NCBI GenBank assembly: GCA_021561035.1
Contig: CP067346.1
Coordinates: 3,131,001 to 3,195,000 of the forward strand
Direction: 5' to 3'
Length of the DNA: 64,000 bases
Source: Clostridioides sp. ES-S-0054-01
Lineage (GTDB): Bacteria > Bacillota > Clostridia > Peptostreptococcales > Peptostreptococcaceae
The notes beneath the pieces were generated by a model. It was not told the origin of the DNA, searched no databases, and saw only the letters and a program-made list of their open reading frames with translations. Positions 1 through 64,000 of the stretch are shown piece after piece; positions within the stretch are counted from its first letter, which is position 1; every line of letters starts with the position of its first letter. The translations under genes and the position numbers were made by a program.

Positions 1-128
1 CCATCTTTACCAGTAGAATTACATAAGATACCAGAATCTCCATTTTCAGGAGTCCAACACAATATCTCACTACTATTCTTTATGTACCCTACTTTCATTT
101 TAGACTTACAAAATGGGCAGATAATAAT
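1..128 (-). CDS. PF20097-type small Cys-rich protein (5' part only)
   Basis: The reading frame runs off the left edge, so only the N-terminal ~42 residues are visible. They contain a CPFCKSK motif near the start and a conserved-looking CWTPENG segment, which resembles the small zinc-ribbon-like PF20097 proteins of Firmicutes. No ATG, GTG or TTG lies in frame between the Shine-Dalgarno AAGGAG and the CPFC motif. The best-placed initiator is ATT at 128 (or 125), five bases after GGAG. Function unknown. The family call rests on recognition of a short stretch only. Confidence 0.45.
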   Translation of the reverse strand, partial: MIICPFCKSKMKVGYIKNSSEILCWTPENGDSGILCNSTGKD

Positions 129-194
129 ACCAACTCCTTAACAAATTATCTTAAGGTCTAACTGGGTCAAACCATGAACCACTTATAGGTTCCT

Positions 195-224
195 GAAACT
201 CCCACGCCTAAAGGCACGGGGTTC
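195..224 (-). mobile_element. IS200/IS605-like end hairpin (element remnant)
   Basis: Read on the minus strand, GAACCCCGTGCC-TTTA-GGCGTGGGAGTTTC folds into a stem closed by a TTTA loop, with two G-U wobbles. This sequence type is common at the right ends of IS200/IS605 (TnpB-carrying) elements, where it is also the 3' end of the omega RNA. No tnpA or tnpB frame is present, so it would be a solo end. It lies about 70 bp past the stop of a truncated gene. Assignment is by resemblance only. Confidence 0.35.
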
Positions 225-295
225 TTAGGTACTACATGAATTTCTATAATACTCTTAGTTACAATAAATCATAACCTACAACATATTATCACTAA

Positions 296-709
296 TCATA
301 TTCCGTAATAATCACCCATAAATCCAATACCACTAATATTTGCTATTGTCTTATGTGGTAAAGGGCTAATCCCTGATTGCATTTCTGGATTAATATAAGC
401 TTTTTCAAAATATCCATGTTCTAGATTATTTTTCTCTGATTGAGAATATGCTCTATATCCTTTACTTTGAATATATTTTGAAATCCAATCAGCTAACTCT
501 TCTACTTTTTCCTCTTTTTCCAAGAACTCATCACTATCTGTAGGTAAGTTATTGTATATATCTGTAATAAATTTTTTCGATAACCCTATACAAAATAAAA
601 TTGCTTTAGAGAAACCTTGTGTTTGACTTGTTGGAAATTCAGATATATCAACAAAACGAACAATATCTACACCTTTACTGTATAAAATAGATTTTAATTC
701 ATCATTCAT
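296..709 (-). pseudogene. Truncated epoxyqueuosine reductase (QueG)-like protein
   Basis: The 137-residue product resembles the N-terminal part of short QueG-like iron-sulfur proteins: DIVRFVDIS near the start, then PLPHKTIANISGIGFMG at about 117-133, matching the family's LPHK(T/V)xA..G(L/I)GW(I/M)GK segment. The frame stops six residues later, before any Cys-rich 4Fe-4S ferredoxin region, so the catalytic C-terminal half is missing. Full-length short homologues run to well over 200 residues. The break lies next to an IS605-like hairpin, which suggests deletion during insertion or excision. A functional short protein cannot be excluded, but the enzyme activity is most likely lost. Confidence 0.6.
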
Positions 710-768
710 ATTTGACTCCTCCCATAGATAAAAATAATATTATATATTAGTAGAATTTACTATTCTAA

Positions 769-1515
769 TTACGTTAACCAATACTTTGTACATTCTTTAT
801 TTCTACTCATAAAACCATATTCAATTAAATATCTTCTAATTGTTGCAAAATCACCATATATAGATTCTAAAATCTGATTAACTTCCTTTTCTGAATATTG
901 CTTCCCACGCTCAAATTGTTCCAAAATCTTAGATAAAATTACGACCTTTTTCTTTTCTTTTGAAGAAAATACTTTTAATTTTAAAGGATTCATACTTTCA
1001 AATGATGTATCTAAAATGTGTTTTCTCTCTTCTTCAGTTACTACATATCTTTCATCTACCATTCTAGCATGTTCATGGATTGGTATTATAGTGCTACCTT
1101 TATTAGATTTATCTTCAAATACAGATTCATATAGTGCTAAATATAACTTAGCTTGTTTTGCTTTTTCTCTGAACATAAATTTTTGATGACGTATAGTAGA
1201 GGTGGACACTCCAACCTTTTTTGCGATTTCCTTATCTGGTAAATCACTAATAAATAATTGAAATAATTGTTTTTGATTTTCAGTCAGTGTGTTGTACTTT
1301 GAATCACTATTAAGTAATTGCTCTAAATAATCACTATGTTCTAATTCCATATGAAGTTCAATAGCTTTTGAAGCTTCAAAGAATCTATTACCTATTTTAT
1401 ATATTTCTCCTACTTCATATGTTTTTGTACATTTAATACAACTATAACAATTTAAATCATGATTAAATATATAGCCTCGTTTAATATCATCGATAGAAAG
1501 ATTTTCAATTTTCAT
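769..1515 (-). CDS. LuxR-like HTH regulator with C-terminal DUF2087 domain
   Basis: The 248-residue protein has three parts. Residues ~22-35 carry a CYSCIKC cysteine cluster, possibly a metal site. Residues ~75-120 form a LuxR/sigma-70 region 4-type HTH (LTENQKQLFQLFISDLPDKE followed by IAKKVGVSTSTIR). Residues ~180-247 match the DUF2087 domain (LKVFSSKEKKKVVILSKILE, FERGKQYSEKEVNQIL, RRYLIEYGFMSR, YWL). DUF2087 often ends small transcription regulators of Firmicutes. An AGGTGCTGACATG context supports the start. It is monocistronic, followed by the truncated QueG-like gene. Its targets cannot be told from the sequence. Confidence 0.75.
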   Translation of the reverse strand: MKIENLSIDDIKRGYIFNHDLNCYSCIKCTKTYEVGEIYKIGNRFFEASKAIELHMELEHSDYLEQLLNSDSKYNTLTENQKQLFQLFISDLPDKEIAKKVGVSTSTIRHQKFMFREKAKQAKLYLALYESVFEDKSNKGSTIIPIHEHARMVDERYVVTEEERKHILDTSFESMNPLKLKVFSSKEKKKVVILSKILEQFERGKQYSEKEVNQILESIYGDFATIRRYLIEYGFMSRNKECTKYWLT

Positions 1516-1752
1516 GTCAGCACCTCCATTTCATAATTTACATTTTTCATAAATATATTATATTAAAGTTTATTAATATAGTCAACATTTTTAATTTTTG
1601 TTTATAAAATCTAATTATTTATTAATTTGAAATTACAAAATACAAAAATATATTTAAACAAAACTATTTAAATTTTTAGCTATACGAATACTTATTTATT
1701 CTATTTACTATTAAGTGTTTTTCTATATAAATCTAACCAATATTTACAAAAT

Positions 1753-1792
1753 AAAAAGAACTCCTTAATTTATAATTAAAGAATTCTTTTTT
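1753..1792 (-). terminator. Rho-independent terminator of the PTS operon
   Basis: AAAGAACTCCTTAATT pairs with AATTAAAGAATTCTTT around a TATA loop, with two mismatches, and is flanked by A and T runs. It lies 70 bp beyond the EIIA stop at 1863 and could work in either direction. Confidence 0.6.
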
Positions 1793-1862
1793 ATACAACA
1801 AATCTATACAATCAATCTTATAAAACATAAATTTATAAATATTAATCTTGTATTTTAGTTCT

Positions 1863-2333
1863 TTATTTAAACTCAATTACAGTATCCTTCCCACCTTCAA
1901 CACTATTTCCTACATTATATGTATTCATATTGTACTCTGAATGATTAGTTATTGTAACTGGAGTAATAAGTGATATACCCTTTGATTCAATCAAAGAACG
2001 GTCAATTTTTAATATTGGTGTTCCTTCTTTCACTTGTTCTCCCACACTTACCAATGCCTCAAAACCTTCACCTTTTAAATTTACAGTATCTAAACCAACA
2101 TGAATAAGAAGCTCCATTCCATTTTCTAATTCTATTACAAATGCATGTTTAGTCTCTGCTATCACTGCTATCTTTCCATTGATTGGAGCATAGAAAATAT
2201 CTCCTGTAGAATCTATAGCTACACCCTCTCCCATAAGTTTTTGAGAAAACACAGCATCTGGTATCTTAGATAACTCTATTACTTTTCCTGATATGGGTGA
2301 TTTTATTGATTTTTTTTTAAACATTTTGAACAT
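1863..2333 (-). CDS. PTS glucose-family EIIA component
   Basis: This 156-residue soluble phosphocarrier is a complete EIIA-Glc (Crr-like) domain. It has the lipoyl-like beta fold signature (SPISGKVIELSKIPDAVFS, APINGKIAVI) and both histidines: the accessory one in TKHAF (~78) and the phosphorylated one in HVGLDTV (~93). It would accept phosphate from HPr and pass it to the EIIB domain of the EIICB encoded three genes upstream in the same operon. It is the last gene of the operon, 24 bp after the SIS gene, and a terminator follows. The start ATG has an AAGGAG-type site. Confidence 0.88.
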   Translation of the reverse strand: MFKMFKKKSIKSPISGKVIELSKIPDAVFSQKLMGEGVAIDSTGDIFYAPINGKIAVIAETKHAFVIELENGMELLIHVGLDTVNLKGEGFEALVSVGEQVKEGTPILKIDRSLIESKGISLITPVTITNHSEYNMNTYNVGNSVEGGKDTVIEFK

Positions 2334-2357
2334 AAAATATACTCTCCTTTTTTACTT

Positions 2358-2957
2358 TTAACCATTATTAGCTGTTTTTAGCTTCTCACCTAGACTTCCT
2401 CCTGGATGATATTTATAAAAATCACCTGAATCAAAGTTACTATTCTTAGATAATGCACATGCAATAGAATCTCCTAAAACCAAAGTAATCGTAGATGATG
2501 TTGTTGGTGCTAAATTTAAGTGGTCTGCTTCATCCTTTGCAGGGTATATTAAAGCATAATCACACTCTTTTGCCAATACTGAATTTCTATTTGAAGTAAA
2601 TGCAATTGTTTTAGAACCTATTGCTTTAACATACCTTATACAATTTACTACTTCCATAGAATTTCCACTATTTGAGATTAAAATTGTAATATCTTTACTT
2701 TCAATCATTCCCAAATCTCCATGTACTGCCTCTGTTGCATGTACAAAAAAACTTGGTGTCCCAGTACTAGCAAATGTAGCTGCCAATTTCTTGCCTATAT
2801 GTGCAGATTTACCTACACCCATAAAAATTACTTTACCTTCACACTTGGCAATTTCATTAACTATACTTTCATATTCAATACCTACTTCATCTATTAAACA
2901 CTTTATGGCATTCATTTCAGTAGTCATAACATCAACCATTGTTTTTAAATAGCTCAT
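2358..2957 (-). CDS. SIS-domain sugar-phosphate isomerase, KpsF/GutQ-like, no CBS domains
   Basis: The 199-residue protein is a single SIS (phosphosugar-binding) domain: VIFMGVGKSAHIGKKLAATF at ~44-63, ATEAVHGDLGMI, ILISNSGNSMEVV at ~93, and the C-terminal FYKYHPGGSLGEKL typical of the KdsD/KpsF/GutQ arabinose-5-phosphate isomerase family. Family members usually carry two further CBS domains (about 320 residues); these are absent here. It probably isomerises a sugar phosphate produced by the operon's PTS. Neighbours: 20 bp after the MalY-like gene, 24 bp before EIIA. The exact substrate is not deducible. Confidence 0.78.
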   Translation of the reverse strand: MSYLKTMVDVMTTEMNAIKCLIDEVGIEYESIVNEIAKCEGKVIFMGVGKSAHIGKKLAATFASTGTPSFFVHATEAVHGDLGMIESKDITILISNSGNSMEVVNCIRYVKAIGSKTIAFTSNRNSVLAKECDYALIYPAKDEADHLNLAPTTSSTITLVLGDSIACALSKNSNFDSGDFYKYHPGGSLGEKLKTANNG

Positions 2958-2977
2958 AACTATCTTCCTTTCTATTA

Positions 2978-4159
2978 TTAAATATTTTTTTCAATATAAT
3001 CTATAGTTTTTTTTATTCTATTTAAACCATCTTCAAGTTTTTCTCTTGAACATGCTACATTTAATCTTAAATAAAACTCACTTTCCCCGCCATATACATT
3101 TCCCGACATAATAGCAATTTCTCCAATATTCATCAATAATTTTTGGAATTTCTCACTACTTATCTTAAGTTCAGAAAAATCTATCCAAGCAAAGTAACAA
3201 CCTTCTGGCATAATCAACCTTAATGGTTCTAAACTATCTTTTATATAATTAATTGTATATTCAAGGTTCTCTTTAAGATATTTTAATAGCTCATCCAACC
3301 AATATTCACAATCATTATAACAAACCATTGTTGCTAGAATTGCTAGTATTGCGGGTGAATTTACAAAGTCACGGTATCTAGTGATATTTTCAAATTGATT
3401 TCTAATAATTTCATTTGGTATAATCACATACGAGCCAGTCAATGCTGGTATATTAAAAGACTTAGATGCCGATGTACAGATGAATATAGAATCTAAATAA
3501 CTATCTGCAACCTTTAAAATAGGAGTCATTCTCTTATCATATACAATATCCATATGTATATCATCTGATATTATCTTTACATTATTGTCCTTACAAATAC
3601 CTATCATCTTAGCGAGCTCTAACTCACTCCACACTCTTCCAGTTGGATTATGGGGATTACATAAAATAAATATCTTAGACTCTTTGCATTTTTTCTCAAA
3701 ATCCTCAAAATCAATCAAATAGAATCCATCTTCATTTACAAGAGGCGATTTTATAATATTACGATTATTATTTGATATAACATCATAAAAAGCATTATAT
3801 GCAGGAGTATTTATCAGGATTCCATCTCCTTCATCACTAAATATCTCAACAAGTTTACTAATTGAGTACATTACACTAGGACTGTAATATATCCAATTAC
3901 TATCAATACTACAATTAAATCTTTTAATGTACCAATTCGTAACTGAATTTCTAAAATCATCATGTTTCCATCTACTATATCCCAAAACTCTATGATTTAA
4001 TCTTTCTTGTAAGACTTCTGTTATTTCATGTGGAAACTCTAAGTCCATATCTGATATTGTAAAAGGAAGTAACCCCTTTTTTCCAAATCTATCTTCTACA
4101 TAATCCCATTGGGTACAATATGTACCCAATCGGTCTATTTTTTTATCAAAGTTAATCAT
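2978..4159 (-). CDS. MalY/PatB-type PLP-dependent C-S lyase/aminotransferase
   Basis: A 393-residue fold-type I PLP enzyme. It shows YSRWKHDDFRNSVTNWY, FILCNPHNPTGRVWS (~165-180), ISDDIHMDIVY (~197), and STSASKSFN-like FICTSASKSFNIPAL (~227-241) with the Schiff-base lysine. These are hallmarks of the MalY/PatB cystathionine beta-lyase group. In E. coli, malY sits beside the PTS gene malX and its protein also binds the regulator MalT; the same gene pairing occurs here. Its start overlaps the 3' end of the EIICB gene by 8 bp, so translation is probably coupled. Whether its role is enzymatic or regulatory is unknown. Confidence 0.82.
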   Translation of the reverse strand: MINFDKKIDRLGTYCTQWDYVEDRFGKKGLLPFTISDMDLEFPHEITEVLQERLNHRVLGYSRWKHDDFRNSVTNWYIKRFNCSIDSNWIYYSPSVMYSISKLVEIFSDEGDGILINTPAYNAFYDVISNNNRNIIKSPLVNEDGFYLIDFEDFEKKCKESKIFILCNPHNPTGRVWSELELAKMIGICKDNNVKIISDDIHMDIVYDKRMTPILKVADSYLDSIFICTSASKSFNIPALTGSYVIIPNEIIRNQFENITRYRDFVNSPAILAILATMVCYNDCEYWLDELLKYLKENLEYTINYIKDSLEPLRLIMPEGCYFAWIDFSELKISSEKFQKLLMNIGEIAIMSGNVYGGESEFYLRLNVACSREKLEDGLNRIKKTIDYIEKNI

Positions 4160-5729
4160 TACATGCCTCCAAATGACCTTCCATAGCTTTATCCATCTGC
4201 TTTCTCAAAGAATACACTTGAGTTCCTATAATTACTTGTATTGTGTGTTCATCCAATTTAACAACTGCTATACCACCAGCTTCTTTAATTGCATCCTCAT
4301 TTATTAGTGATACATCTTGTAATTTTAAACGTAGTCTCGTTACACAATTATCTAGTGATAATATATTAGATTGTCCACCTAAAGCAGCTATCATTTGCTG
4401 TCCTTTATATGTAGATAGATTTTTAAAATCTGAACCATTTCCCTCAGATACTTTTATTTCTTTATCCTCACGTCCTGGCGTCTTTATATTAAACTTAATA
4501 ATTGCCCACTTAAATACAAAATAGTATATTGCAAAGTATAAAGCTGCTACTAATACTGCTATTGGCCATCCTGTAGCTGTACCTCTTAACACACCAAAAC
4601 TTATAAAAGCAATTAAATCTCCTGTAAATCCCATTAATACACCCAAATATGGAAGTACCATGTTTGCTAAACCATTCATAAATGTATGGAAGGCAAATAG
4701 TGCTGGTGAGATAAATAAGAATAAGAATTCTATTGGCTCACTTATACCACCTATAATAACTGTCAACACTCCTGATATTAAAAGCCCTTTAAGTGCTTTC
4801 CTATTTTCTGGTTTTGCTGTACAATATATAGCTAGTGCAGCACCAGCTAATCCATATTGAATCATTAGTTTACCTTGTTCCATTTTACCAGCTAAATCAA
4901 GAGGTATAATCTGATTATTCTCTACATATGCCATAAACATATTCAATGTACCAAAGTATGTTTCTCCATCAATAACAGCAGTTCCACCTATTGGTGTAAA
5001 ACGGAATACAGATGTTACAAGATGATTTAATCCAAATGGAATTGTAACTCTTTCTGCTACTGCATATGAGAAATATCCCAATGGTCCTGCTGAAGAAATC
5101 CATTTTCCTAAATTTTGGAATGCATTGAAAAATGGTGGCCAAACAATAGGTATTAATAATCCAACAATACTCATAACTATTAAACTAACAATTGGAACTA
5201 GTCTTGGACCACTGTAGAATCCTAATGATTCTGGCATTTTTAAATTACTAACTTTATCATATATTGCATAAACAATTAGACCTGCTACAATACCACCTAA
5301 AACACTTGTATTGTATGTTTGTATCCCCATAATCATAGCTTGACCATTAGTTGACATTTGGTCTACTGGTACTAATAAGTCAGCTCTTGTTAAATAAAAA
5401 TTTGTACCTATATGCATTGCTATAAATCCTACTAAACCTGAAAAGGCTCCAAACTCTTTTTCTTTTTTTAATAATCCTAATGGAATCGCCATTGCAAATA
5501 ATGCTCCCAAATTATTAAATGCAAATAATCCTATTGTCAGCATGAAGTTTAAAACTAAGTTAACATATTCATTTCCTAAAAACGGCACCATGGCAATCAT
5601 CTTAGGGTCTGTAAAACCTGCACCAAGCCCTAACATCATCCCTGAAACACTAAGTAGTGCTATTGGGAACATAAACGTTTTTCCTAACATTTGGAAGAAG
5701 TTCCATAAACCTAACTTATTTTTTTTCAT
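4152..5729 (-). CDS. PTS EIICB, glucose/maltose (MalX-like) family
   Basis: The 525-residue membrane permease has an N-terminal EIIC domain (~1-400; about ten hydrophobic segments; GGISEPIEFLFLFISP is the family substrate-loop motif) and a C-terminal EIIB domain (~440-520) with the phosphorylated cysteine in LDNCVTRLRLKLQD. No EIIA is fused; a separate EIIA is encoded at the end of the operon. It imports and phosphorylates a sugar of the glucose/maltose/N-acetylglucosamine superfamily, but no phosphoglycosidase is in the operon, so a monosaccharide is plausible. Transcription must pass four RAT-terminator modules just upstream, giving antitermination control by the BglG-type protein. Confidence 0.87.
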   Translation of the reverse strand: MKKNKLGLWNFFQMLGKTFMFPIALLSVSGMMLGLGAGFTDPKMIAMVPFLGNEYVNLVLNFMLTIGLFAFNNLGALFAMAIPLGLLKKEKEFGAFSGLVGFIAMHIGTNFYLTRADLLVPVDQMSTNGQAMIMGIQTYNTSVLGGIVAGLIVYAIYDKVSNLKMPESLGFYSGPRLVPIVSLIVMSIVGLLIPIVWPPFFNAFQNLGKWISSAGPLGYFSYAVAERVTIPFGLNHLVTSVFRFTPIGGTAVIDGETYFGTLNMFMAYVENNQIIPLDLAGKMEQGKLMIQYGLAGAALAIYCTAKPENRKALKGLLISGVLTVIIGGISEPIEFLFLFISPALFAFHTFMNGLANMVLPYLGVLMGFTGDLIAFISFGVLRGTATGWPIAVLVAALYFAIYYFVFKWAIIKFNIKTPGREDKEIKVSEGNGSDFKNLSTYKGQQMIAALGGQSNILSLDNCVTRLRLKLQDVSLINEDAIKEAGGIAVVKLDEHTIQVIIGTQVYSLRKQMDKAMEGHLEACND

Positions 5730-5775
5730 AATTTTACCCTCCTATTTTTATCTAAAAACATAATCAAATTTATAG

Positions 5776-5852
5776 AAAAACCTAAATCAAAAAACTCAAT
5801 TAATAATTAAGTTAAATGATTTAGGTTTTGCCTGCTCAACCAGTTACAATCC
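5776..5852 (-). promoter_or_regulatory. RAT 4 with its terminator (closest to PTS gene)
   Basis: RAT at 5824-5852 with GGATTGTAACTGG and a TTGAGC variant loop, then AGGCAAAACC. The terminator is at 5776-5829. About 45 bp separate it from the EIICB start codon at 5729. This is the last checkpoint before the structural genes. Confidence 0.85.
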
Positions 5853-5876
5853 TAAAAGTTACTGTCTATATTTAAT

Positions 5877-5956
5877 AAAAAAACCTAAATCAAAAAACTT
5901 AACTTAATAGTTAAATTCAATGATTTAGGTTTTGCCTGCTTAACCAGTTACAATCC
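5877..5956 (-). promoter_or_regulatory. RAT 3 with its terminator
   Basis: RAT at 5928-5956, identical in core to RAT 2. Terminator at 5877-5933 with the same ACCTAAATCA/TGATTTAGGT stem and a T-run. The near identity of units 2 and 3 suggests recent duplication or gene conversion. Confidence 0.85.
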
Positions 5957-5980
5957 TAAAAGTCACTGCTTGTATTTAAT

Positions 5981-6060
5981 AAAAAAACCTAAATCAAAAA
6001 ACTTAACCTAATAGTTAAATTCAATGATTTAGGTTTTGCCTGCTTAACCAGTTACAATCC
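5981..6060 (-). promoter_or_regulatory. RAT 2 with its terminator
   Basis: RAT at 6032-6060 (GGATTGTAACTGGTTAAGC, AGGCAAAACC). The overlapping terminator is at 5981-6037, with the stem ACCTAAATCA/TGATTTAGGT and a run of seven T residues on the minus strand. Binding of a phosphorylation-controlled BglG/LicT-type dimer to the RAT would prevent the terminator from forming. Confidence 0.85.
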
Positions 6061-6084
6061 TAAAAGTCACTGTCTGTATTTAAT

Positions 6085-6163
6085 AAAAAAGCCTAAATCA
6101 AAAAACTTAATCTAATAGTTAAGTTCAATGACTTAGGTTTTGCCTGCTTATCAGTTACAATCC
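6085..6163 (-). promoter_or_regulatory. RAT 1 (first transcribed) with its terminator
   Basis: The RAT spans 6136-6163 (GGATTGTAACTG then GCAGGCAAAACC). The terminator stem runs from AACCTAAGTCA to TGATTTAGGC, followed by TTTTTTATTA (6085-6141). The RAT's first G is also the last base of the antiterminator gene's TAG stop (6165-6163). Two bases fewer in the RAT loop than in the other copies. Confidence 0.85.
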
Positions 6164-6999
6164 TAACAACCACTGTTTGTTATTTTATTTATGTGAATCA
6201 TTAGATATAATTCTTCTTCTTTACTAATTTTATATTCAAACCTGTCTAATACCAATGCTGCAATTTCCTCAGTACATATTTTAGGTTTATTATAATTTTT
6301 ATTCACCAACTTGTACATATCTTCAATATCACTATCTTTATAAGTTTCTTTTCTTAAAATCCTTTGAACAAAAAACTTTAAGTGAGTTATAAGTCTAGTG
6401 TAATTTAGTGAATTTACATCTAATTTAAACCCATGTACTTCTTCAATTATCTGAATAACTTGTTTTGAAAACTCAAGTATATTAATACCTTCATCTTTTT
6501 GAGAACTTTCCAAGCCATTGATTACATGAATGGCAATATATCCTGCTTCATCTTCAGGCAATTTTATTCCTATCTTTTTTTCAATTTCATTAATTGCCCA
6601 TAATCCAAATTCAAATTCTTCTCTATAAAGTTGTTTTGTCTCATTCAAGATTAAGTTTGGTAATTTTATACCTTGTTTTTCTCTTTGGACAGCGAATTCT
6701 ATGTGACTAGTTAAGGCTAATATTATTGAATCATTCACTTGAGTATTTAAAACTTCATTAGCCTTTTCTATAATTTCTTCTGAAATTTTAAAGTATTCAA
6801 TAGAGGTCTTATTAAGTATTTGATTGTATTTGTCTTTTTGATTATCTTGAACAAAATATTTCTTAGAAATCAAATTTTCATCTATCAAATCTCCTACTTT
6901 TTTCTTGAATCCAACCCCAGCACCAGTAACAATTATTTCTGTGCCATCTTCTAGGGAGCTTACTACGACATTGTTATTAAATATTTTTTTTATATTCAC
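6163..6999 (-). CDS. BglG/LicT-family transcriptional antiterminator
   Basis: The 278-residue RNA-binding regulator has an N-terminal CAT domain (~1-55: FNNNVVVSS, ITGAGVGFKKKVGD) and two PTS regulation domains: PRD1 (~65-165; LTSHIEFAVQR and ELYREEFEFGLWAI) and PRD2 (~175-278; LTHLKFFVQRI, LMIHINKI). The PRD histidines would be phosphorylated by EIIB (inhibiting) and HPr (activating). It starts at GTG after GAGGGG. Its own promoter lies at 7039-7067. The stop TAG overlaps the first of four RATs, so its target is almost certainly the downstream PTS operon. Confidence 0.9.
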   Translation of the reverse strand: MNIKKIFNNNVVVSSLEDGTEIIVTGAGVGFKKKVGDLIDENLISKKYFVQDNQKDKYNQILNKTSIEYFKISEEIIEKANEVLNTQVNDSIILALTSHIEFAVQREKQGIKLPNLILNETKQLYREEFEFGLWAINEIEKKIGIKLPEDEAGYIAIHVINGLESSQKDEGINILEFSKQVIQIIEEVHGFKLDVNSLNYTRLITHLKFFVQRILRKETYKDSDIEDMYKLVNKNYNKPKICTEEIAALVLDRFEYKISKEEELYLMIHINKITNSGC

Positions 7000-7038
7000 T
7001 ATAAATCCCCTCTAAAAAAAATCTCTCATCACACTTAC

Positions 7039-7067
7039 ATAGTATATTATATTTAATTTAATGTCAA
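7039..7067 (-). promoter_or_regulatory. Sigma-A promoter of the antiterminator gene
   Basis: TTGACA (7067-7062) and TACTAT (7044-7039) are separated by 17 bp on the minus strand, about 40 bp before the GTG start. The -35 is perfect and the -10 matches four of six bases. Confidence 0.6.
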
Positions 7068-7680
7068 TATTTAAAGTTTTATTTTCGAATATATTTTGCA
7101 TTTTACACTATAATACTACAATAACAAAATATTTTAATTATTCTCAATCAAATTGTAATATTTTATCGTTTTTTTATTTAAATATATTCAAATATTTCTT
7201 TTGTATATTCAATTAATTAAAATTAATCGACATTTTATATTCTAAAACTAATTTCAAATTATTTTCCAGTATTTTCAAGTGTTTCAACTTAAATTATACA
7301 TATATGTATTGAAATTCAGATTATAGTATATTGCTAATCTTTTATCAAATATATATATTAACTAATATAAATTTAAATTTATATAAATTAAACCACAATT
7401 TTTATAATATATTTTATAATAATATTTATATTTTTTGTTAAGTCATTATACTTATATATTTATAATAACTTAGAAAATCCTTCTTCTAATTATGTACAGT
7501 ACATTTTAACTATTTTTATTTAGTTATATCTTCACTATTTTTAGAAGTTTGCTAGTCATAGTTATCTTTAATTTCAATTAGTATTTAACATTTTATGTAA
7601 AATTTATAAAAAAATGTATATAAATTTAAATAAGTGACCATACTAAAAATATGATACGGATAACCAATAAGTTCAACCTA
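7068..7680. other. Long AT-rich intergenic region, no gene seen
   Basis: About 610 bp of very AT-rich sequence with stop codons in every frame, between the antiterminator promoter and the terminator of the next operon. No ORF with a ribosome site, no convincing RNA fold and no repeat shared with the rest of the window was seen. Confidence 0.5.
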
Positions 7681-7696
7681 TCTCCCCCAAAATAGA

Positions 7697-7733
7697 ATGA
7701 GTTACAGTTTCCCCCAACTGTAGCTCATTTTCG
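7697..7733 (-). terminator. Terminator after the ABC/TCS operon
   Basis: ATGAGTTACAGTT and AACTGTAGCTCAT form a 13-bp stem with one mismatch around a C-rich loop, just after the ATPase stop at 7740. The minus-strand tail is only moderately T-rich. Confidence 0.6.
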
Positions 7734-7739
7734 TGTAAT

Positions 7740-8426
7740 TTAGTATCTTAAATTTCCTATACTTTTTATAAACATCAATTTACCATTATTTATTCCCCAT
7801 AACTCATCACCACGTAAAGCAATTTTATCCAAAGTTGTAGTTATTATCACACATTTATTATCTTTAGATGCTAATTTGTAAAATATATCTACCAAACTTT
7901 TTTCACTTTTATCATCAGTATTTTCTATAATATCATCACAAATTATTAAGTCAGGATTATTAGATAATGCCCTAGCAATGCAGACTCTCTTATTATCATA
8001 GTTAGACAAATCTTTCACTTTACAATTTGCTTTATCTTTATCAATTCCTACTTTTTGCAGAATTCTATATACAATTTCATTTTTATTCTTTTCTCTGTTT
8101 CCACCAATCAGCATAGTTAGAATAATATTATCTAAAACAGTAGCATCATTTAACAAGTTATAATCTTTAAATATTGCCCCTACATACTTGCTTCTATAAA
8201 TATTTTTATTTATTCTTTTTAAATCTTCACCCTTATACATAATACTTCCACTAGTGCAATCATCAATCCCTGATATTATAGACAACAAAGTACTCTTTCC
8301 TGCTCTGGTTTTTCCTATAATAACATACATTTTTCCAGTTTCAAATTCTACACTCACATCTTTTAATACAAAATTACTACTACCCTCATATTTATAATTA
8401 ATATCAATTAATTTAAGTATTGACAA
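7740..8426 (-). CDS. ABC ATP-binding protein with degenerate catalytic motifs
   Basis: The 228-residue protein follows the MacB/BceA-type nucleotide-binding fold. Walker A is intact (GKTRAGKST, 38-46). Other motifs have drifted: the Q-loop glutamine is lysine (IFKDYNLL, K87), the signature LSGGQ is LSNYD (140-144), the Walker B catalytic glutamate is aspartate (LIICDD, D165), and the switch histidine is absent (VIITTTLD, ~193-200). It probably binds ATP but hydrolyses it poorly, or acts as a regulatory subunit. It is last in an operon with a two-component system and an FtsX-type permease, 10 bp after the permease. The intact ATPase at 35159 serves as contrast. Confidence 0.8.
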   Translation of the reverse strand: MSILKLIDINYKYEGSSNFVLKDVSVEFETGKMYVIIGKTRAGKSTLLSIISGIDDCTSGSIMYKGEDLKRINKNIYRSKYVGAIFKDYNLLNDATVLDNIILTMLIGGNREKNKNEIVYRILQKVGIDKDKANCKVKDLSNYDNKRVCIARALSNNPDLIICDDIIENTDDKSEKSLVDIFYKLASKDNKCVIITTTLDKIALRGDELWGINNGKLMFIKSIGNLRY

Positions 8427-8436
8427 TATACCTCAC

Positions 8437-9795
8437 CTAATTTCTATCATAAATTATTTGTATTGGCTGAAACATAATTGTACTATATATAGATACTGTA
8501 CTAGTCAGTAATATTAATATCATTGCTATAAATATTATCTTAAACATAAAATTTAAAGTTGATTTATCTTTTAAGTTTTTCATCTCTTGTTTGGTGTTGA
8601 AGTCATTTATACTTATATCTTTATATTCCCCTTGATTAAACAAAGAGTCATTATATGTTACATTGTATTTATATTGATATTCAAAAACATAATTTGATAT
8701 TGCTTTTTCTAATATACTTGCAATTCCTAATCCAAGTACAATACATATCAAAATTATTATAATACTTTCATAAATAAAGCTTCTAATTATCTTAAATTTA
8801 GACATTCCAATTAGTATCAACACACCTATATCATATTTTATTTTTCTTATTGATATTGTGGAACTTATAATCAATAATATTACACCTAACACTAGTATCA
8901 CAAGAGTAGACGTAAAGGCTACACCAGACAAATGTTTTATTGGTGTTATTAATTTATAATATGATAACTCATCTATAGTAACTTTATATACATCACTTAG
9001 CCCTTTATTTCTTAGTTCTTTCTCAAAAGCCTTTCTACTATTAGAATCTCTAAGTAAAAAACTAGCACTTGTATAAATCATCTTACTTTCTGGTTTAATC
9101 TTTTTTTCAAACATTACTAAAGTATTATATGAGGTTAATATATTGTTGTATATATCTATGTCTTGAGCATTTTCTACTTTACTGCTATCTTTTTTCTTAT
9201 ATACACCTACTATTTTTAAATTTAACTTCACATTAGTATCATAATCACTTAATAAAGATATTGTATCCCCAACCTTAAGCTTATTAACCCCTAGAAAATC
9301 TTCACTTACTATACATTCATTGTCTTTTTGAAATACGCTTCCTTTGCTTATATCTAAATTATAATATTTAAGACTTTTATTTTTATCTGTAAATCCCATA
9401 ACTGCACAATTTATAGCTATATTATTATACATAAGGTTTTTATTATTACTAGATACATATTTATCGTTATCAATGTATAACACAATGTTTCCTATAAGTG
9501 ACATTTTCTTTACATATTTTGATTTTGAAAAGTTTAGATAGTCATCTAAATTTAAAGCATTATATCCTATCAAAGGTTCTATTAAATCATTTTGAACAAT
9601 TTTTTTTTCATCAAATTTAATACTGACCTCTGACTCAAGTTTTTTCTCATATTTTTGACTTATAATGGATACACTTAAATTTATTATCGAGGAAACAGCT
9701 ATTGATAAAACCATTAATAATATAATAACTACTCTAAATAAACTATTAACTTTATTTCTAATCAAGTTTTTGATTGCATTATTCAAAATATACAC
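8437..9795 (-). CDS. FtsX/MacB-type ABC transporter permease
   Basis: The 452-residue membrane protein has one N-terminal hydrophobic segment (~15-40), a large extracytoplasmic loop (~45-285), then three hydrophobic segments (~290-315, ~335-365, ~420-445). This is the four-helix layout of MacB/FtsX proteins. RKIKYDIGVLILIGMSKFKI (~317-336) is the cytoplasmic coupling segment of the family. With the ATPase it would form a transporter or a signalling and mechanotransmission complex. The upstream two-component system suggests a role in sensing or detoxifying an extracellular peptide or envelope stress. The substrate is unknown. Confidence 0.8.
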   Translation of the reverse strand: MYILNNAIKNLIRNKVNSLFRVVIILLMVLSIAVSSIINLSVSIISQKYEKKLESEVSIKFDEKKIVQNDLIEPLIGYNALNLDDYLNFSKSKYVKKMSLIGNIVLYIDNDKYVSSNNKNLMYNNIAINCAVMGFTDKNKSLKYYNLDISKGSVFQKDNECIVSEDFLGVNKLKVGDTISLLSDYDTNVKLNLKIVGVYKKKDSSKVENAQDIDIYNNILTSYNTLVMFEKKIKPESKMIYTSASFLLRDSNSRKAFEKELRNKGLSDVYKVTIDELSYYKLITPIKHLSGVAFTSTLVILVLGVILLIISSTISIRKIKYDIGVLILIGMSKFKIIRSFIYESIIIILICIVLGLGIASILEKAISNYVFEYQYKYNVTYNDSLFNQGEYKDISINDFNTKQEMKNLKDKSTLNFMFKIIFIAMILILLTSTVSIYSTIMFQPIQIIYDRN

Positions 9796-9857
9796 TTTAT
9801 ATCTCCTCTTATCAATTAATACTATGTTAGCAATATTATTATAATCTTTATTAATTG

Positions 9858-10904
9858 TTACTTATATTCTTTAAACACTAAATAAAATGTTGAACCTTTA
9901 TTTTCTTCACTTTCAACCCATATAAAACCATTACATAAATTACATACATGTTTTACTAAACTAAGACCTATACCATAACCATCTTTATTTAATTCATTTA
10001 TTCTATACCTATCATAAAATATTTTATCTATATAATGCTGTTTCATTCCAATTCCATTGTCTTTTACTGATACAATGACACTTCCCTTTTGATTTTTTAC
10101 ATTTACATATATATCCTTACCTTCACCATATTTTATTGCATTATCTAAAAGATTGGATACTCCTCTATAAATCCACTTTTCTTTTCCATAGATACTCATA
10201 TTTTCATCTTCTTCAAAATCAAATTTCAAATTACTATACACTGTAGAATAATTATCACACACTTGTGCACATATTAAAGCTATATCTACCTCATACATAT
10301 CCTCATTATTTTTTATATCACTTATTGCAAGTACATCTTCTACGCTATTTGAAACCTTATCAAGAGTATTTAATAATTCCTCATTTCCATTAAGTTCTAG
10401 ACTCGTTCTAAGTGTAGATATTGCATTCTTTTGTTCATGTGATAAATATGAATTCAATCTTTTATAATCCTCAATATGAGAATCAAATTTATTTTTTAAA
10501 TTTTTATATACTCTAGACATAATAGGGTCTATAGTCAATATTTCATTCTCATCTTCAATGTTATTTATATTATTTAATATTTCTATTCTTGCTTTAAAAT
10601 CCAATCGATTTAGTATTGATAAAAGTATAAAGTTAGATGTTACTATAAAGGCAAAAAATAGTATTATTACAACATTAAAATTATTCTTAAGTATAAGATT
10701 ATAATTACTCATTTCCACTTTATCTAAGACATAAGAATTGTTTAAGGTCATTTCGCTATTAGATGAAGTTAAATCTCTAGAAATTAAGTTATTATCTATA
10801 TCTGATATGTTTATAATATATTTTAGACCTACTGTAAAAATTATAAAAACTATAACAGAATATAAAATTAACACAATAGTTTTTTTATCCTTTAATCCTT
10901 GCAT
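9858..10904 (-). CDS. Sensor histidine kinase
   Basis: The 348-residue kinase has two transmembrane segments (~10-30 and ~75-98) around a short extracellular loop of about 45 residues. The DHp helix carries the phospho-accepting histidine in YLSHEQKNAIS (~155). The ATPase domain has N box LLDNAIKYGEG, G1 VKDNGIGM and G2 GYGIGLSLVKHV. No PAS or HAMP domain is evident, and the small sensor loop fits kinases that take their signal from a partner ABC transporter. It overlaps the end of the response regulator gene by 13 bp, so the two are translationally coupled. Confidence 0.88.
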   Translation of the reverse strand: MQGLKDKKTIVLILYSVIVFIIFTVGLKYIINISDIDNNLISRDLTSSNSEMTLNNSYVLDKVEMSNYNLILKNNFNVVIILFFAFIVTSNFILLSILNRLDFKARIEILNNINNIEDENEILTIDPIMSRVYKNLKNKFDSHIEDYKRLNSYLSHEQKNAISTLRTSLELNGNEELLNTLDKVSNSVEDVLAISDIKNNEDMYEVDIALICAQVCDNYSTVYSNLKFDFEEDENMSIYGKEKWIYRGVSNLLDNAIKYGEGKDIYVNVKNQKGSVIVSVKDNGIGMKQHYIDKIFYDRYRINELNKDGYGIGLSLVKHVCNLCNGFIWVESEENKGSTFYLVFKEYK

Positions 10905-11563
10905 ATAGAATATCCTATCCCTCTAGTAGTTATTATTATATCTTTACCTGCAACTTCTTTTAATTTCTTTTTTAATCTAGCTATATGTACTCTTAATACA
11001 GATGATAAAGGGTCAAAATATTCATCATAGACGTGTTCTGATATATCCACACCTGATACAATATCTGGATATCTACTTGCAAGATATTCTGCTATATCAA
11101 ACTCTTTGGTGCCTAACTTTACTTCTTCACCATATACATATACTTTTCTAGATGCTGGATTTATTGTAATAGGACCTGCTTTTATATCTGGGTTTGTCCT
11201 ACCATAAAATCTTCTTATAACTGCTTGTATCCTCGCTCTTAATTCTATAATCTGAAATGGTTTTACTATATAATCATCAGCTCCTAAATCCAGACCTTTT
11301 GCCAATTCGTTTACCCCATCTCTTGCTGTTACAATTATTATGGGCGTATTTAGATTATTACTTCTAAAAAATTCTAATATCTCTATTCCATCTTTATCTG
11401 GCAAGTTTAAATCTAATAATATAACATCATAGTCATTTATAAATGCTTTTTCTTCTCCATCTAATCCACAATTTGCTATATCTGCTACCAATCCTTCATT
11501 TTCCAAACCTGACTTTATATTATAAGAAAGTTCCTTATTATCCTCTATTATTAATACTCTCAC
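10892..11563 (-). CDS. OmpR-family response regulator
   Basis: From the GTG at 11563 the product is 223 residues, starting MRVLIIEDN. An in-frame ATG farther upstream (11635) gives a non-homologous 24-residue leader. AGGAG lies 8 bases before the GTG, which decides the start. The receiver domain has the acidic pair in IIEDN, the phospho-Asp in VILLDLNLP (~51), the T in IVTARD and K in YIVKPF. The winged-helix effector domain (~125-223) ends ARLKKKLKEV...ITTRGIGYSI. It is first in the operon with kinase, permease and ATPase, and likely binds the direct repeats at 11609-11627. Confidence 0.9.
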   Translation of the reverse strand: MRVLIIEDNKELSYNIKSGLENEGLVADIANCGLDGEEKAFINDYDVILLDLNLPDKDGIEILEFFRSNNLNTPIIIVTARDGVNELAKGLDLGADDYIVKPFQIIELRARIQAVIRRFYGRTNPDIKAGPITINPASRKVYVYGEEVKLGTKEFDIAEYLASRYPDIVSGVDISEHVYDEYFDPLSSVLRVHIARLKKKLKEVAGKDIIITTRGIGYSICKD

Positions 11564-11597
11564 ATAATCATCTCCTAAATAAAATATCAATTTACAT

Positions 11598-11627
11598 ATT
11601 ATATATAATGAATGTTTATTGAATGTT
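11598..11627 (-). promoter_or_regulatory. Promoter with two direct repeats upstream of the response regulator
   Basis: Minus strand: AACATTCA occurs at 11627-11620 and again at 11616-11609, an 11-bp period, directly before TATAAT (11603-11598). Tandem half-sites one helical turn apart overlapping the -35 region are typical for OmpR-family activators, so autoregulation is likely. Confidence 0.45.
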
Positions 11628-11745
11628 AACTTCACTTAATAATTATTTATATTTTAAACAAAACATAGCATTATTATTATCTAAATACTTATACTTGTCA
11701 AATTTAAGTTGAGCTAATTCAATCTTTTAATATTCTCCACAATAC

Positions 11746-11781
11746 AAAAAGATGAATCCATCTAATAGAATTCACCTTTTT
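11746..11781 (-). terminator. Rho-independent terminator
   Basis: Minus strand: AAAAAGGTGAAT pairs with ATTCATCTTTTT (12 bp including one G-U) around a 12-base loop, ending in a T-run. It lies 210 bp past the trxB stop and upstream of the response-regulator operon. Confidence 0.6.
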
Positions 11782-11884
11782 ATATTAAATCTTTATTTTG
11801 AAATAACATTTATTAATGTTGAGAGGATGTATTAAAAAAATAATACCTGTAATCTTTATTAATTTTAAATATATTTCAATATTA

Positions 11885-11926
11885 TATCCACCATAAATAA
11901 CAATTTATAATTATTGATGATGGATA
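11885..11926 (-). other. Long stem-loop downstream of trxB
   Basis: Minus strand: TATCCATCAT pairs with ATGGTGGATA (one U-G), and the inner AATAATT pairs with AATTGTT. No T-run follows, so this may be a processing or 3'-stabilising hairpin rather than a terminator. Confidence 0.35.
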
Positions 11927-11990
11927 TAAAAATTCCATAATTTTATTTTTTATAAATTTAAAACTAGTATCACTAATAATTTACTTTTAA

Positions 11991-12875
11991 CTAATAAGCA
12001 TCAACAAGCATAGACTTTTTTATCTTTTGCTTATCTAGATAAGAAATTGCACTAGATACAGCTGTCTGACCCTGACCTGCTGATTTTAAATATTGATATG
12101 GTTTACCAGCACAATCTCCTGCTACATATAAACCCTCGATATTTGTATTCATATTCTTATCTGATTTTATATGAGAATCTTCTATTTCTAATCCTGGAAC
12201 CATATATTTCGGTGATACACTATCTTTTATAATGAAGATACCATCTATATCTAGCTCATTTTCTCTCAATACTAATTTATTCACTAGTTTTTCACCTTGT
12301 ATTTCTAAAGGTTTATCATTTATTACATTTATACTACTATTGATTTTATTTTCTAATTTATACATAGGTATATAGTATACACTACTTGCTATTTCACTTA
12401 AAAAATTTGCTTCTTCTTCTGCTTCATGATTATATCCTATTATAGCTACTTTTTTATTTCTGTACAACATAGCATCACATGTTGCACAATATCCTACTCC
12501 TTTTCCAAGATATTCTTCTTCTCCCTTTATCATTTTTCCATATTCAATACCTGTAGCTAATACAACTGTAGTTGATTCATATGTATCATTTCCAGAAACT
12601 AATGTAAAATATTCACCCATACTATATACATTATTGATTCTTTTTGGGGTTATTTTTATTCCCATCTCATCTATATGTTTTTTAAATTTATCTTTAAGTT
12701 CTAAACCACTTATGTTACCAATTCCTAGATAATTTTCTATAGAAGGAGCTTTTATAAGTTTTTGACTTATCTCTTCAGTTCCAAATAAAATTATATTTTT
12801 GTTTCTAATTTTAGCATTTATAGCAGCTGCAAGTCCTGCGGGACCACTTCCTATTATTGCAATATCGTATCTCAT
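11991..12875 (-). CDS. trxB: Thioredoxin reductase-like flavoprotein, probably ferredoxin-dependent type
   Basis: The 294-residue two-domain flavoprotein has the FAD-binding GSGPAGLAAAINA at the N-terminus, the redox pair in YCATCDAML (~131-139) and the C-terminal FAD motif GLYVAGDCAGKPYQYL. The second nucleotide-binding site lacks the NADPH signature: GGGDSAxEE is replaced by GYNHEAEEE, and the HRR motif by YIPMYK. Such losses mark the clostridial ferredoxin-dependent flavin thioredoxin reductases. It would reduce the thioredoxin encoded 264 bp upstream. It is transcribed from its own promoter region, which shares a motif with that of trxA. A fully intact NADPH enzyme is unlikely. Confidence 0.85.
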   Translation of the reverse strand: MRYDIAIIGSGPAGLAAAINAKIRNKNIILFGTEEISQKLIKAPSIENYLGIGNISGLELKDKFKKHIDEMGIKITPKRINNVYSMGEYFTLVSGNDTYESTTVVLATGIEYGKMIKGEEEYLGKGVGYCATCDAMLYRNKKVAIIGYNHEAEEEANFLSEIASSVYYIPMYKLENKINSSINVINDKPLEIQGEKLVNKLVLRENELDIDGIFIIKDSVSPKYMVPGLEIEDSHIKSDKNMNTNIEGLYVAGDCAGKPYQYLKSAGQGQTAVSSAISYLDKQKIKKSMLVDAY

Positions 12876-12947
12876 AATCTCACCTATTTTTTATAACCTT
12901 TCCTTTTTCTTTTATATAAATAATATATCAACAGTCAATATCATTAG

Positions 12948-12969
12948 CAATTAGGTACTTATTTGTAAC
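12948..12969 (-). promoter_or_regulatory. Conserved trx promoter motif, trxB copy
   Basis: Minus strand: GTTACAAA-T-AAGT-AC-CTAATTG, identical at 19 of 22 positions to the element before trxA. The final TTG falls at a -35 position (TTGCTA), 17 bp before TATATT. The same geometry is seen at trxA. Confidence 0.5.
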
Positions 12970-13000
12970 TACATAAAACATTTATACTATAAACAAGGTG

Positions 13001-13109
13001 CTGTCTCAAAACAGAGATAAGCCTCTTTTTCATTGTTGAAATGATGAAAATATATTTGATTTCATACAAAAAAGAGTACCTCATGAACCAAAAAGTTCAT
13101 TTTGAGACA
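13001..13109. repeat. MITE-like repeat, copy 1
   Basis: A 109-bp non-coding element bounded by TGTCTCAAAA and its exact inverse TTTTGAGACA. Internally it has pairing segments (CCTCTTTTT against AAAAGAGTACCTC). It sits between trxA and trxB and may end trxA transcription. Related copies are at 19976-20093 and 54443-56072. Confidence 0.7.
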
Positions 13110-13139
13110 CCCCCTGTTTGTACATATAATTTATTTTAA

Positions 13140-13457
13140 TTACATATATGATTCAACTTTGTCTTTCAAATTATCTTTAGGTATAAAACCTATTAATCTA
13201 TCTACAGGTTTTCCATCTTTAAATATTATTACAGTTGGTACTGTAGACACTTCAAACTGTTGAGTTAGTTCTATACTCTGGTCAATATCCACCTTTAAAA
13301 AGCTTGCTTTTTCAGCCATCTCATTTCCTAAAGCTTCATATATTGGTGATAACATCTTACAAGGTCCACACCAAGTTGCAAAAAAATCTACAACTACTAA
13401 TCCTTCTTTATTTTCTACTTCGTTTATAAATTCATTTTTATTTATTATTTTTGCCAT
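13140..13457 (-). CDS. trxA: Thioredoxin
   Basis: The 105-residue protein is a complete classical thioredoxin: VVDFFATWCGPCKMLSPIYE (~23-42) holds the WCGPC active site, followed by VDIDQS and the cis-proline in STVPTVIIFKDG (~73-84). It is a cytosolic dithiol reductant for ribonucleotide reductase, peroxidases and other Trx clients, recharged by the flavoprotein encoded next. AAGGAGATATATATT precedes the ATG. It is probably a monocistronic unit because a MITE-like repeat and a second promoter separate it from trxB. Confidence 0.95.
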   Translation of the reverse strand: MAKIINKNEFINEVENKEGLVVVDFFATWCGPCKMLSPIYEALGNEMAEKASFLKVDIDQSIELTQQFEVSTVPTVIIFKDGKPVDRLIGFIPKDNLKDKVESYM

Positions 13458-13516
13458 AATATATATCTCCTTTATTGTTTTCTTGATATTAATATACTAC
13501 GACCTATGTAACAGTT

Positions 13517-13538
13517 CAATTAGACACTTTTTTGTAAC
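13517..13538 (-). promoter_or_regulatory. Conserved trx promoter motif, trxA copy
   Basis: Minus strand: GTTACAAA-A-AAGT-GT-CTAATTG. The terminal TTG begins a -35-like TTGAAC, spaced 17 bp from TATATT. It lies 60 bp before the trxA ATG and matches the trxB copy in sequence and in distance to the -10. Confidence 0.5.
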
Positions 13539-13663
13539 CACCTGTTTTTAGTAGACTTAGTATTATGATAAATGTATTTATAAGGTCAAATATTTCTAAT
13601 ATATTTTTATTTTATACTTAATATAGTTGACATTCTCTTATCTAAATTATAAAATTAAATTAA

Positions 13664-13681
13664 TAACTACATAGGTAGTTA
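13664..13681 (+). promoter_or_regulatory. Inverted repeat, likely operator of the TrmB-like regulator
   Basis: TAACTAC-ATAG-GTAGTTA is a perfect 7-4-7 inverted repeat. It lies just after a TTGACA...TATAAA promoter-like pair (13627-13655) and 27 bp before the ATG at 13708. Its core TACATAGGT recurs at the trxA promoter on the minus strand (about 13505-13513). Confidence 0.45.
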
Positions 13682-13707
13682 CTAATATTTTTAAAAGGAG
13701 TTTATCT

Positions 13708-14460
13708 ATGGATAATATAGTTACTGAATTACAAAATATAGGATTTACTAAATACGAATCTCAAATATACATATCATTATTAAAGGAAAATCCTCTAACA
13801 GGATATGAAATAAGTAAATTATCAGGTGTTCCACAATCAAAAGTCTACGAAAATATAACAAAACTATTAAACAATAATATAATTGTCAATGTTGGAACTG
13901 ACCCTATTAAATATGTACCTATAAACCCTAATGAGTTATTAAAAAATAAGAAGGAAGAATTTAATAATTCTATAGCCAATCTAAAGAACAACTTACAGAT
14001 ACTAAATAAAGGTAAAAGCATAGAATACGTTTTAAACATAAAAGGATATAAAAATATCTTAAAAAAAGCAATAGAAATGATAAATAGTGCAAAACAAGAA
14101 ATTATAATTTCTTCTCCTTATGAAGAAGTTCTTGAACTAAAAAAAGACCTTTTAATTGCTTCTAAAAAAAATATTAACATTGAAATACTACTTTTAGAAA
14201 ATAAAAGTCTAGAAGGTCTTGGTAATGTTCACATTCATGGAGGCAATAAAACTACACTTGAAAATAAAATACTTTACAAAGGAATTATTTTAATTGTAGA
14301 TAATAATGAAATATTGACAGGAAACTTATCTGAAAGCAGTGAATCTATTTCAATTTGGACAAAAAACTCTAATATTTTATATATTGGAACTCAATACATA
14401 AAACATGAAATTTATATTTCAGAAAAAATAAAAGGAGGCTATAAAAATGAACAAAATTAA
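13708..14460 (+). CDS. TrmB-family transcriptional regulator
   Basis: The 250-residue protein starts with a TrmB-type winged HTH (~8-75: GFTKYESQIYISLLKENPLT, YEISKLSGVPQSKVYENITK). It continues with a predicted helix/coil linker (~80-105) and a C-terminal phospholipase-D-like effector fold (~110-240) typical for bacterial TrmB regulators. The effector is probably a small metabolite. It overlaps the following phzF-like gene by 14 bp, so the two are one transcript. It is divergent from trxA. An inverted repeat at 13664 fits autoregulation. Confidence 0.8.
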   Translation: MDNIVTELQNIGFTKYESQIYISLLKENPLTGYEISKLSGVPQSKVYENITKLLNNNIIVNVGTDPIKYVPINPNELLKNKKEEFNNSIANLKNNLQILNKGKSIEYVLNIKGYKNILKKAIEMINSAKQEIIISSPYEEVLELKKDLLIASKKNINIEILLLENKSLEGLGNVHIHGGNKTTLENKILYKGIILIVDNNEILTGNLSESSESISIWTKNSNILYIGTQYIKHEIYISEKIKGGYKNEQN

Positions 14461-15328
14461 GATTAAACAGGTTGATGCTTTTACAACTATACCTTTTGGT
14501 GGAAATCCTGCTGGCGTCGTTACTGATGCATCTACTGTTTCTGATGAAATCAAGCAGAGTGTAGCTAAAGAAATGAACTTATCAGAAACTGCATTCGTTT
14601 CAGAGTCAAACATTGCAGATTTTAAAGTACAATTCTTCACACCGGGCTTAGAAGTTGATTTATGTGGTCATGCGACAATAGGGACTTTCCATGCACTTTT
14701 GGAAGAAGGAAAACTTGATACCAGTAAGAGTATATTTTATCAAGAAACAAAAGCTGGTGTATTATCCGTAGAACTAAAAAAAATAAATAATGAAAATATA
14801 TTTATGATGGAACAGAATCCCCCTGAATTTGAAAATTTAGATAGTTACAGAAAAGAACTTGCACAAATGATAGGTGTACATGAAAATAGACTTCTTGAGT
14901 ATCCAATTATGAAGGTAAATACTGGACTTTGGTGGCTTGTATTTGGATTAAAATCTTTAGATGATTTAAAAAATATCTCTCCAGATTTAAATAAAATCAA
15001 AAACTTTAGTGGTGATAATAATCTAATCGGTATAACTCCATTTTGTATAGAAACTATAGATGAAAAATGTGACTATCATTTAAGATCTATAGCACCATAT
15101 GTTGGAGTTACAGAAGACCCTGTATGTGGAACTGGAAATGCTTGTGTATCATCTTATATAGTACATCATAATATTTTAAACAAAACTAGTTTTATTGGTG
15201 AGGAAGGTAACTTTATAAACAGACCTGGAAAAGTATATGTAAATATAGCTAAAGAAAACAATAACATAACTTCTGTGAAAATTGGAGGAAGTGCTTATAC
15301 CATCTTAACTGGGGAAATTATGTATTAA
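14447..15328 (+). CDS. PhzF-family isomerase/epimerase
   Basis: The 293-residue protein has the PhzF/DapF-like double-hotdog fold: QVDAFTTIPFGGNPAGVV at ~7-24, the putative catalytic glutamate in LSETAFVSE (~45), GLEVDLCGHATIGT (~62-75) and DPVCGTGNACVSSYI (~225). Family members catalyse proton shifts or have unknown roles in metabolite turnover; no phenazine genes are nearby, so phenazine synthesis is not implied. An AGGAGGCTATAAA ribosome site inside the upstream gene precedes the ATG. A strong terminator follows. Confidence 0.85.
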   Translation: MNKIKIKQVDAFTTIPFGGNPAGVVTDASTVSDEIKQSVAKEMNLSETAFVSESNIADFKVQFFTPGLEVDLCGHATIGTFHALLEEGKLDTSKSIFYQETKAGVLSVELKKINNENIFMMEQNPPEFENLDSYRKELAQMIGVHENRLLEYPIMKVNTGLWWLVFGLKSLDDLKNISPDLNKIKNFSGDNNLIGITPFCIETIDEKCDYHLRSIAPYVGVTEDPVCGTGNACVSSYIVHHNILNKTSFIGEEGNFINRPGKVYVNIAKENNNITSVKIGGSAYTILTGEIMY

Positions 15329-15348
15329 TCTTCTATCTGATTTAAAAC

Positions 15349-15388
15349 AAATAAAAATACTAGCTAACTAAAGCTAGTATTTTTATTT
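15349..15388 (+). terminator. Strong bidirectional terminator
   Basis: A perfect 17-bp stem (AAATAAAAATACTAGCT with AGCTAGTATTTTTATTT) and a six-base loop, 20 bp after the PhzF stop. Confidence 0.85.
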
Positions 15389-15658
15389 GTATATTTTTTA
15401 TTTAATAAATATACTTCAATACATATCATAATAATATATCACAATAATGTACTTAAAAGTAAAACTTTATTTTTATTATTAACCAACTATAAATCAATCT
15501 AATACTATTTTTATAGATTAATCTATAAAACAGAATAATTATTTACTGATTATTTATCATCCTCAACAGGTCTATTTAATGTCTTGTCAAATAAGTTTTA
15601 TCAAAACCAACATACATAATACCTAAAATAGATTAAATAAAGGATACTATAAAATACT
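15389..15658. other. Intergenic region with a 22-bp perfect palindrome
   Basis: TTTTATAGATT followed by its exact inverse at 15509-15530 is the only clear structure in this stretch. It may be a weak terminator for the CarD-like gene or a protein-binding site. No gene was recognised; short frames here lack ribosome sites. Confidence 0.4.
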
Positions 15659-16156
15659 TTATTGAGGTATGTGACTTGAAATATATGAACTAACTTCATT
15701 AGGAGAAATATCTAAAATAGTTGCAAATTCTTCATTTAATAATCTTTCAGCTTCTTTCATTATATTATCATCTGCTTGATGTGTTTTTTTACCAATAGAT
15801 TTTACATACTCCCTGTTATGATATATACTTCTTATTAATCTTATTAACTCTTCACATTTACCACTTCTGAGAATTTTTTTAAATTGTTCACTTCTTATTT
15901 TTTCATTATCTATCCATGATGTATCCATATTAGGAATATCATTTATCAATGAAAGCACATTAATTTTAGAAAGTAACTTTCTCATTGGTACTTTTTCATT
16001 ATCTACAGGAATTTTTATCACTGTATTACTGGAATAAATAGGGCTCAACACATAATAATCTTTTTTTATTCCATTTGTAAACTGTTCGTTTGTTATATCA
16101 AGTACTTTGCAGACTCCTGTCATACCATACATTATATAATCATCAATCTTAAACAA
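15659..16156 (-). CDS. CarD-like/CdnL RNA polymerase-interacting regulator
   Basis: The 165-residue protein has the N-terminal CarD/TRCF RNA-polymerase-interaction domain (~1-60: IDDYIMYGMTGVCKVLDI, YYVLSPIYSSNTVIKIPV) and an all-helical C-terminal region (~65-160) with WIDNEKIRSEQFKKILRSG, matching the CarD C-terminal architecture. Such proteins bind the RNAP beta subunit and modulate promoter opening. It is monocistronic and on the same strand as the AAA/VWA operon. An inverted repeat 98 bp upstream may be its operator. Low-GC Firmicutes often encode several such paralogues. Confidence 0.8.
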   Translation of the reverse strand: MFKIDDYIMYGMTGVCKVLDITNEQFTNGIKKDYYVLSPIYSSNTVIKIPVDNEKVPMRKLLSKINVLSLINDIPNMDTSWIDNEKIRSEQFKKILRSGKCEELIRLIRSIYHNREYVKSIGKKTHQADDNIMKEAERLLNEEFATILDISPNEVSSYISSHIPQ

Positions 16157-16253
16157 AACATCACCATCCTTAATAAAAAAATAGTCCTGACAATTTAATT
16201 CACCTTGCCAAAACTATCTGCTATATATTATATTTTAACACATTTTGAGACTT

Positions 16254-16276
16254 TAATGTAAGTAAAACTTACATTA
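16254..16276 (-). promoter_or_regulatory. Inverted repeat upstream of the CarD-like gene
   Basis: TAATGTAAGT-AAA-ACTTACATTA is a perfect 10-3-10 inverted repeat, about 98 bp upstream of the CarD-like start codon and 10 bp after the preceding terminator. It looks like an operator for a dimeric regulator. Confidence 0.4.
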
Positions 16277-16284
16277 TTAAAATT

Positions 16285-16319
16285 AAAAAATACATTAACC
16301 ATTGGTTAATGTATTTTTT
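16285..16319 (-). terminator. Strong terminator of the AAA/VWA/repeat operon
   Basis: A perfect 16-bp stem, AAAAAATACATTAACC with GGTTAATGTATTTTTT around ATT, 59 bp past the stop at 16378. Confidence 0.85.
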
Positions 16320-16377
16320 AGGTTTTCATAATAGGCATATCAAGTATAAATTAAAATAGTTTATCCCCTGTGAATAC

Positions 16378-17787
16378 TTATAAAATTGGTGCTTGGCTAT
16401 TCATTGAATATCCATCATTTCTTACATCATTTATCTCTAACATTTCATTCTTTACTTCAACCTTAGTAAGTTTTTTAACTGCCCCATAAGGCTCTTTTAG
16501 TGAAAGTTTATCTCCCCTTCCAGAAACAACCCATAAAATCTTATAGCCTCTAGGTACTACTTGTAGCTTATTTTCACCCTTACCATCAGTAAAGTAAACC
16601 AACAAATTAACCTTTTTATTATTAGCATACTCAAAGACTGGAGAAAATCTAGTTCCCCCACCTATCCTAATTCTATCTTTTACGTCTTTTTCAGTTCTCA
16701 CTTTATATACACGTCTAATTTCATTATCACACTCTATAATTGTAATTTCATGATTATAGTTTTTCACTATACTAAGAACTTCTTTAATCGCTTGTTTAAA
16801 CTCTTCACCACTAATACTTCCACTTATATCAAGTGCAACTGCTATTTCTGCCTTATGACTTCTAAGCTCACCCCTCAAATCTAAACGACTTGGTTGTCTT
16901 CTATTTCTTCTTGTTATAGTCTTCTTTTTATTATTTTCAACTGTTCCCATTATTCTATTAAGATATAAATTCCATGGCAATTCACCTTTGCTGTTTTTAA
17001 GTGATGATATCATACTTTCTAAATAAGCAGGAACTTTACCTTTTTGAGAACTATTAATAAATTTTTCAGTAAATTCTCTAAGAGTATTTTCGTCTATCTC
17101 ATTGGATTCATCCCAGATATCATGAGTTTTTTCTGGGCTATAATCAGTTTCTACATCTCCGTATTTATCACTATCATCTTCTTCGCCATCTTCATCCTCT
17201 TCTAGTAAATCTAATTCAGTTTGAATCTTTTCTACGTAATATTCAAAGGGTTCATATGGTTCAAGTTTTAAAGAATATTTTAAGTTTACCCGCTCTAAAG
17301 TAGTTGCATATGGTGGTAAATTTTTTAGGAATTTATTTACTACTATATCCATTGCCATATTAATAGCCAATGTACTATACTTTCCTTTTAACTCATTTGC
17401 TCTTATCAAATGCATAGATAATATATGATGAATTTCATGTTTAATTGTAGTTTCCATTTGCTTTATATCAAGTGTTAAAAAGATTATTGGATTAAAATAT
17501 ATAACATATCTAGCTCCTTTAAAATTTACACCTGTAGGACTGCTTATATCAAATCTTATTTCTCTTGACATCTGAAATAAAAAATATCCATAAAAATTAT
17601 CCTCTTCTTCCATGAGACTTAAGTTCACTTTATCTACAAGACTAAAAAACTCATACTTAAAATCTTGTGGTATATCTATATCAAGTTTCTCATTAGCACG
17701 ATTTGCCTTTAACATAGAATGAGTATTTATAATTTTACTTGCTTTATTATAAAGCTCTTTTGCTTGTTTATCAAAATAATTTTCCAT
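16378..17787 (-). CDS. DUF2201 putative metallopeptidase with VWA-like domain
   Basis: The 469-residue cytosolic protein has an N-terminal metallopeptidase-like region with HEIHHILSMH (~127-136), a zincin HExxH-type motif with a further histidine. A central acidic stretch (~185-215, LLEEDEDGEEDDSDKYGDVE) follows. The C-terminal VWA-like domain (~300-469) has a MIDAS-type DISGSISG (~313), GGGTRF (~373) and FTDGKGE (~397). This matches the PF13203/PF09967 architecture, usually encoded beside a MoxR-type AAA ATPase, as here (4-bp gap). Such pairs act as chaperone-like or metal-insertion machines; substrates are mostly unknown. Confidence 0.85.
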   Translation of the reverse strand: MENYFDKQAKELYNKASKIINTHSMLKANRANEKLDIDIPQDFKYEFFSLVDKVNLSLMEEEDNFYGYFLFQMSREIRFDISSPTGVNFKGARYVIYFNPIIFLTLDIKQMETTIKHEIHHILSMHLIRANELKGKYSTLAINMAMDIVVNKFLKNLPPYATTLERVNLKYSLKLEPYEPFEYYVEKIQTELDLLEEDEDGEEDDSDKYGDVETDYSPEKTHDIWDESNEIDENTLREFTEKFINSSQKGKVPAYLESMISSLKNSKGELPWNLYLNRIMGTVENNKKKTITRRNRRQPSRLDLRGELRSHKAEIAVALDISGSISGEEFKQAIKEVLSIVKNYNHEITIIECDNEIRRVYKVRTEKDVKDRIRIGGGTRFSPVFEYANNKKVNLLVYFTDGKGENKLQVVPRGYKILWVVSGRGDKLSLKEPYGAVKKLTKVEVKNEMLEINDVRNDGYSMNSQAPIL

Positions 17788-17790
17788 ACA

Positions 17791-18921
17791 TTATCCCCTT
17801 ATTAAACTATAAGATTCAAAATATGATTTTACAAACTCCTCATTTTCTATAGCTTTTTTATATACTTCAATATAACTGTTTCTAATATCCTTCATAATTC
17901 CTATCATTAAATCTACAGGATACATTTTTAAAAACTCAATAAATCTATTAATATAGTGGTTTGATTCATATTTATCATTCTTAATATTTAGCTCTAAGTT
18001 TTTTAAGATATTCATAGCTGACAGATAAAGTCTTGTATGACTCTCACTTTTTACTCTTTCTATAATAGACTCATCAATAGATTCTCCTAAAAAAACATCT
18101 TCGTAAGATATTAATGGTTTAGAATTTGATTCAATAAAACTTATAAGCTCTTCTGCAATAACCTTACCTACATTACCTTTTATAACATTTAAAAATACTG
18201 CTCTAGGAATAGAATTATTTTTTTCCTTATAAACTTTATAAATTTTAGATACTCTTTCATAACTTCTAGGAGTAGCTCTTACATCATCTTCATTTATTTT
18301 ATGCAGGTATTCTGGAAAAGTGGAAATAAACTCGATAACTTTTCTTTCAATACCCTCATCTATTGCCCATTTTATCCATTGTGTATGGTCACTCTCCATA
18401 TTTAACCAAACAAACCTATTTTCTTGAGCTGCATCCATATCTACTACTTGATAATCAAAATCTGAACCATATTTACTTGATGGGTTCATTGCTGCTAAAA
18501 TCTTTACATCATCATGTAATTTATATCCATTAATTTCTCTATTTAAAATTAAATTCATAAGTTCTTGCTGTACTGTATGCTCACAACGATTTATCTCATC
18601 TATAAATAGAAGAACTGTCTTACTTTTAGATATCTCTTCATCAATTTCTCTTAATTTGTTATGAACAGCATATACTGTTGTTTTCTTTTCAGTCTTATAT
18701 CCATCAGAATTAACTCCTACATAAGATTCTATAGTTGGAAGACCACCTATTTCACCCTCTTTAAGTAGGTTTCCATCAATAACAACTAAACTCCAATCAT
18801 TTTCTTTTGCAAGCTTATTTGCTAAAGCTGTTTTTCCTATCCCACTTTCACCTACTATTAAAGGTACTTCTCCAGTGGATAATATTAAATCAACGCTTTT
18901 TAATGTGTCTATAAAATTCAT
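17791..18921 (-). CDS. MoxR-type AAA+ ATPase
   Basis: The 376-residue AAA+ protein has Walker A GESGIGKTALANKL (~24-37), Walker B TVLLFIDEINRC (~101-112), sensor-1 asparagine in KILAAMNPSS (~142-151) and an arginine-finger region TPRSYERVSKIY (~217-228). The helical C-terminal part (~260-376) is less conserved. MoxR ATPases work with VWA proteins as ATP-driven remodelling complexes; the adjacent VWA protein is the natural partner. It is the middle gene of a three-gene operon, 12 bp after the repeat protein, and co-transcription is near certain. No signal peptide, so cytosolic. Confidence 0.88.
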   Translation of the reverse strand: MNFIDTLKSVDLILSTGEVPLIVGESGIGKTALANKLAKENDWSLVVIDGNLLKEGEIGGLPTIESYVGVNSDGYKTEKKTTVYAVHNKLREIDEEISKSKTVLLFIDEINRCEHTVQQELMNLILNREINGYKLHDDVKILAAMNPSSKYGSDFDYQVVDMDAAQENRFVWLNMESDHTQWIKWAIDEGIERKVIEFISTFPEYLHKINEDDVRATPRSYERVSKIYKVYKEKNNSIPRAVFLNVIKGNVGKVIAEELISFIESNSKPLISYEDVFLGESIDESIIERVKSESHTRLYLSAMNILKNLELNIKNDKYESNHYINRFIEFLKMYPVDLMIGIMKDIRNSYIEVYKKAIENEEFVKSYFESYSLIRG

Positions 18922-18932
18922 TTTTCTCTCTC

Positions 18933-19736
18933 CTACATAATCTTTAATTTCTCATCTACAGCTATTTTTTTTGCTGTCTTACTTCCGTATTTATAAATAA
19001 ACATAATTTTATCTATTGGCATATTCTCACTATTTCTATCTATAACACTACAATTTAAAAAATCTCGGATATACTTCTCCTCAACATCTTCCTTTGATAG
19101 TACTTCTTTTAATACTCCTTCCAATTCATCTTTAGATATTTTCTTTATAATGTACTTAATCACTAAGATATTCACTTTTAGAAATTCCAACATTTTATTC
19201 TTATCTAAATCAGTTATAAAACTAATAGCTGCTTCATTATTTTTTATAGCTATCAGTTCTGCATTATAACTAGGTGAATCTATATATCTCAAGGCATCAT
19301 AACTTATTCTCACTGCCTCCTCTTGTACACTCTCATAAGGTTGTTTTATAAACTTTATTGAATCGTAATTTTTTCTTACTGCTAATAATTGTAACTCTTC
19401 ACTTGGATTTTTAGCATATTTAATTGCCCATCCTGCTTGATTTATAGCCATCTCAATAACTTTGTCAGTTGGGTTTTTGATATAATCCAGTATACTCCAT
19501 CCCTCACTTAATGCTTTTATCATCATATCTTCTGTTGGATTATCTATAAATTTAATTGCTCTAATATTATTATCTATTGCTAATTCTTGCATCTCTCTAG
19601 TTGGATTATCTATATATTCTAGTACAAGCCCATTTTCTTTAATAGCTAATAATTTCATTTCGTCAGTTGGATTATCTATAGTAGCTATAATATTAGGATT
19701 ATTTTTTATCATTTCAATAACTCTTGATTTTTCCAT
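18933..19736 (-). CDS. 22-residue helical-repeat protein of unknown function
   Basis: The 267-residue protein consists of about eight tandem 22-residue units (~20-195) with consensus IDNPTxEMxxLAIxxNxxAIKY. The later units degrade and end in a Lys/Glu-rich helical tail (~196-267). The pattern suggests a two-helix solenoid, probably a protein-interaction platform. I do not recognise a named family with certainty; it recalls DUF4116-like repeat proteins. It is the first gene of the MoxR-VWA operon, so it may deliver or recognise the substrate. No signal peptide or membrane segment. A GAAAGGCAC ribosome site precedes the ATG. Confidence 0.7.
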   Translation of the reverse strand: MEKSRVIEMIKNNPNIIATIDNPTDEMKLLAIKENGLVLEYIDNPTREMQELAIDNNIRAIKFIDNPTEDMMIKALSEGWSILDYIKNPTDKVIEMAINQAGWAIKYAKNPSEELQLLAVRKNYDSIKFIKQPYESVQEEAVRISYDALRYIDSPSYNAELIAIKNNEAAISFITDLDKNKMLEFLKVNILVIKYIIKKISKDELEGVLKEVLSKEDVEEKYIRDFLNCSVIDRNSENMPIDKIMFIYKYGSKTAKKIAVDEKLKIM

Positions 19737-19975
19737 AATGTGCCTTTCTTTCTATAATTATTTTTATATCTATGTTAATTATAATAATCTATTCCTATTT
19801 ATATAATGGTTTCTTATTATAATTAATATACTTTTTAAGCAAATTTAAACAGAATAATTATACCAATATATAAAAAAATTTCTAAAAACTAATAAAATCA
19901 AGTATATAAGCATAAATACATTTCCATTATTTATAAAATTTAAAATACAATGCTAATATTAACAACAAAAAATGC
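19737..19975. other. AT-rich promoter region of the repeat/MoxR/VWA operon
   Basis: No gene is visible. The stretch should contain the operon promoter, but no clear -35/-10 pair stands out from the AT-rich background. The MITE-like copy 2 follows. Confidence 0.4.
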
Positions 19976-20093
19976 TGTCTCAAAATAGAGATAATCCTCT
20001 TTTTCATTGCTTTTTCAGTTTTGAAATGCTGAAAATATATTTGATTTCACACAAAAAGAGTGCCTCATGAACTAAAAAGTTCATTTTGAGACA
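19976..20093. repeat. MITE-like repeat, copy 2
   Basis: A 118-bp element with TGTCTCAAAA/TTTTGAGACA ends, and internally ATGAACT-AAAA-AGTTCAT, a perfect hairpin. It is highly similar to copy 1 but carries about nine extra bases after CATTG. It lies just past the peptidase stop and may double as its terminator. Confidence 0.7.
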
Positions 20094-20123
20094 CCATCTT
20101 TCTATATATATATTTATATAATT

Positions 20124-21005
20124 TTAATCGTTCGCATCTAGCCACTCAGTTAGTACTTCTATATATTTATCATTTTCTTCAACGAATGGCATATGTCTTG
20201 AATACTCAAATAACTCCCATTTACTATTAGGAATTCTATCATACATAGTTTTTGCAATATATGGTGAACATAAATCTATTGCTCCACTAGTTATTAGACA
20301 AGGTTCTTTTATTTCATGCAACCTATCTGTAAATTCATATCCAGAAAGAGTTCCTGTAGGAGAAAATTCATTTTGTCCCCATCCTACAATATATGCTTCA
20401 GAACCTGATTTTTTAGGTCTTCTTAGGCACTCTGGAGAATCTTCTGTCACTTCACCTGCACAATACATTTCCATAAATCTTTCTAATGCGTCATCATATT
20501 CTTTGCTGGAGTAGTCTCCAGTATTTACTGCATCAAGCAATGCTTTTTGGTCAGCTTCACTCATATATGATATTCTTCTTTTTTGTTCTTTCTCCCAGAG
20601 CTTTGCAGAAGAAAGAGTGGATGAAAGAATATAAGACTTAATCCCTTTTGGTTTATATTCAATAGCATACCAAATAGCCTGCATACCCCCCCAAGATTGA
20701 CCTAATAGATGAATTTCTTCAAGTCCTAGGTGCTTTCTTAGTTCAATAAGCTCCTTTATCCAAGTGTCAGCATTAAATAACTCAGGATGCCCTTCTACAA
20801 ATGAATTTCCACAACCAATTTGGTCATACATTATTACTTGTCTACCACTCTCAGCTATCTTATCCAATACTTCAAAATAGTTGTGTGTAGAACCTGGACC
20901 TCCGTGAAGTAACACTAATGGTTTCTTTCCTTCAGTATTTTCTCCTACTATGCGGTAATAGGTTTTAAAACCTTCAAAAGGCATATATCCTTCAGTAATT
21001 TTCAT
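20124..21005 (-). CDS. Proline iminopeptidase-type alpha/beta hydrolase
   Basis: The 293-residue enzyme has the prolyl aminopeptidase (S33) signature: LLHGGPGSTHNYFE (~32-45) as oxyanion region and the nucleophile elbow LLGQSWGGMQA (~101-111, Ser). A late acid residue in GAIDLCSP (~242) and the histidine in YSRHMPFVEEND (~269) complete the triad. It releases N-terminal proline or small amino acids from peptides in the cytosol; no signal peptide. It is transcribed alone. A long stretch of decayed sequence lies upstream. Relatives in the family also include epoxide hydrolases, but the GGPG motif favours the peptidase. Confidence 0.85.
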   Translation of the reverse strand: MKITEGYMPFEGFKTYYRIVGENTEGKKPLVLLHGGPGSTHNYFEVLDKIAESGRQVIMYDQIGCGNSFVEGHPELFNADTWIKELIELRKHLGLEEIHLLGQSWGGMQAIWYAIEYKPKGIKSYILSSTLSSAKLWEKEQKRRISYMSEADQKALLDAVNTGDYSSKEYDDALERFMEMYCAGEVTEDSPECLRRPKKSGSEAYIVGWGQNEFSPTGTLSGYEFTDRLHEIKEPCLITSGAIDLCSPYIAKTMYDRIPNSKWELFEYSRHMPFVEENDKYIEVLTEWLDAND

Positions 21006-21060
21006 CTTATCTCCTCCAATTTGTAATTATAAATAATAGTTAAGTTCATTAAATTAAGAT

Positions 21061-21330
21061 TATTTAAAACTTCTCATTTCTGCCTTTATTGTCTCTTCTA
21101 TTTTCTAACATGCTGTCTTAATCCTTTCCTATGTGGACTGATATGACTATATGATAGCATATGCCAAACTCTTTTGCACTAGATTGTGTCTAACTTATCA
21201 ATAACTTTTTCAAACTGTTTTCGCTTTACTTGTTCTGCCGTAAAAAATAGCATCTCCTATTCGTCGTCAATGGCAATATTTACACTTGTGAAGTAAAAGC
21301 TGTCAGCCCGAATTTCTGTTCAAATTGCTG
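21061..21330 (-). pseudogene. Decayed coding remnant, possibly a DNA polymerase Y-family tail
   Basis: Short protein-like pieces on the minus strand are broken by stops and frame changes: IDDE-stop-EMLFFTAEQVKRKQFEKVIDKLDTI, preceded by FILQQFEQKFGLTAF and followed by MLENRRDNKG. The order (acidic/SLF-like, a Lys-rich helix, then KFG-like) loosely recalls the C-terminus of UmuC/ImpB-type polymerases. Base composition is less AT-rich than the surroundings, suggesting imported DNA. The assignment is weak. Confidence 0.25.
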
Positions 21331-21490
21331 AAGGATAAATTTTTCATCATATGTTAATTGTAATCAAGAGGAAAAAGAAAGTGTAAGCGGAAGTTTTTCA
21401 CTGATTATGGACAATGTCTTTTCTTGTCTGTAATACTACATAGAAGTATAATAGTACTATAAATTAGAAGTTGTGTAGGGAGGATAGCAG

Positions 21491-22033
21491 ATGGAGAAAT
21501 CAATTCAAATAGATACTGATTTAGGTGTTTTGCATGGAAGAGAATGCATATATCTTGATGTTGTTTCACATGACAATATTGATAATATGACTTTTATAGG
21601 AGAAATAAATGGAGCATTAGTTCCTAAACACAAAAATGAAAAAGAATGGTTTCCGTACAAACTTATTTTTCAAAGAGTGTTAGCTTGTTTTTCTTGTGAA
21701 TTAGATACTTATGAAAACGCTATGAAACTATGGGAGTGTGAAAGTGGCTCAAAACCAAGCGAACATCTAAAGTGTGGCTTTTGCCGAGAAATGGGGTTGG
21801 AAGAACTGGACAAAAAAGATTATTGGTTTTTCGTTAGTAACTCTCTACGCACAGGACGAGAATTGGTAAAAGATTATATACCGATTGATTTAGATGCCTT
21901 TTAGAACGTTTGTGCTGAAAAAGGCATTCGAGAAGGCAATGTAATTTGGGGTATTTCAGTAAAAGAGTTTCCAAACGTAGAACCAACTATTTGTAAAAGC
22001 ATGACCTACATAGAAAAAATAGAATTTTCATAA
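21491..22033 (+). pseudogene. Unknown protein interrupted by an in-frame TAG
   Basis: The first open part (21491-21904) encodes 137 residues with a CxxC pair in LKCGFCREMG (~98-107). The same frame continues after the TAG at 21902-21904 for 42 sense codons (AEKGIREGNVIWGISVKEFP, then CKSMTYIEKIEF) and ends at TAA 22031-22033. The downstream part looks like real protein sequence, so the ancestral product was probably about 180 residues. I do not recognise the family. AGGGAGGATAGCAG precedes the ATG. Composition is less AT-rich than neighbouring genes, hinting at horizontal origin. A 137-residue product may still be made. Confidence 0.55.
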
Positions 22034-22164
22034 AATAAAAATATATTGATTGTATTCAAATAAATAGGGCAATAAAATAATTAAGTATACTTAATTGTAT
22101 TTCGAGCAACATTAATTTTATGTTAAAATTGTCTTTATTATATTAATTTACAGGAGGTTTACAT

Positions 22165-23139
22165 TTGAACAAAATTAATTCACTTAAAGTAATAAAATTA
22201 TCTCTTGGATGTTCTCTTGCTATATTTATTGCTTGGCTATTAAAATTAGAATACTCAATGGTTGCTGGAGTTATAGTACTACTTACAGTAAAAGACACTA
22301 AAAAAGAAACTCTTAAAGGCTTTATTGGAAAGTTTTATGGTTTTCTTTTATGTACTATTTTTTCCTATTTATGCTTTAATATTTTAGGATATAATTTGAC
22401 TTCATTTTCAATATTTATATTTATAATTATACCACTTTGTTTTTTATTAAATATTCAAGATGTCATTGCTATGTGTGTAGTCATCGCATCCCACTACTTC
22501 ATCCAAGGAGAAACATCTATTAAGTGGATTTTAAACGAAGCTGGGATATTTGCAGTAGGAACTGGAATAGGTGTCATAATAAACATGTACATTCCAACAA
22601 ATATACATAAAATCTATGAAGTTCAAAAAAAGTTACAGGAAGAAGTGAGCGTTGTACTTATAGACATTGCAGATATTATTGTAAATCCTAAAAAAGAAAA
22701 TGGATATAGTAGAGATTTATATACACTAAATTCGCTTATTGATAGAAGTATTTCTGAAACTTATGATAATATTAATAATACTTTATTAAGTGACACTAGA
22801 TTCTTCTTAGAGCATATGGATATTATAAAAAGCCAACGGGATATATTAGAAAATTTGTATAGTTATGTATCTCAACTAAATTCTACACCACCGCAAGCTC
22901 ATATTCTATCTGCTTTCATACATAAGATAGGTTATACCGAATTTGAAGCTGAAACAGGCAATCTTCTTCTTGAAGAATTGAATAGATTAATGCACAGTAT
23001 GCAAAACCAACCTCTACCTGTTGATAGAACAGAATTTGAAAATAGAGCTATTTTATTTTTTTGTTTAACTGAATTAAAACAGTTTCTAATTAATCGTAGA
23101 CGTGCCCAAGTTCTTAGAGATAATAATTTTTTTAAATAA
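22165..23139 (+). CDS. Aromatic acid exporter (ArAE/DUF939) family membrane protein
   Basis: The 324-residue protein has an N-terminal membrane domain of about five to six segments (~10-150) with LKVIKLSLGCSLAIFIAWLL and YSMVAGVIVLLTVKDTKKET, characteristic of the ArAE_1/DUF939 group. A cytosolic helical C-terminal domain (~160-324) follows. The family is related to fusaric-acid/aromatic-acid exporters, but most Firmicute members are uncharacterised. The start is TTG at 22165, preceded by AGGAGG at ideal spacing. It is monocistronic with a GC-rich terminator downstream. Confidence 0.8.
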   Translation: MNKINSLKVIKLSLGCSLAIFIAWLLKLEYSMVAGVIVLLTVKDTKKETLKGFIGKFYGFLLCTIFSYLCFNILGYNLTSFSIFIFIIIPLCFLLNIQDVIAMCVVIASHYFIQGETSIKWILNEAGIFAVGTGIGVIINMYIPTNIHKIYEVQKKLQEEVSVVLIDIADIIVNPKKENGYSRDLYTLNSLIDRSISETYDNINNTLLSDTRFFLEHMDIIKSQRDILENLYSYVSQLNSTPPQAHILSAFIHKIGYTEFEAETGNLLLEELNRLMHSMQNQPLPVDRTEFENRAILFFCLTELKQFLINRRRAQVLRDNNFFK

Positions 23140-23195
23140 AAAGAGGCGAAATCCAGTAGTTGACCTGACTATGAAATATCAGATATAATGTTAAA

Positions 23196-23218
23196 TGCGC
23201 CCCTAGTAAGAGGGCGCA
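23196..23218 (+). terminator. GC-rich hairpin terminator
   Basis: TGCGCCC pairs with GGGCGCA around a 9-base loop, 57 bp after the exporter stop. The tail ATGTTTATAATTTA is only moderately T-rich, but the stem is exceptional in this AT-rich window. Confidence 0.6.
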
Positions 23219-23254
23219 ATGTTTATAATTTATTCTACTGTCATGAATGAATCA

Positions 23255-24316
23255 TTATTCATATCGAACATATATTATTTGACCAATTCCATTATTAAGT
23301 TCTGTATTAGCGATTTCTATTTTAATAGTCACATCATTTTCTTTACAGTACTTCGCTAATTCTGCACCAGAACGGTTCTTACCACTAAAATCTAAAGAAA
23401 AAGGCTTATCATATTCAAAAGGATATTCAACAGGTATACCTTCTGGCGCTAATGCAAACATGCCATCTGGTGTGTTCATAAATCCTATTACAGTATATGT
23501 ATGTTTTGATGGGTCTAAGTTTGATTCCTTTCCAGAAAATGTAATTGTATTTACTGATGAATTAACTAAACTACATCGAACACCCTGATATGTTATATGT
23601 TTCTCATTTATATCTTCTCCATTTTTTCCAAAATTTCCAACAATTATTGACCCTTCTTGATGTGCTTGCATAGTATGCTTACCAGGTGGTGCTGGTTTCT
23701 GTGTCTGTTCTGGTTTTGTCGTCTGTACTACTGCCCCAACTTCTGGATATGCCTTCTTGTCAAATGGTAATGGGTGGTTAAGACTCTTATATATGATGTC
23801 CTTTCCTGCCGATTTATTAGCATCAATATCTACGTGATACAAACGCCCATCACCAAAACGGATAAGATTCCACTGGTGGTCATTTGATGTACTATGGACA
23901 TAATAACATTCAATTCCCATAGCGTCACATAAAGCTTTGAAGCTCCTAGCCATTCCAGAGCATGCTCCCTTTTTAGTAACCAATGTATAAGCAGTATTGG
24001 CTCCCTCTACTGCGTTCCAGTTAACATATGTTGTGTTATTTTTAATGTGATTATAGGCAACTAAAATCTTAGCGTCTGTAGTCATATTCTTTGTGATTTT
24101 CTTGTTCATAAAATCCGCGGTTGCTTGTGCTACTGAATTCAATTGTGCTTGTGACAGCTTCGGACCATATATGCTATTAGTTCCAGTTATATAGCTTTTT
24201 GGTGTCTTTGCTGTTACTTCTTTGGCTGTCATACCATAAACTGTCATACTCATACCTGAGGTTAAAACCATTGTTGTAATCAACAGCTTTGCAGCTAATT
24301 TCCTAAACTTCTTCAT
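23255..24316 (-). CDS. Secreted transglutaminase-like domain protein
   Basis: The 353-residue precursor has a signal peptide (MKKFRKLAAKLLITTMVLTS..., cleavage near residues 28-30). The transglutaminase-like cysteine-protease core (~95-190) has the catalytic cysteine in KKGACSGMARSFKALCDAMG (~117), the histidine in NDHQWNLIRFGDG (~147) and the Asp in YHVDIDAN (~164). A Pro/Gln-rich linker (TTKPEQTQKPAPPGKH, ~200) joins it to a beta-rich C-terminal domain (~220-353). It likely acts outside the cell on peptides or the envelope. Codon use is less AT-biased than in neighbours, suggesting acquisition. A small membrane ORF lies upstream. Confidence 0.8.
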   Translation of the reverse strand: MKKFRKLAAKLLITTMVLTSGMSMTVYGMTAKEVTAKTPKSYITGTNSIYGPKLSQAQLNSVAQATADFMNKKITKNMTTDAKILVAYNHIKNNTTYVNWNAVEGANTAYTLVTKKGACSGMARSFKALCDAMGIECYYVHSTSNDHQWNLIRFGDGRLYHVDIDANKSAGKDIIYKSLNHPLPFDKKAYPEVGAVVQTTKPEQTQKPAPPGKHTMQAHQEGSIIVGNFGKNGEDINEKHITYQGVRCSLVNSSVNTITFSGKESNLDPSKHTYTVIGFMNTPDGMFALAPEGIPVEYPFEYDKPFSLDFSGKNRSGAELAKYCKENDVTIKIEIANTELNNGIGQIIYVRYE

Positions 24317-24497
24317 ACTTAGTATTCTCCTTTACAAAATATTGTTACTTCCTATTTCGTGCCATTAATGAGGTTCATTTTGGATTTAAAAAGGTGAATT
24401 GTCAACATATTCGTTTCTCCATTCATGCGTTCGTGAAATGTTTAAATTTCATGGGAAATCTAGTCGATATTTTCTACATAATTAGTATACAATATAA

Positions 24498-24665
24498 CTA
24501 ACAAATCACTACCTTTGCTGTTAGATTAAGAAAATGATGATGATTAATATATTCAAAACCATTATCATGTAGTAAATAAAACCTTTTTTCAGTTATTATA
24601 ATTGTGAGAATAGATAGAATTGTCAATAATACAGTTAAAACCAATTTTGTATACACTTTATACAT
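24498..24665 (-). CDS. Small single-span membrane protein (55 residues)
   Basis: A short frame not usually called: MYKVYTKLVLTVLLTILSIL... with a hydrophobic N-terminal segment (~7-25), then a polar tail containing YINHHHFL. A GGGGGGAGA purine run ends one base before the ATG, which is a close but strong ribosome site. It lies 182 bp upstream of the transglutaminase-like gene, same strand. No homologue is recognised; it could be a membrane peptide or chance. Confidence 0.35.
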   Translation of the reverse strand: MYKVYTKLVLTVLLTILSILTIIITEKRFYLLHDNGFEYINHHHFLNLTAKVVIC

Positions 24666-24854
24666 TCTCCCCCCAATAACATTATATCTATTATAATTTG
24701 TATATTCAATACACTTTTTGGAAAAATATAGGATGCATCTATAAAAATACTATATATTGTTATTGAGTAAGTCAATATTTTAAATATTTATCTATTTCTT
24801 ATCGACTTATATTCATATTCTAACTTCATTGTTTGGTTAATATATGACCTAATT

Positions 24855-25706
24855 TTAAGCGTTATCAATATTTAAATAATCAAGTATTCTTCTTGTTTCT
24901 AGCAATTTCTGTTCTGCCTCATTTAAATTTTCTTGAATTATAGAAATATATATTATGTCTATCAATGTAAGCATTGCTATTCTCGAAGAAATAGCACCCT
25001 CTCTAAGTCTTTTTTCTATATTTGGAACTACTAACTTTAAGTCACTAATCTTACTAAGATGATTATCACTATATTTAGTTATACAAATGACCTTGCATCC
25101 TTTTAATTTTGCATTTTCTATAGACTTTATTACTTCTTTTGATTCTCCAGAATAAGATATTGCTATAGCTATATCTTCTTTCTCTACATTGGAAGATACC
25201 ATAAGTTGTGTATGACTATCTAAAGAGGTAAATGCTTGTTTATTTATTCTTAAAAGTTTCATCTGCAAATCTAGTGCTACTAAAGCCGAACCACCAACTC
25301 CAAATATGTATATATTTTTAGCCTTTATTATCTGTTCAACTGCTTCTTTTATTATATCTTTTTCATTTAGTAACCTTGTTTGGTTAATAGTCTCTATATT
25401 TTTATTCGTAATTTTATTTATAACACTATCTATATTACAATCATAATTTTCATCTACATATGTGTAATCATTTTCTTTTCCTATTAAATCTTTAGCTATT
25501 TCAATCTTTAAATCTCCAAAACCCGAATATCCCATTTTTCTAGAAAATCTAACAATACTTGCTGTACTTGTTTTTGAATTTGATGCTAACTCTGATACAG
25601 AAAGTTTACTAATAGTTTCTGTATTATCCAGTATATAATCAGCTATTTTTTTATCTACTTCTGTTAAGTCTTCATATATTTGTTTTAATTTTAGAATGCA
25701 ACTCAT
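24855..25706 (-). CDS. murR: RpiR-family regulator of MurNAc catabolism (MurR-like)
   Basis: The 283-residue regulator has an N-terminal RpiR HTH (~15-75: TEVDKKIADYILDNTETISK, SVSELASNSKTSTASIVRFS) and a C-terminal SIS sugar-phosphate-binding domain (~110-250: IYIFGVGGSALVALDLQMK, IAISYSGESKEVI). It ends the operon with MurQ and MupG, where MurR-type regulators sense MurNAc-6-P. It starts 15 bp after the kinase gene. Inverted repeats before mupG (28869-28919) are plausible operators. Confidence 0.82.
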   Translation of the reverse strand: MSCILKLKQIYEDLTEVDKKIADYILDNTETISKLSVSELASNSKTSTASIVRFSRKMGYSGFGDLKIEIAKDLIGKENDYTYVDENYDCNIDSVINKITNKNIETINQTRLLNEKDIIKEAVEQIIKAKNIYIFGVGGSALVALDLQMKLLRINKQAFTSLDSHTQLMVSSNVEKEDIAIAISYSGESKEVIKSIENAKLKGCKVICITKYSDNHLSKISDLKLVVPNIEKRLREGAISSRIAMLTLIDIIYISIIQENLNEAEQKLLETRRILDYLNIDNA

Positions 25707-25721
25707 AATTCACCGCCTTAC

Positions 25722-26642
25722 CTATCTACCATAGTATTTCTTTTTTGCAAGTAAACATGCCCCTAAGTCTGGAGTTAACACTGGTCTCACTATCTCAAAT
25801 CTCGTTTTATCTAAATAATTTTTAAGTGGTTCTAATATTAAATCTCCTGAATTAAATACTCCACCTGAGTATGATACTCTTATCTTTGTATCTTTTTCAA
25901 AGTAATGCTCTAATCCTATTACAAGCCTACTTAGTTCATAAGCTGCATCATCAAATATTTTACTAGCAGTATCATCACCTTCAATAACTGCTTTTAAACA
26001 TATGGTAGCAAACTTTGCTATTTCTATTCTATCTCCTTGTATTTCATCATTTACATATTTTATTATGTCATAATCATTCTCTATATCAAGATGTATTTTT
26101 ATTAAATCATATAATTTTGTTTTTTGACATCTTCCATCAGACTGCATTGTAAACATTTTTAGAGTAGTCATTCCTATATAATACGCAGACCCTTCATCTC
26201 CTAATACATAGCCCCATCCTCCACACCTGTGAAGATTCCCATCTTTATCTAAAGCCTGTGCTATTGAACCAGTACCTGCAATTATATTTATACCTTTTTC
26301 TCCATTTAAAGAACCTGCTAAAGCTATTTCTACATCATTGCCCAGAGTATAATTTATATGGCTATATGCATTTTTTGTTGCTAATTCTAATGCATATAAT
26401 ACTTCCTTTATTTTCCCATATCCAGCAAGACCAACAAATGCATACTTTATTTCTTCTATATTTATCTTAGCATCTTTGCAAACTTCTTCCAACCCAGTTA
26501 TTAATAATTTTGTTAGATTCTCAAATCCTATTTGATTATAATGACAAGTTCCTTTAAGTATACTCCCCACTATTTTTAAATTTTCATCTGTTAATGTAAA
26601 TCTTGTTTTAGTTCCTCCACCATCTATACCTAAAAAATACAT
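25722..26642 (-). CDS. BadF/BadG-type MurNAc/GlcNAc kinase (MurK-like)
   Basis: The 306-residue ATPase of the ASKHA fold starts YFLGIDGGGTKTRFTLTD (phosphate-1 loop) and has INIIAGTGSIAQALDKDG (phosphate-2, ~118-135), GGWGYVLGDEGSAYYIG and a C-terminal SYSGGVFNSG adenosine loop. This is the BadF/N-acetylhexosamine kinase family. Next to MurQ it most likely phosphorylates free MurNAc (and perhaps GlcNAc) released from recycled peptidoglycan, as MurK does in clostridia. It lies between murQ (96 bp) and the RpiR gene (15 bp). Confidence 0.85.
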   Translation of the reverse strand: MYFLGIDGGGTKTRFTLTDENLKIVGSILKGTCHYNQIGFENLTKLLITGLEEVCKDAKINIEEIKYAFVGLAGYGKIKEVLYALELATKNAYSHINYTLGNDVEIALAGSLNGEKGINIIAGTGSIAQALDKDGNLHRCGGWGYVLGDEGSAYYIGMTTLKMFTMQSDGRCQKTKLYDLIKIHLDIENDYDIIKYVNDEIQGDRIEIAKFATICLKAVIEGDDTASKIFDDAAYELSRLVIGLEHYFEKDTKIRVSYSGGVFNSGDLILEPLKNYLDKTRFEIVRPVLTPDLGACLLAKKKYYGR

Positions 26643-26738
26643 ATTTCACTCCTCTAATGTCTGATAAATATTCACATACTTAAAAATAAACTTCCAATAC
26701 TTTGATTTTAATATTGAAAGATTATTAGTATATTAATT

Positions 26739-27653
26739 TTAAAATATATCTATAGATTTTAAAGCTTCACTTATATAACCTTTGTGCATATCAAGAATTT
26801 TCTTTGCACTATCCATATCTAGACCACTTTTTATCATAAATATAGCTAATTTGACACTATTACCAGCCTCTCCTAAAAACCTTTCAGCTACACTATATTC
26901 TACATTTGTAGCTATCATTATTATCCTTTTTGCTCTTTCAACTAACTTTTCATTTGACGTTTTGACATCTACCATTAAATTTGAATACACTTTACCCATT
27001 TTAACCATAGAAGCTGTTGTCAACATATTACAAACCATTTTTTGAGCTGTTCCACTTTTCATTCTAGTTGAACCCATGATTACTTCTGCTCCTACGATAA
27101 TACTTATTGGTAAATCAGCTTTTTTACTCATCTCACTATTTGGATTCATAGTTATTGATAATACTGCACATCCCAATTCCCTAGCATATTCCATAGCTCC
27201 TATTACATAAGGTGTTCTTCCTGATGCAGCTATACCACATATAACATCTTTAGAGGTAACTCCTCTATCTATTATATCCTGCTTTCCTAGTTCTTTATCA
27301 TCTTCAGCACCTTCTACTGCTTTAAATATTGCTTGGTTTCCACCAGCTATTATAGCTTGAACAAGCTCAAAATCAACTCCGTAAGTTGGGGGACATTCTG
27401 TGGCATCTAGTATTCCTATTCTCCCACTAGTACCTGCTCCTATATAGAATAATCTACCACCTTGCTTCATTCTATCCACTATTATATTAACAGCTTTTGC
27501 GATACTTTCTTTTTGTTTTTCAACAGCATAAGCTACAGTTTTATCTTCGTTATTTATTAATTCTATTATACCTAATGTATCTTCTTTATCTATTTGTAAT
27601 GTATTCTTATTTCTACCTTCTGTAACTAAATTTTCTAAAGTTTTTATTAACAT
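26739..27653 (-). CDS. murQ: N-acetylmuramic acid 6-phosphate etherase
   Basis: The 304-residue enzyme cleaves the lactyl ether of MurNAc-6-P to give GlcNAc-6-P and D-lactate. Its SIS domain shows FYIGAGTSGRIGILDATECP (~55-74), PPTYGVDFELVQAIIAGG, GIAASGRTPYVIGAM (~135) and the C-terminal MurQ-specific GSTRMKSGTAQKMVCNML (~195-212). Length matches the family (about 300). It is the convergence point for AnmK, MurK and PTS routes in this operon, 79 bp after mupG. Confidence 0.95.
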   Translation of the reverse strand: MLIKTLENLVTEGRNKNTLQIDKEDTLGIIELINNEDKTVAYAVEKQKESIAKAVNIIVDRMKQGGRLFYIGAGTSGRIGILDATECPPTYGVDFELVQAIIAGGNQAIFKAVEGAEDDKELGKQDIIDRGVTSKDVICGIAASGRTPYVIGAMEYARELGCAVLSITMNPNSEMSKKADLPISIIVGAEVIMGSTRMKSGTAQKMVCNMLTTASMVKMGKVYSNLMVDVKTSNEKLVERAKRIIMIATNVEYSVAERFLGEAGNSVKLAIFMIKSGLDMDSAKKILDMHKGYISEALKSIDIF

Positions 27654-27732
27654 ACCATTTCCTCATTTTCTAAATATTAAATTTTTAAACACAATTTAAT
27701 TCTAACCTTGATAATTATATCCCCATAATAAA

Positions 27733-28830
27733 TCATTTTGTTGAAGGCTTAAAATTAAACTTTTGCCATGGTTTAATATAATCCAATATAAATAATTCTT
27801 CTTTCCTTATACATCCTACTACATTCGATTTACCACTGTTTTTCATATCAGCCAAAGCTATTTGTAACTCTCCTGCATAGTGTCCATATTCACTACTTTC
27901 AATTACTATATCTCCTCTTTTTATCATTTTAGGAGCATTAAATAGTTCAAATTTGTATCCTTTATATTTAACACGAGATTGAGTAGACCTTATCAGATTG
28001 TCAGATATGTCCCCTCTATTAAAATGTATTTCTTCAAATAGTATCTTCTTCTCAACTTCTCGTATATTTTCCTCTATTGCTACATCAAATGTAACCATAT
28101 CTTTTCTCATAGAACCTAATACCTTAAGCTCCTCATATGTTGGATAACAATTTGATATTATTATATCATTTATATTATTCATAGCTATTATATGCTTTAC
28201 TTGAATATCTATAGGTAGATTTCTGTGCATCTCAATTGTTGGAAGCCCATCAGTTACAGGCCATGGTCCAAATGTGGTTTCATTTTGACTTGTTACAAAA
28301 ACTGCTGTTCTTAATCCATACTTATTAAATCTTTCTGTACATTTTATAAAGTGTTCTAAATTTAATCCACTATATCTATGTGGATAAAAGTTATGACACC
28401 CTATCAAATTTTCTTTGTTAGGTTGATAGTCCATTATTGTGTCTATATAATGAGTATTGTTGCTCATATTTATTTCTATTTTTATATTTTGAGGGTTAAA
28501 AGTCATTAATGCCTCTTCGGAACCTGTAAATCCCATGTCAAGTCTTATTCCATCTGCCTTCGTCTCTTCAAAAAAAGTTAAATCTTTATAGCTTATTTTT
28601 AATTCTCCAAAAACCCTTGGATTTACATCAAGTATCACTTCAAAGCCTTTCAATCTAGCATATTCATTTATATTTTTAAATTTTTTGATTATATTCTCTT
28701 TAGTATCTTCAACAGATAATAAACATGAAAATATACGTGTAAATCCATTTTCAGCTGCTTTATCTATATAATCATATATTTCCTTATCTGTTGTCTTTTC
28801 TGGATAAATTGATATTCCTAACCTTCCCAT
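27733..28830 (-). CDS. mupG: 6-phospho-N-acetylmuramidase MupG (DUF871)
   Basis: The 365-residue protein begins LGISIYPEKTTDKEIYDYID, the DUF871 signature. A TIM-barrel N-terminal domain (~1-235; ENLIGCHNFYPHRYSGLNLE at ~140) precedes a cyclophilin-like C-terminal domain (~245-360). MupG hydrolyses MurNAc-6-P-GlcNAc, imported by a PTS, into MurNAc-6-P and GlcNAc. Its position between a PTS EIIC and murQ fits that role. Two inverted repeats lie in the promoter region upstream, and a strong terminator separates it from EIIC, so it probably heads a regulated transcript of its own. Confidence 0.88.
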   Translation of the reverse strand: MGRLGISIYPEKTTDKEIYDYIDKAAENGFTRIFSCLLSVEDTKENIIKKFKNINEYARLKGFEVILDVNPRVFGELKISYKDLTFFEETKADGIRLDMGFTGSEEALMTFNPQNIKIEINMSNNTHYIDTIMDYQPNKENLIGCHNFYPHRYSGLNLEHFIKCTERFNKYGLRTAVFVTSQNETTFGPWPVTDGLPTIEMHRNLPIDIQVKHIIAMNNINDIIISNCYPTYEELKVLGSMRKDMVTFDVAIEENIREVEKKILFEEIHFNRGDISDNLIRSTQSRVKYKGYKFELFNAPKMIKRGDIVIESSEYGHYAGELQIALADMKNSGKSNVVGCIRKEELFILDYIKPWQKFNFKPSTK

Positions 28831-28868
28831 TTCTGTCTCTCCTTGTATTCTGTTATATATTTAAATTT

Positions 28869-28919
28869 ATTTCAAGTTATTTGAAATTTTTTCCACCACT
28901 TGATGAAATAAAATTTCAT
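28869..28919 (-). promoter_or_regulatory. Two inverted repeats before mupG (putative RpiR/MurR sites)
   Basis: ATTTCAA-GTTAT-TTGAAAT (28869-28887) and ATGAAAT-AAA-ATTTCAT (28903-28919), 40-90 bp upstream of the mupG start. Both are built from the half-site ATTTCA. The regulator encoded in the operon is the obvious candidate. Confidence 0.45.
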
Positions 28920-28923
28920 GTAT

Positions 28924-28966
28924 ATTTATAAAAAAAGAAAAGGTAAACTTTTCTTTTTTTATAAAT
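28924..28966 (-). terminator. Perfect 19-bp stem terminator between EIIC and mupG
   Basis: ATTTATAAAAAAAGAAAAG, loop GTAAA, then its exact inverse; both strands end in T-rich sequence. It is 82 bp after the EIIC stop and probably splits the operon or attenuates readthrough. Confidence 0.8.
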
Positions 28967-29047
28967 AATCAACAAAGTATCTTTTCGATTTATTTCAAAA
29001 TTGTTATACTTTAAAATTTATTTTAATTTAATATAGTTTAAAATTAA

Positions 29048-30394
29048 CTAATAAACTTCTTGCTCCCCTGTTTTTTCTTCTTGAAGTAACCTATTATCAT
29101 ACATCTTTACAAATGGATAGTAGATTACTATTGATATAACTATACATATTAAGTTAAGAACTGAAGCTCTCCAATCCCCACCAGTGGCTAAGTATGCTCC
29201 TACCGGTCCAGGTAACGTCCAAGGAGCAGTAACTACTACTCTAGATACTAAATTAGCACTCATTGCAAACCATGAAATTGTTCCCATTACTATTGGAGCT
29301 ACAACAAATGGTATTATTAATATTGGATTTAATACTATTGGAGCTCCAAATATTATTGGTTCATTTATGTTGAATATTGCTGGTATTACAGTTGCTTTTC
29401 CTAAAGATTTTCCATAAGCTGATTTTGCTCTAAACGCAAGAAGTAAAGCCAAGCCTATTGTAGCTCCAGAACCTCCAACCCATATAAACCATTGAAAAAA
29501 CGGCTCAGCAGCAATTCCTGGAACTGCTTGACCTGCAGCATATGAAGCTGTATTAGCATCTAATAATTGTATCCATAAAGGTCTTGCTAATGAACCGATT
29601 ATTGATACACCATGTATTCCAAATGACCAAAAAAACGTTATTAAAAATATTAGTACAATTACTGATGGTAATGTGTCAGTAGCTGAAACTAATGGAGTTA
29701 CTAATTTAGCTATGAATCCGTGCCAATCAAATCCTAAGAAATAAGTAATAATAGCCATTAATATTATTATTAATGCAGCTGGTGTTAAAGCTTCAAAAGA
29801 CCTTGTAACTGATGCTGGAACTGCATCTGGCATAGTTATCTTAAACTTAGATTTGTCAGTAAATCTATAAATCTCAACACCTATTATAGATGCTACAATA
29901 GCAACAAACATTGAGCCTCCGCCAAGGTTAGCCATTGGCATTTGCCATCCTTGAGGTATGGAATTATACCAAGCTAAAAGTTCTGGACTCTTTTCAACTA
30001 TCTTCAATAAATCAGGTGCAAGCCCATCTATTGCAGTAGGAACTATTGTCAAAAGGAATGTGGCTGTAGCTAATAAACCTCCTGTCAATCCATCTAACTT
30101 ATATGACTTTGCTAAACTATAACCTATGCCAAATGTAGAATATACCGATATAATAAAAAAAGTCATTCTGTATGGTAGTAATATTGTAACTGCATTTGCC
30201 TTTAGATACTGAGTCACTCCCCATGAATCTGGTAACGGAGGAAATGCTAATATCAAGAAAAATGAACCAACTATTATAAGTGGTAATGAAGCTACTATTC
30301 CATCTCTTACAGCCCTTAAATGACGTTGCTCTGCCAACCTGGCCATAGATGTTGACAATTTAGTGTCTAAAAATTCTGTAAATTTATCTAGCAT
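29048..30394 (-). CDS. PTS lactose/cellobiose-family EIIC
   Basis: From the ATG at 30394 (GGGGAGAAAAAAG before it) the product is 448 residues, beginning MLDKFTEFLDTKLS. A farther upstream in-frame start is less likely. It has about ten transmembrane segments, the family motif GGSGATIGLALLLAF (~315) and NINEPIIFGAPIVLNP (~345), which marks the EIIC substrate-binding loop. It transports a beta-linked disaccharide; in this operon a MurNAc-containing disaccharide is the best guess. Its partner EIIB lies upstream; EIIA is missing as an intact gene. Confidence 0.87.
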   Translation of the reverse strand: MLDKFTEFLDTKLSTSMARLAEQRHLRAVRDGIVASLPLIIVGSFFLILAFPPLPDSWGVTQYLKANAVTILLPYRMTFFIISVYSTFGIGYSLAKSYKLDGLTGGLLATATFLLTIVPTAIDGLAPDLLKIVEKSPELLAWYNSIPQGWQMPMANLGGGSMFVAIVASIIGVEIYRFTDKSKFKITMPDAVPASVTRSFEALTPAALIIILMAIITYFLGFDWHGFIAKLVTPLVSATDTLPSVIVLIFLITFFWSFGIHGVSIIGSLARPLWIQLLDANTASYAAGQAVPGIAAEPFFQWFIWVGGSGATIGLALLLAFRAKSAYGKSLGKATVIPAIFNINEPIIFGAPIVLNPILIIPFVVAPIVMGTISWFAMSANLVSRVVVTAPWTLPGPVGAYLATGGDWRASVLNLICIVISIVIYYPFVKMYDNRLLQEEKTGEQEVY

Positions 30395-30528
30395 CTTTTT
30401 TCTCCCCATCTGATATTTATTTTTTAATCCCAAATAATTAGAACCTTGCCTTTCATCCCCAAATCTAAAGAAGGAGGCTTTTCGGCAATTTATTGTAAAA
30501 TTTTTCTTTCAATAACTGCAATAATATT

Positions 30529-30843
30529 CTATATATTATTTGCCAACAGCTCTTGAACTTGTTTTAATAACTTTGCCCCTCCTAGTGGACTATAAGCTTG
30601 TGCTTGTATCAATGCACATGGAACACCAATCTCATCAGCAAAACCTTTTAAGTAATCAAATCTATGTCTTACTTGCGGAGCTACCATAGCAACATCCCAT
30701 CCATTTTTAATTTCATCCTCAAACTCCTGAGTCCCAATAGCTGATACATCTATCTCTATGCCATTTTTTGCACCTTCTTTTTGTAGTGCATTAACTGCTA
30801 TAGAACTTGACATCCCCGCTGAACAAACAAATAATACTCTCAT
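30529..30843 (-). CDS. PTS lactose/cellobiose-family EIIB
   Basis: The 104-residue phosphocarrier starts MRVLFVCSAGMSSSIAVNAL with the phosphorylated Cys7 in the CSAGMSS loop, and has VAMVAPQVRHRFDYLK (~53-68). It takes phosphate from an EIIA and delivers it to the sugar on the EIIC encoded 135 bp downstream. The EIIA of this locus is a pseudogene, so it must use one from another operon. Spacing and orientation put it in the anmK operon. Confidence 0.9.
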   Translation of the reverse strand: MRVLFVCSAGMSSSIAVNALQKEGAKNGIEIDVSAIGTQEFEDEIKNGWDVAMVAPQVRHRFDYLKGFADEIGVPCALIQAQAYSPLGGAKLLKQVQELLANNI

Positions 30844-31009
30844 CTTTATTCCCTCCTGTTTTTGTATTTCTTTTTATTCATTATAACATGTATTTTAATT
30901 TGCAGGAATACATTTTCACATATTTTTTCATAATTTTCAAATCTAAATGTAATTTTTTTTCAAACATATTTTCTATACTCCCTTTTTAAACTAAATATTA
31001 AGTAATCTT

Positions 31010-31411
31010 TTAAATATGTATTCCTTTATATATCCAGAAATAGCCTATTATTGCAAACGATAATGCAAATAAAATATACATTCTAAAAAATCCCAAAGAA
31101 AATCCTCTCTTGCTTTCAATAAAGTATCTAGTATACGCAACTGCAAAAGAAGTAATTATTGTATTTCCTATAACAACTCCAATTTTATAATTTATTCCAA
31201 ACATTGATAAGAGAAATGGAAAAGCTATAGTACCTATTAGTGCTGAAGCCATTAATATTAGCCCACTTTTAAAACTTATGGTTGGAATATTGTAATCCGT
31301 TTTTGTCTTTTTTTCTGTGTATTTTTTAGTATTTAAGTTCTCTTGCCTGTTTTTATTGTTTTTATAATTGTTATTTTGCTTGTTTTTCTTTTTTTTATTA
31401 TTCTTAGACAT
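31010..31411 (-). CDS. Small membrane protein with basic Asn/Lys-rich N-terminus
   Basis: The 133-residue protein has a strongly charged N-terminal region of about 45 residues (MSKNNKKKKNKQNNNYKNNK...) and three hydrophobic segments (~50-70, ~76-92, ~108-126). I do not recognise a family. It lies two bases after the anmK stop and upstream of EIIB, so it belongs to the MurNAc operon. A role in MurNAc uptake or membrane localisation of the pathway is only inference from position. Confidence 0.7.
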   Translation of the reverse strand: MSKNNKKKKNKQNNNYKNNKNRQENLNTKKYTEKKTKTDYNIPTISFKSGLILMASALIGTIAFPFLLSMFGINYKIGVVIGNTIITSFAVAYTRYFIESKRGFSLGFFRMYILFALSFAIIGYFWIYKGIHI

Positions 31412-31413
31412 AC

Positions 31414-32574
31414 CTATTTACCTCCAAAAGGATTTGGTGTTATATTACCTAAAATAACTTTATTTTTTGCTCCTGTAGCGGATACTACATTAGAGAATGA
31501 ATTATTTAATGTTTCATTTCCTAAGATTATAAATGCTAAAGCTTCCTTTGCATCAGAAGAATATCCATAATCATCTTGAGTCAAAACCTCAATTTCTGGT
31601 AACAAGCCTTTTATATACCCCATCAAGGTTGCATTATGAGCTCCTCCCCCTCCAATTAATAAAGTATCTATATTAACCTTTGGAATCACAAAGTTTTTGT
31701 AATTATCATAGATAGTTCTTGCTGTAAACATAGTTACTGTTGCTATTAAATCATGTTTATCTATATAGTTGTATTTGTTAAGCATTTTATCTAAATATGT
31801 TTGTCCAAATACTTCTCTTCCAGTACTTTTTGGTGGTGATTGGCTAATATATTTATGGCTCATCAAATCTTTCAACATTTCTTCATTAATTTTACCTTTT
31901 GATGCAAAGTATCCATCTTTATCGTATTTTTTGTCAAACAATCTTTGACAAACCCCGTCTATTATCATATTACCTGGACCTGTATCAAAGGCAAATACAT
32001 CATCTATATTACATGTATTGGGTATTACAGTGACATTTCCTATTCCACCAATATTTTGAAGAGCTATATTTTTATTCTTATCACTATATAATAAAAATTC
32101 ACTATATGGAACTAACGGAGCCCCTTCTCCACCTGCAGCTATATCCATAGTTCTAAAATTAGATATTACTTTTGTCTTTGTTTCATGAGCTATAACTGCT
32201 GGCTCGCCTATTTGAAGTGTTGAAGATATAAAGTTATTATAACTTCTAGGTATATGAAATATAGTTTGACCATGAGATGCAATAAAATCCAAGTTTTCTA
32301 CATCAAAATTTGCTTTATGACATACTGCTTTTACAGCTTCACTAAATAAATATCCAAGCTTGAAATTTAAGCTACAAATTAAATCAACACTTGATTTATC
32401 TTCTATACAGCAATTTCTTATTTCCTCTTTTATGTCTTTAGGAATTTCTAGAGTTATAAATTCAATTTGCTTAATTTTGGTATTTAATCCACTTCCACTA
32501 ATTTCAGCTAATACTGCATCAATACCATCCAAAGAAGTTCCTGACATCAAACCTACACTATACATAATTATCAT
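31414..32574 (-). CDS. anmK: Anhydro-N-acetylmuramic acid kinase
   Basis: The 386-residue kinase has the N-terminal phosphate loop VGLMSGTSLDGIDAVL (~7-22), IASHGQTIFHIPRS (~98-111), FDTGPGNMIIDG (~195-206) and the C-terminal LIGGGGAHNATLMGYI. It hydrolyses the 1,6-anhydro ring of anhMurNAc while phosphorylating it, giving MurNAc-6-P for MurQ. AnmK presence indicates recycling of lytic-transglycosylase products. It is the first intact gene of the operon, after a broken PTS EIIA and a terminator. Confidence 0.93.
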   Translation of the reverse strand: MIIMYSVGLMSGTSLDGIDAVLAEISGSGLNTKIKQIEFITLEIPKDIKEEIRNCCIEDKSSVDLICSLNFKLGYLFSEAVKAVCHKANFDVENLDFIASHGQTIFHIPRSYNNFISSTLQIGEPAVIAHETKTKVISNFRTMDIAAGGEGAPLVPYSEFLLYSDKNKNIALQNIGGIGNVTVIPNTCNIDDVFAFDTGPGNMIIDGVCQRLFDKKYDKDGYFASKGKINEEMLKDLMSHKYISQSPPKSTGREVFGQTYLDKMLNKYNYIDKHDLIATVTMFTARTIYDNYKNFVIPKVNIDTLLIGGGGAHNATLMGYIKGLLPEIEVLTQDDYGYSSDAKEALAFIILGNETLNNSFSNVVSATGAKNKVILGNITPNPFGGK

Positions 32575-32596
32575 CCCTTAAATTTATAATATTTTG

Positions 32597-32629
32597 TACT
32601 AAAAATACCTTGTACATTATTGCACAAGG
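32597..32629 (-). terminator. Terminator between EIIA remnant and anmK
   Basis: Minus strand: CCTTGTGCA-ATAA-TGTACAAGG, a 9-bp stem with one G-U pair, then TATTTTTAG. It lies 23 bp beyond the EIIA stop and just before anmK. Confidence 0.65.
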
Positions 32630-32651
32630 CATATATTTTCAATATATCAAA

Positions 32652-32843
32652 TTACTTAGCATCTATTTTTTTGTGTAATTTTATTATATGTTCGACTAAG
32701 CTTCTAGCTTCCATAGCTGTCATTAGATGGTCTTGTACATGTACAAATAATACAGACAATTCTGTTTTTTCTCCTCCTGCTTCAGCTTGGATTATTCTAG
32801 TTTGAACTTTATGAGCCTTATGTAATGCATCATCAGCTTCATT
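32652..32843 (-). pseudogene. PTS lactose/cellobiose EIIA, N-terminus lost
   Basis: This frame encodes 63 residues matching the C-terminal two-thirds of EIIA-Lac/Cel: NEADDALHKAHKVQTRIIQA, then EAGGEKTELSVLFVHVQDHL (the phosphorylated His is the one in VHVQDHL), ending IIKLHKKIDAK. An in-frame TAA directly precedes it and no start codon exists. The missing ~40 N-terminal residues form helix 1 of the three-helix bundle, needed for folding and trimerisation. A possible upstream piece (AFYESELV) suggests an additional frame change. The protein would normally serve the EIIB/EIIC 2-3.6 kb downstream. Confidence 0.7.
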
Positions 32844-33198
32844 TTAACTACACCAATTCACTTTCATAAAATGCATTTAAATTAATTTTATTATGTTTTT
32901 TGTCTTAGCTAAATATTACCTTAAAATATTTTCAGTGTCAATGTAATTTAGTGTAATTTTTTTTCATAACAAATTATATCTATATTTTGCTTTTCTTCTT
33001 TTGAGGTTTAATTATATATAGATATTGTAATTATATATGTTTAATACTACTATTTGATTGAATCTTATTATCAAATATGTCTCCTCATCTATACCATCTA
33101 AACTAATGTCTATTTAATCTATACTTAAAATCATCAAAACCTAACTCTTTAAATTATTAATATCACAACATATTTTATATAAATTTATTAATCAAACA
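32844..33198. other. AT-rich intergenic stretch, no gene seen
   Basis: Between the EIIA remnant and the terminator of the ABC transporter. It may hold remains of the EIIA 5' end and the promoter of the anmK operon. No open frame with a ribosome site was found. Confidence 0.4.
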
Positions 33199-33232
33199 AC
33201 AAGGAGACTCTTATTGTAAGAATCTACCTTGT
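33199..33232 (-). terminator. Terminator of the BceAB-like operon
   Basis: Minus strand: ACAAGG plus AGATTCTTA pair with TAAGAGTCT plus CCTTGT around CAA, including one U-G pair. The tail TGTTTGATT is moderately T-rich. It is 20 bp after the permease stop. Confidence 0.65.
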
Positions 33233-33250
33233 CTTTTACTACTCTATCAA

Positions 33251-35158
33251 CTAATTTTTATATACTACACTCTTAAACTTATTAACAGATACTGCTCCAT
33301 ATATTATGAAAATTATCAAACATATAACTAAACTTAGTATATATATACCAAATAAATTTGCCATCAATAAATCTCCTGCTAATCTCAATGCAAAATAACT
33401 AGATATTGTTGCACTTAACATTGGTAAAGTATAAAATATAGCTACTTCTTTAAGTATAGCTCTATTTATCTCTTTTTCTGTAGTGCCTATTTTTAATAAA
33501 ATCTTGTATTTGTCTTTATCTTCATATGCATCATTATATATTTTCATATATATTATACTTCCAGCTACAATTGCAAATACTAAGAATAAAAACACAAGCA
33601 CTACATATGCAAATTTCATCCATTGACCCTCATTTAGACCTTTATATCCATTCATAATATATCCATTTTTTAAACTTAAATTCTTTTCAATATTGCTGAA
33701 CATTACTTGGCTATCTTCTTCTTGAGACACCTTTGCTCCATAAAAATATACTTGTTGACCCTTATCTCTTAATTTGAAATATGCATTGTCATTTACTACT
33801 ATAATACTTTTATTAAATCCTGTACCTAATACTGGAACTTTTACTCCTCCCTTTGAAATACTATATAACTGTCCATCAAGTTTTATATTAGCTTCTTTTG
33901 TAGCCATTGATACTATCGTTTGAGGACTCTTTAACTCTATTACACTATTTCCTCTAACTAATTTCTCACTATACTCCTTTAATTCTTCACCATTACCATT
34001 TACTTTAAGAATATTACAAAAATCACTATATTTCATTATAGCATCTGTTGTATCATAAGTTTCTTTACTATCTGTTTTTTCTAAAACTGTTAGTTCTGGA
34101 TTTACTGAATATTTTATCTTATTAGTATCTTTTATTATATTCTCTATTTGTTTTTTATTCACTTCGTCTTTATTCATTGAAACTATGCTAACAGTGTATA
34201 TATTTCTCTGCTCTTTTGCATTCTTATATACATAATTCATTGCAACTGAAGCACCAAGAGTGGATATTGTAGTAGTTATAATTATTGCTATTATAGCATA
34301 AGTTTTATAATTTTTATTTAACCTATAATTTATATTGTTTATTGCAATTATATTATTTCCATTGAATAATATTTTTTTATTTTTTATTATAATATCAAAT
34401 ATAACAGGCACAACTGATTTAAATAGACCATAAGTACCTATTATTATTATACCTATAATAGGTATTACACTAGTTATATTTCCAGTTCTTATATTAGTAG
34501 AAAGATAATAACCATATCCTATTACTATAATCGATATCATAGCTAATATATATATACCTATTCCTATCTTTGGTATTTTTTCTTGCTTTTTAGATGTATT
34601 AATTAAATTTATTACACTACTTCTACATATTGTTATAAAGCCTTTTATAGCCATTATTATAAATATAGAAATAAATATTAAAGTTGCATACAGTATAGCT
34701 TCTATGCTAAGCCCATTAGATACCTTTATATCAAATCCAGATAACTTTATTATCACTACTTGAAAAAATCTGGATGTTATTATTCCTATAATTATTCCTG
34801 TTATACAAGAACTTATTCCTATAAGCATATTTTCTACAAAATATATTTTTCCTATAGTATATAAATCCAAACCCATAAAGGACAATATTCCAATTTCTTT
34901 AGACCTATTCTTAAAAAATATATTTGTTGCATACCATATAAAGAAAAATAAAAATACTGATAGTATCATTATCACAGCCACTAACACTGATAGCGTAAAT
35001 CTTTTATTTTCTCCTTGTAATACATTTATAGCATCACCATATCTTAATAACTCAAAATTAATTAACACAACTACTGAAAAAACCATAGATATAAAAAATG
35101 CTAGATACGTTCTTATGTTACTCTTAAAATTATTATAAGCAATCCCAAGTATACTCAC
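33251..35158 (-). CDS. BceB-type ABC transporter permease
   Basis: The 635-residue membrane protein has the ten-segment BceB layout: four N-terminal hydrophobic segments (~18-170), a pair at ~195-245, one at ~285, a large extracytoplasmic domain (~310-500), and three C-terminal segments (~515-630). FKNRSKEIGILSFMGLDLYT (~82-101) is the FtsX coupling helix seen in this family. Such permeases resist peptide antibiotics (bacitracin, nisin and others) and signal to a kinase. No two-component genes are adjacent. It abuts the ATPase gene directly, the start codon following its stop by one base. Confidence 0.85.
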   Translation of the reverse strand: MSILGIAYNNFKSNIRTYLAFFISMVFSVVVLINFELLRYGDAINVLQGENKRFTLSVLVAVIMILSVFLFFFIWYATNIFFKNRSKEIGILSFMGLDLYTIGKIYFVENMLIGISSCITGIIIGIITSRFFQVVIIKLSGFDIKVSNGLSIEAILYATLIFISIFIIMAIKGFITICRSSVINLINTSKKQEKIPKIGIGIYILAMISIIVIGYGYYLSTNIRTGNITSVIPIIGIIIIGTYGLFKSVVPVIFDIIIKNKKILFNGNNIIAINNINYRLNKNYKTYAIIAIIITTTISTLGASVAMNYVYKNAKEQRNIYTVSIVSMNKDEVNKKQIENIIKDTNKIKYSVNPELTVLEKTDSKETYDTTDAIMKYSDFCNILKVNGNGEELKEYSEKLVRGNSVIELKSPQTIVSMATKEANIKLDGQLYSISKGGVKVPVLGTGFNKSIIVVNDNAYFKLRDKGQQVYFYGAKVSQEEDSQVMFSNIEKNLSLKNGYIMNGYKGLNEGQWMKFAYVVLVFLFLVFAIVAGSIIYMKIYNDAYEDKDKYKILLKIGTTEKEINRAILKEVAIFYTLPMLSATISSYFALRLAGDLLMANLFGIYILSLVICLIIFIIYGAVSVNKFKSVVYKN

Positions 35159-35914
35159 TTACATCTCACCTCCCATAGAGGCTAGCATATCCATAATTTT
35201 CCCATAAAATTCTTTTCTACTACTTCCTTTGTTTAATTTACACTTTATATTTCCATCATTTATCATATACACTTCATTTGAATAACTTGCAGTTAATGGG
35301 TCATGTGTAATCATTATAATAGTAGAGTTGTTTTCTCTGTTTATTCTTTCTAATGATTCTAGAAGTTCATACGCTGATTTAGAGTCCAAAGCACCTGTTG
35401 GTTCATCAGCAAATATGACTGCTGGATTTGTAATTAATGACCTAGCTGCTGCACCTCTCTGTTTTTGTCCTCCTGATAGTTGATAAGGATATTTATCTAA
35501 ATGATTTTCTAATCCAAATTTTTTGGCTATAGAAAATACCTTAGATTCTATTTCTTTACTTTTCTTTTTTCCTAGTGCTAGAGGAAGTGCTATATTATCC
35601 ATTAGTTTCATGTTATCTAATAGATTATAGTCTTGAAATATAAATCCTATTTTTTCTCTTCTTAATTTCGAAAGTTCATTATTTTTCACTTTCGATATGT
35701 TGATTCCATCTAGTATTATTTCTCCTGAAGTTTGTTTGTCAAGCGTAGACATCAGATTGAGTAATGTTGTTTTACCTGCACCAGATGGACCCATTATCGA
35801 TATAAAATCACCTTCATTGACTGTAAGAGATATATTTTTTAATACATTTGTTCTAAATCCTTTTATTCCATAATCTTTTGATATATTTTTTATTTTTAAT
35901 ATTTCTTTCGTAAT
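35159..35914 (-). CDS. BceA-type ABC ATP-binding protein, apparent ATT start
   Basis: From the ATT at 35914 the product is 251 residues, starting (M)TKEILKIKNISKDYGIKG, the normal length and N-terminus for BceA-like ATPases. The first in-frame ATG (35794) lies just before Walker A and would drop the essential N-terminal beta strand. GGAGG ends five bases before the ATT; no ATG, GTG or TTG exists in frame between. All catalytic motifs are intact: GPSGAGKTT, FQDYNLL, LSGGQKQRGAAARSL, VIFADEPTGALD, IMITHD. It pairs with the permease that follows. Confidence 0.82.
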   Translation of the reverse strand: MTKEILKIKNISKDYGIKGFRTNVLKNISLTVNEGDFISIMGPSGAGKTTLLNLMSTLDKQTSGEIILDGINISKVKNNELSKLRREKIGFIFQDYNLLDNMKLMDNIALPLALGKKKSKEIESKVFSIAKKFGLENHLDKYPYQLSGGQKQRGAAARSLITNPAVIFADEPTGALDSKSAYELLESLERINRENNSTIIMITHDPLTASYSNEVYMINDGNIKCKLNKGSSRKEFYGKIMDMLASMGGEM

Positions 35915-36095
35915 AATAGCCTCCAGTTGCTAATTTTTTAATATATATTTATTTTAAAGGTTTTATGTAAATAAATCCTTAAGTAAATATTACATTTTAA
36001 CTGCTAGCATTACACTTTTGTAACATAGATAAAAGACTATCATAATCATAATGGGAATGTCTTAAAATAAAAATTTTATTCATCTTTATTTGTAG
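35915..36095. other. Promoter region of the BceAB-like operon
   Basis: No gene. Minus-strand sequence around 36010-36030 has TTAC-AAAAGT-GTAA followed by ATGTAATATTTAC, an inverted half-site pattern that may bind a response regulator acting in trans. Confidence 0.3.
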
Positions 36096-36122
36096 AAAAA
36101 ATAAAAGAGGTTCGTAAGAACC
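36096..36122 (-). terminator. Terminator of the alpha-glucoside operon
   Basis: Minus strand: GGTTC-TTAC-GAACC followed by TCTTTTATTTTTT, about 115 bp after the MFS stop at 36240. Confidence 0.7.
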
Positions 36123-36239
36123 CCCTAATATATGCGATAATTGTTCTGTGAAAAACCAAAAACCACACCTTAACTATATCAGATACAGGTGTTATAAACA
36201 AATGGTATTTCTCTTAGACATTGAAACATTTATAATTTT

Positions 36240-37397
36240 TCACTTTAAAAGTTTCTTTTTTAAACATACTATCAAGCCATAAGCTAAGAATCCAAAAAGG
36301 CTTAATACCATTAATGTATAATTATAACCAATATTAATACTCAAGAATCCAGCAATAGTTGGAATAATTAGAGATGAGCCACCCATAAATATACTTAAAG
36401 CTATTAACTGGCTACTACTTCTAAGTTTTTTAGGTGAAACTTCAAATATTAATGTTTTTGACGTAATTAAAATTAAAGGAGTAGAAAACACTTGAAAAAC
36501 ACATAGTACAATAATTATATTCGAATCACTTGCTAAAGCAAACAATAAAAACTGAACTGTTATCATAATAGCACTTAATTTTAATAAGCTTAAGCTACTA
36601 TATTTCCTTAATAAATAAGAGCCAGCCAAATATGTTGGTATCTCCAATAATGACTGTAAAGACCACTTTAAAGATATTTGAGAATTTGTAGCATTTAAAG
36701 ATATCATTTTATCTATTACAGTACAGTTATTTGCTACCACCATTGAGTATAGCAGAAATAAAATACATACCAGTAAAATATATTGCTTATCTTTTAATAA
36801 TTCAATAATATCTTTATTAGTTACACTTATTTTCTTGTTAATCTTTTCAATATCAGGTAATAATAATATATTTATAATAAGTAATACTACAATGAAACCA
36901 ATAGCTACAGATAATCCAAAATATGAGAACTTAAGAATCAAGTAAGATGCTACCATACTTCCAATAGCCCATCCAATTGACCCAAAAGTCTTAATGAATG
37001 ACAAATAATTATTAAGCCTATCTCCACAACCTATTATCCAAGTATCGTATAAACTACAGCAAGTATTTAATAATCCTCCTGATAAAGCAACAAGTAACAA
37101 ATATATTATAAAAGTTGCAGATTCAGTAGAAAACATAATAACTGATGCAATTCCATAAACTGATAGACTAATTAAAACAATTTTTTTCATTGTTTGATAC
37201 TTATCAGCCAATACTCCAAACAATAATTGAAATAATATATTGGTTATTGCATAACTCGATAATATAATTCCTCTTTCAAATGCTGAGTAACCTAATTTTG
37301 ATAAAAAAGGTGTGAATTTTGTAGATGCAAAGGCAAAAATAATATATGAGAGAAAATAGAATATGATAAATCTAAATTTAATCGCTTTATTAATCAT
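36240..37397 (-). CDS. MFS transporter, oligosaccharide:H+ symporter-like
   Basis: The 385-residue protein has about twelve hydrophobic segments and the MFS_1-like features of the LacY/NupG type: FLSKLGYSAFERGIILSSYA, QLLFGVLADKYQTMKKIVLI (loop 2-3, ~62-81). It ends the GH4/PTS operon, two bases after EIIA. A proton-coupled transporter in a PTS operon is unusual; it might import the same alpha-glucoside unphosphorylated or export excess sugar. Substrate uncertain. Confidence 0.75.
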   Translation of the reverse strand: MINKAIKFRFIIFYFLSYIIFAFASTKFTPFLSKLGYSAFERGIILSSYAITNILFQLLFGVLADKYQTMKKIVLISLSVYGIASVIMFSTESATFIIYLLLVALSGGLLNTCCSLYDTWIIGCGDRLNNYLSFIKTFGSIGWAIGSMVASYLILKFSYFGLSVAIGFIVVLLIINILLLPDIEKINKKISVTNKDIIELLKDKQYILLVCILFLLYSMVVANNCTVIDKMISLNATNSQISLKWSLQSLLEIPTYLAGSYLLRKYSSLSLLKLSAIMITVQFLLFALASDSNIIIVLCVFQVFSTPLILITSKTLIFEVSPKKLRSSSQLIALSIFMGGSSLIIPTIAGFLSINIGYNYTLMVLSLFGFLAYGLIVCLKKKLLK

Positions 37398-37399
37398 AA

Positions 37400-37867
37400 T
37401 TAATCAAAGCTGATAACTTTAATACCACTACTTCCCTCATGATTTAAGTTTGAAAGATGATATTTTACCTTATTAGGATTTTCTATAATGACTAAAGGAA
37501 TATATAAAGTATTTTCAAGTAACTTGTTATCGATTTCTACTAATTTTTCACCCATATTAACTTCTTGACCTTGTTTAATTTCTAGTTTAAATTTTTCTGT
37601 TTTTATCGTTGCACTATCTAATCCAATATGAATAAGAATTTGAACATCATTTTTCAATTTAATTCCTATAGCATGGTTAGTTTGAGCAATAAAATTTATT
37701 ATTCCTCTAGTGGGTGATTTAAGAACATTATCCTTTGCTATCATAGCAAATCCATCCCCCATTACCTTAGTTGAAAATACTTTATCAGGAATTTCTTCAA
37801 GATTAATTATTTTTCCATCAATATAGGAATTAATTGTAATTGCTTCTTTTTTTCTTTTAAAGAACAT
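37400..37867 (-). CDS. PTS glucose-family EIIA component
   Basis: From the ATG at 37867 (GAGGAG 8 bases before) the protein has 155 residues; a GTG three codons upstream overlaps the ribosome site. Both conserved histidines are present in QTNHAIGI (~78) and ILIHIGLDSA (~93). It is the phosphoryl donor for the EIICB in this operon, which lacks a fused EIIA. The C-terminal part (after ~120) is divergent from standard Crr proteins. Confidence 0.85.
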   Translation of the reverse strand: MFFKRKKEAITINSYIDGKIINLEEIPDKVFSTKVMGDGFAMIAKDNVLKSPTRGIINFIAQTNHAIGIKLKNDVQILIHIGLDSATIKTEKFKLEIKQGQEVNMGEKLVEIDNKLLENTLYIPLVIIENPNKVKYHLSNLNHEGSSGIKVISFD

Positions 37868-37880
37868 TATAAACACTCCT

Positions 37881-38369
37881 CTACATAATTAACTTTATTC
37901 TGATTATCATTACAAATAACGATATTGAACATACTGCAACTGAGGAAAAAAGAGCTTTATAGCTCTTTCCCCATTGTAGTTCTTTAATACTGCTTATGAT
38001 TTGTTTAATTCCAACAAATTTATAAACATAGGTAAACATGATAACAATAGTTATTGTGTAAATTTGGAATACCTGCCCTAATAAGACTAAATAGAAAGCA
38101 ATCATGTTTTCTTTTATATCTTTATTCTTTTTTATATTATAAATAACATATGCACTGTATACTGCACTAAAGTTAGAGACTAAATTTAAACTTGCATTAA
38201 CATCATTATTTAAAAGTTGTGAAAATGAAACATTTGTAAATAATGATGTCAATTCTAAATACACTATATATAGAACAGGCAATATTAGAAAATAACCCAT
38301 TATCACTGAAAGAAATATATTTTCATCTTTTAATACTACTGTGATATTTTTTATTTTATTTGTTATCAT
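37881..38369 (-). CDS. Membrane protein of unknown function in the alpha-glucoside operon
   Basis: From the ATG at 38369 (AAGGAG 9 bases before) the product is 162 residues; a farther start inside the GH4 gene is unlikely. It has four hydrophobic segments (~20-45, ~52-75, ~88-112, ~135-158) and no recognised motif. It is inserted between the GH4 glycosidase (13-bp gap) and EIIA (13-bp gap), so it is co-expressed. Possible roles are a transporter accessory or immunity-like membrane factor; nothing is shown. Confidence 0.65.
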   Translation of the reverse strand: MITNKIKNITVVLKDENIFLSVIMGYFLILPVLYIVYLELTSLFTNVSFSQLLNNDVNASLNLVSNFSAVYSAYVIYNIKKNKDIKENMIAFYLVLLGQVFQIYTITIVIMFTYVYKFVGIKQIISSIKELQWGKSYKALFSSVAVCSISLFVMIIRIKLIM

Positions 38370-38382
38370 GTTTTTATTCTCC

Positions 38383-41293
<2,911 letters not shown>

Positions 41294-41350
41294 ATAAATT
41301 ACTCCCCCCTTATATTTTTATTTTATCCTTGGCCTTAGACATCTATTATT

Positions 41351-41362
41351 TTAACATGTTAA
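41351..41362 (-). promoter_or_regulatory. Perfect 12-bp palindrome, candidate RpiR operator
   Basis: TTAACATGTTAA in the leader of the alpha-glucoside PTS gene, flanked by TTATT and TAATAA that extend partial symmetry. The RpiR-family gene immediately upstream is the likely binder. Confidence 0.45.
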
Positions 41363-41460
41363 TAAATATATACAATCTTTAGACTGTATTTGGAGATTAT
41401 TCACAATCAAATAAGTTTTTGCACATTTTTATGTTCAAATTTTCATAAAAAAAAGAATGA

Positions 41461-42246
41461 CTACAATTTGCAATCAATCCCTTCTGTAATCATTCTATGC
41501 CTTTTATAAATACTATATTTAATAAATAGTAACTCAATCAATATAAAATATAACATTGTTAGTTTATAACTAGGGTGCATTTGTAAAAATGAGATATTAG
41601 TAGCTGAAATATAAATTGATTCATCACTTAAATCAGTTAAGGTATTATTTTTAAACTCTGTAATTGAAATTATTTTAGTTCCTATTAATTTTAATCTTCT
41701 AGCAATATTAAGCGTATTCTCATTCTCGCCACTTAGGGATATAATAATCATGACATCGTTTTTACTAACAATATTGTAAAAAGAATCGTCAAATGTTCTT
41801 CCCTCAAAATCATATATTATTTCTTGACATGATAAAAACATTCTCTTTATCTGTTTTGCAACCACATTTTGAATATCACCTGAACCATAAGCGTATATTG
41901 TTCTTGATTCATAAAGAAGTTTACACAATGCATCATAATCTTTATTTTTTTGATCTTCAACATACTTAATTATTGAATTACACGCAATATCAAATGACTG
42001 ATTTTCTATGACATGAACCTTTTCTGATTCCCAGCTTAATAATACTTTAAATTCACTGAAACCTTTTAAATCTAATTTTTTAACAAATCTTGTAATAGTT
42101 GCACGAGACACATTACATTTCATAGCAAGTTCATTTATTGACATCTTACTACAATGTTTTTTATTTGCAGTTATATATTTCCATATTAATAAATCTGTCT
42201 CATTCAATTTATTATAATTTAAAAAAATCATTTCTTCTAATCTCAT
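41461..42246 (-). CDS. RpiR-family regulator (GlvR-like)
   Basis: The 261-residue protein has an N-terminal HTH (~15-80: LIWKYITANKKHCSKMSINE, LAMKCNVSRATITRFVKKLD) and a SIS domain (~105-230; IYAYGSGDIQNVVAKQIKRM, MIIISLSGENENTL). It precedes the alpha-glucoside PTS operon, same strand, and probably responds to a phosphorylated alpha-glucoside or glucose-6-P. Activator in B. subtilis GlvR; sign here unknown. Confidence 0.85.
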   Translation of the reverse strand: MRLEEMIFLNYNKLNETDLLIWKYITANKKHCSKMSINELAMKCNVSRATITRFVKKLDLKGFSEFKVLLSWESEKVHVIENQSFDIACNSIIKYVEDQKNKDYDALCKLLYESRTIYAYGSGDIQNVVAKQIKRMFLSCQEIIYDFEGRTFDDSFYNIVSKNDVMIIISLSGENENTLNIARRLKLIGTKIISITEFKNNTLTDLSDESIYISATNISFLQMHPSYKLTMLYFILIELLFIKYSIYKRHRMITEGIDCKL

Positions 42247-42412
42247 AAACTATTACCTCCTCCAAGTAAAAACCGTCATAAGTATTATAACAATATTCAA
42301 CATTAAATTACAGCATATTCTTATATTTCATATTCAACCCATAAAATTTATTATAAGAAATACTGGCTTAGTTGGTAGTTTTTTAAGTGTTACCCTTATC
42401 AATGACAGTTGA

Positions 42413-42462
42413 AAAAAGAATAGGCTAATTTAAAAAATGTATTTTTTGATTCTGTTCTTTTA
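42413..42462 (-). terminator. Terminator of the S41 peptidase gene
   Basis: AAAAGAA...AAAAAATgtATTTTTT...TTCTTTT forms nested stems directly after the peptidase stop at 42464; both flanks are A/T runs. Confidence 0.5.
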
Positions 42463-42463
42463 T

Positions 42464-43663
42464 CTAATAGTTGATATTTTCAAGTTCTAGTACCTTTTTT
42501 ATACAATTATCATCTTTAAAATTTTTGGTTCTTTTACAATCTTTTACTTTAAATTCTGGAATGGTTTTAAATTTTTCATCGCAGATTCCGTTCTTATTTA
42601 AATACATACAACTTGCCATTCTAACTATCAGACCACTATTTTTTAGATTAAACAACACGGGGTCTATACAACCTCCATCTCCGCCAGTGGTTTCACCCAC
42701 TAAAGTTGCCAATTTAATTTCTTTACAAAACATTGCAAACGACTCTGATGATGAATATACTTTTTTATCGATAAGTACGTATATATTCCCTTTAAATTTT
42801 AAATCATTTGTAGATTTTATAGCATAAGAAGTATCCTCAAAACTATTAAAGCCTTTTATAATTTCTTTAGGTGCATTTTCCTTTACATTTATTGGTAAAT
42901 TTTCTATAGGATTTAATTTTATATTTCTTGCATTGGTATATTTTTTTACTATTTCGTTATTATTTCTATAAATTCTATAGCCATTTATTTTAACATCATT
43001 TTTTATGAGTTTAGATACAATTCCTTGCCAATACCTATCACTTCCACCTAAATTCCCTCTTACATCAATAATTAAGGCTTTATGTTTTTCTAAACTGTTA
43101 ATATAATCTCCAACTACTTTTAAATCATTCTCTAAAGACTCCTTCTTTGCTGACATTGATGGTAAATACATATATCCAATCTTACCATTAACAGCATCCT
43201 TTAAAATTAATTCTTTTTTTACAAGAATCTCATTTGGCATTTTTATTTTAGGATTTATAGAGTCATATCTATCTACAACTTTTTTATCATTAAGAAAATC
43301 ATACCAGTCATTATTAGAGTATGATTTCTTAAAAAGTTCATATCGTTTCTTATTATCTATTAATTCTGTATGTTTATTATTTAAATCAGATAATATAGAT
43401 GACAATTCTTCTATAAATTCTTCATCATTTTCAGTACTTTTTATTCTTTTTGTATATTTATCCTTATTTTCTAACCAATCAATATTATTAAGCGTTTTAT
43501 TTACATCTAGATATGGATATCCTGTTTTTATAACATTATATACATAATTAAAATCCTCTACCTTTTCCTCTTCAGATAACTGATTCTTTTGAGAGTAAGT
43601 AGAATTACCTAATAAGATTGTAAATGCTAAAATAATTACTAAAAATAATACTTTCTTTTTCAT
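42464..43663 (-). CDS. Secreted/membrane S41-family serine peptidase
   Basis: The ATG at 43663 begins MKKKVLFLVIILAFTILLGN, a signal peptide or anchor; a TTG seven codons earlier has no ribosome site. About 399 residues. The C-terminal-processing-peptidase core (~150-370) shows IGYMYLPS, ALIIDVRGNLGGSDRYW (~197-213), the nucleophile in VYSSSESFAMFCKE (~300) and VGETTGGDGGCIDP (~322). No PDZ domain is evident between. It acts outside the cytoplasmic membrane on an unknown protein substrate. Monocistronic. Confidence 0.82.
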   Translation of the reverse strand: MKKKVLFLVIILAFTILLGNSTYSQKNQLSEEEKVEDFNYVYNVIKTGYPYLDVNKTLNNIDWLENKDKYTKRIKSTENDEEFIEELSSILSDLNNKHTELIDNKKRYELFKKSYSNNDWYDFLNDKKVVDRYDSINPKIKMPNEILVKKELILKDAVNGKIGYMYLPSMSAKKESLENDLKVVGDYINSLEKHKALIIDVRGNLGGSDRYWQGIVSKLIKNDVKINGYRIYRNNNEIVKKYTNARNIKLNPIENLPINVKENAPKEIIKGFNSFEDTSYAIKSTNDLKFKGNIYVLIDKKVYSSSESFAMFCKEIKLATLVGETTGGDGGCIDPVLFNLKNSGLIVRMASCMYLNKNGICDEKFKTIPEFKVKDCKRTKNFKDDNCIKKVLELENINY

Positions 43664-44033
43664 ATAATTCCCATCAACTTTCAAATTCTATATTTTAATA
43701 CATTGTATCATTATTTTATTATCACCTAAACAATTAAAAGAAATTCCTGAAGATATATTCCACGATTACTCTCTTTAAAAAATTTTTATTTGTATTTTCA
43801 AAATTATTTCATGAAAGTTATAAAATAACAATCATATTCAAAAATCTATTTTACTGCCATATCCTGAAAGTAAATTCTTATCAGTGATATGCTAAAAAAG
43901 ATATGCTAAAAAACTTATCCATTATAATGGCTTAAATCGGGATACTTTACTGATTTTTTGGTTCTTAGTTGAGAAAGATATTTATAACTAAAAATATTGA
44001 TAACTATAGAAATGATTATTTTTGATGGAAATT
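43664..44033. other. Intergenic region, nothing recognised
   Basis: AT-rich, with an imperfect local duplication (GATATGCTAAAAAA, about 43888-43915). The promoter of the S41 gene should be here. No gene seen. Confidence 0.4.
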
Positions 44034-44074
44034 TTAAGGATATAAACTAATTGCACTTAAGTCTATATCCTTAA
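44034..44074 (-). terminator. Terminator downstream of xylA
   Basis: TTAAGGATATA pairs perfectly with TATATCCTTAA over 11 bp around a 19-base loop, about 110 bp after the xylA stop. The minus-strand tail AATTTCC is weak. Confidence 0.5.
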
Positions 44075-44186
44075 TTTATCATGATTATGAGAATTTTTAC
44101 AAACACTTATCTTTTTCTGTTTTAGAATAAAAACAAGAACATATCCTGTTATTTTATTCAAACATCCAAGTTTAATTACTACACAA

Positions 44187-45524
44187 TTACTTATTAGAAA
44201 TTGTATCTACTTCATATATATATCTGTTAAGTATAGCTTCTAACATTTCTTGTCTTCCAGACTTATTCTTTATAACTGGCATTTTCAGTGCATAAGATTC
44301 TAACTCTTTAAATCCAACCTTACCATCTACTATATCTTTACCTATACCCTCACTAAAGCTTGCATATCTTTCTTTAGTAAAGTTTTCAAATACCTCATCT
44401 TCTAATAATTTATGAGCTATTAATAATCCTTTTGCAAATGTATCCATCCCTGCAATATAAGCTAGGAATAAGTCTTCTACCTCAAAAGATGCTCTTCTTA
44501 CTTTAGAGTCAAAATTAAATCCTCCCGGAGCTATTCCACCTTGCTTTAACACTTCATACATTGCAAGTGTTGCATCATATATATTTGTTGGGAATTGGTC
44601 TGTATCCCATCCTAATAATAGGTCTCCTTGATTTGCATCTATACTCCCTAAAACATTGTTTATTCTAGCTATATTTAATTCATGTTGGAAAGTATGACCT
44701 GCAAGTGTTGCATGGTTTGCTTCTATATTCATTTTGAAGTATTTATCTAGATTATACTTTCTTAAAAATCCTAAAACAGTAGCAGTATCAAAATCATATT
44801 GGTGTTTAGTAGGCTCTTTTGGTTTAGGCTCTATTAAGAATTGTCCGGTAAATCCTATTTCCTTAGCATAATCTACAGCCATTTGTAAGAATCTTGCAAA
44901 GTTATCCATTTCAAGTTCTGTATTAGTGTTAAGTAAAGTTTCATAACCTTCTCTTCCACCCCAGAATACAAAGTTTTCTCCTCCTAAATACTTAGTTACT
45001 TCCATAGCTTTCTTAACTTGAGCTGCTGCATATGCATAAACATCTGCATTACATGTTGTAGATGCACCATGAACAAATCTTGGATTTCCAAACATATTAG
45101 CAGTTCCCCATAATAATTTTATTCCTGTTTCTCCCATTTTAACTTTTATGTACTCAACTATTTCATCTAGTATCTTATTTGTTTCTTCTAAATCTCTTCC
45201 TTCTGGAGCTATATCTCTGTCGTGAAAACAGAAATACTCAATTCCCATTTTAGACATAAATTCAAATCCTGCGTCAACTTTAATCTTTGCTATTTCAATT
45301 GGGTCTGTCATATTGTTCCAAGGTCTCTCTACTGTGCCTACTCCAAATGGGTCATTACCCTCTCCACATAAAGTATGCCAATAACTCATTGCAAATCTTA
45401 AATGTTCTTTCATAGTCTTATTACCTACTACTTGTTCAGGATTGTAGTATCTAAATGCTAACTCATTGTTAGATTTTACTCCTTCAAATTTTATCTGTCC
45501 TATTCCTTTAAATATTTCACTCAT
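44187..45524 (-). CDS. xylA: Xylose isomerase
   Basis: The start chosen is the ATG at 45524 (GGGAGG seven bases before), giving 445 residues. Catalytic and metal residues are visible: [12 protein letters not shown] (~101-112, His), [30 protein letters not shown] (~231-248, Glu/metal), [15 protein letters not shown] (~263-277), [20 protein letters not shown] (~295). Class II xylose isomerase. It converts D-xylose to D-xylulose for XylB, encoded just upstream. It is the last gene of xylBA, repressed by the divergent XylR. Confidence 0.97.
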
Positions 45525-45629
45525 TTTATATCCTCCCAATATTTTATAAATATAATCTACATAATATGTTTTCTTAATTTAAAACTATTTTCTATCGTTA
45601 TTTTTATTTTCATTTTTAAGCTATTTTAG

Positions 45630-47171
45630 TTATTTATTTTTACAATTAACTACTTCATCTAATGACTTAAAATCATCTCTCAAAGATTTGTATATTTTTT
45701 TATACAACCTGTGATATCTCTTGTATGTATCTACATTTTCACTTATTGGCTCTAATTTAGTTGAAGTTTTTATTATAATATCACAAGCTTTTTGTATATT
45801 TTCGTATATTCCAGCTCCTACTAATGCAAGAATTGCAACTCCAAGTGCTGGTCCTTCACTTGAATTTATAGTATATACAGCTTGGTCAAACATATCTGCT
45901 TGCATCTGTCTCCATACTTTACTTTTACCACCTCCACCTGAGGCTCTTACTTCATTAACTTCTATATTAAGGTTTTCTATTATATCCATACAGTCTTTAA
46001 GACTATACGAAACACCTTCCATTATTGACCTTGCCATTTCTTTTTTAGAATGGATTGGAGATAACCCAAAAAATACACCTCTTGCATAAGGATCAAGATG
46101 AGGAGTTCTCTCTCCCATCATATATGGTAAGTAAAGTAGTCCATTGCATCCTGTTGGTACTTGGCTTACTTGACTATTTATAATCTCATATACATCTTTA
46201 CCTAAAGAATTTGAAACTTCCACTTCACTTTGACAAAAATTGTCTTTAAACCATTTTAATGACAATCCAGCCCCTTGAGTAACACCCATAACATGCCATG
46301 TATTTGGTATTGCATGACAGAAAGTATGAACTCTACCCTCTTTATCAATTTTTGGCTCTTTTGTATATGCAAATACTACACCTGATGTACCAATAGTAGA
46401 TGAGACTACTCCATCTTTAACGATTCCATTTCCTATAGCTCCTGCTGCTTGATCTCCAGCTCCACCTACCACTATTGTTCCTTCTTTAAGCCCTGTTAAA
46501 TTTGCCACCTCTCTAGTTACATATCCTGTAATTTCTTGAGATTCATAAACCTTACCTAAAAGATTTCTATCTATATTTAGCTTTTCTAGTACTTCGTCAC
46601 TCCAATTTCTTTTTCTTATATCAAGCAACTGCATACCACTTGCATCTGATACTTCTGTAGCATATTCTCCTGTTAATTTGTATCTTATATAATCTTTTGG
46701 AAGAAGTATTTTATTAGTATTCTTATAAATATCAGGTTCATTATTTCTAACCCATAGTATCTTTGATGCTGTAAATCCTGTAAGTGCTGGATTGGCAGTT
46801 ATTTCAATCAGTCTTTCTTTACCTACTAAATCAGTTATCTCTTCACACTCTTTTACTGTACGTTGGTCACACCATATTATAGAGTTTCTTAGAGTATTAC
46901 CTTCTTTATCTAGCATAACTAGACCATGCATCTGCCCTGATAATCCAATTCCTTTTATACATTCACTACTTATCTTTGAACTTTGAACCACATGCCTTAT
47001 AGATTCGACTACAGCTTCCCACCAATCATTTGCATCCTGTTCTGCCCAACCTGTTTTCTCTTGTATAAGAGGATATTCATATGTACAACTTTCTATAGTA
47101 TTTCCTAGCTTATCAAATAAAACTGTTTTAGTACCTGATGTACCAATATCCACACCTAATACATACTCCAA
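45630..47171 (-). CDS. xylB: Xylulokinase
   Basis: The FGGY-family kinase has the N-terminal VLGVDIGTSGTKTVLFD, the xylulose site GLSGQMHGLVMLD (~75-87), GDQAAGAIGNGI (~235) and ASGGGGKSKVWRQMQADMFD (~410). It phosphorylates D-xylulose to D-xylulose-5-P for the pentose phosphate pathway. The start is ambiguous: TTG at 47171 has AAGGAGG at good spacing, whereas ATG at 47177 lies almost inside the ribosome site. From TTG it is 513 residues. It heads the xylBA operon. Confidence 0.96.
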   Translation of the reverse strand: MEYVLGVDIGTSGTKTVLFDKLGNTIESCTYEYPLIQEKTGWAEQDANDWWEAVVESIRHVVQSSKISSECIKGIGLSGQMHGLVMLDKEGNTLRNSIIWCDQRTVKECEEITDLVGKERLIEITANPALTGFTASKILWVRNNEPDIYKNTNKILLPKDYIRYKLTGEYATEVSDASGMQLLDIRKRNWSDEVLEKLNIDRNLLGKVYESQEITGYVTREVANLTGLKEGTIVVGGAGDQAAGAIGNGIVKDGVVSSTIGTSGVVFAYTKEPKIDKEGRVHTFCHAIPNTWHVMGVTQGAGLSLKWFKDNFCQSEVEVSNSLGKDVYEIINSQVSQVPTGCNGLLYLPYMMGERTPHLDPYARGVFFGLSPIHSKKEMARSIMEGVSYSLKDCMDIIENLNIEVNEVRASGGGGKSKVWRQMQADMFDQAVYTINSSEGPALGVAILALVGAGIYENIQKACDIIIKTSTKLEPISENVDTYKRYHRLYKKIYKSLRDDFKSLDEVVNCKNK

Positions 47172-47251
47172 CTTCATCCCTCCTTGAGACACCACTTCAT
47201 AATTATCGTTTTCCTACCCTATTTTTTTTATATTTTACTTGCTTTATTTTT

Positions 47252-47283
47252 GTTAGTATATTAAACTAACTTATGAACTAATA
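47252..47283. promoter_or_regulatory. XylR operator in the xylB/xylR divergent region
   Basis: GTTAGTATATTAAACTAAC is an inverted repeat (GTTAGT/ACTAAC), followed by TTATGAACTAATAA. The block GTAYATTAAACTAACTTAYG recurs before the GH31/mannose-PTS operon (53390). It resembles Firmicute XylR operators, which are also TTAGT...ACTAA palindromes. Confidence 0.65.
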
Positions 47284-47374
47284 ATAAAATATTTAATTAT
47301 CTTTGTCAATGCAAAATAGCCTTTTATTTTTGTCTAAAAAGTATTACAATATTATTTTAAGGAGGAATATCAAA

Positions 47375-48529
47375 TTGGTTACTGATAAATACACTATTCG
47401 AGAAATGAATGAAAGATTGGTACTTGAACAAATTATAAAAAATGCTCCTATTTCTAGAGCAAGTATAGCCTCTACTATAGGATTAAATAAAGCAACTATA
47501 TCTGCTATTACCAAAAAACTTATTGATGAATCTCTAGTTCATGAAATAGGAATTGGAAATAGTACTCATAGTGGCGGAAGAAAACCCATATTATTAGTAT
47601 TTAATAAATGTGCAGGGATTTCTTTAAGTATGGATATTGGATATGACTATATATTCTCTTCTCTATCTTACTTAGATGGAACTATCATAAATTCTAAGAA
47701 ATTAACAGATATACAAGTAAATAAAGATAACGTTATACAATTAATAGATGAAATTATAAATAGCTATAACATATCCAAAATAGACACTCCTTATAAGTTA
47801 ATAGGGCTTACTTTAGCTATACATGGGATTACTTGTAAAAATAAAATATTGTTTACTCCATATTACAATCTTAATGAGATTGACTTACATAGTATCCTTA
47901 GTAAAAAGTACGACTTCCCTATTCATATAGAAAACGAAGCAAACTTAACAGCTTTAGCTGAGAGTACTTTCTCAACTGTACATAACTCACTACTTAGCCT
48001 GAGTATTCATAGGGGATTTGGTTCAGGAATTATAATAAATAATGAATTATATAATGGCAGAAATGGCATGAGTGGAGAAATTGGTCATACTATTATCATG
48101 CCTAATGGTAAACTATGTCCTTGTGGAAACCGTGGCTGTTTAGAACAGTATTGTTCAGAGAAAAAAGTATTTGAAAAACTTTCTTCTTTAGAAAATATTC
48201 CTAAGATAGACTCTAATGTGCTAAGGCAATTATACTATGAAGATAACCAGAATACTAAAAAAGTTGTCCATGAGTTTTGTAGTTATTTATCAATAGCTAT
48301 AAATAATGCTATTGCAACTTATGCTCCTGAGATAATATATTTAAATAGTCAAATAATAAGAGATATACCTGAGATATTGCAAATTACAAAAGATATGTTA
48401 GTTAGCTCTTTTAACAAAGGCATAAATATAGAAATTTCATCATTAGGGTCTGAGGCATCTCTATATGGTGGTTCTGCTGTAAATATCAAGAGCTTTTTGA
48501 ATATACAAAATTTAACTTTGATGAATTAA
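47375..48529 (+). CDS. xylR: ROK-family xylose repressor
   Basis: Translation most likely begins at TTG 47375 (AAGGAGG nine bases before), giving 384 residues, the usual XylR length; the longer frame from 47303 has no ribosome site. The winged HTH spans ~10-75 (MNERLVLEQIIKNAPISRAS, IGLNKATISAITKKLIDE). The ROK sugar-kinase-like domain has GMSGEIGHTIIMPNGKLCPC and GNRGCLEQYCS, with the zinc-type CxCGxxGC motif. It is divergent from xylBA and would repress it without xylose. Confidence 0.93.
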   Translation: MVTDKYTIREMNERLVLEQIIKNAPISRASIASTIGLNKATISAITKKLIDESLVHEIGIGNSTHSGGRKPILLVFNKCAGISLSMDIGYDYIFSSLSYLDGTIINSKKLTDIQVNKDNVIQLIDEIINSYNISKIDTPYKLIGLTLAIHGITCKNKILFTPYYNLNEIDLHSILSKKYDFPIHIENEANLTALAESTFSTVHNSLLSLSIHRGFGSGIIINNELYNGRNGMSGEIGHTIIMPNGKLCPCGNRGCLEQYCSEKKVFEKLSSLENIPKIDSNVLRQLYYEDNQNTKKVVHEFCSYLSIAINNAIATYAPEIIYLNSQIIRDIPEILQITKDMLVSSFNKGINIEISSLGSEASLYGGSAVNIKSFLNIQNLTLMN

Positions 48530-48533
48530 ATGT

Positions 48534-48565
48534 AAGGGTTATGACTATATACATGCATAACCCTT
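48534..48565. terminator. Bidirectional terminator between xylR and the EIIA gene
   Basis: AAGGGTTATG pairs with CATAACCCTT (10 bp, perfect) and is flanked by A/T runs. It starts four bases after the xylR stop and lies 128 bp past the convergent EIIA stop. Confidence 0.75.
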
Positions 48566-48692
48566 TAAATTATATATTCTAAAATTAAATCTATTATATA
48601 GTTTACACAAGATTAGCTATATCTTTTTAAGAAGTTGTATATTAATTAAATATTAATATAAGTATTTTATTTTAAATATCAATATAATCTTC

Positions 48693-49097
48693 CTACTCAT
48701 CATCAGATAATAAACTTGTAGTTGGTTCAACTATAGAAATATTCTCTTTACCTATCTTCTCTAATTTTACTGCCAATTCTTTTGTGTCTAAAAAAGCTGA
48801 TTCAATAACCATACCTAAATTTAACCCTGAAATAATTTTAATTCTACTATCATTATTGGCTACTAATAAAGCAGCATTACAAGGAGTTCCACCTAGTAAA
48901 TCCACCATTATAATTATTTCTGAACTTTCCTTATATACTTCTAAAGCTTTTTTTAGTTTTTCTATTGTCCCTTCAATTCCATCATCTTGCTTCATATTTA
49001 CAGTAGGATAATCTATAGAATTTCCTATTATCATTTTTGCGGAATTTAAGACTTCTTTAGCCATGTTGCCATGACTCATCAAAATAATACTATTCAC
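48693..49097 (-). CDS. PTS mannose-family EIIA
   Basis: The 134-residue EIIA-Man domain has the phospho-histidine in ILMSHGNMAKEVLNSAKMII (~9) and MVDLLGGTPCNAALLV (~66-81). It hands phosphate to the separate EIIB encoded 20 bp upstream. Last gene in the GH31-PTS operon. The EIIA and EIIB are not fused, unlike in E. coli ManX. Confidence 0.9.
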   Translation of the reverse strand: MNSIILMSHGNMAKEVLNSAKMIIGNSIDYPTVNMKQDDGIEGTIEKLKKALEVYKESSEIIIMVDLLGGTPCNAALLVANNDSRIKIISGLNLGMVIESAFLDTKELAVKLEKIGKENISIVEPTTSLLSDDE

Positions 49098-49117
49098 TTT
49101 AATACACCTCTCTAAAT

Positions 49118-49612
49118 CTATAAAATATCTACAAGATAAGTTTTCTTATCATCTGGTGTCATTATAGTTGTAATTTCAATTCCTTCATCTAAAAGTCTTT
49201 TAAATGCTTCTTTCTCTTCTTCAGTAACACTGATATTAGGTTTTAGTACTGTTGTGTCTTTTCTACTTGACATATTTCCTACATTTATATTATGTATTTT
49301 TAATCCTGCCCCCACAAATGGAATAAGGTCAACAGGAGACTTGACAATTAATAATACATTTTGTCCTTCATACTTCCCAGCAGTAATATTTTTTATAGCA
49401 GTTTCTTCTGTAATTATAGATGATGCTATTCCTGCAGGTGTAGCCATTCTTAAAACTTGTTTTTGAACAGAATTGTTAGCTACTGCATCATTTACTACCA
49501 TTAATCTTGTTACACCTAACTTATTACTCCACATAGTTGCAACTTGACCATGGATTAAACGGTCATCTATACGAATATTTTTAATACCTTTCATTTCCAT
49601 ATCTAATACCAC
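49118..49612 (-). CDS. PTS mannose/sorbose-family EIIB
   Basis: The 164-residue domain begins KNIRIDDRLIHGQVATMWSN, whose histidine (~20) is the phosphorylation site, followed by RLMVVNDAVANN and DDKKTYLVDIL at the end. A GTG start gives MVLDMEMKG; starting instead at either internal ATG shortens it by 4-6 residues. It transfers phosphate to the sugar on the EIIC/EIID pair encoded upstream. Confidence 0.9.
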   Translation of the reverse strand: MVLDMEMKGIKNIRIDDRLIHGQVATMWSNKLGVTRLMVVNDAVANNSVQKQVLRMATPAGIASSIITEETAIKNITAGKYEGQNVLLIVKSPVDLIPFVGAGLKIHNINVGNMSSRKDTTVLKPNISVTEEEKEAFKRLLDEGIEITTIMTPDDKKTYLVDIL

Positions 49613-49619
49613 CCTTTCC

Positions 49620-50429
49620 TTATTTTAAAATACCTAACGCATATAAAATTATTGAAACAACCATCACACCTAAAATTAAGTATATAGGTTTTATGTTCTT
49701 TTTAAGAGCCAAGTAAACAATTACAACTAAAATTGCAGGAACTAAACCAGGCATAATTTGGTCTAATATTTCTTGACCTTTCATTGTAAAGTCACCTTGT
49801 TGAAAGTTCAAAGCGACATTAGCTTTTACTACTGAAGGTATTAATGCACCTACCACCATTAAGCCTAAAATAGATGTACTTTCAGTTAAAATCTTCAAAC
49901 TTTTTTCGATTGAAGATATTAGCTTAGTACCTGATGTATAACCAGCATTAAATAATGGTATACTTAATAATTTCAATGCTACACTCACTATAATCCACAG
50001 TAAGATTCCAAACGGACTTCCGTCTATTGCCATATTAGCTGCTATAGCTCCAAAAATTGTCCACGGAATAACGACAAATAAACTATCTCCTAAACCTGCT
50101 ACTGGTCCCATCAAGCCTGTTTTAATTGAAGCAACAGCCTCTTCAGTCCCTTCACTTGATAACTCCTCCATTGCTACATTAATACCCAAAATATAAGGTG
50201 CAACCCATGGATTAGTATTAAAAAACTGTAGATGATTTAATACAGCGTTTTGCAACTTTTCTGGATTATCTTTGTATACTACTTTTAAAAATGGTAGTAC
50301 TGCATAACAGTATGCTAAAGCCTGCATCTTCTCATAGTTTGAAGAAACAGAACTAGTAAAAAACCAACGCCATAAAACACTTTTTTTAACTTTTTCATTT
50401 GATTTATTTAATGATACCTTATCACTCAT
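49620..50429 (-). CDS. PTS mannose-family EIID
   Basis: The 269-residue membrane subunit has SVLWRWFFTSSVSSNYEKMQ at the N-terminus, FFNTNPWVAPYILGINVAME (~70-89), the family-typical SIKTGLMGPVAGLGDSLF (~100-117), and C-terminal hydrophobic segments. It forms the membrane channel with EIIC, whose gene it overlaps by 8 bp. Mannose-family EIID occurs only in this PTS class. Confidence 0.93.
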   Translation of the reverse strand: MSDKVSLNKSNEKVKKSVLWRWFFTSSVSSNYEKMQALAYCYAVLPFLKVVYKDNPEKLQNAVLNHLQFFNTNPWVAPYILGINVAMEELSSEGTEEAVASIKTGLMGPVAGLGDSLFVVIPWTIFGAIAANMAIDGSPFGILLWIIVSVALKLLSIPLFNAGYTSGTKLISSIEKSLKILTESTSILGLMVVGALIPSVVKANVALNFQQGDFTMKGQEILDQIMPGLVPAILVVIVYLALKKNIKPIYLILGVMVVSIILYALGILK

Positions 50430-51201
50430 CTTCGTCCATACCTCCTACTACAGTATAATGTTGTGCTTGATTTTCCAAATTCTTCTTGTAAATTATAAGT
50501 GCAATTGCTCCTCCAATTAAAGCTACACCTAATAATGGTACTTTCATGTATACTGCTAAAACAAAGCCAATTACTAAGTAACTAAAATACTCCTTAGCAG
50601 GAAGGTATCTAAGTAATAATCCTATTCCTACTGCTGGAAGTAATCCTCCAGCTACTGTCAAACCACCTGTTAACCATTCAGGTGTATATTTTAAAATAGT
50701 ATTAATTAAAGAAGGTCCAAATATTACAGATAGAGCAACTGGAATACCTGTCGTAGCTGCTGTTAATAATACTCCTAACATTTGCATATATGTTATATTT
50801 TTATAATTTCCTTTTTTAGCTCCATCTTCTGCTTTATGAACTAGCCATATACCAATAGTATTTCTAAGAACATCTAACTGTACCATCAATAAAGCAACTG
50901 GAATACCTATAGATATTCCTACAGATGCTTCTTGCTTAGTCGTAATAGTTATAAATGTGGCTACTATACTGGCTGTCTGATAATCAGGTATTGATGCTCC
51001 ACCAAAGTTACTAATACCCAATGATAATAGTTGCAATGTACCTCCAATATATAACCCTGTGTTTATATCTCCTAAGATAAGACCAGTAATAAAACCTGCT
51101 GTTACTGGTTGATATGTTCCAAACATTGTTGAATTTTTTTCATAGTTTATAAAAAATCCATATAGTACGATTAATAATAATTGCCATAATTGTGTCTCCA
51201 T
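50422..51201 (-). CDS. PTS mannose/sorbose-family EIIC
   Basis: The 259-residue membrane subunit has about seven to eight hydrophobic segments and the family motif FITGLILGDINTGLYIGGTL (~36-55) with QLLSLGISNFGGASIPD. It binds and translocates the sugar. It follows the GH31 gene with a one-base overlap (51201). In this context it probably carries xylose-containing oligosaccharide or isoprimeverose-like sugar; this rests only on operon context and the XylR-like operator. Confidence 0.92.
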   Translation of the reverse strand: METQLWQLLLIVLYGFFINYEKNSTMFGTYQPVTAGFITGLILGDINTGLYIGGTLQLLSLGISNFGGASIPDYQTASIVATFITITTKQEASVGISIGIPVALLMVQLDVLRNTIGIWLVHKAEDGAKKGNYKNITYMQMLGVLLTAATTGIPVALSVIFGPSLINTILKYTPEWLTGGLTVAGGLLPAVGIGLLLRYLPAKEYFSYLVIGFVLAVYMKVPLLGVALIGGAIALIIYKKNLENQAQHYTVVGGMDEDE

Positions 51202-53279
51202 TATGCTTTCACCTCACTCAAAATATTTTTCAGTCCTTCAAAGTTATAATTACAATCTTGTTTTAAGAAAATAGGAATTTCTTCAAGTGGGCATTCAATT
51301 TCATAAGTTGTCCCACCTTCATAACTAACCCCACTAAATATATTTTCCCATGTATGTCCTTTTGGTAAATATACTTCTCTACTTCTATCTTTATAATTCA
51401 TTATTGGAGCAACCAAAATTTCATCTCCAAGCATATATGTATTATCAACCTCCCAAGTTTTATCATCTTCAGGAAATTCATAAAATAAAGTTCTCATAAC
51501 TGGTGTTCCATCTTCATGTGCTTCTTTCATCAATTTTTTTAAGTAAGTTTTTAAACTTTCTCTAATTTTTATGAACTTTGTAAGAATTATTTCAACTTCT
51601 TCACCATAAGACCATATCTCATTAGGAGCTCCAGTTACCATTGAGCCTCCACCTTTATTTGATAATGGTTTGCTATGAGGCAACCTATCTCCATGCATTC
51701 TCAAAATTGGTGAAAAAGTAGCATATTGGAACCATCTCACCATAAGTTCTCTAAATTCTGGGTCTTTAGGATTTCCTCCATGGAAACCTCCAATGTCAGT
51801 AGTCCACCATGGTATACCTGCTAGTCCCATATTTAGCCCTGTATTAACTTGATTATTAAAAGCTTCAAAACTAGAATCAATGTCACCAGACCATACTAAG
51901 GCTCCATACTTTTGAGCCCCTGCCCAAGCTCCTCTTACAAGAGTTACAATAGACTCTTTATCATCATGTAAACCATAATAAATCATTTTTAAATAATCAA
52001 TAGGATAAATATTACCACAACTTAAAACATTTCCTTTTTTATATCTATAGTTATCAAAATCATAAACAGAATATCCTGGTTCAGCTACATCTAACCAATA
52101 ATAATCAATTCCAAGCTGTTTATAATTTTTATCTATTCTATCCCAAACATATTCCCTCGCGTCTCTGTTTGTCATGTCTACAAAGACTGTATTTCCTTGA
52201 ATTTGCATTGTCATTCTGACACCACGATTAACATTAACTAAATATCCATTTTCTAAATAATCATTGTAGTTTTCTGCATCACTTTGAACTGTAGGCCATA
52301 CAGATACCATTGGCTCTACTGAATACTCTTCTTTTAGTTTCCTAACTAACTCTTTAGGATTTTCCCAATAATCTAGGTCAAATTTATATTCACCTTGCTT
52401 AGGCCAATGAAAATAATCAATTGCAATTGATGAAAGTTTAATTCCTCTTTTAGAATATTCTTTCACAACATCTAAAACTTCTTCTGAAGTTCTATATCTT
52501 AATTTACTTTGCCATAGCCCCAAAAGGTTTTCAGGCATCATAGGAACAGTGCCTGTAACTTGAGAATAATTTTTGTTTAATTCTTTTGGACTTTCTCCAC
52601 AAGTAATCCAATAATCTATAAATTTTGTAGAAAACATCTTCCATTCTGTAATATTTTTGGCAAAAGATACTTTTCCAATCCCTGGATTATTCCATAGAAA
52701 TCCATAACCTAAACTAGAAATATAAAAAGGAACTGATATTTGAGAATTTCTTTGGGCTAATTCCAGCACAGTATTCTTCAAATCTAAAAATTTATGTTGA
52801 TATTGTCCCATTCCAAAAATCTTTTCAGAGGGCTCAGATTCAAATCTAGTAGTTACTTCAAATTCTCCACTATAACTTGGTCGATATTCTCTTGATTTTA
52901 ATTTGAGAGTAGAGTTAAAGTCTTTGGTAATTTCAATTGTCCCTACATCTTCTCCACCATCATCATGTTTTACAGCTCTTAATCGAATATATTCTTTCAA
53001 TAATACTTCATTTTTATCATTGTAAAAAGTAATTCTATCTCTATGGTCTAAGATAGCTTTTATCTTTCCATTTTTAATGATTGTGCTTCCATCTTCATTT
53101 TTATTAATCATAATATCGTCTTTATTTAACTTAGGTTTTTCGTTAAGAGCATAGTTTTCATCAACAAAATTTTGGTCTACAAATGACCTGATACGTAAAG
53201 AGTTTTTCCCCCATGCTTCTATTCGCAATAGTTCATTGTCAAACCTTTTTTCAATATAATCTTCAGATATTTTTATCAT
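51201..53279 (-). CDS. GH31 alpha-glycosidase, probably alpha-xylosidase
   Basis: The 692-residue protein is a full GH31 enzyme: an N-terminal beta domain (~1-235), then the (beta/alpha)8 barrel with IDYYWLDVAEPGYSVYDF (~385-402, nucleophile Asp), WSGDIDSSFEAFNNQ (~458, acid/base region), GIPWWTTDIGGFHGG (~482) and RWFQYATFSPILRMHG (~510). The WLDVAEP form is seen in GH31 glucosidases/xylosidases of gut bacteria. No signal peptide, so it acts on imported sugar. It heads an operon with a mannose-type PTS. The shared XylR site favours alpha-xyloside hydrolysis. Confidence 0.85.
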   Translation of the reverse strand: MIKISEDYIEKRFDNELLRIEAWGKNSLRIRSFVDQNFVDENYALNEKPKLNKDDIMINKNEDGSTIIKNGKIKAILDHRDRITFYNDKNEVLLKEYIRLRAVKHDDGGEDVGTIEITKDFNSTLKLKSREYRPSYSGEFEVTTRFESEPSEKIFGMGQYQHKFLDLKNTVLELAQRNSQISVPFYISSLGYGFLWNNPGIGKVSFAKNITEWKMFSTKFIDYWITCGESPKELNKNYSQVTGTVPMMPENLLGLWQSKLRYRTSEEVLDVVKEYSKRGIKLSSIAIDYFHWPKQGEYKFDLDYWENPKELVRKLKEEYSVEPMVSVWPTVQSDAENYNDYLENGYLVNVNRGVRMTMQIQGNTVFVDMTNRDAREYVWDRIDKNYKQLGIDYYWLDVAEPGYSVYDFDNYRYKKGNVLSCGNIYPIDYLKMIYYGLHDDKESIVTLVRGAWAGAQKYGALVWSGDIDSSFEAFNNQVNTGLNMGLAGIPWWTTDIGGFHGGNPKDPEFRELMVRWFQYATFSPILRMHGDRLPHSKPLSNKGGGSMVTGAPNEIWSYGEEVEIILTKFIKIRESLKTYLKKLMKEAHEDGTPVMRTLFYEFPEDDKTWEVDNTYMLGDEILVAPIMNYKDRSREVYLPKGHTWENIFSGVSYEGGTTYEIECPLEEIPIFLKQDCNYNFEGLKNILSEVKA

Positions 53280-53389
53280 AGCTACCCTCCTAAATCAATG
53301 ATATGATATTCTATTTTTATGTATCTTAAGTTAAATAATGTCGTTTAATATCACTATCTTATAAATTATATTATATATATAATTCATTT

Positions 53390-53416
53390 GTACATTAAAC
53401 TAACTTACGAATAATA
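53390..53416 (-). promoter_or_regulatory. Second XylR-like operator, before the GH31-PTS operon
   Basis: GTACATTAAACTAACTTACG followed by AATAATA repeats the element upstream of xylB with few changes (GTATATTAAACTAACTTATG there). It lies about 110 bp upstream of the GH31 start and about 175 bp upstream of the AraC gene. Confidence 0.6.
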
Positions 53417-53436
53417 TACTTTATTTGAATTTATTT

Positions 53437-53452
53437 GTCAATCGTTTTCCGA
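53437..53452 (-). promoter_or_regulatory. cre-like site
   Basis: Minus strand CGGAAAACGATTGACA resembles the CcpA cre consensus (TGNAANCGNWNNCA) with mismatch at the first position. It is placed in the shared GH31/AraC promoter region. Confidence 0.35.
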
Positions 53453-53591
53453 AATTTGGTATAATTTTCTAATTAAGTGATAGAAAGTAATTTTTAATAT
53501 TTTTTATTTAAACTTTTTAATATCTGTGATAATATTTATATACATTAGATGTTCATTGAAAATCAAAAAATTGCTTTTTTAGGAGTCTATT

Positions 53592-54461
53592 ATGAATACA
53601 CTTAAACATGAATCGGTAAATATCCACGATGATATAGGCGTGAAGCTCTATCTATCTATTGATAACGGAAGTTTTACAGTTAAACACTGGCATTATAGTC
53701 TTGAAGTCATTCTTATACTTAATGGAAGCTTTAATCTTTTTATAGATAATGAAAGATTAAATTTAAAAGCAAATGATTTAGTAATATTAAATCCAAAGCA
53801 AATTCATTCAGCTATTTGTTCTGATAGTAATGAATCTATAGTTCTTCAAATTCCTTATAAATTTTTAGAAGAAAATATACCTAATATAAATGAGTTACGT
53901 ATTAATTATAAAGAATTGCTTACTAATGTTGATGATGCTACTGTAAATAAATTAAAAAATACTTTAAATGAATTATATAAGGTATATAGCAAAGAACCTC
54001 AACTATATATATTAAACTCAAAGATTTTATTATATAAATTTTTATATATTTTATATGGGAATTATTCAATTTCTATAGATTCAATATCTTACAAAAATAC
54101 AGATAAATATTTTGATAGATTAAAAATTATAACTGATTATGTAAAAGAAAATTACAAAGAGCAAATTTCTCTATCTACAGCAAGTGAAGTTGTAAACTTA
54201 ACACCTCAATATTTATCTAGATTTTTTAAAACACATATGGGAATAACGTTTACCTCTTATGTAAACAATATCAGACTTGAAAAGATGTACAGTGACCTTA
54301 TAAATACAGATAATAATATATTAGATATTATTCAAAACAATGGCTTTTATAATTATAAACAATTTATGAAGTTATTTAAGAAAATATATAATTGTACACC
54401 AAGTCAAAAACGACAACAAATAAATAAAACTAAAAAAGAAGTTGTCTCAAGATATAAATAA
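53592..54461 (+). CDS. AraC-family regulator with cupin sensor
   Basis: The 289-residue protein has an N-terminal cupin-like arabinose-binding domain (~15-95: KHWHYSLEVILILNGSFNLF, LNPKQIHSA) and a C-terminal double-HTH AraC domain (~185-280: LSTASEVVNLTPQYLSRFFK, GITFTSYVNNIRLEKM, NGFYNYKQFMKLFKKIYNCT). Divergent from the GH31-PTS operon and so likely its local activator. Its last codons (VVSRYK) lie inside the TGTCTCAA end of a MITE-like repeat, so the original C-terminus may have been altered by insertion. TTAGGAG precedes the ATG. Confidence 0.87.
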   Translation: MNTLKHESVNIHDDIGVKLYLSIDNGSFTVKHWHYSLEVILILNGSFNLFIDNERLNLKANDLVILNPKQIHSAICSDSNESIVLQIPYKFLEENIPNINELRINYKELLTNVDDATVNKLKNTLNELYKVYSKEPQLYILNSKILLYKFLYILYGNYSISIDSISYKNTDKYFDRLKIITDYVKENYKEQISLSTASEVVNLTPQYLSRFFKTHMGITFTSYVNNIRLEKMYSDLINTDNNILDIIQNNGFYNYKQFMKLFKKIYNCTPSQKRQQINKTKKEVVSRYK

Positions 54462-54565
54462 GTCTATTTTTCATTGTCGAAATGATTAAAATATACTTGA
54501 TTTAATATAAAAAAGAGTGCCTCATGAACTAAAAAGTGTACTGAGACCCAAAAGTTGGACTTTAT

Positions 54566-54596
54566 ACAGGAATGGAATTTTCATTCCTGTTTTTTT
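54566..54596 (+). terminator. Terminator inside the IS left end
   Basis: ACAGGAATG, loop GAATTTT, CATTCCTGT, then a run of six or seven T residues on the plus strand. It ends transcripts entering from the AraC side and may protect the transposase genes from antisense readthrough. Confidence 0.75.
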
Positions 54597-54599
54597 ACT

Positions 54600-55498
54600 T
54601 TATGTAACTTTAGATTCATATTCAAGTCTATATTTAACAGGGCTACGCCAATTTAATTTTTCTTTAATTCTTTTGTTATTATAATAGTAAATATATTCTG
54701 TTATAGCTGTCTTTAATTCGTTGAAACTTTTATATGTTTTTCTATAATACATTTCTTGCTTCATTATTCCAAAGAAATTTTCCATAGGAGAATTATCAAG
54801 GCATGTACCCTTACGAGACATACTTTGAAATATTTTATTTTTCTTAAGTGTTTTGCCATACTTATTCATTTGATATGCCCAACCTTGGTCTGAGTGAAAA
54901 GTTCTTCTATAAGGACAATCTTTTGTAATATTGATGGTTTCATTTAAAGCATCACTTATTGATTTAAAATTAGGTCTATCTGAGATACTAAATGATAAAA
55001 CTTCTCCATTAAACATATCTAAAAATGGATCGAGATATGCTTTTTTTATAATTAAATTTCCATTTTTATCAGTAGTATATATTTTAAATTCTGATGTATC
55101 AGTTGTTATTTTCTGATGTGGAATTGATGTTTTAAATCTTCTATTTATTTTATTATTTTTTACCTTACCAATTGTACCTTTATAGGAATTATATTTACGT
55201 AATTTACGAGAAAATGCTATGCATTTAAGTTCTAATTTTCTCATAATACGTCTAACTTTCTTTTGATTAATAAGGATACCACTATTTTTTAATGTAGCTG
55301 TAATTCGGCGATAGCCATATCTGCCATTGTGTTCTTTAAAAATAGACATGATTTTTTCTTCAATATCTTTATCTGGATTTTCAATATCAAATCTCTTCTG
55401 GCAATACATATATGTTGATTTAGGAAATTTAGTAGCTTCAAGAAGAATGGAGAGTTTAAAGTCCTTACGAAGATCATAAATTACTTTTGCTTCGTATT
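54600..55498 (-). CDS. IS3-family transposase OrfB (integrase), expressed by frameshift
   Basis: The catalytic part has the HTH_21/rve arrangement: HNGRYGYRRITATLKNSGIL, then the DDE core with TTDTSEFKIY (first Asp), RTFHSDQGWAYQMNKYGKTL (second Asp) and CLDNSPMENFFGIMKQEM (Glu). The ORF from its first ATG (55409) has 269 residues, but the same frame is open to about 55500. Translation therefore most likely enters by -1 slippage from orfA at A-AAA-AAC (55505-55499). Confidence 0.88.
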
Positions 55499-56017
55499 GT
55501 TTTTTAACCTTTCGGGAACATTCATCCCTGAAGCACGCAACTTTTTTAGAAATGCAAGCTCCGCTTTTAAAAGTTTATTTTCATATTCTAATTCTTGTTC
55601 TCTTGTTAATTTATTTTTTTCTTTAGTGTTTTTGTTTTTATTCATTGATGGTCTTCCTTTCGTTTTAGACAAGGCATCGACACCACCATGTAAAAGTTTT
55701 TGTTTCCATATTGCTATAAGTGTACTATTGTTCATTCCAAAATGGTTAGCGACTTCTTGTGCACTAGATTTAGTTGTTATCATATAGTTTATAACATCTA
55801 GCTTGAACTGTATAGTATAAAAAGTATTTTTATTTTTTCTTTTTAGTCCATCCTCTCCTAATGTATTATACGTATTAACCCATCTTTCAACTTGAGAATG
55901 GCTAGCAACTCCATATTGTTTTGCTATTGAAGCATATCCTCCTTCTCTATTTAAATAGGACTTAACTACTTTTAATTTGAAATTAAAATCGTATTTAGCC
56001 ATATAGAAACACCCCAA
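55481..56017 (-). CDS. IS3-family OrfA, DNA-binding part
   Basis: The 178-residue protein carries two HTH regions (~1-60: YDFNFKLKVVKSYLNREGGY, ASHSQVERWVNTYNTLGEDG; ~60-110: IQFKLDVINYMITTKSSAQE, VANHFGMNNSTLIAIWKQKL) and a C-terminal leucine-zipper-like helix (~135-160: KNKLTREQELEYENKLLKAE). This is the IS150-type OrfA. Near its end the codons TTA AAA AAC form a slippery heptamer; shifted ribosomes make the OrfAB transposase. Confidence 0.88.
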   Translation of the reverse strand: MGCFYMAKYDFNFKLKVVKSYLNREGGYASIAKQYGVASHSQVERWVNTYNTLGEDGLKRKNKNTFYTIQFKLDVINYMITTKSSAQEVANHFGMNNSTLIAIWKQKLLHGGVDALSKTKGRPSMNKNKNTKEKNKLTREQELEYENKLLKAELAFLKKLRASGMNVPERLKNNTKQK

Positions 56018-56085
56018 TCATTAGATTTTTAGTCCAACAATTGGGGTGCAGTACAAAGTTCACTTTGAGACACTCCCTATATATA

Positions 56086-57450
56086 TTATCTACTTCTTAA
56101 TTCACTTATTACCTCTCTACATTTTTTTTCAGTTAATGGATACATCCTTATAAGTACTAACATAGCTATTGTAAGTACTACTGGTATAACACCATTTATA
56201 GAGCGAATACCGTACAAAGCTTGTGAAGTTTGAGAAGTATTTGCAACATATCCTGTCATAGATAGCACCACACCTGGAACTAATCCACCTAAAGCCATAC
56301 CAAACTTAAAGAAGAATCCTATTATAGAATAAGTTATACCTTCTCTTCTCTTTCCTGTTTTTAATTCACCATATTCAATAGTATCTGGAACTAAACTCCA
56401 CATTATTCCAGTACTAGAATAAGCTATACCATGAATTACTCTAAGAATCATAATTAAAGTTATATGTTCTTTTCCTAAGAACATCATTCCTATTGGAAGA
56501 GATAAGGTAACTACAGTAAACCAAAATATTATTTCTTTCTTATCAAATTTCTTTAATAAAAGTGGAGTAACAGCATACCCAACTAACACAGCACCCTTTC
56601 CTAGTATCATATATGTTGGAAGTAAGTCTTCTCTACCTAATACATACTGGAAGAAATATATACCCACAGCATCTACTATAGACATAATACCAAACATCAA
56701 TATGAATATTAATGATAATATAACTAATGGCTTGTTATTTTTAAGTAAAACTATTATATCCTTAAACCCAGCTTTTTCACTATCTTCATTTACTACACTA
56801 TATCTTTCTTTAGTAGTGAAGAAACAGAATAATAGTAATAATCCACCTGCTACACCGTATATTATCATTGCATGTTGATAACCCTTGGCTAAATTTCCTC
56901 CCCCTAATATTATACTTAACTTAGGAACACCATAAGTTACTATAAGAGTTCCTACTGATGCAAAGAACATTCTTACTACGGAAAGGTTTGCACGTTCTGT
57001 AGAGTCTTGTGTCATTGCTGATGTTAATGCTCCATAAGGTACATTTACTAACGTATATACCATCCCTAATCCTATATAAGTAACAAATGCATATATAAAT
57101 TTACCAGTAGGAGATATATCTGGCACTGTAAAACATAAAATAGCTAGTAATGTAAACGGCAATGCACCGTATAAAAGATATGGTCTAAATTTACCATGCT
57201 TTGATTTTGTTCTATCTACAATAACACCCATTATAGGGTCATTCAAACCATCCCAAATCCTCGCTACTAAAAAAATCATAGATACTGCCATTGGAGCTAA
57301 TCCATATACATCTGTATAAAAATACATTAAAAATGCTCCAACTGTGCTAAATATTAAGTTGCATGCTAAATCTCCTGTAGCATAACCGACCTTTTCTCTC
57401 CCTGAAAGCTTGTCACTTGCTATAATAGGTTGCTTCATATTATTTTCCAT
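56086..57450 (-). CDS. GPH-family sugar:cation symporter (XynB/YicJ-like)
   Basis: The 454-residue transporter has twelve hydrophobic segments and the GPH signatures: SGREKVGYATGDLACNLIF (~15-33), RIWDGLNDPIMGVIVDRTKS (~68-87; loop 2-3) and PFTLLAILCFTVPD. The E. coli neighbour pair yicJ-yicI (GPH transporter and alpha-xylosidase) has the same composition as this gene and the following GH31 gene. It probably imports isoprimeverose or related alpha-xylosides. A 26-bp perfect palindrome lies 22 bp upstream of its start. Confidence 0.88.
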   Translation of the reverse strand: MENNMKQPIIASDKLSGREKVGYATGDLACNLIFSTVGAFLMYFYTDVYGLAPMAVSMIFLVARIWDGLNDPIMGVIVDRTKSKHGKFRPYLLYGALPFTLLAILCFTVPDISPTGKFIYAFVTYIGLGMVYTLVNVPYGALTSAMTQDSTERANLSVVRMFFASVGTLIVTYGVPKLSIILGGGNLAKGYQHAMIIYGVAGGLLLLFCFFTTKERYSVVNEDSEKAGFKDIIVLLKNNKPLVILSLIFILMFGIMSIVDAVGIYFFQYVLGREDLLPTYMILGKGAVLVGYAVTPLLLKKFDKKEIIFWFTVVTLSLPIGMMFLGKEHITLIMILRVIHGIAYSSTGIMWSLVPDTIEYGELKTGKRREGITYSIIGFFFKFGMALGGLVPGVVLSMTGYVANTSQTSQALYGIRSINGVIPVVLTIAMLVLIRMYPLTEKKCREVISELRSR

Positions 57451-57471
57451 GTAATTAACCCCCTTATCCTA

Positions 57472-57497
57472 GAGCTGGTATAAATTTATACCAGCTC
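57472..57497. promoter_or_regulatory. 26-bp perfect palindrome between the yicI-like and symporter genes
   Basis: GAGCTGGTATAAA followed by its exact inverse with no spacer. No T-run follows on the minus strand, so it looks more like an operator or an RNA-stabilising hairpin than a terminator. Confidence 0.6.
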
Positions 57498-57529
57498 ATT
57501 TTATAATAGTACTGCCTAATTCTAAATGC

Positions 57530-59884
57530 TTAAAAATTACTCATTACTGTAAATATGACTTCACTATCTTTAGCTTGTGCCACTGTTCCTATTTCTGAAT
57601 TGTACTTGCATTTAGCATTTTCAGATGTTGCATTAATATTTCTAAGAACTATTTTATAATTTCCACTTATTCCTTTTGTTTGAACACTTATTTTATTTCT
57701 TATTTTTATTGCAGATACTTTTCCTACTTCTTTTCCAAGTGAGTTATATAGTATCGTTTCTATTCTATTATTTTCATTTAATTCAAATATGTTAATCTCT
57801 AAATCATTTAAGTAATCATAATCTGGTTTTTTATCATTATATCCTATAGGAATTATAGTATTATCTTTAACCATTAAAGGTAGTGACATATAATCATGAT
57901 TTTCCTTGTACCATCTTCTACCTTCAAGTACTTTATTACTTAATAAATTTGTCCATCTACCCTCTGGTAAATAATAGCTTACATCTCCGGTATTACTAAA
58001 TATAGGAGCTACTAATAAACTTTCACCAAACATATACTGACGATCTAGGTTTATACAAGTTTCATCATCACTATACTCAAGTACCATAGGTCTTATCATA
58101 GGTATGCCAGTATTTTTTGCTTCAACAGCATACTTGAATAAATAAGGCATAAGTTTCATTTTTAATTTAGCAAATTTACGAGTTACTTCAACAGCTTCCT
58201 CATCATATACCCATGGTACTTTGTACTCAACATTTCCATGGTATCTACTATGCGATGATAAAAGACCAAATTGAGTCCATCTTTTATAAATATCAGCTGT
58301 ACACCCTTCTTCAAATCCTCCTATATCATGACTCCAATATCCAAATCCACAAAGACTTAAAGATAATCCACCTCTTAATGATTCTGCCATAGAAGGATAA
58401 TTGGATAAACAGTCTCCTCCCCAATGTACTGGGAAGCTTTGTCCTCCAACTGTTGCTGACCTCGCAAACACACATGCTTGTTCATTTCCTAGTTTTTCTA
58501 TTAAAAGTTCAAATACTAGCTTATTGTATAAATGAGTATAGTAATTATGCATTTTCTTAGGGTCTGACCCATCGTAGTATTTTATACCGTATTTTAGTGC
58601 ATCTATTCCATAGAATTCATCTTGAATAGGTATTCTTTCACCAAAGTCAGTTTTAAAACTATCTACTCCCATGTCAATCAATCTTTCAAGGTGTGACTTA
58701 TACCACTTACAAGCCTCTGGGTTAGTAAAATCTACTAAAGCCATACCTGCTTGCCATCTATCCCATTGCCATATTTTATTATTTCCAGTTTTGACAAAGT
58801 ATCCTTTTTCAGCACCTTCTTTATATAGAGATGATTTTTGACCTATGTACGGATTTATCCAAACACAAATTTTTATACCTTTATCATGAATTCTTTTTAA
58901 CATTCCTTCTGGGTCTGGAAATACTCTATTATCCCATTCAAGGTTACACCATTCAAATTCCTTCATCCAGAAACAATCAAAGTGGAAAGTTTCAAGTGGT
59001 ATATCTCTTTCTAACATTCCATCTATAAAACTCATTACTGTTTCTTCATCGTAATTTGTACAGAAAGAAGTTGTTAGCCAAAGACCAAATGACCACGCTG
59101 GTGGAAGTGTTGGCTTTCCAGTTAAATTTGTATAGTTGTTTATAACTTCTTTTAGGTCATTTCCACCTATTATGTAATATTCAAGTGATTCACCTTCTAC
59201 ACTAAATTGAACTTTACTAACTGACTCTGAACCTACTTCAAAAGATATATTTTCAGAATGATTAACAAAAACTCCATATCCCTTATTTGTTAAGTAAAAC
59301 GGTATATTTTTATATGACTGTTCACTTGCAGTTCCACCATCTTGGTTCCAAACATCTACTGCTTGACCATTTTTTACAAAAGGGGTGAAACGTTCTCCCA
59401 AACCATATACTAACTCCCCGACTCCTAGTGCTAATTGTTCTCTCATATAAATTTCTTTTTTGTCTGTTGTAATATAGGCAGTACCTGTTTTGCTTGTTTC
59501 AGTTAATAACTTATCATTATTATAGAATTTAATTCCCCAGTTTTCACCTTTTCCTATTTGTGCTTTTAAGCTACCCGATATAAATTCATAGTTATAATCA
59601 TTTTCTTTTATTTTAATATCTGGTGTTTTTTCATTTAATTTGAAATAAGATTGCTCATTTTCTCCTGCATGATGAGTAATTCTGACTTTAATTATATTTT
59701 CCATAGGAGAAGATATTTCTGTTGTTAACATTCCTCCATCTAAAGTGTTTCCTCTTGTATTTACTTTTACAAACGGACAATATGCTGTTAATTTTACATC
59801 TTCTATATACATATCATAAAGCTCAACAGGATGTAAAACCTTATAATTCTCTTTGTTCAACCACATTCCATTGCTAAATTTCAA
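57530..59884 (-). CDS. Alpha-xylosidase, GH31 (YicI-like)
   Basis: The 784-residue cytosolic enzyme has the YicI nucleophile segment DSFKTDFGERIPIQDEFYGI (~415-434), a WTQFGLLSSHSRYHGN tract (~540) and NPYIGQKSSLYKEGAEKGYF (~343). YicI enzymes run 770-800 residues. It removes alpha-xylose from the non-reducing end of xyloglucan oligosaccharides such as isoprimeverose. It is on the same transcript orientation as the GPH symporter that would supply its substrate. An upstream gap of 220 bp separates it from the bgl operon. Confidence 0.93.
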   Translation of the reverse strand: MKFSNGMWLNKENYKVLHPVELYDMYIEDVKLTAYCPFVKVNTRGNTLDGGMLTTEISSPMENIIKVRITHHAGENEQSYFKLNEKTPDIKIKENDYNYEFISGSLKAQIGKGENWGIKFYNNDKLLTETSKTGTAYITTDKKEIYMREQLALGVGELVYGLGERFTPFVKNGQAVDVWNQDGGTASEQSYKNIPFYLTNKGYGVFVNHSENISFEVGSESVSKVQFSVEGESLEYYIIGGNDLKEVINNYTNLTGKPTLPPAWSFGLWLTTSFCTNYDEETVMSFIDGMLERDIPLETFHFDCFWMKEFEWCNLEWDNRVFPDPEGMLKRIHDKGIKICVWINPYIGQKSSLYKEGAEKGYFVKTGNNKIWQWDRWQAGMALVDFTNPEACKWYKSHLERLIDMGVDSFKTDFGERIPIQDEFYGIDALKYGIKYYDGSDPKKMHNYYTHLYNKLVFELLIEKLGNEQACVFARSATVGGQSFPVHWGGDCLSNYPSMAESLRGGLSLSLCGFGYWSHDIGGFEEGCTADIYKRWTQFGLLSSHSRYHGNVEYKVPWVYDEEAVEVTRKFAKLKMKLMPYLFKYAVEAKNTGIPMIRPMVLEYSDDETCINLDRQYMFGESLLVAPIFSNTGDVSYYLPEGRWTNLLSNKVLEGRRWYKENHDYMSLPLMVKDNTIIPIGYNDKKPDYDYLNDLEINIFELNENNRIETILYNSLGKEVGKVSAIKIRNKISVQTKGISGNYKIVLRNINATSENAKCKYNSEIGTVAQAKDSEVIFTVMSNF

Positions 59885-60011
59885 TTTAATATTCCTCCTC
59901 CGACTAATATTAGTTTTGCTTCAACTTAAGTATAGTTTATATTATTTTTTAACGATATATTAGGTATTTTCTACGCTACTTTATAGGTCTTTTTTAGCTT
60001 TTTTCCTATAT

Positions 60012-60061
60012 TTATAAAAAAAGCTATCACATAACAATTTATAATTGTTAATGCAACAGCT
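60012..60061 (-). terminator. Terminator of the bglF-bglA operon
   Basis: Minus strand: AGCTGTTGCAT and AACAATT pair with AATTGTT and ATGTGATAGCT (several G-U pairs), followed by TTTTTTTAT. It lies 44 bp after the GH1 stop. Confidence 0.7.
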
Positions 60062-60104
60062 CCTTTTTTACTCTACATATTCAATTTCACTACATTTTGT
60101 ATAT

Positions 60105-61514
<1,410 letters not shown>

Positions 61515-61609
61515 TTACTACCATCTCCCTTTATTTAATATTAAATGTTGCTTACAGTGTAATCTTTGAGAAATATATCTATACAATTTACTTTTTTACT
61601 ATCTATACC

Positions 61610-61635
61610 AATCTGAAGATTATTATCTTCAGATT
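61610..61635 (-). other. Intercistronic stem-loop
   Basis: AATCTGAAGAT-TATT-ATCTTCAGATT, a perfect 11-bp stem between bglF- and bglA-like genes. No T-run follows, so a processing or stability role is more likely than termination. Confidence 0.55.
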
Positions 61636-61718
61636 TAAATGGATTAACATTCATTTCTTAAACATATAGATATGTAAGTATTTATGCTTATAAAAGTGAA
61701 TCTCCTTGGTAACTATAT

Positions 61719-63602
<1,884 letters not shown>

Positions 63603-63674
63603 TCAATTTCTATCTCAAATAACTTATTATATCAACTTCTCTTTTACATGTTTTGAATTACTTACTAATCTTTT

Positions 63675-63688
63675 TGAAAACGATTTCA
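63675..63688. promoter_or_regulatory. cre site (CcpA) upstream of bglF
   Basis: TGAAAACGATTTCA matches the palindromic cre consensus closely, 100 bp before the bglF-like start. It predicts carbon catabolite repression of the beta-glucoside operon. Confidence 0.7.
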
Positions 63689-63799
63689 AGATAATTATAA
63701 ACATCTTATTCAGCTTATATTTTTACTTTATTTAGTTCAAGTAGATTAACTAGTACTAAATATTTACTTATATAAACTTTTTTCATAATTTTCAAACTA

Positions 63800-63865
63800 T
63801 CAATGGATATTAAATCTAATCAAATCATGCTTTAAGAAGTCAACATCACTTGTTAGAACATTAAT
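63800..63865 (-). CDS. Possible 21-residue peptide with ATT start
   Basis: GAAAGGAGTGAAAAC precedes ATT-AAT-GTT-CTA..., encoding (M)NVLTSDVDFLKHDLIRFNI and a stop. The ribosome site is strong but the initiator is non-standard; it may be a leader peptide of the bgl operon, a gene remnant or chance. Confidence 0.2.
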   Translation of the reverse strand: MNVLTSDVDFLKHDLIRFNIH

Positions 63866-64000
63866 GTTTTCACTCCTTTCTAATTCCAAATATTCTTTAT
63901 ATTTTTATAGTAGCATACCTGATTATTTTTGTAAATATTTATTATTTTCAAACTAAATATTTATTTAATTTTCTTTTATTTTTTTATCAAACAAGAAAAT

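Follow-up and report, generated by a model that had tools for sequence, protein, structure and literature searches.

Our analysis revealed four modules, each a RAT (the RNA site bound by LicT/BglG-type antiterminators) with an overlapping intrinsic terminator, arranged one behind another between a LicT/BglG-family antiterminator gene and a PTS operon in Clostridioides sp. ES-S-0054-01. We consider it likely, at a probability of about 80%, that these modules are protein-controlled transcription gates in series before the operon. The antitermination mechanism itself is known; the novelty lies in how many modules stand in series and in the lack of an upstream RAT. With four stages, the locus would be a natural extension of a switch otherwise known with one or two, and the natural three- and four-module versions offer material for studying what serial terminators do to leakage and dose response.

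Four RAT-terminator modules precede a PTS operon

On the minus strand, a promoter-like site is followed by the antiterminator gene, the four RAT-terminator modules, malX, malY, a SIS isomerase gene and an EIIA gene. A sequence-only reading of the window (the whole stretch of 64,000 nucleotides that was analyzed) had claimed four copies at an exact 104-bp period, each with a LicT/BglG-type RAT overlapping an intrinsic terminator. The four copies were confirmed on the minus strand at window positions 6163-5774, between the antiterminator gene and malX, and four RAT matches with overlapping hairpins and U-rich tails bear out the composition of each copy. The period holds for two spacings (104 and 104), but in the first the RAT starts are 103 bp apart. 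The units had also been called near-identical, which is true of modules 2 and 3 only; overall, sibling modules in the source genome are 83 to 97% identical. TRF returned a single array at 5768-6185 with a period of 104, 4.0 copies and 91% matches.

RAT1 (28 nt; 6136..6163, minus strand; motif match, letters rechecked) overlaps the antiterminator stop codon, and its 3' end is overlapped by terminator 1 (6085..6139, minus strand; predicted hairpin, −17.7 kcal/mol). Further along the same strand, three 29-nt motif matches, RAT2 (6032..6060), RAT3 (5928..5956) and RAT4 (5824..5852), are accompanied by predicted hairpins for terminator 2 (5981..6035; −21.8 kcal/mol), terminator 3 (5877..5931; −21.8 kcal/mol) and terminator 4 (5774..5827; −19.3 kcal/mol). 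The last base of the TAG stop codon is the first base of RAT1 in all seven genomes that carry the array.

The RAT consensus pattern that we used is close to the one printed in the retrieved part of PMC12628678. From base composition, the looser form of the motif is expected to match by chance about 8e-8 times in the whole window. In the 3.93-Mb genome, the stricter form matched these four sites only, and the looser form added one RAT at another antiterminator locus. The genome holds ten matches to the CAT domain. When up to 5 mismatches were allowed, three of the other nine CAT-domain loci had RAT-like sites (two sites at one locus and one each at two) and six had none, so our pattern may overlook more divergent kinds of RAT. 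One other antiterminator locus of the source genome (L135) has a RAT before the gene and a RAT-like site (3 mismatches) after it, the latter with a weak terminator prediction on a stretch ending 52 bases past the RAT. An antiterminator-like gene split over two reading frames occurs in the source genome at L139 (G000:C1:3244670-3245490), and one likewise in two pieces occurs at G007:C1:3894903-3895723.

Could RAT base 8, an A in this array, pair with a CAT residue and so insulate the locus from the nine other CAT loci? We did not retain this idea, which may or may not hold, as an A at this position also goes with CAT domains of a quite dissimilar kind (L058, L068). By eye, RATs with G at position 8 mostly end in a 3' AAGACC and those with T or A mostly in AAAACC or AATACC, which are perhaps recognition classes.

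No Rfam family reached its gathering threshold in the window. At E values up to 10 there were 32 matches, all under their gathering scores, among them RF03530, the SpF19 sRNA and numerous families, microRNAs for example, that seem to match by chance. The RF03530 (bglG-cis-reg) matches scored 26.8, 24.5 and 16.3 bits against a gathering cut-off of 80, below the score for membership. All four hairpins escaped a simple terminator scan, probably on account of the internal loop that they contain.

The antiterminator and the operon genes

The antiterminator gene (6163..6999, minus strand) has a GTG start and encodes 278 aa with a CAT RNA-binding domain (PF03123, 67 bits; cut-off 25) followed by two PRDs (PF00874 in two stretches). 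In alignments with solved LicT structures, all four positions of the regulatory PRD histidines are conserved. The protein scored 280.5 bits against the NCBIfam LicT equivalog NF046042, under the curated cut-off of 300; by sequence it is therefore classed in the same family as LicT but, by NCBIfam, not as a LicT equivalog.

The first gene after the array encodes a malX-like PTS EIIBC (4152..5729; profile matches). It is followed by genes for a malY/PatB-like C-S lyase (2978..4159; TIGR04350 at 346.4 bits, exceeding the cut-off of 340), a SIS-domain phosphosugar isomerase-like protein (2358..2957; profile matches) and a glucose-family PTS EIIA (1863..2333; profile matches), all on the minus strand. 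By gene order and annotation, the locus corresponds to CD3031-CD3027 of C. difficile, with the antiterminator as CD3031, malX as CD3030, malY as CD3029, the SIS gene as CD3028 and the EIIA gene as CD3027; this equation uses gene order, the product names in the retrieved part of PMC4026244 and the neighboring thioredoxin gene in that of PMC10880999, rather than the sequence of strain 630. The claim that serial RAT-terminators of LicT/BglG type stand before a PTS operon is thus supported, with the antiterminator gene directly upstream.

Before the antiterminator gene lies a TTGACA-17-TACTAT site (7039..7067, minus strand) that matches the consensus at 10 of 12 positions, and both hexamers and their spacing are kept in 7 of the 7 array genomes. 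The promoter scan gave 51 sites versus 45.5 in shuffles of this A/T-rich DNA, so that a match alone means little, and the site is called promoter-like from its consensus match and conservation. The scan also lists sites inside the antiterminator gene, for example at 6317-6289 and 6255-6227. A better-scoring candidate at 7348-7320 (11 of 12) was dropped, as the source genome is the only one of the seven to have it. A scan that tolerated up to 5 mismatches found no RAT upstream of the antiterminator gene in G000.

Predicted folds and conservation of the modules

The last bases of each RAT double as the 5' arm of a long, A/T-rich hairpin that ends in a U-rich tail. Compared with shuffles, the hairpins have z scores of −4.1 to −6.4 (calculated on slightly longer stretches); the terminator of module 1 is the weaker one (−17.7 kcal/mol). 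In the absence of protein, the terminator is predicted to be better than the stem-extended RAT fold by 7.3 to 8.1 kcal/mol in the source genome and by 5.1 to 10.8 kcal/mol across 26 modules. Over the minimal RAT fold, its predicted advantage in the source genome is 4.8 to 7.8 kcal/mol, on slightly different stretches. Energies from stretches ending 52 bases after the RAT (L125-L128, L135, L136 and G066) were left out. Because forcing the RAT fold costs energy, the terminator is the predicted default, and protein would be needed to open the gate. RAT and intrinsic terminator are predicted by these folds to be mutually exclusive.

In the 26 modules examined, a TTTTAGG before the RAT can pair with a CCTAAA after it, which adds 4 pairs to the RAT stem (3 in module 1). 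When the 18 bases that precede the RAT are compared with the end of the antiterminator gene, 14, 14 and 12 of them agree in modules 2, 3 and 4, respectively. We considered that the TTTTAGG before RATs 2-4 might be a mere copy of the gene end and discarded this explanation, since the motif is also present ahead of both G066 RATs and of two RATs in Bacilli (L125, L126) and is able to lengthen the stem; it is at least partly functional. The match to the gene end remains compatible with a duplication that included the last codons.

The 26 modules of seven genomes comprise 17 distinct sequences. All nine RAT pairs are unchanged in every one of them, and the 29 RAT columns are invariant except for column 3 and three apical-loop columns. 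In contrast, third codon positions of the neighboring gene are 84 to 97% identical between array genomes. The terminator cells are paired at 97.2%, and the lower terminator stem is kept in the 26 modules, except for one outer pair in part of them. Covariation in the stems of the 26 modules showed no excess over shuffled controls. What the stems show is conservation, not compensatory change, and we therefore dropped covariation as support for the terminator stem in favor of conservation.

All features of BglG/SacY RAT antitermination that can be tested in the DNA were found here, namely, the CAT domain, two PRDs, the RAT consensus, mutually exclusive folds and a PTS gene downstream, and the array should belong to that class.

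Proposed gating and dose response

Starting from what the DNA itself holds (the modules, their overlaps, the gene order and the conservation), we infer a promoter, protein binding, termination, PTS control and a sugar signal in the following scheme. RNA polymerase would start about 40 bases before the antiterminator gene, read the gene and then meet four terminators before reaching malX. When the antiterminator is not active, each terminator hairpin would be favored, and most transcripts would end at one of the four. When a PTS substrate is present, the antiterminator, with its CAT domain and two PRDs, would become active, clamp each RAT as it emerges and block the hairpin. Transcription of malX, malY, the SIS gene and the EIIA gene would require passage through all four gates. 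Read-through would approximate the product of four probabilities, so that the off state would be very low and the open state would demand that every site be highly occupied. Standing before the gates, the antiterminator gene is expected to be expressed regardless.

The sequence-only reading had proposed that serial terminators make leakage extremely low and the response to antiterminator dose steep or switch-like. We calculated both for independent gates with 90% termination per module. Under these assumptions, leakage falls from 0.1 with one module to 1e-4 with four; extremely low leakage is plausible in that it holds in the arithmetic, where leakage multiplies down. The steepness was overstated: the effective Hill coefficient is 1.27 for four modules versus 1.00 for one, though the maximal log-gain goes up from 0.52 to 2.08. 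From one to four such gates, the half-point moves from 1.0 to 4.7 in Kd units, and the output reached at 90% occupancy goes down from 0.91 to 0.69. These figures suggest that what four gates add is a tighter switch with a raised threshold, whereas the curve steepens only modestly.

Distribution and age of the array

In a set of eight Clostridioides genomes, sampled as one genome per species, seven carry the array: five with four modules and two with three (4, 4, 4, 4, 4, 3, 3). All seven have an intact antiterminator frame before the array, and malX starts 123 to 125 bp past the start of the last RAT. The eighth genome (G003) has neither an antiterminator orthologue (best match, 40% identity) nor an array. 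Among C. difficile records, CD10-165 and HC132 have four modules and CD160 has three.

Outside the genus, arrays of three or more were not found by exact patterns in 63 family genomes, 389 class genomes and 398 Bacilli genomes (partly overlapping sets) or in IMG/VR. In the family set, 30 of 71 genomes had a RAT, and none of the 63 outside the genus had two RATs within 200 bp when checked by eye. The tandem pattern (period 76-112) matched 2 of 391 genomes of the class, both Clostridioides, leaving 389 genomes outside the genus with no match; some family genomes belong to both sets. In Bacilli (the class of a Leuconostoc), 57 of 220 genomes had a RAT, and four of the 57 had a pair 88-121 bp apart; the triple pattern (period 77-107) matched 0 of 398 Bacilli genomes, a set largely including the 220. 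The triple pattern with a period of 87-117 had no match in IMG/VR, and phage records had no match to the array. Divergent arrays or other periods can escape such exact patterns, as would G001, with its own period of 114-115, in the class and Bacilli scans.

The array had been attributed to recent duplication, with a copy number that might vary among strains as in a phase-variable VNTR. Recent duplication was not borne out. The homogeneity among units that it would leave was absent: 25 of the 26 modules have their closest counterpart in another species-level genome rather than among their siblings, and for one there is a tie. Sibling identity over the 26 modules is 80 to 97% (mean, 0.887), and mean same-position identity between genomes is 0.947 for first modules, 0.947 for inner modules (pooled) and 0.930 for last modules. 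First modules form their own clade (support, 100/99), and those of G000, G002 and G006 are identical over 98 bases; inner and last modules do not separate cleanly. Since modules are closer across genomes than to their siblings, the array predates the split of these lineages. In G001 (L129 1805-2113), both spacers among the three modules contain the same extra 10-11 bases (period 114-115), which are absent from the other six genomes and are a sign of exchange or re-amplification between repeats in that lineage. Judged from these comparisons, module number appears to have changed by about one, with little change between lineages, and the array looks old and stable rather than recently duplicated or flickering.

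Alternative explanations

Can one module account for the regulation, with the extra copies as neutral leftovers of an old tandem duplication that add little effect? Tandem repeats arise easily, the presence of three modules rather than four in 2 of the 7 genomes implies that the exact number is not critical, and the same extra bases in both G001 spacers are a sign of repeat turnover. We nevertheless regard this explanation as unlikely, because none of the seven genomes has fewer than three modules and because all nine RAT pairs, along with the lower terminator stem apart from the one outer pair, persist in 26 modules that are old enough (25 of 26 being closer to another genome's module) for decay to have had time to show. 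Copy number is indeed three or four between lineages, as it might be if strains quickly gained and lost modules with a heritable change in operon leakiness. Such phase variation is highly improbable given that four modules are common to five of seven lineages, that modules match by position across species-level genomes (to identity in the first modules of G000, G002 and G006) and that siblings averaging 0.887 identity, with a range of 80 to 97%, are a poor substrate for fast slippage.

Two further explanations separate the RATs from the terminators. The RATs might mainly soak up antiterminator and set a threshold rather than act as gates: four predicted binding sites lie behind the gene encoding the protein, and RAT1 would be present on every antiterminator mRNA extending past its stop codon. 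Every RAT, however, has its own overlapping terminator with a U-tract, which a decoy does not need, and the short RNAs ending at these terminators, as products of the same promoter, would be no more than roughly stoichiometric with the mRNA, which makes this role very unlikely. Conversely, the strong predicted hairpins with U-tails in series would suit plain terminators that insulate the operon against read-through and have lost their response to the antiterminator. There is scarcely any chance of this, as all nine RAT pairs are invariant across the 17 distinct module sequences and the operon behind the array is strongly regulated in the retrieved published data (PMC4026244; malY 20-fold up in biofilm in PMC6143707).

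Relation to known systems

In the bgl operon of Escherichia coli, a RAT overlaps the terminator, and the antiterminator gene has a RAT on either side. As described in the retrieved part of PMC12628678, bglGTH of C. acetobutylicum resembles our locus in that the RAT overlaps a terminator, the antiterminator gene comes first and a PTS gene follows the RAT-terminator; it differs in that its antiterminator gene is flanked by two RATs, one on each side, where we found none before and four after. Reporters in that study show BglG-dependent read-through, the same mechanism, and its authors ascribe most of the sugar response to the downstream RAT.

The four Bacilli doublets (G473, G577, G602, G532) all have two RAT-terminators 88-121 bp apart before a PTS EIIBC gene. 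The antiterminator gene precedes the pair in three of the four (L125, L127, L128), and none was seen in the stretch examined for L126. Unlike the Clostridioides arrays, they have two modules only, with similar RATs but dissimilar terminator stems (L125-L128), and RAT position 8 is T in seven of their eight RATs and G in one, whereas it is A here. Tandem riboswitches, such as triple c-di-GMP-I riboswitches, termed "pseudo-cooperative" in the retrieved part of PMC9481103, likewise place independent sensor-terminator units in series under one signal, and that of PMC12452182 reports triple tandem T-boxes. In our locus, the proposed signal is a PTS-controlled protein rather than a small molecule or tRNA binding the RNA. 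The RF03530 bglG motif of C. difficile CD3117-CD3115 is also a cis-element of a BglG-type operon but, according to the available text of PMC11477304, is a single element located upstream of its antiterminator gene, and our array falls below its gathering score. Judged by titles and abstract openings, which are weak evidence of absence, the literature on multiple or tandem RATs describes no array of more than two.

Among the 71 family genomes, the only close antiterminator outside the genus (E at most 1e-75) is that of G066, a member of another genus, at 68% identity. Its locus (L145) has the same five-gene order, with identities of 68% for the antiterminator, 80% for malX, 77% for malY, 72% for the SIS protein and 65% for EIIA (over part of the protein), and in both loci the antiterminator stop codon overlaps the downstream RAT. 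G066 has one RAT-terminator before and one after the antiterminator gene, whereas in Clostridioides none was found before and there are three or four after. Tentatively, and with the odds somewhat against the scheme as a whole, we suggest that Clostridioides swapped a feedback switch for a serial gate: the upstream RAT, and with it positive feedback, would have been lost, the antiterminator placed under an unregulated promoter and the downstream RAT amplified to three or four, giving tight repression without feedback bistability. In addition, the overlap of RAT1 with the stop codon might let a terminating ribosome cover RAT1 and so tie gate 1 to translation. The direction of change, from feedback to serial gating, is perhaps as described, judged from a single outgroup. 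The G066-type operon with its feedback layout is available for comparison.

Published expression data and genomic neighborhood

The operon is of interest since malY is the most up-regulated gene in C. difficile biofilm (20-fold) and is cited as essential in the retrieved part of PMC6143707, which gives the operon as CD3027-CD3030. In a microarray comparison of an R20291 fliC mutant with its parent in mice, as given in the retrieved part of PMC4026244, CD3030, CD3029, CD3028 and CD3027 were at 0.04, 0.05, 0.06 and 0.07, and the antiterminator CD3031 was at 0.37. By our computation, these values correspond to changes of 14- to 25-fold for CD3030-CD3027 versus 2.7-fold for CD3031. The break in expression coincides with the position of the array in the source genome; mRNA decay or an unseen promoter could also produce it. 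The same source indicates that glucose or CcpA seemingly has no control over these genes. The retrieved parts of PMC12772354 and PMC3369931 contain nothing on this operon.

According to the retrieved part of PMC10880999, CD3027-CD3031 lies within a variable region of the species, and the PTS genes are missing from trxB4-containing strains, with the exception of the ancestral strain SA10-050. Beside the PTS operon, window positions 7740-13457 hold genes for an ABC transporter ATPase, an FtsX-like permease, a histidine kinase, a response regulator, a thioredoxin-reductase-like protein and a thioredoxin (Pfam). Both the thioredoxin region and the PTS region thus appear to be present in the ES-S-0054-01 genome, as in SA10-050.
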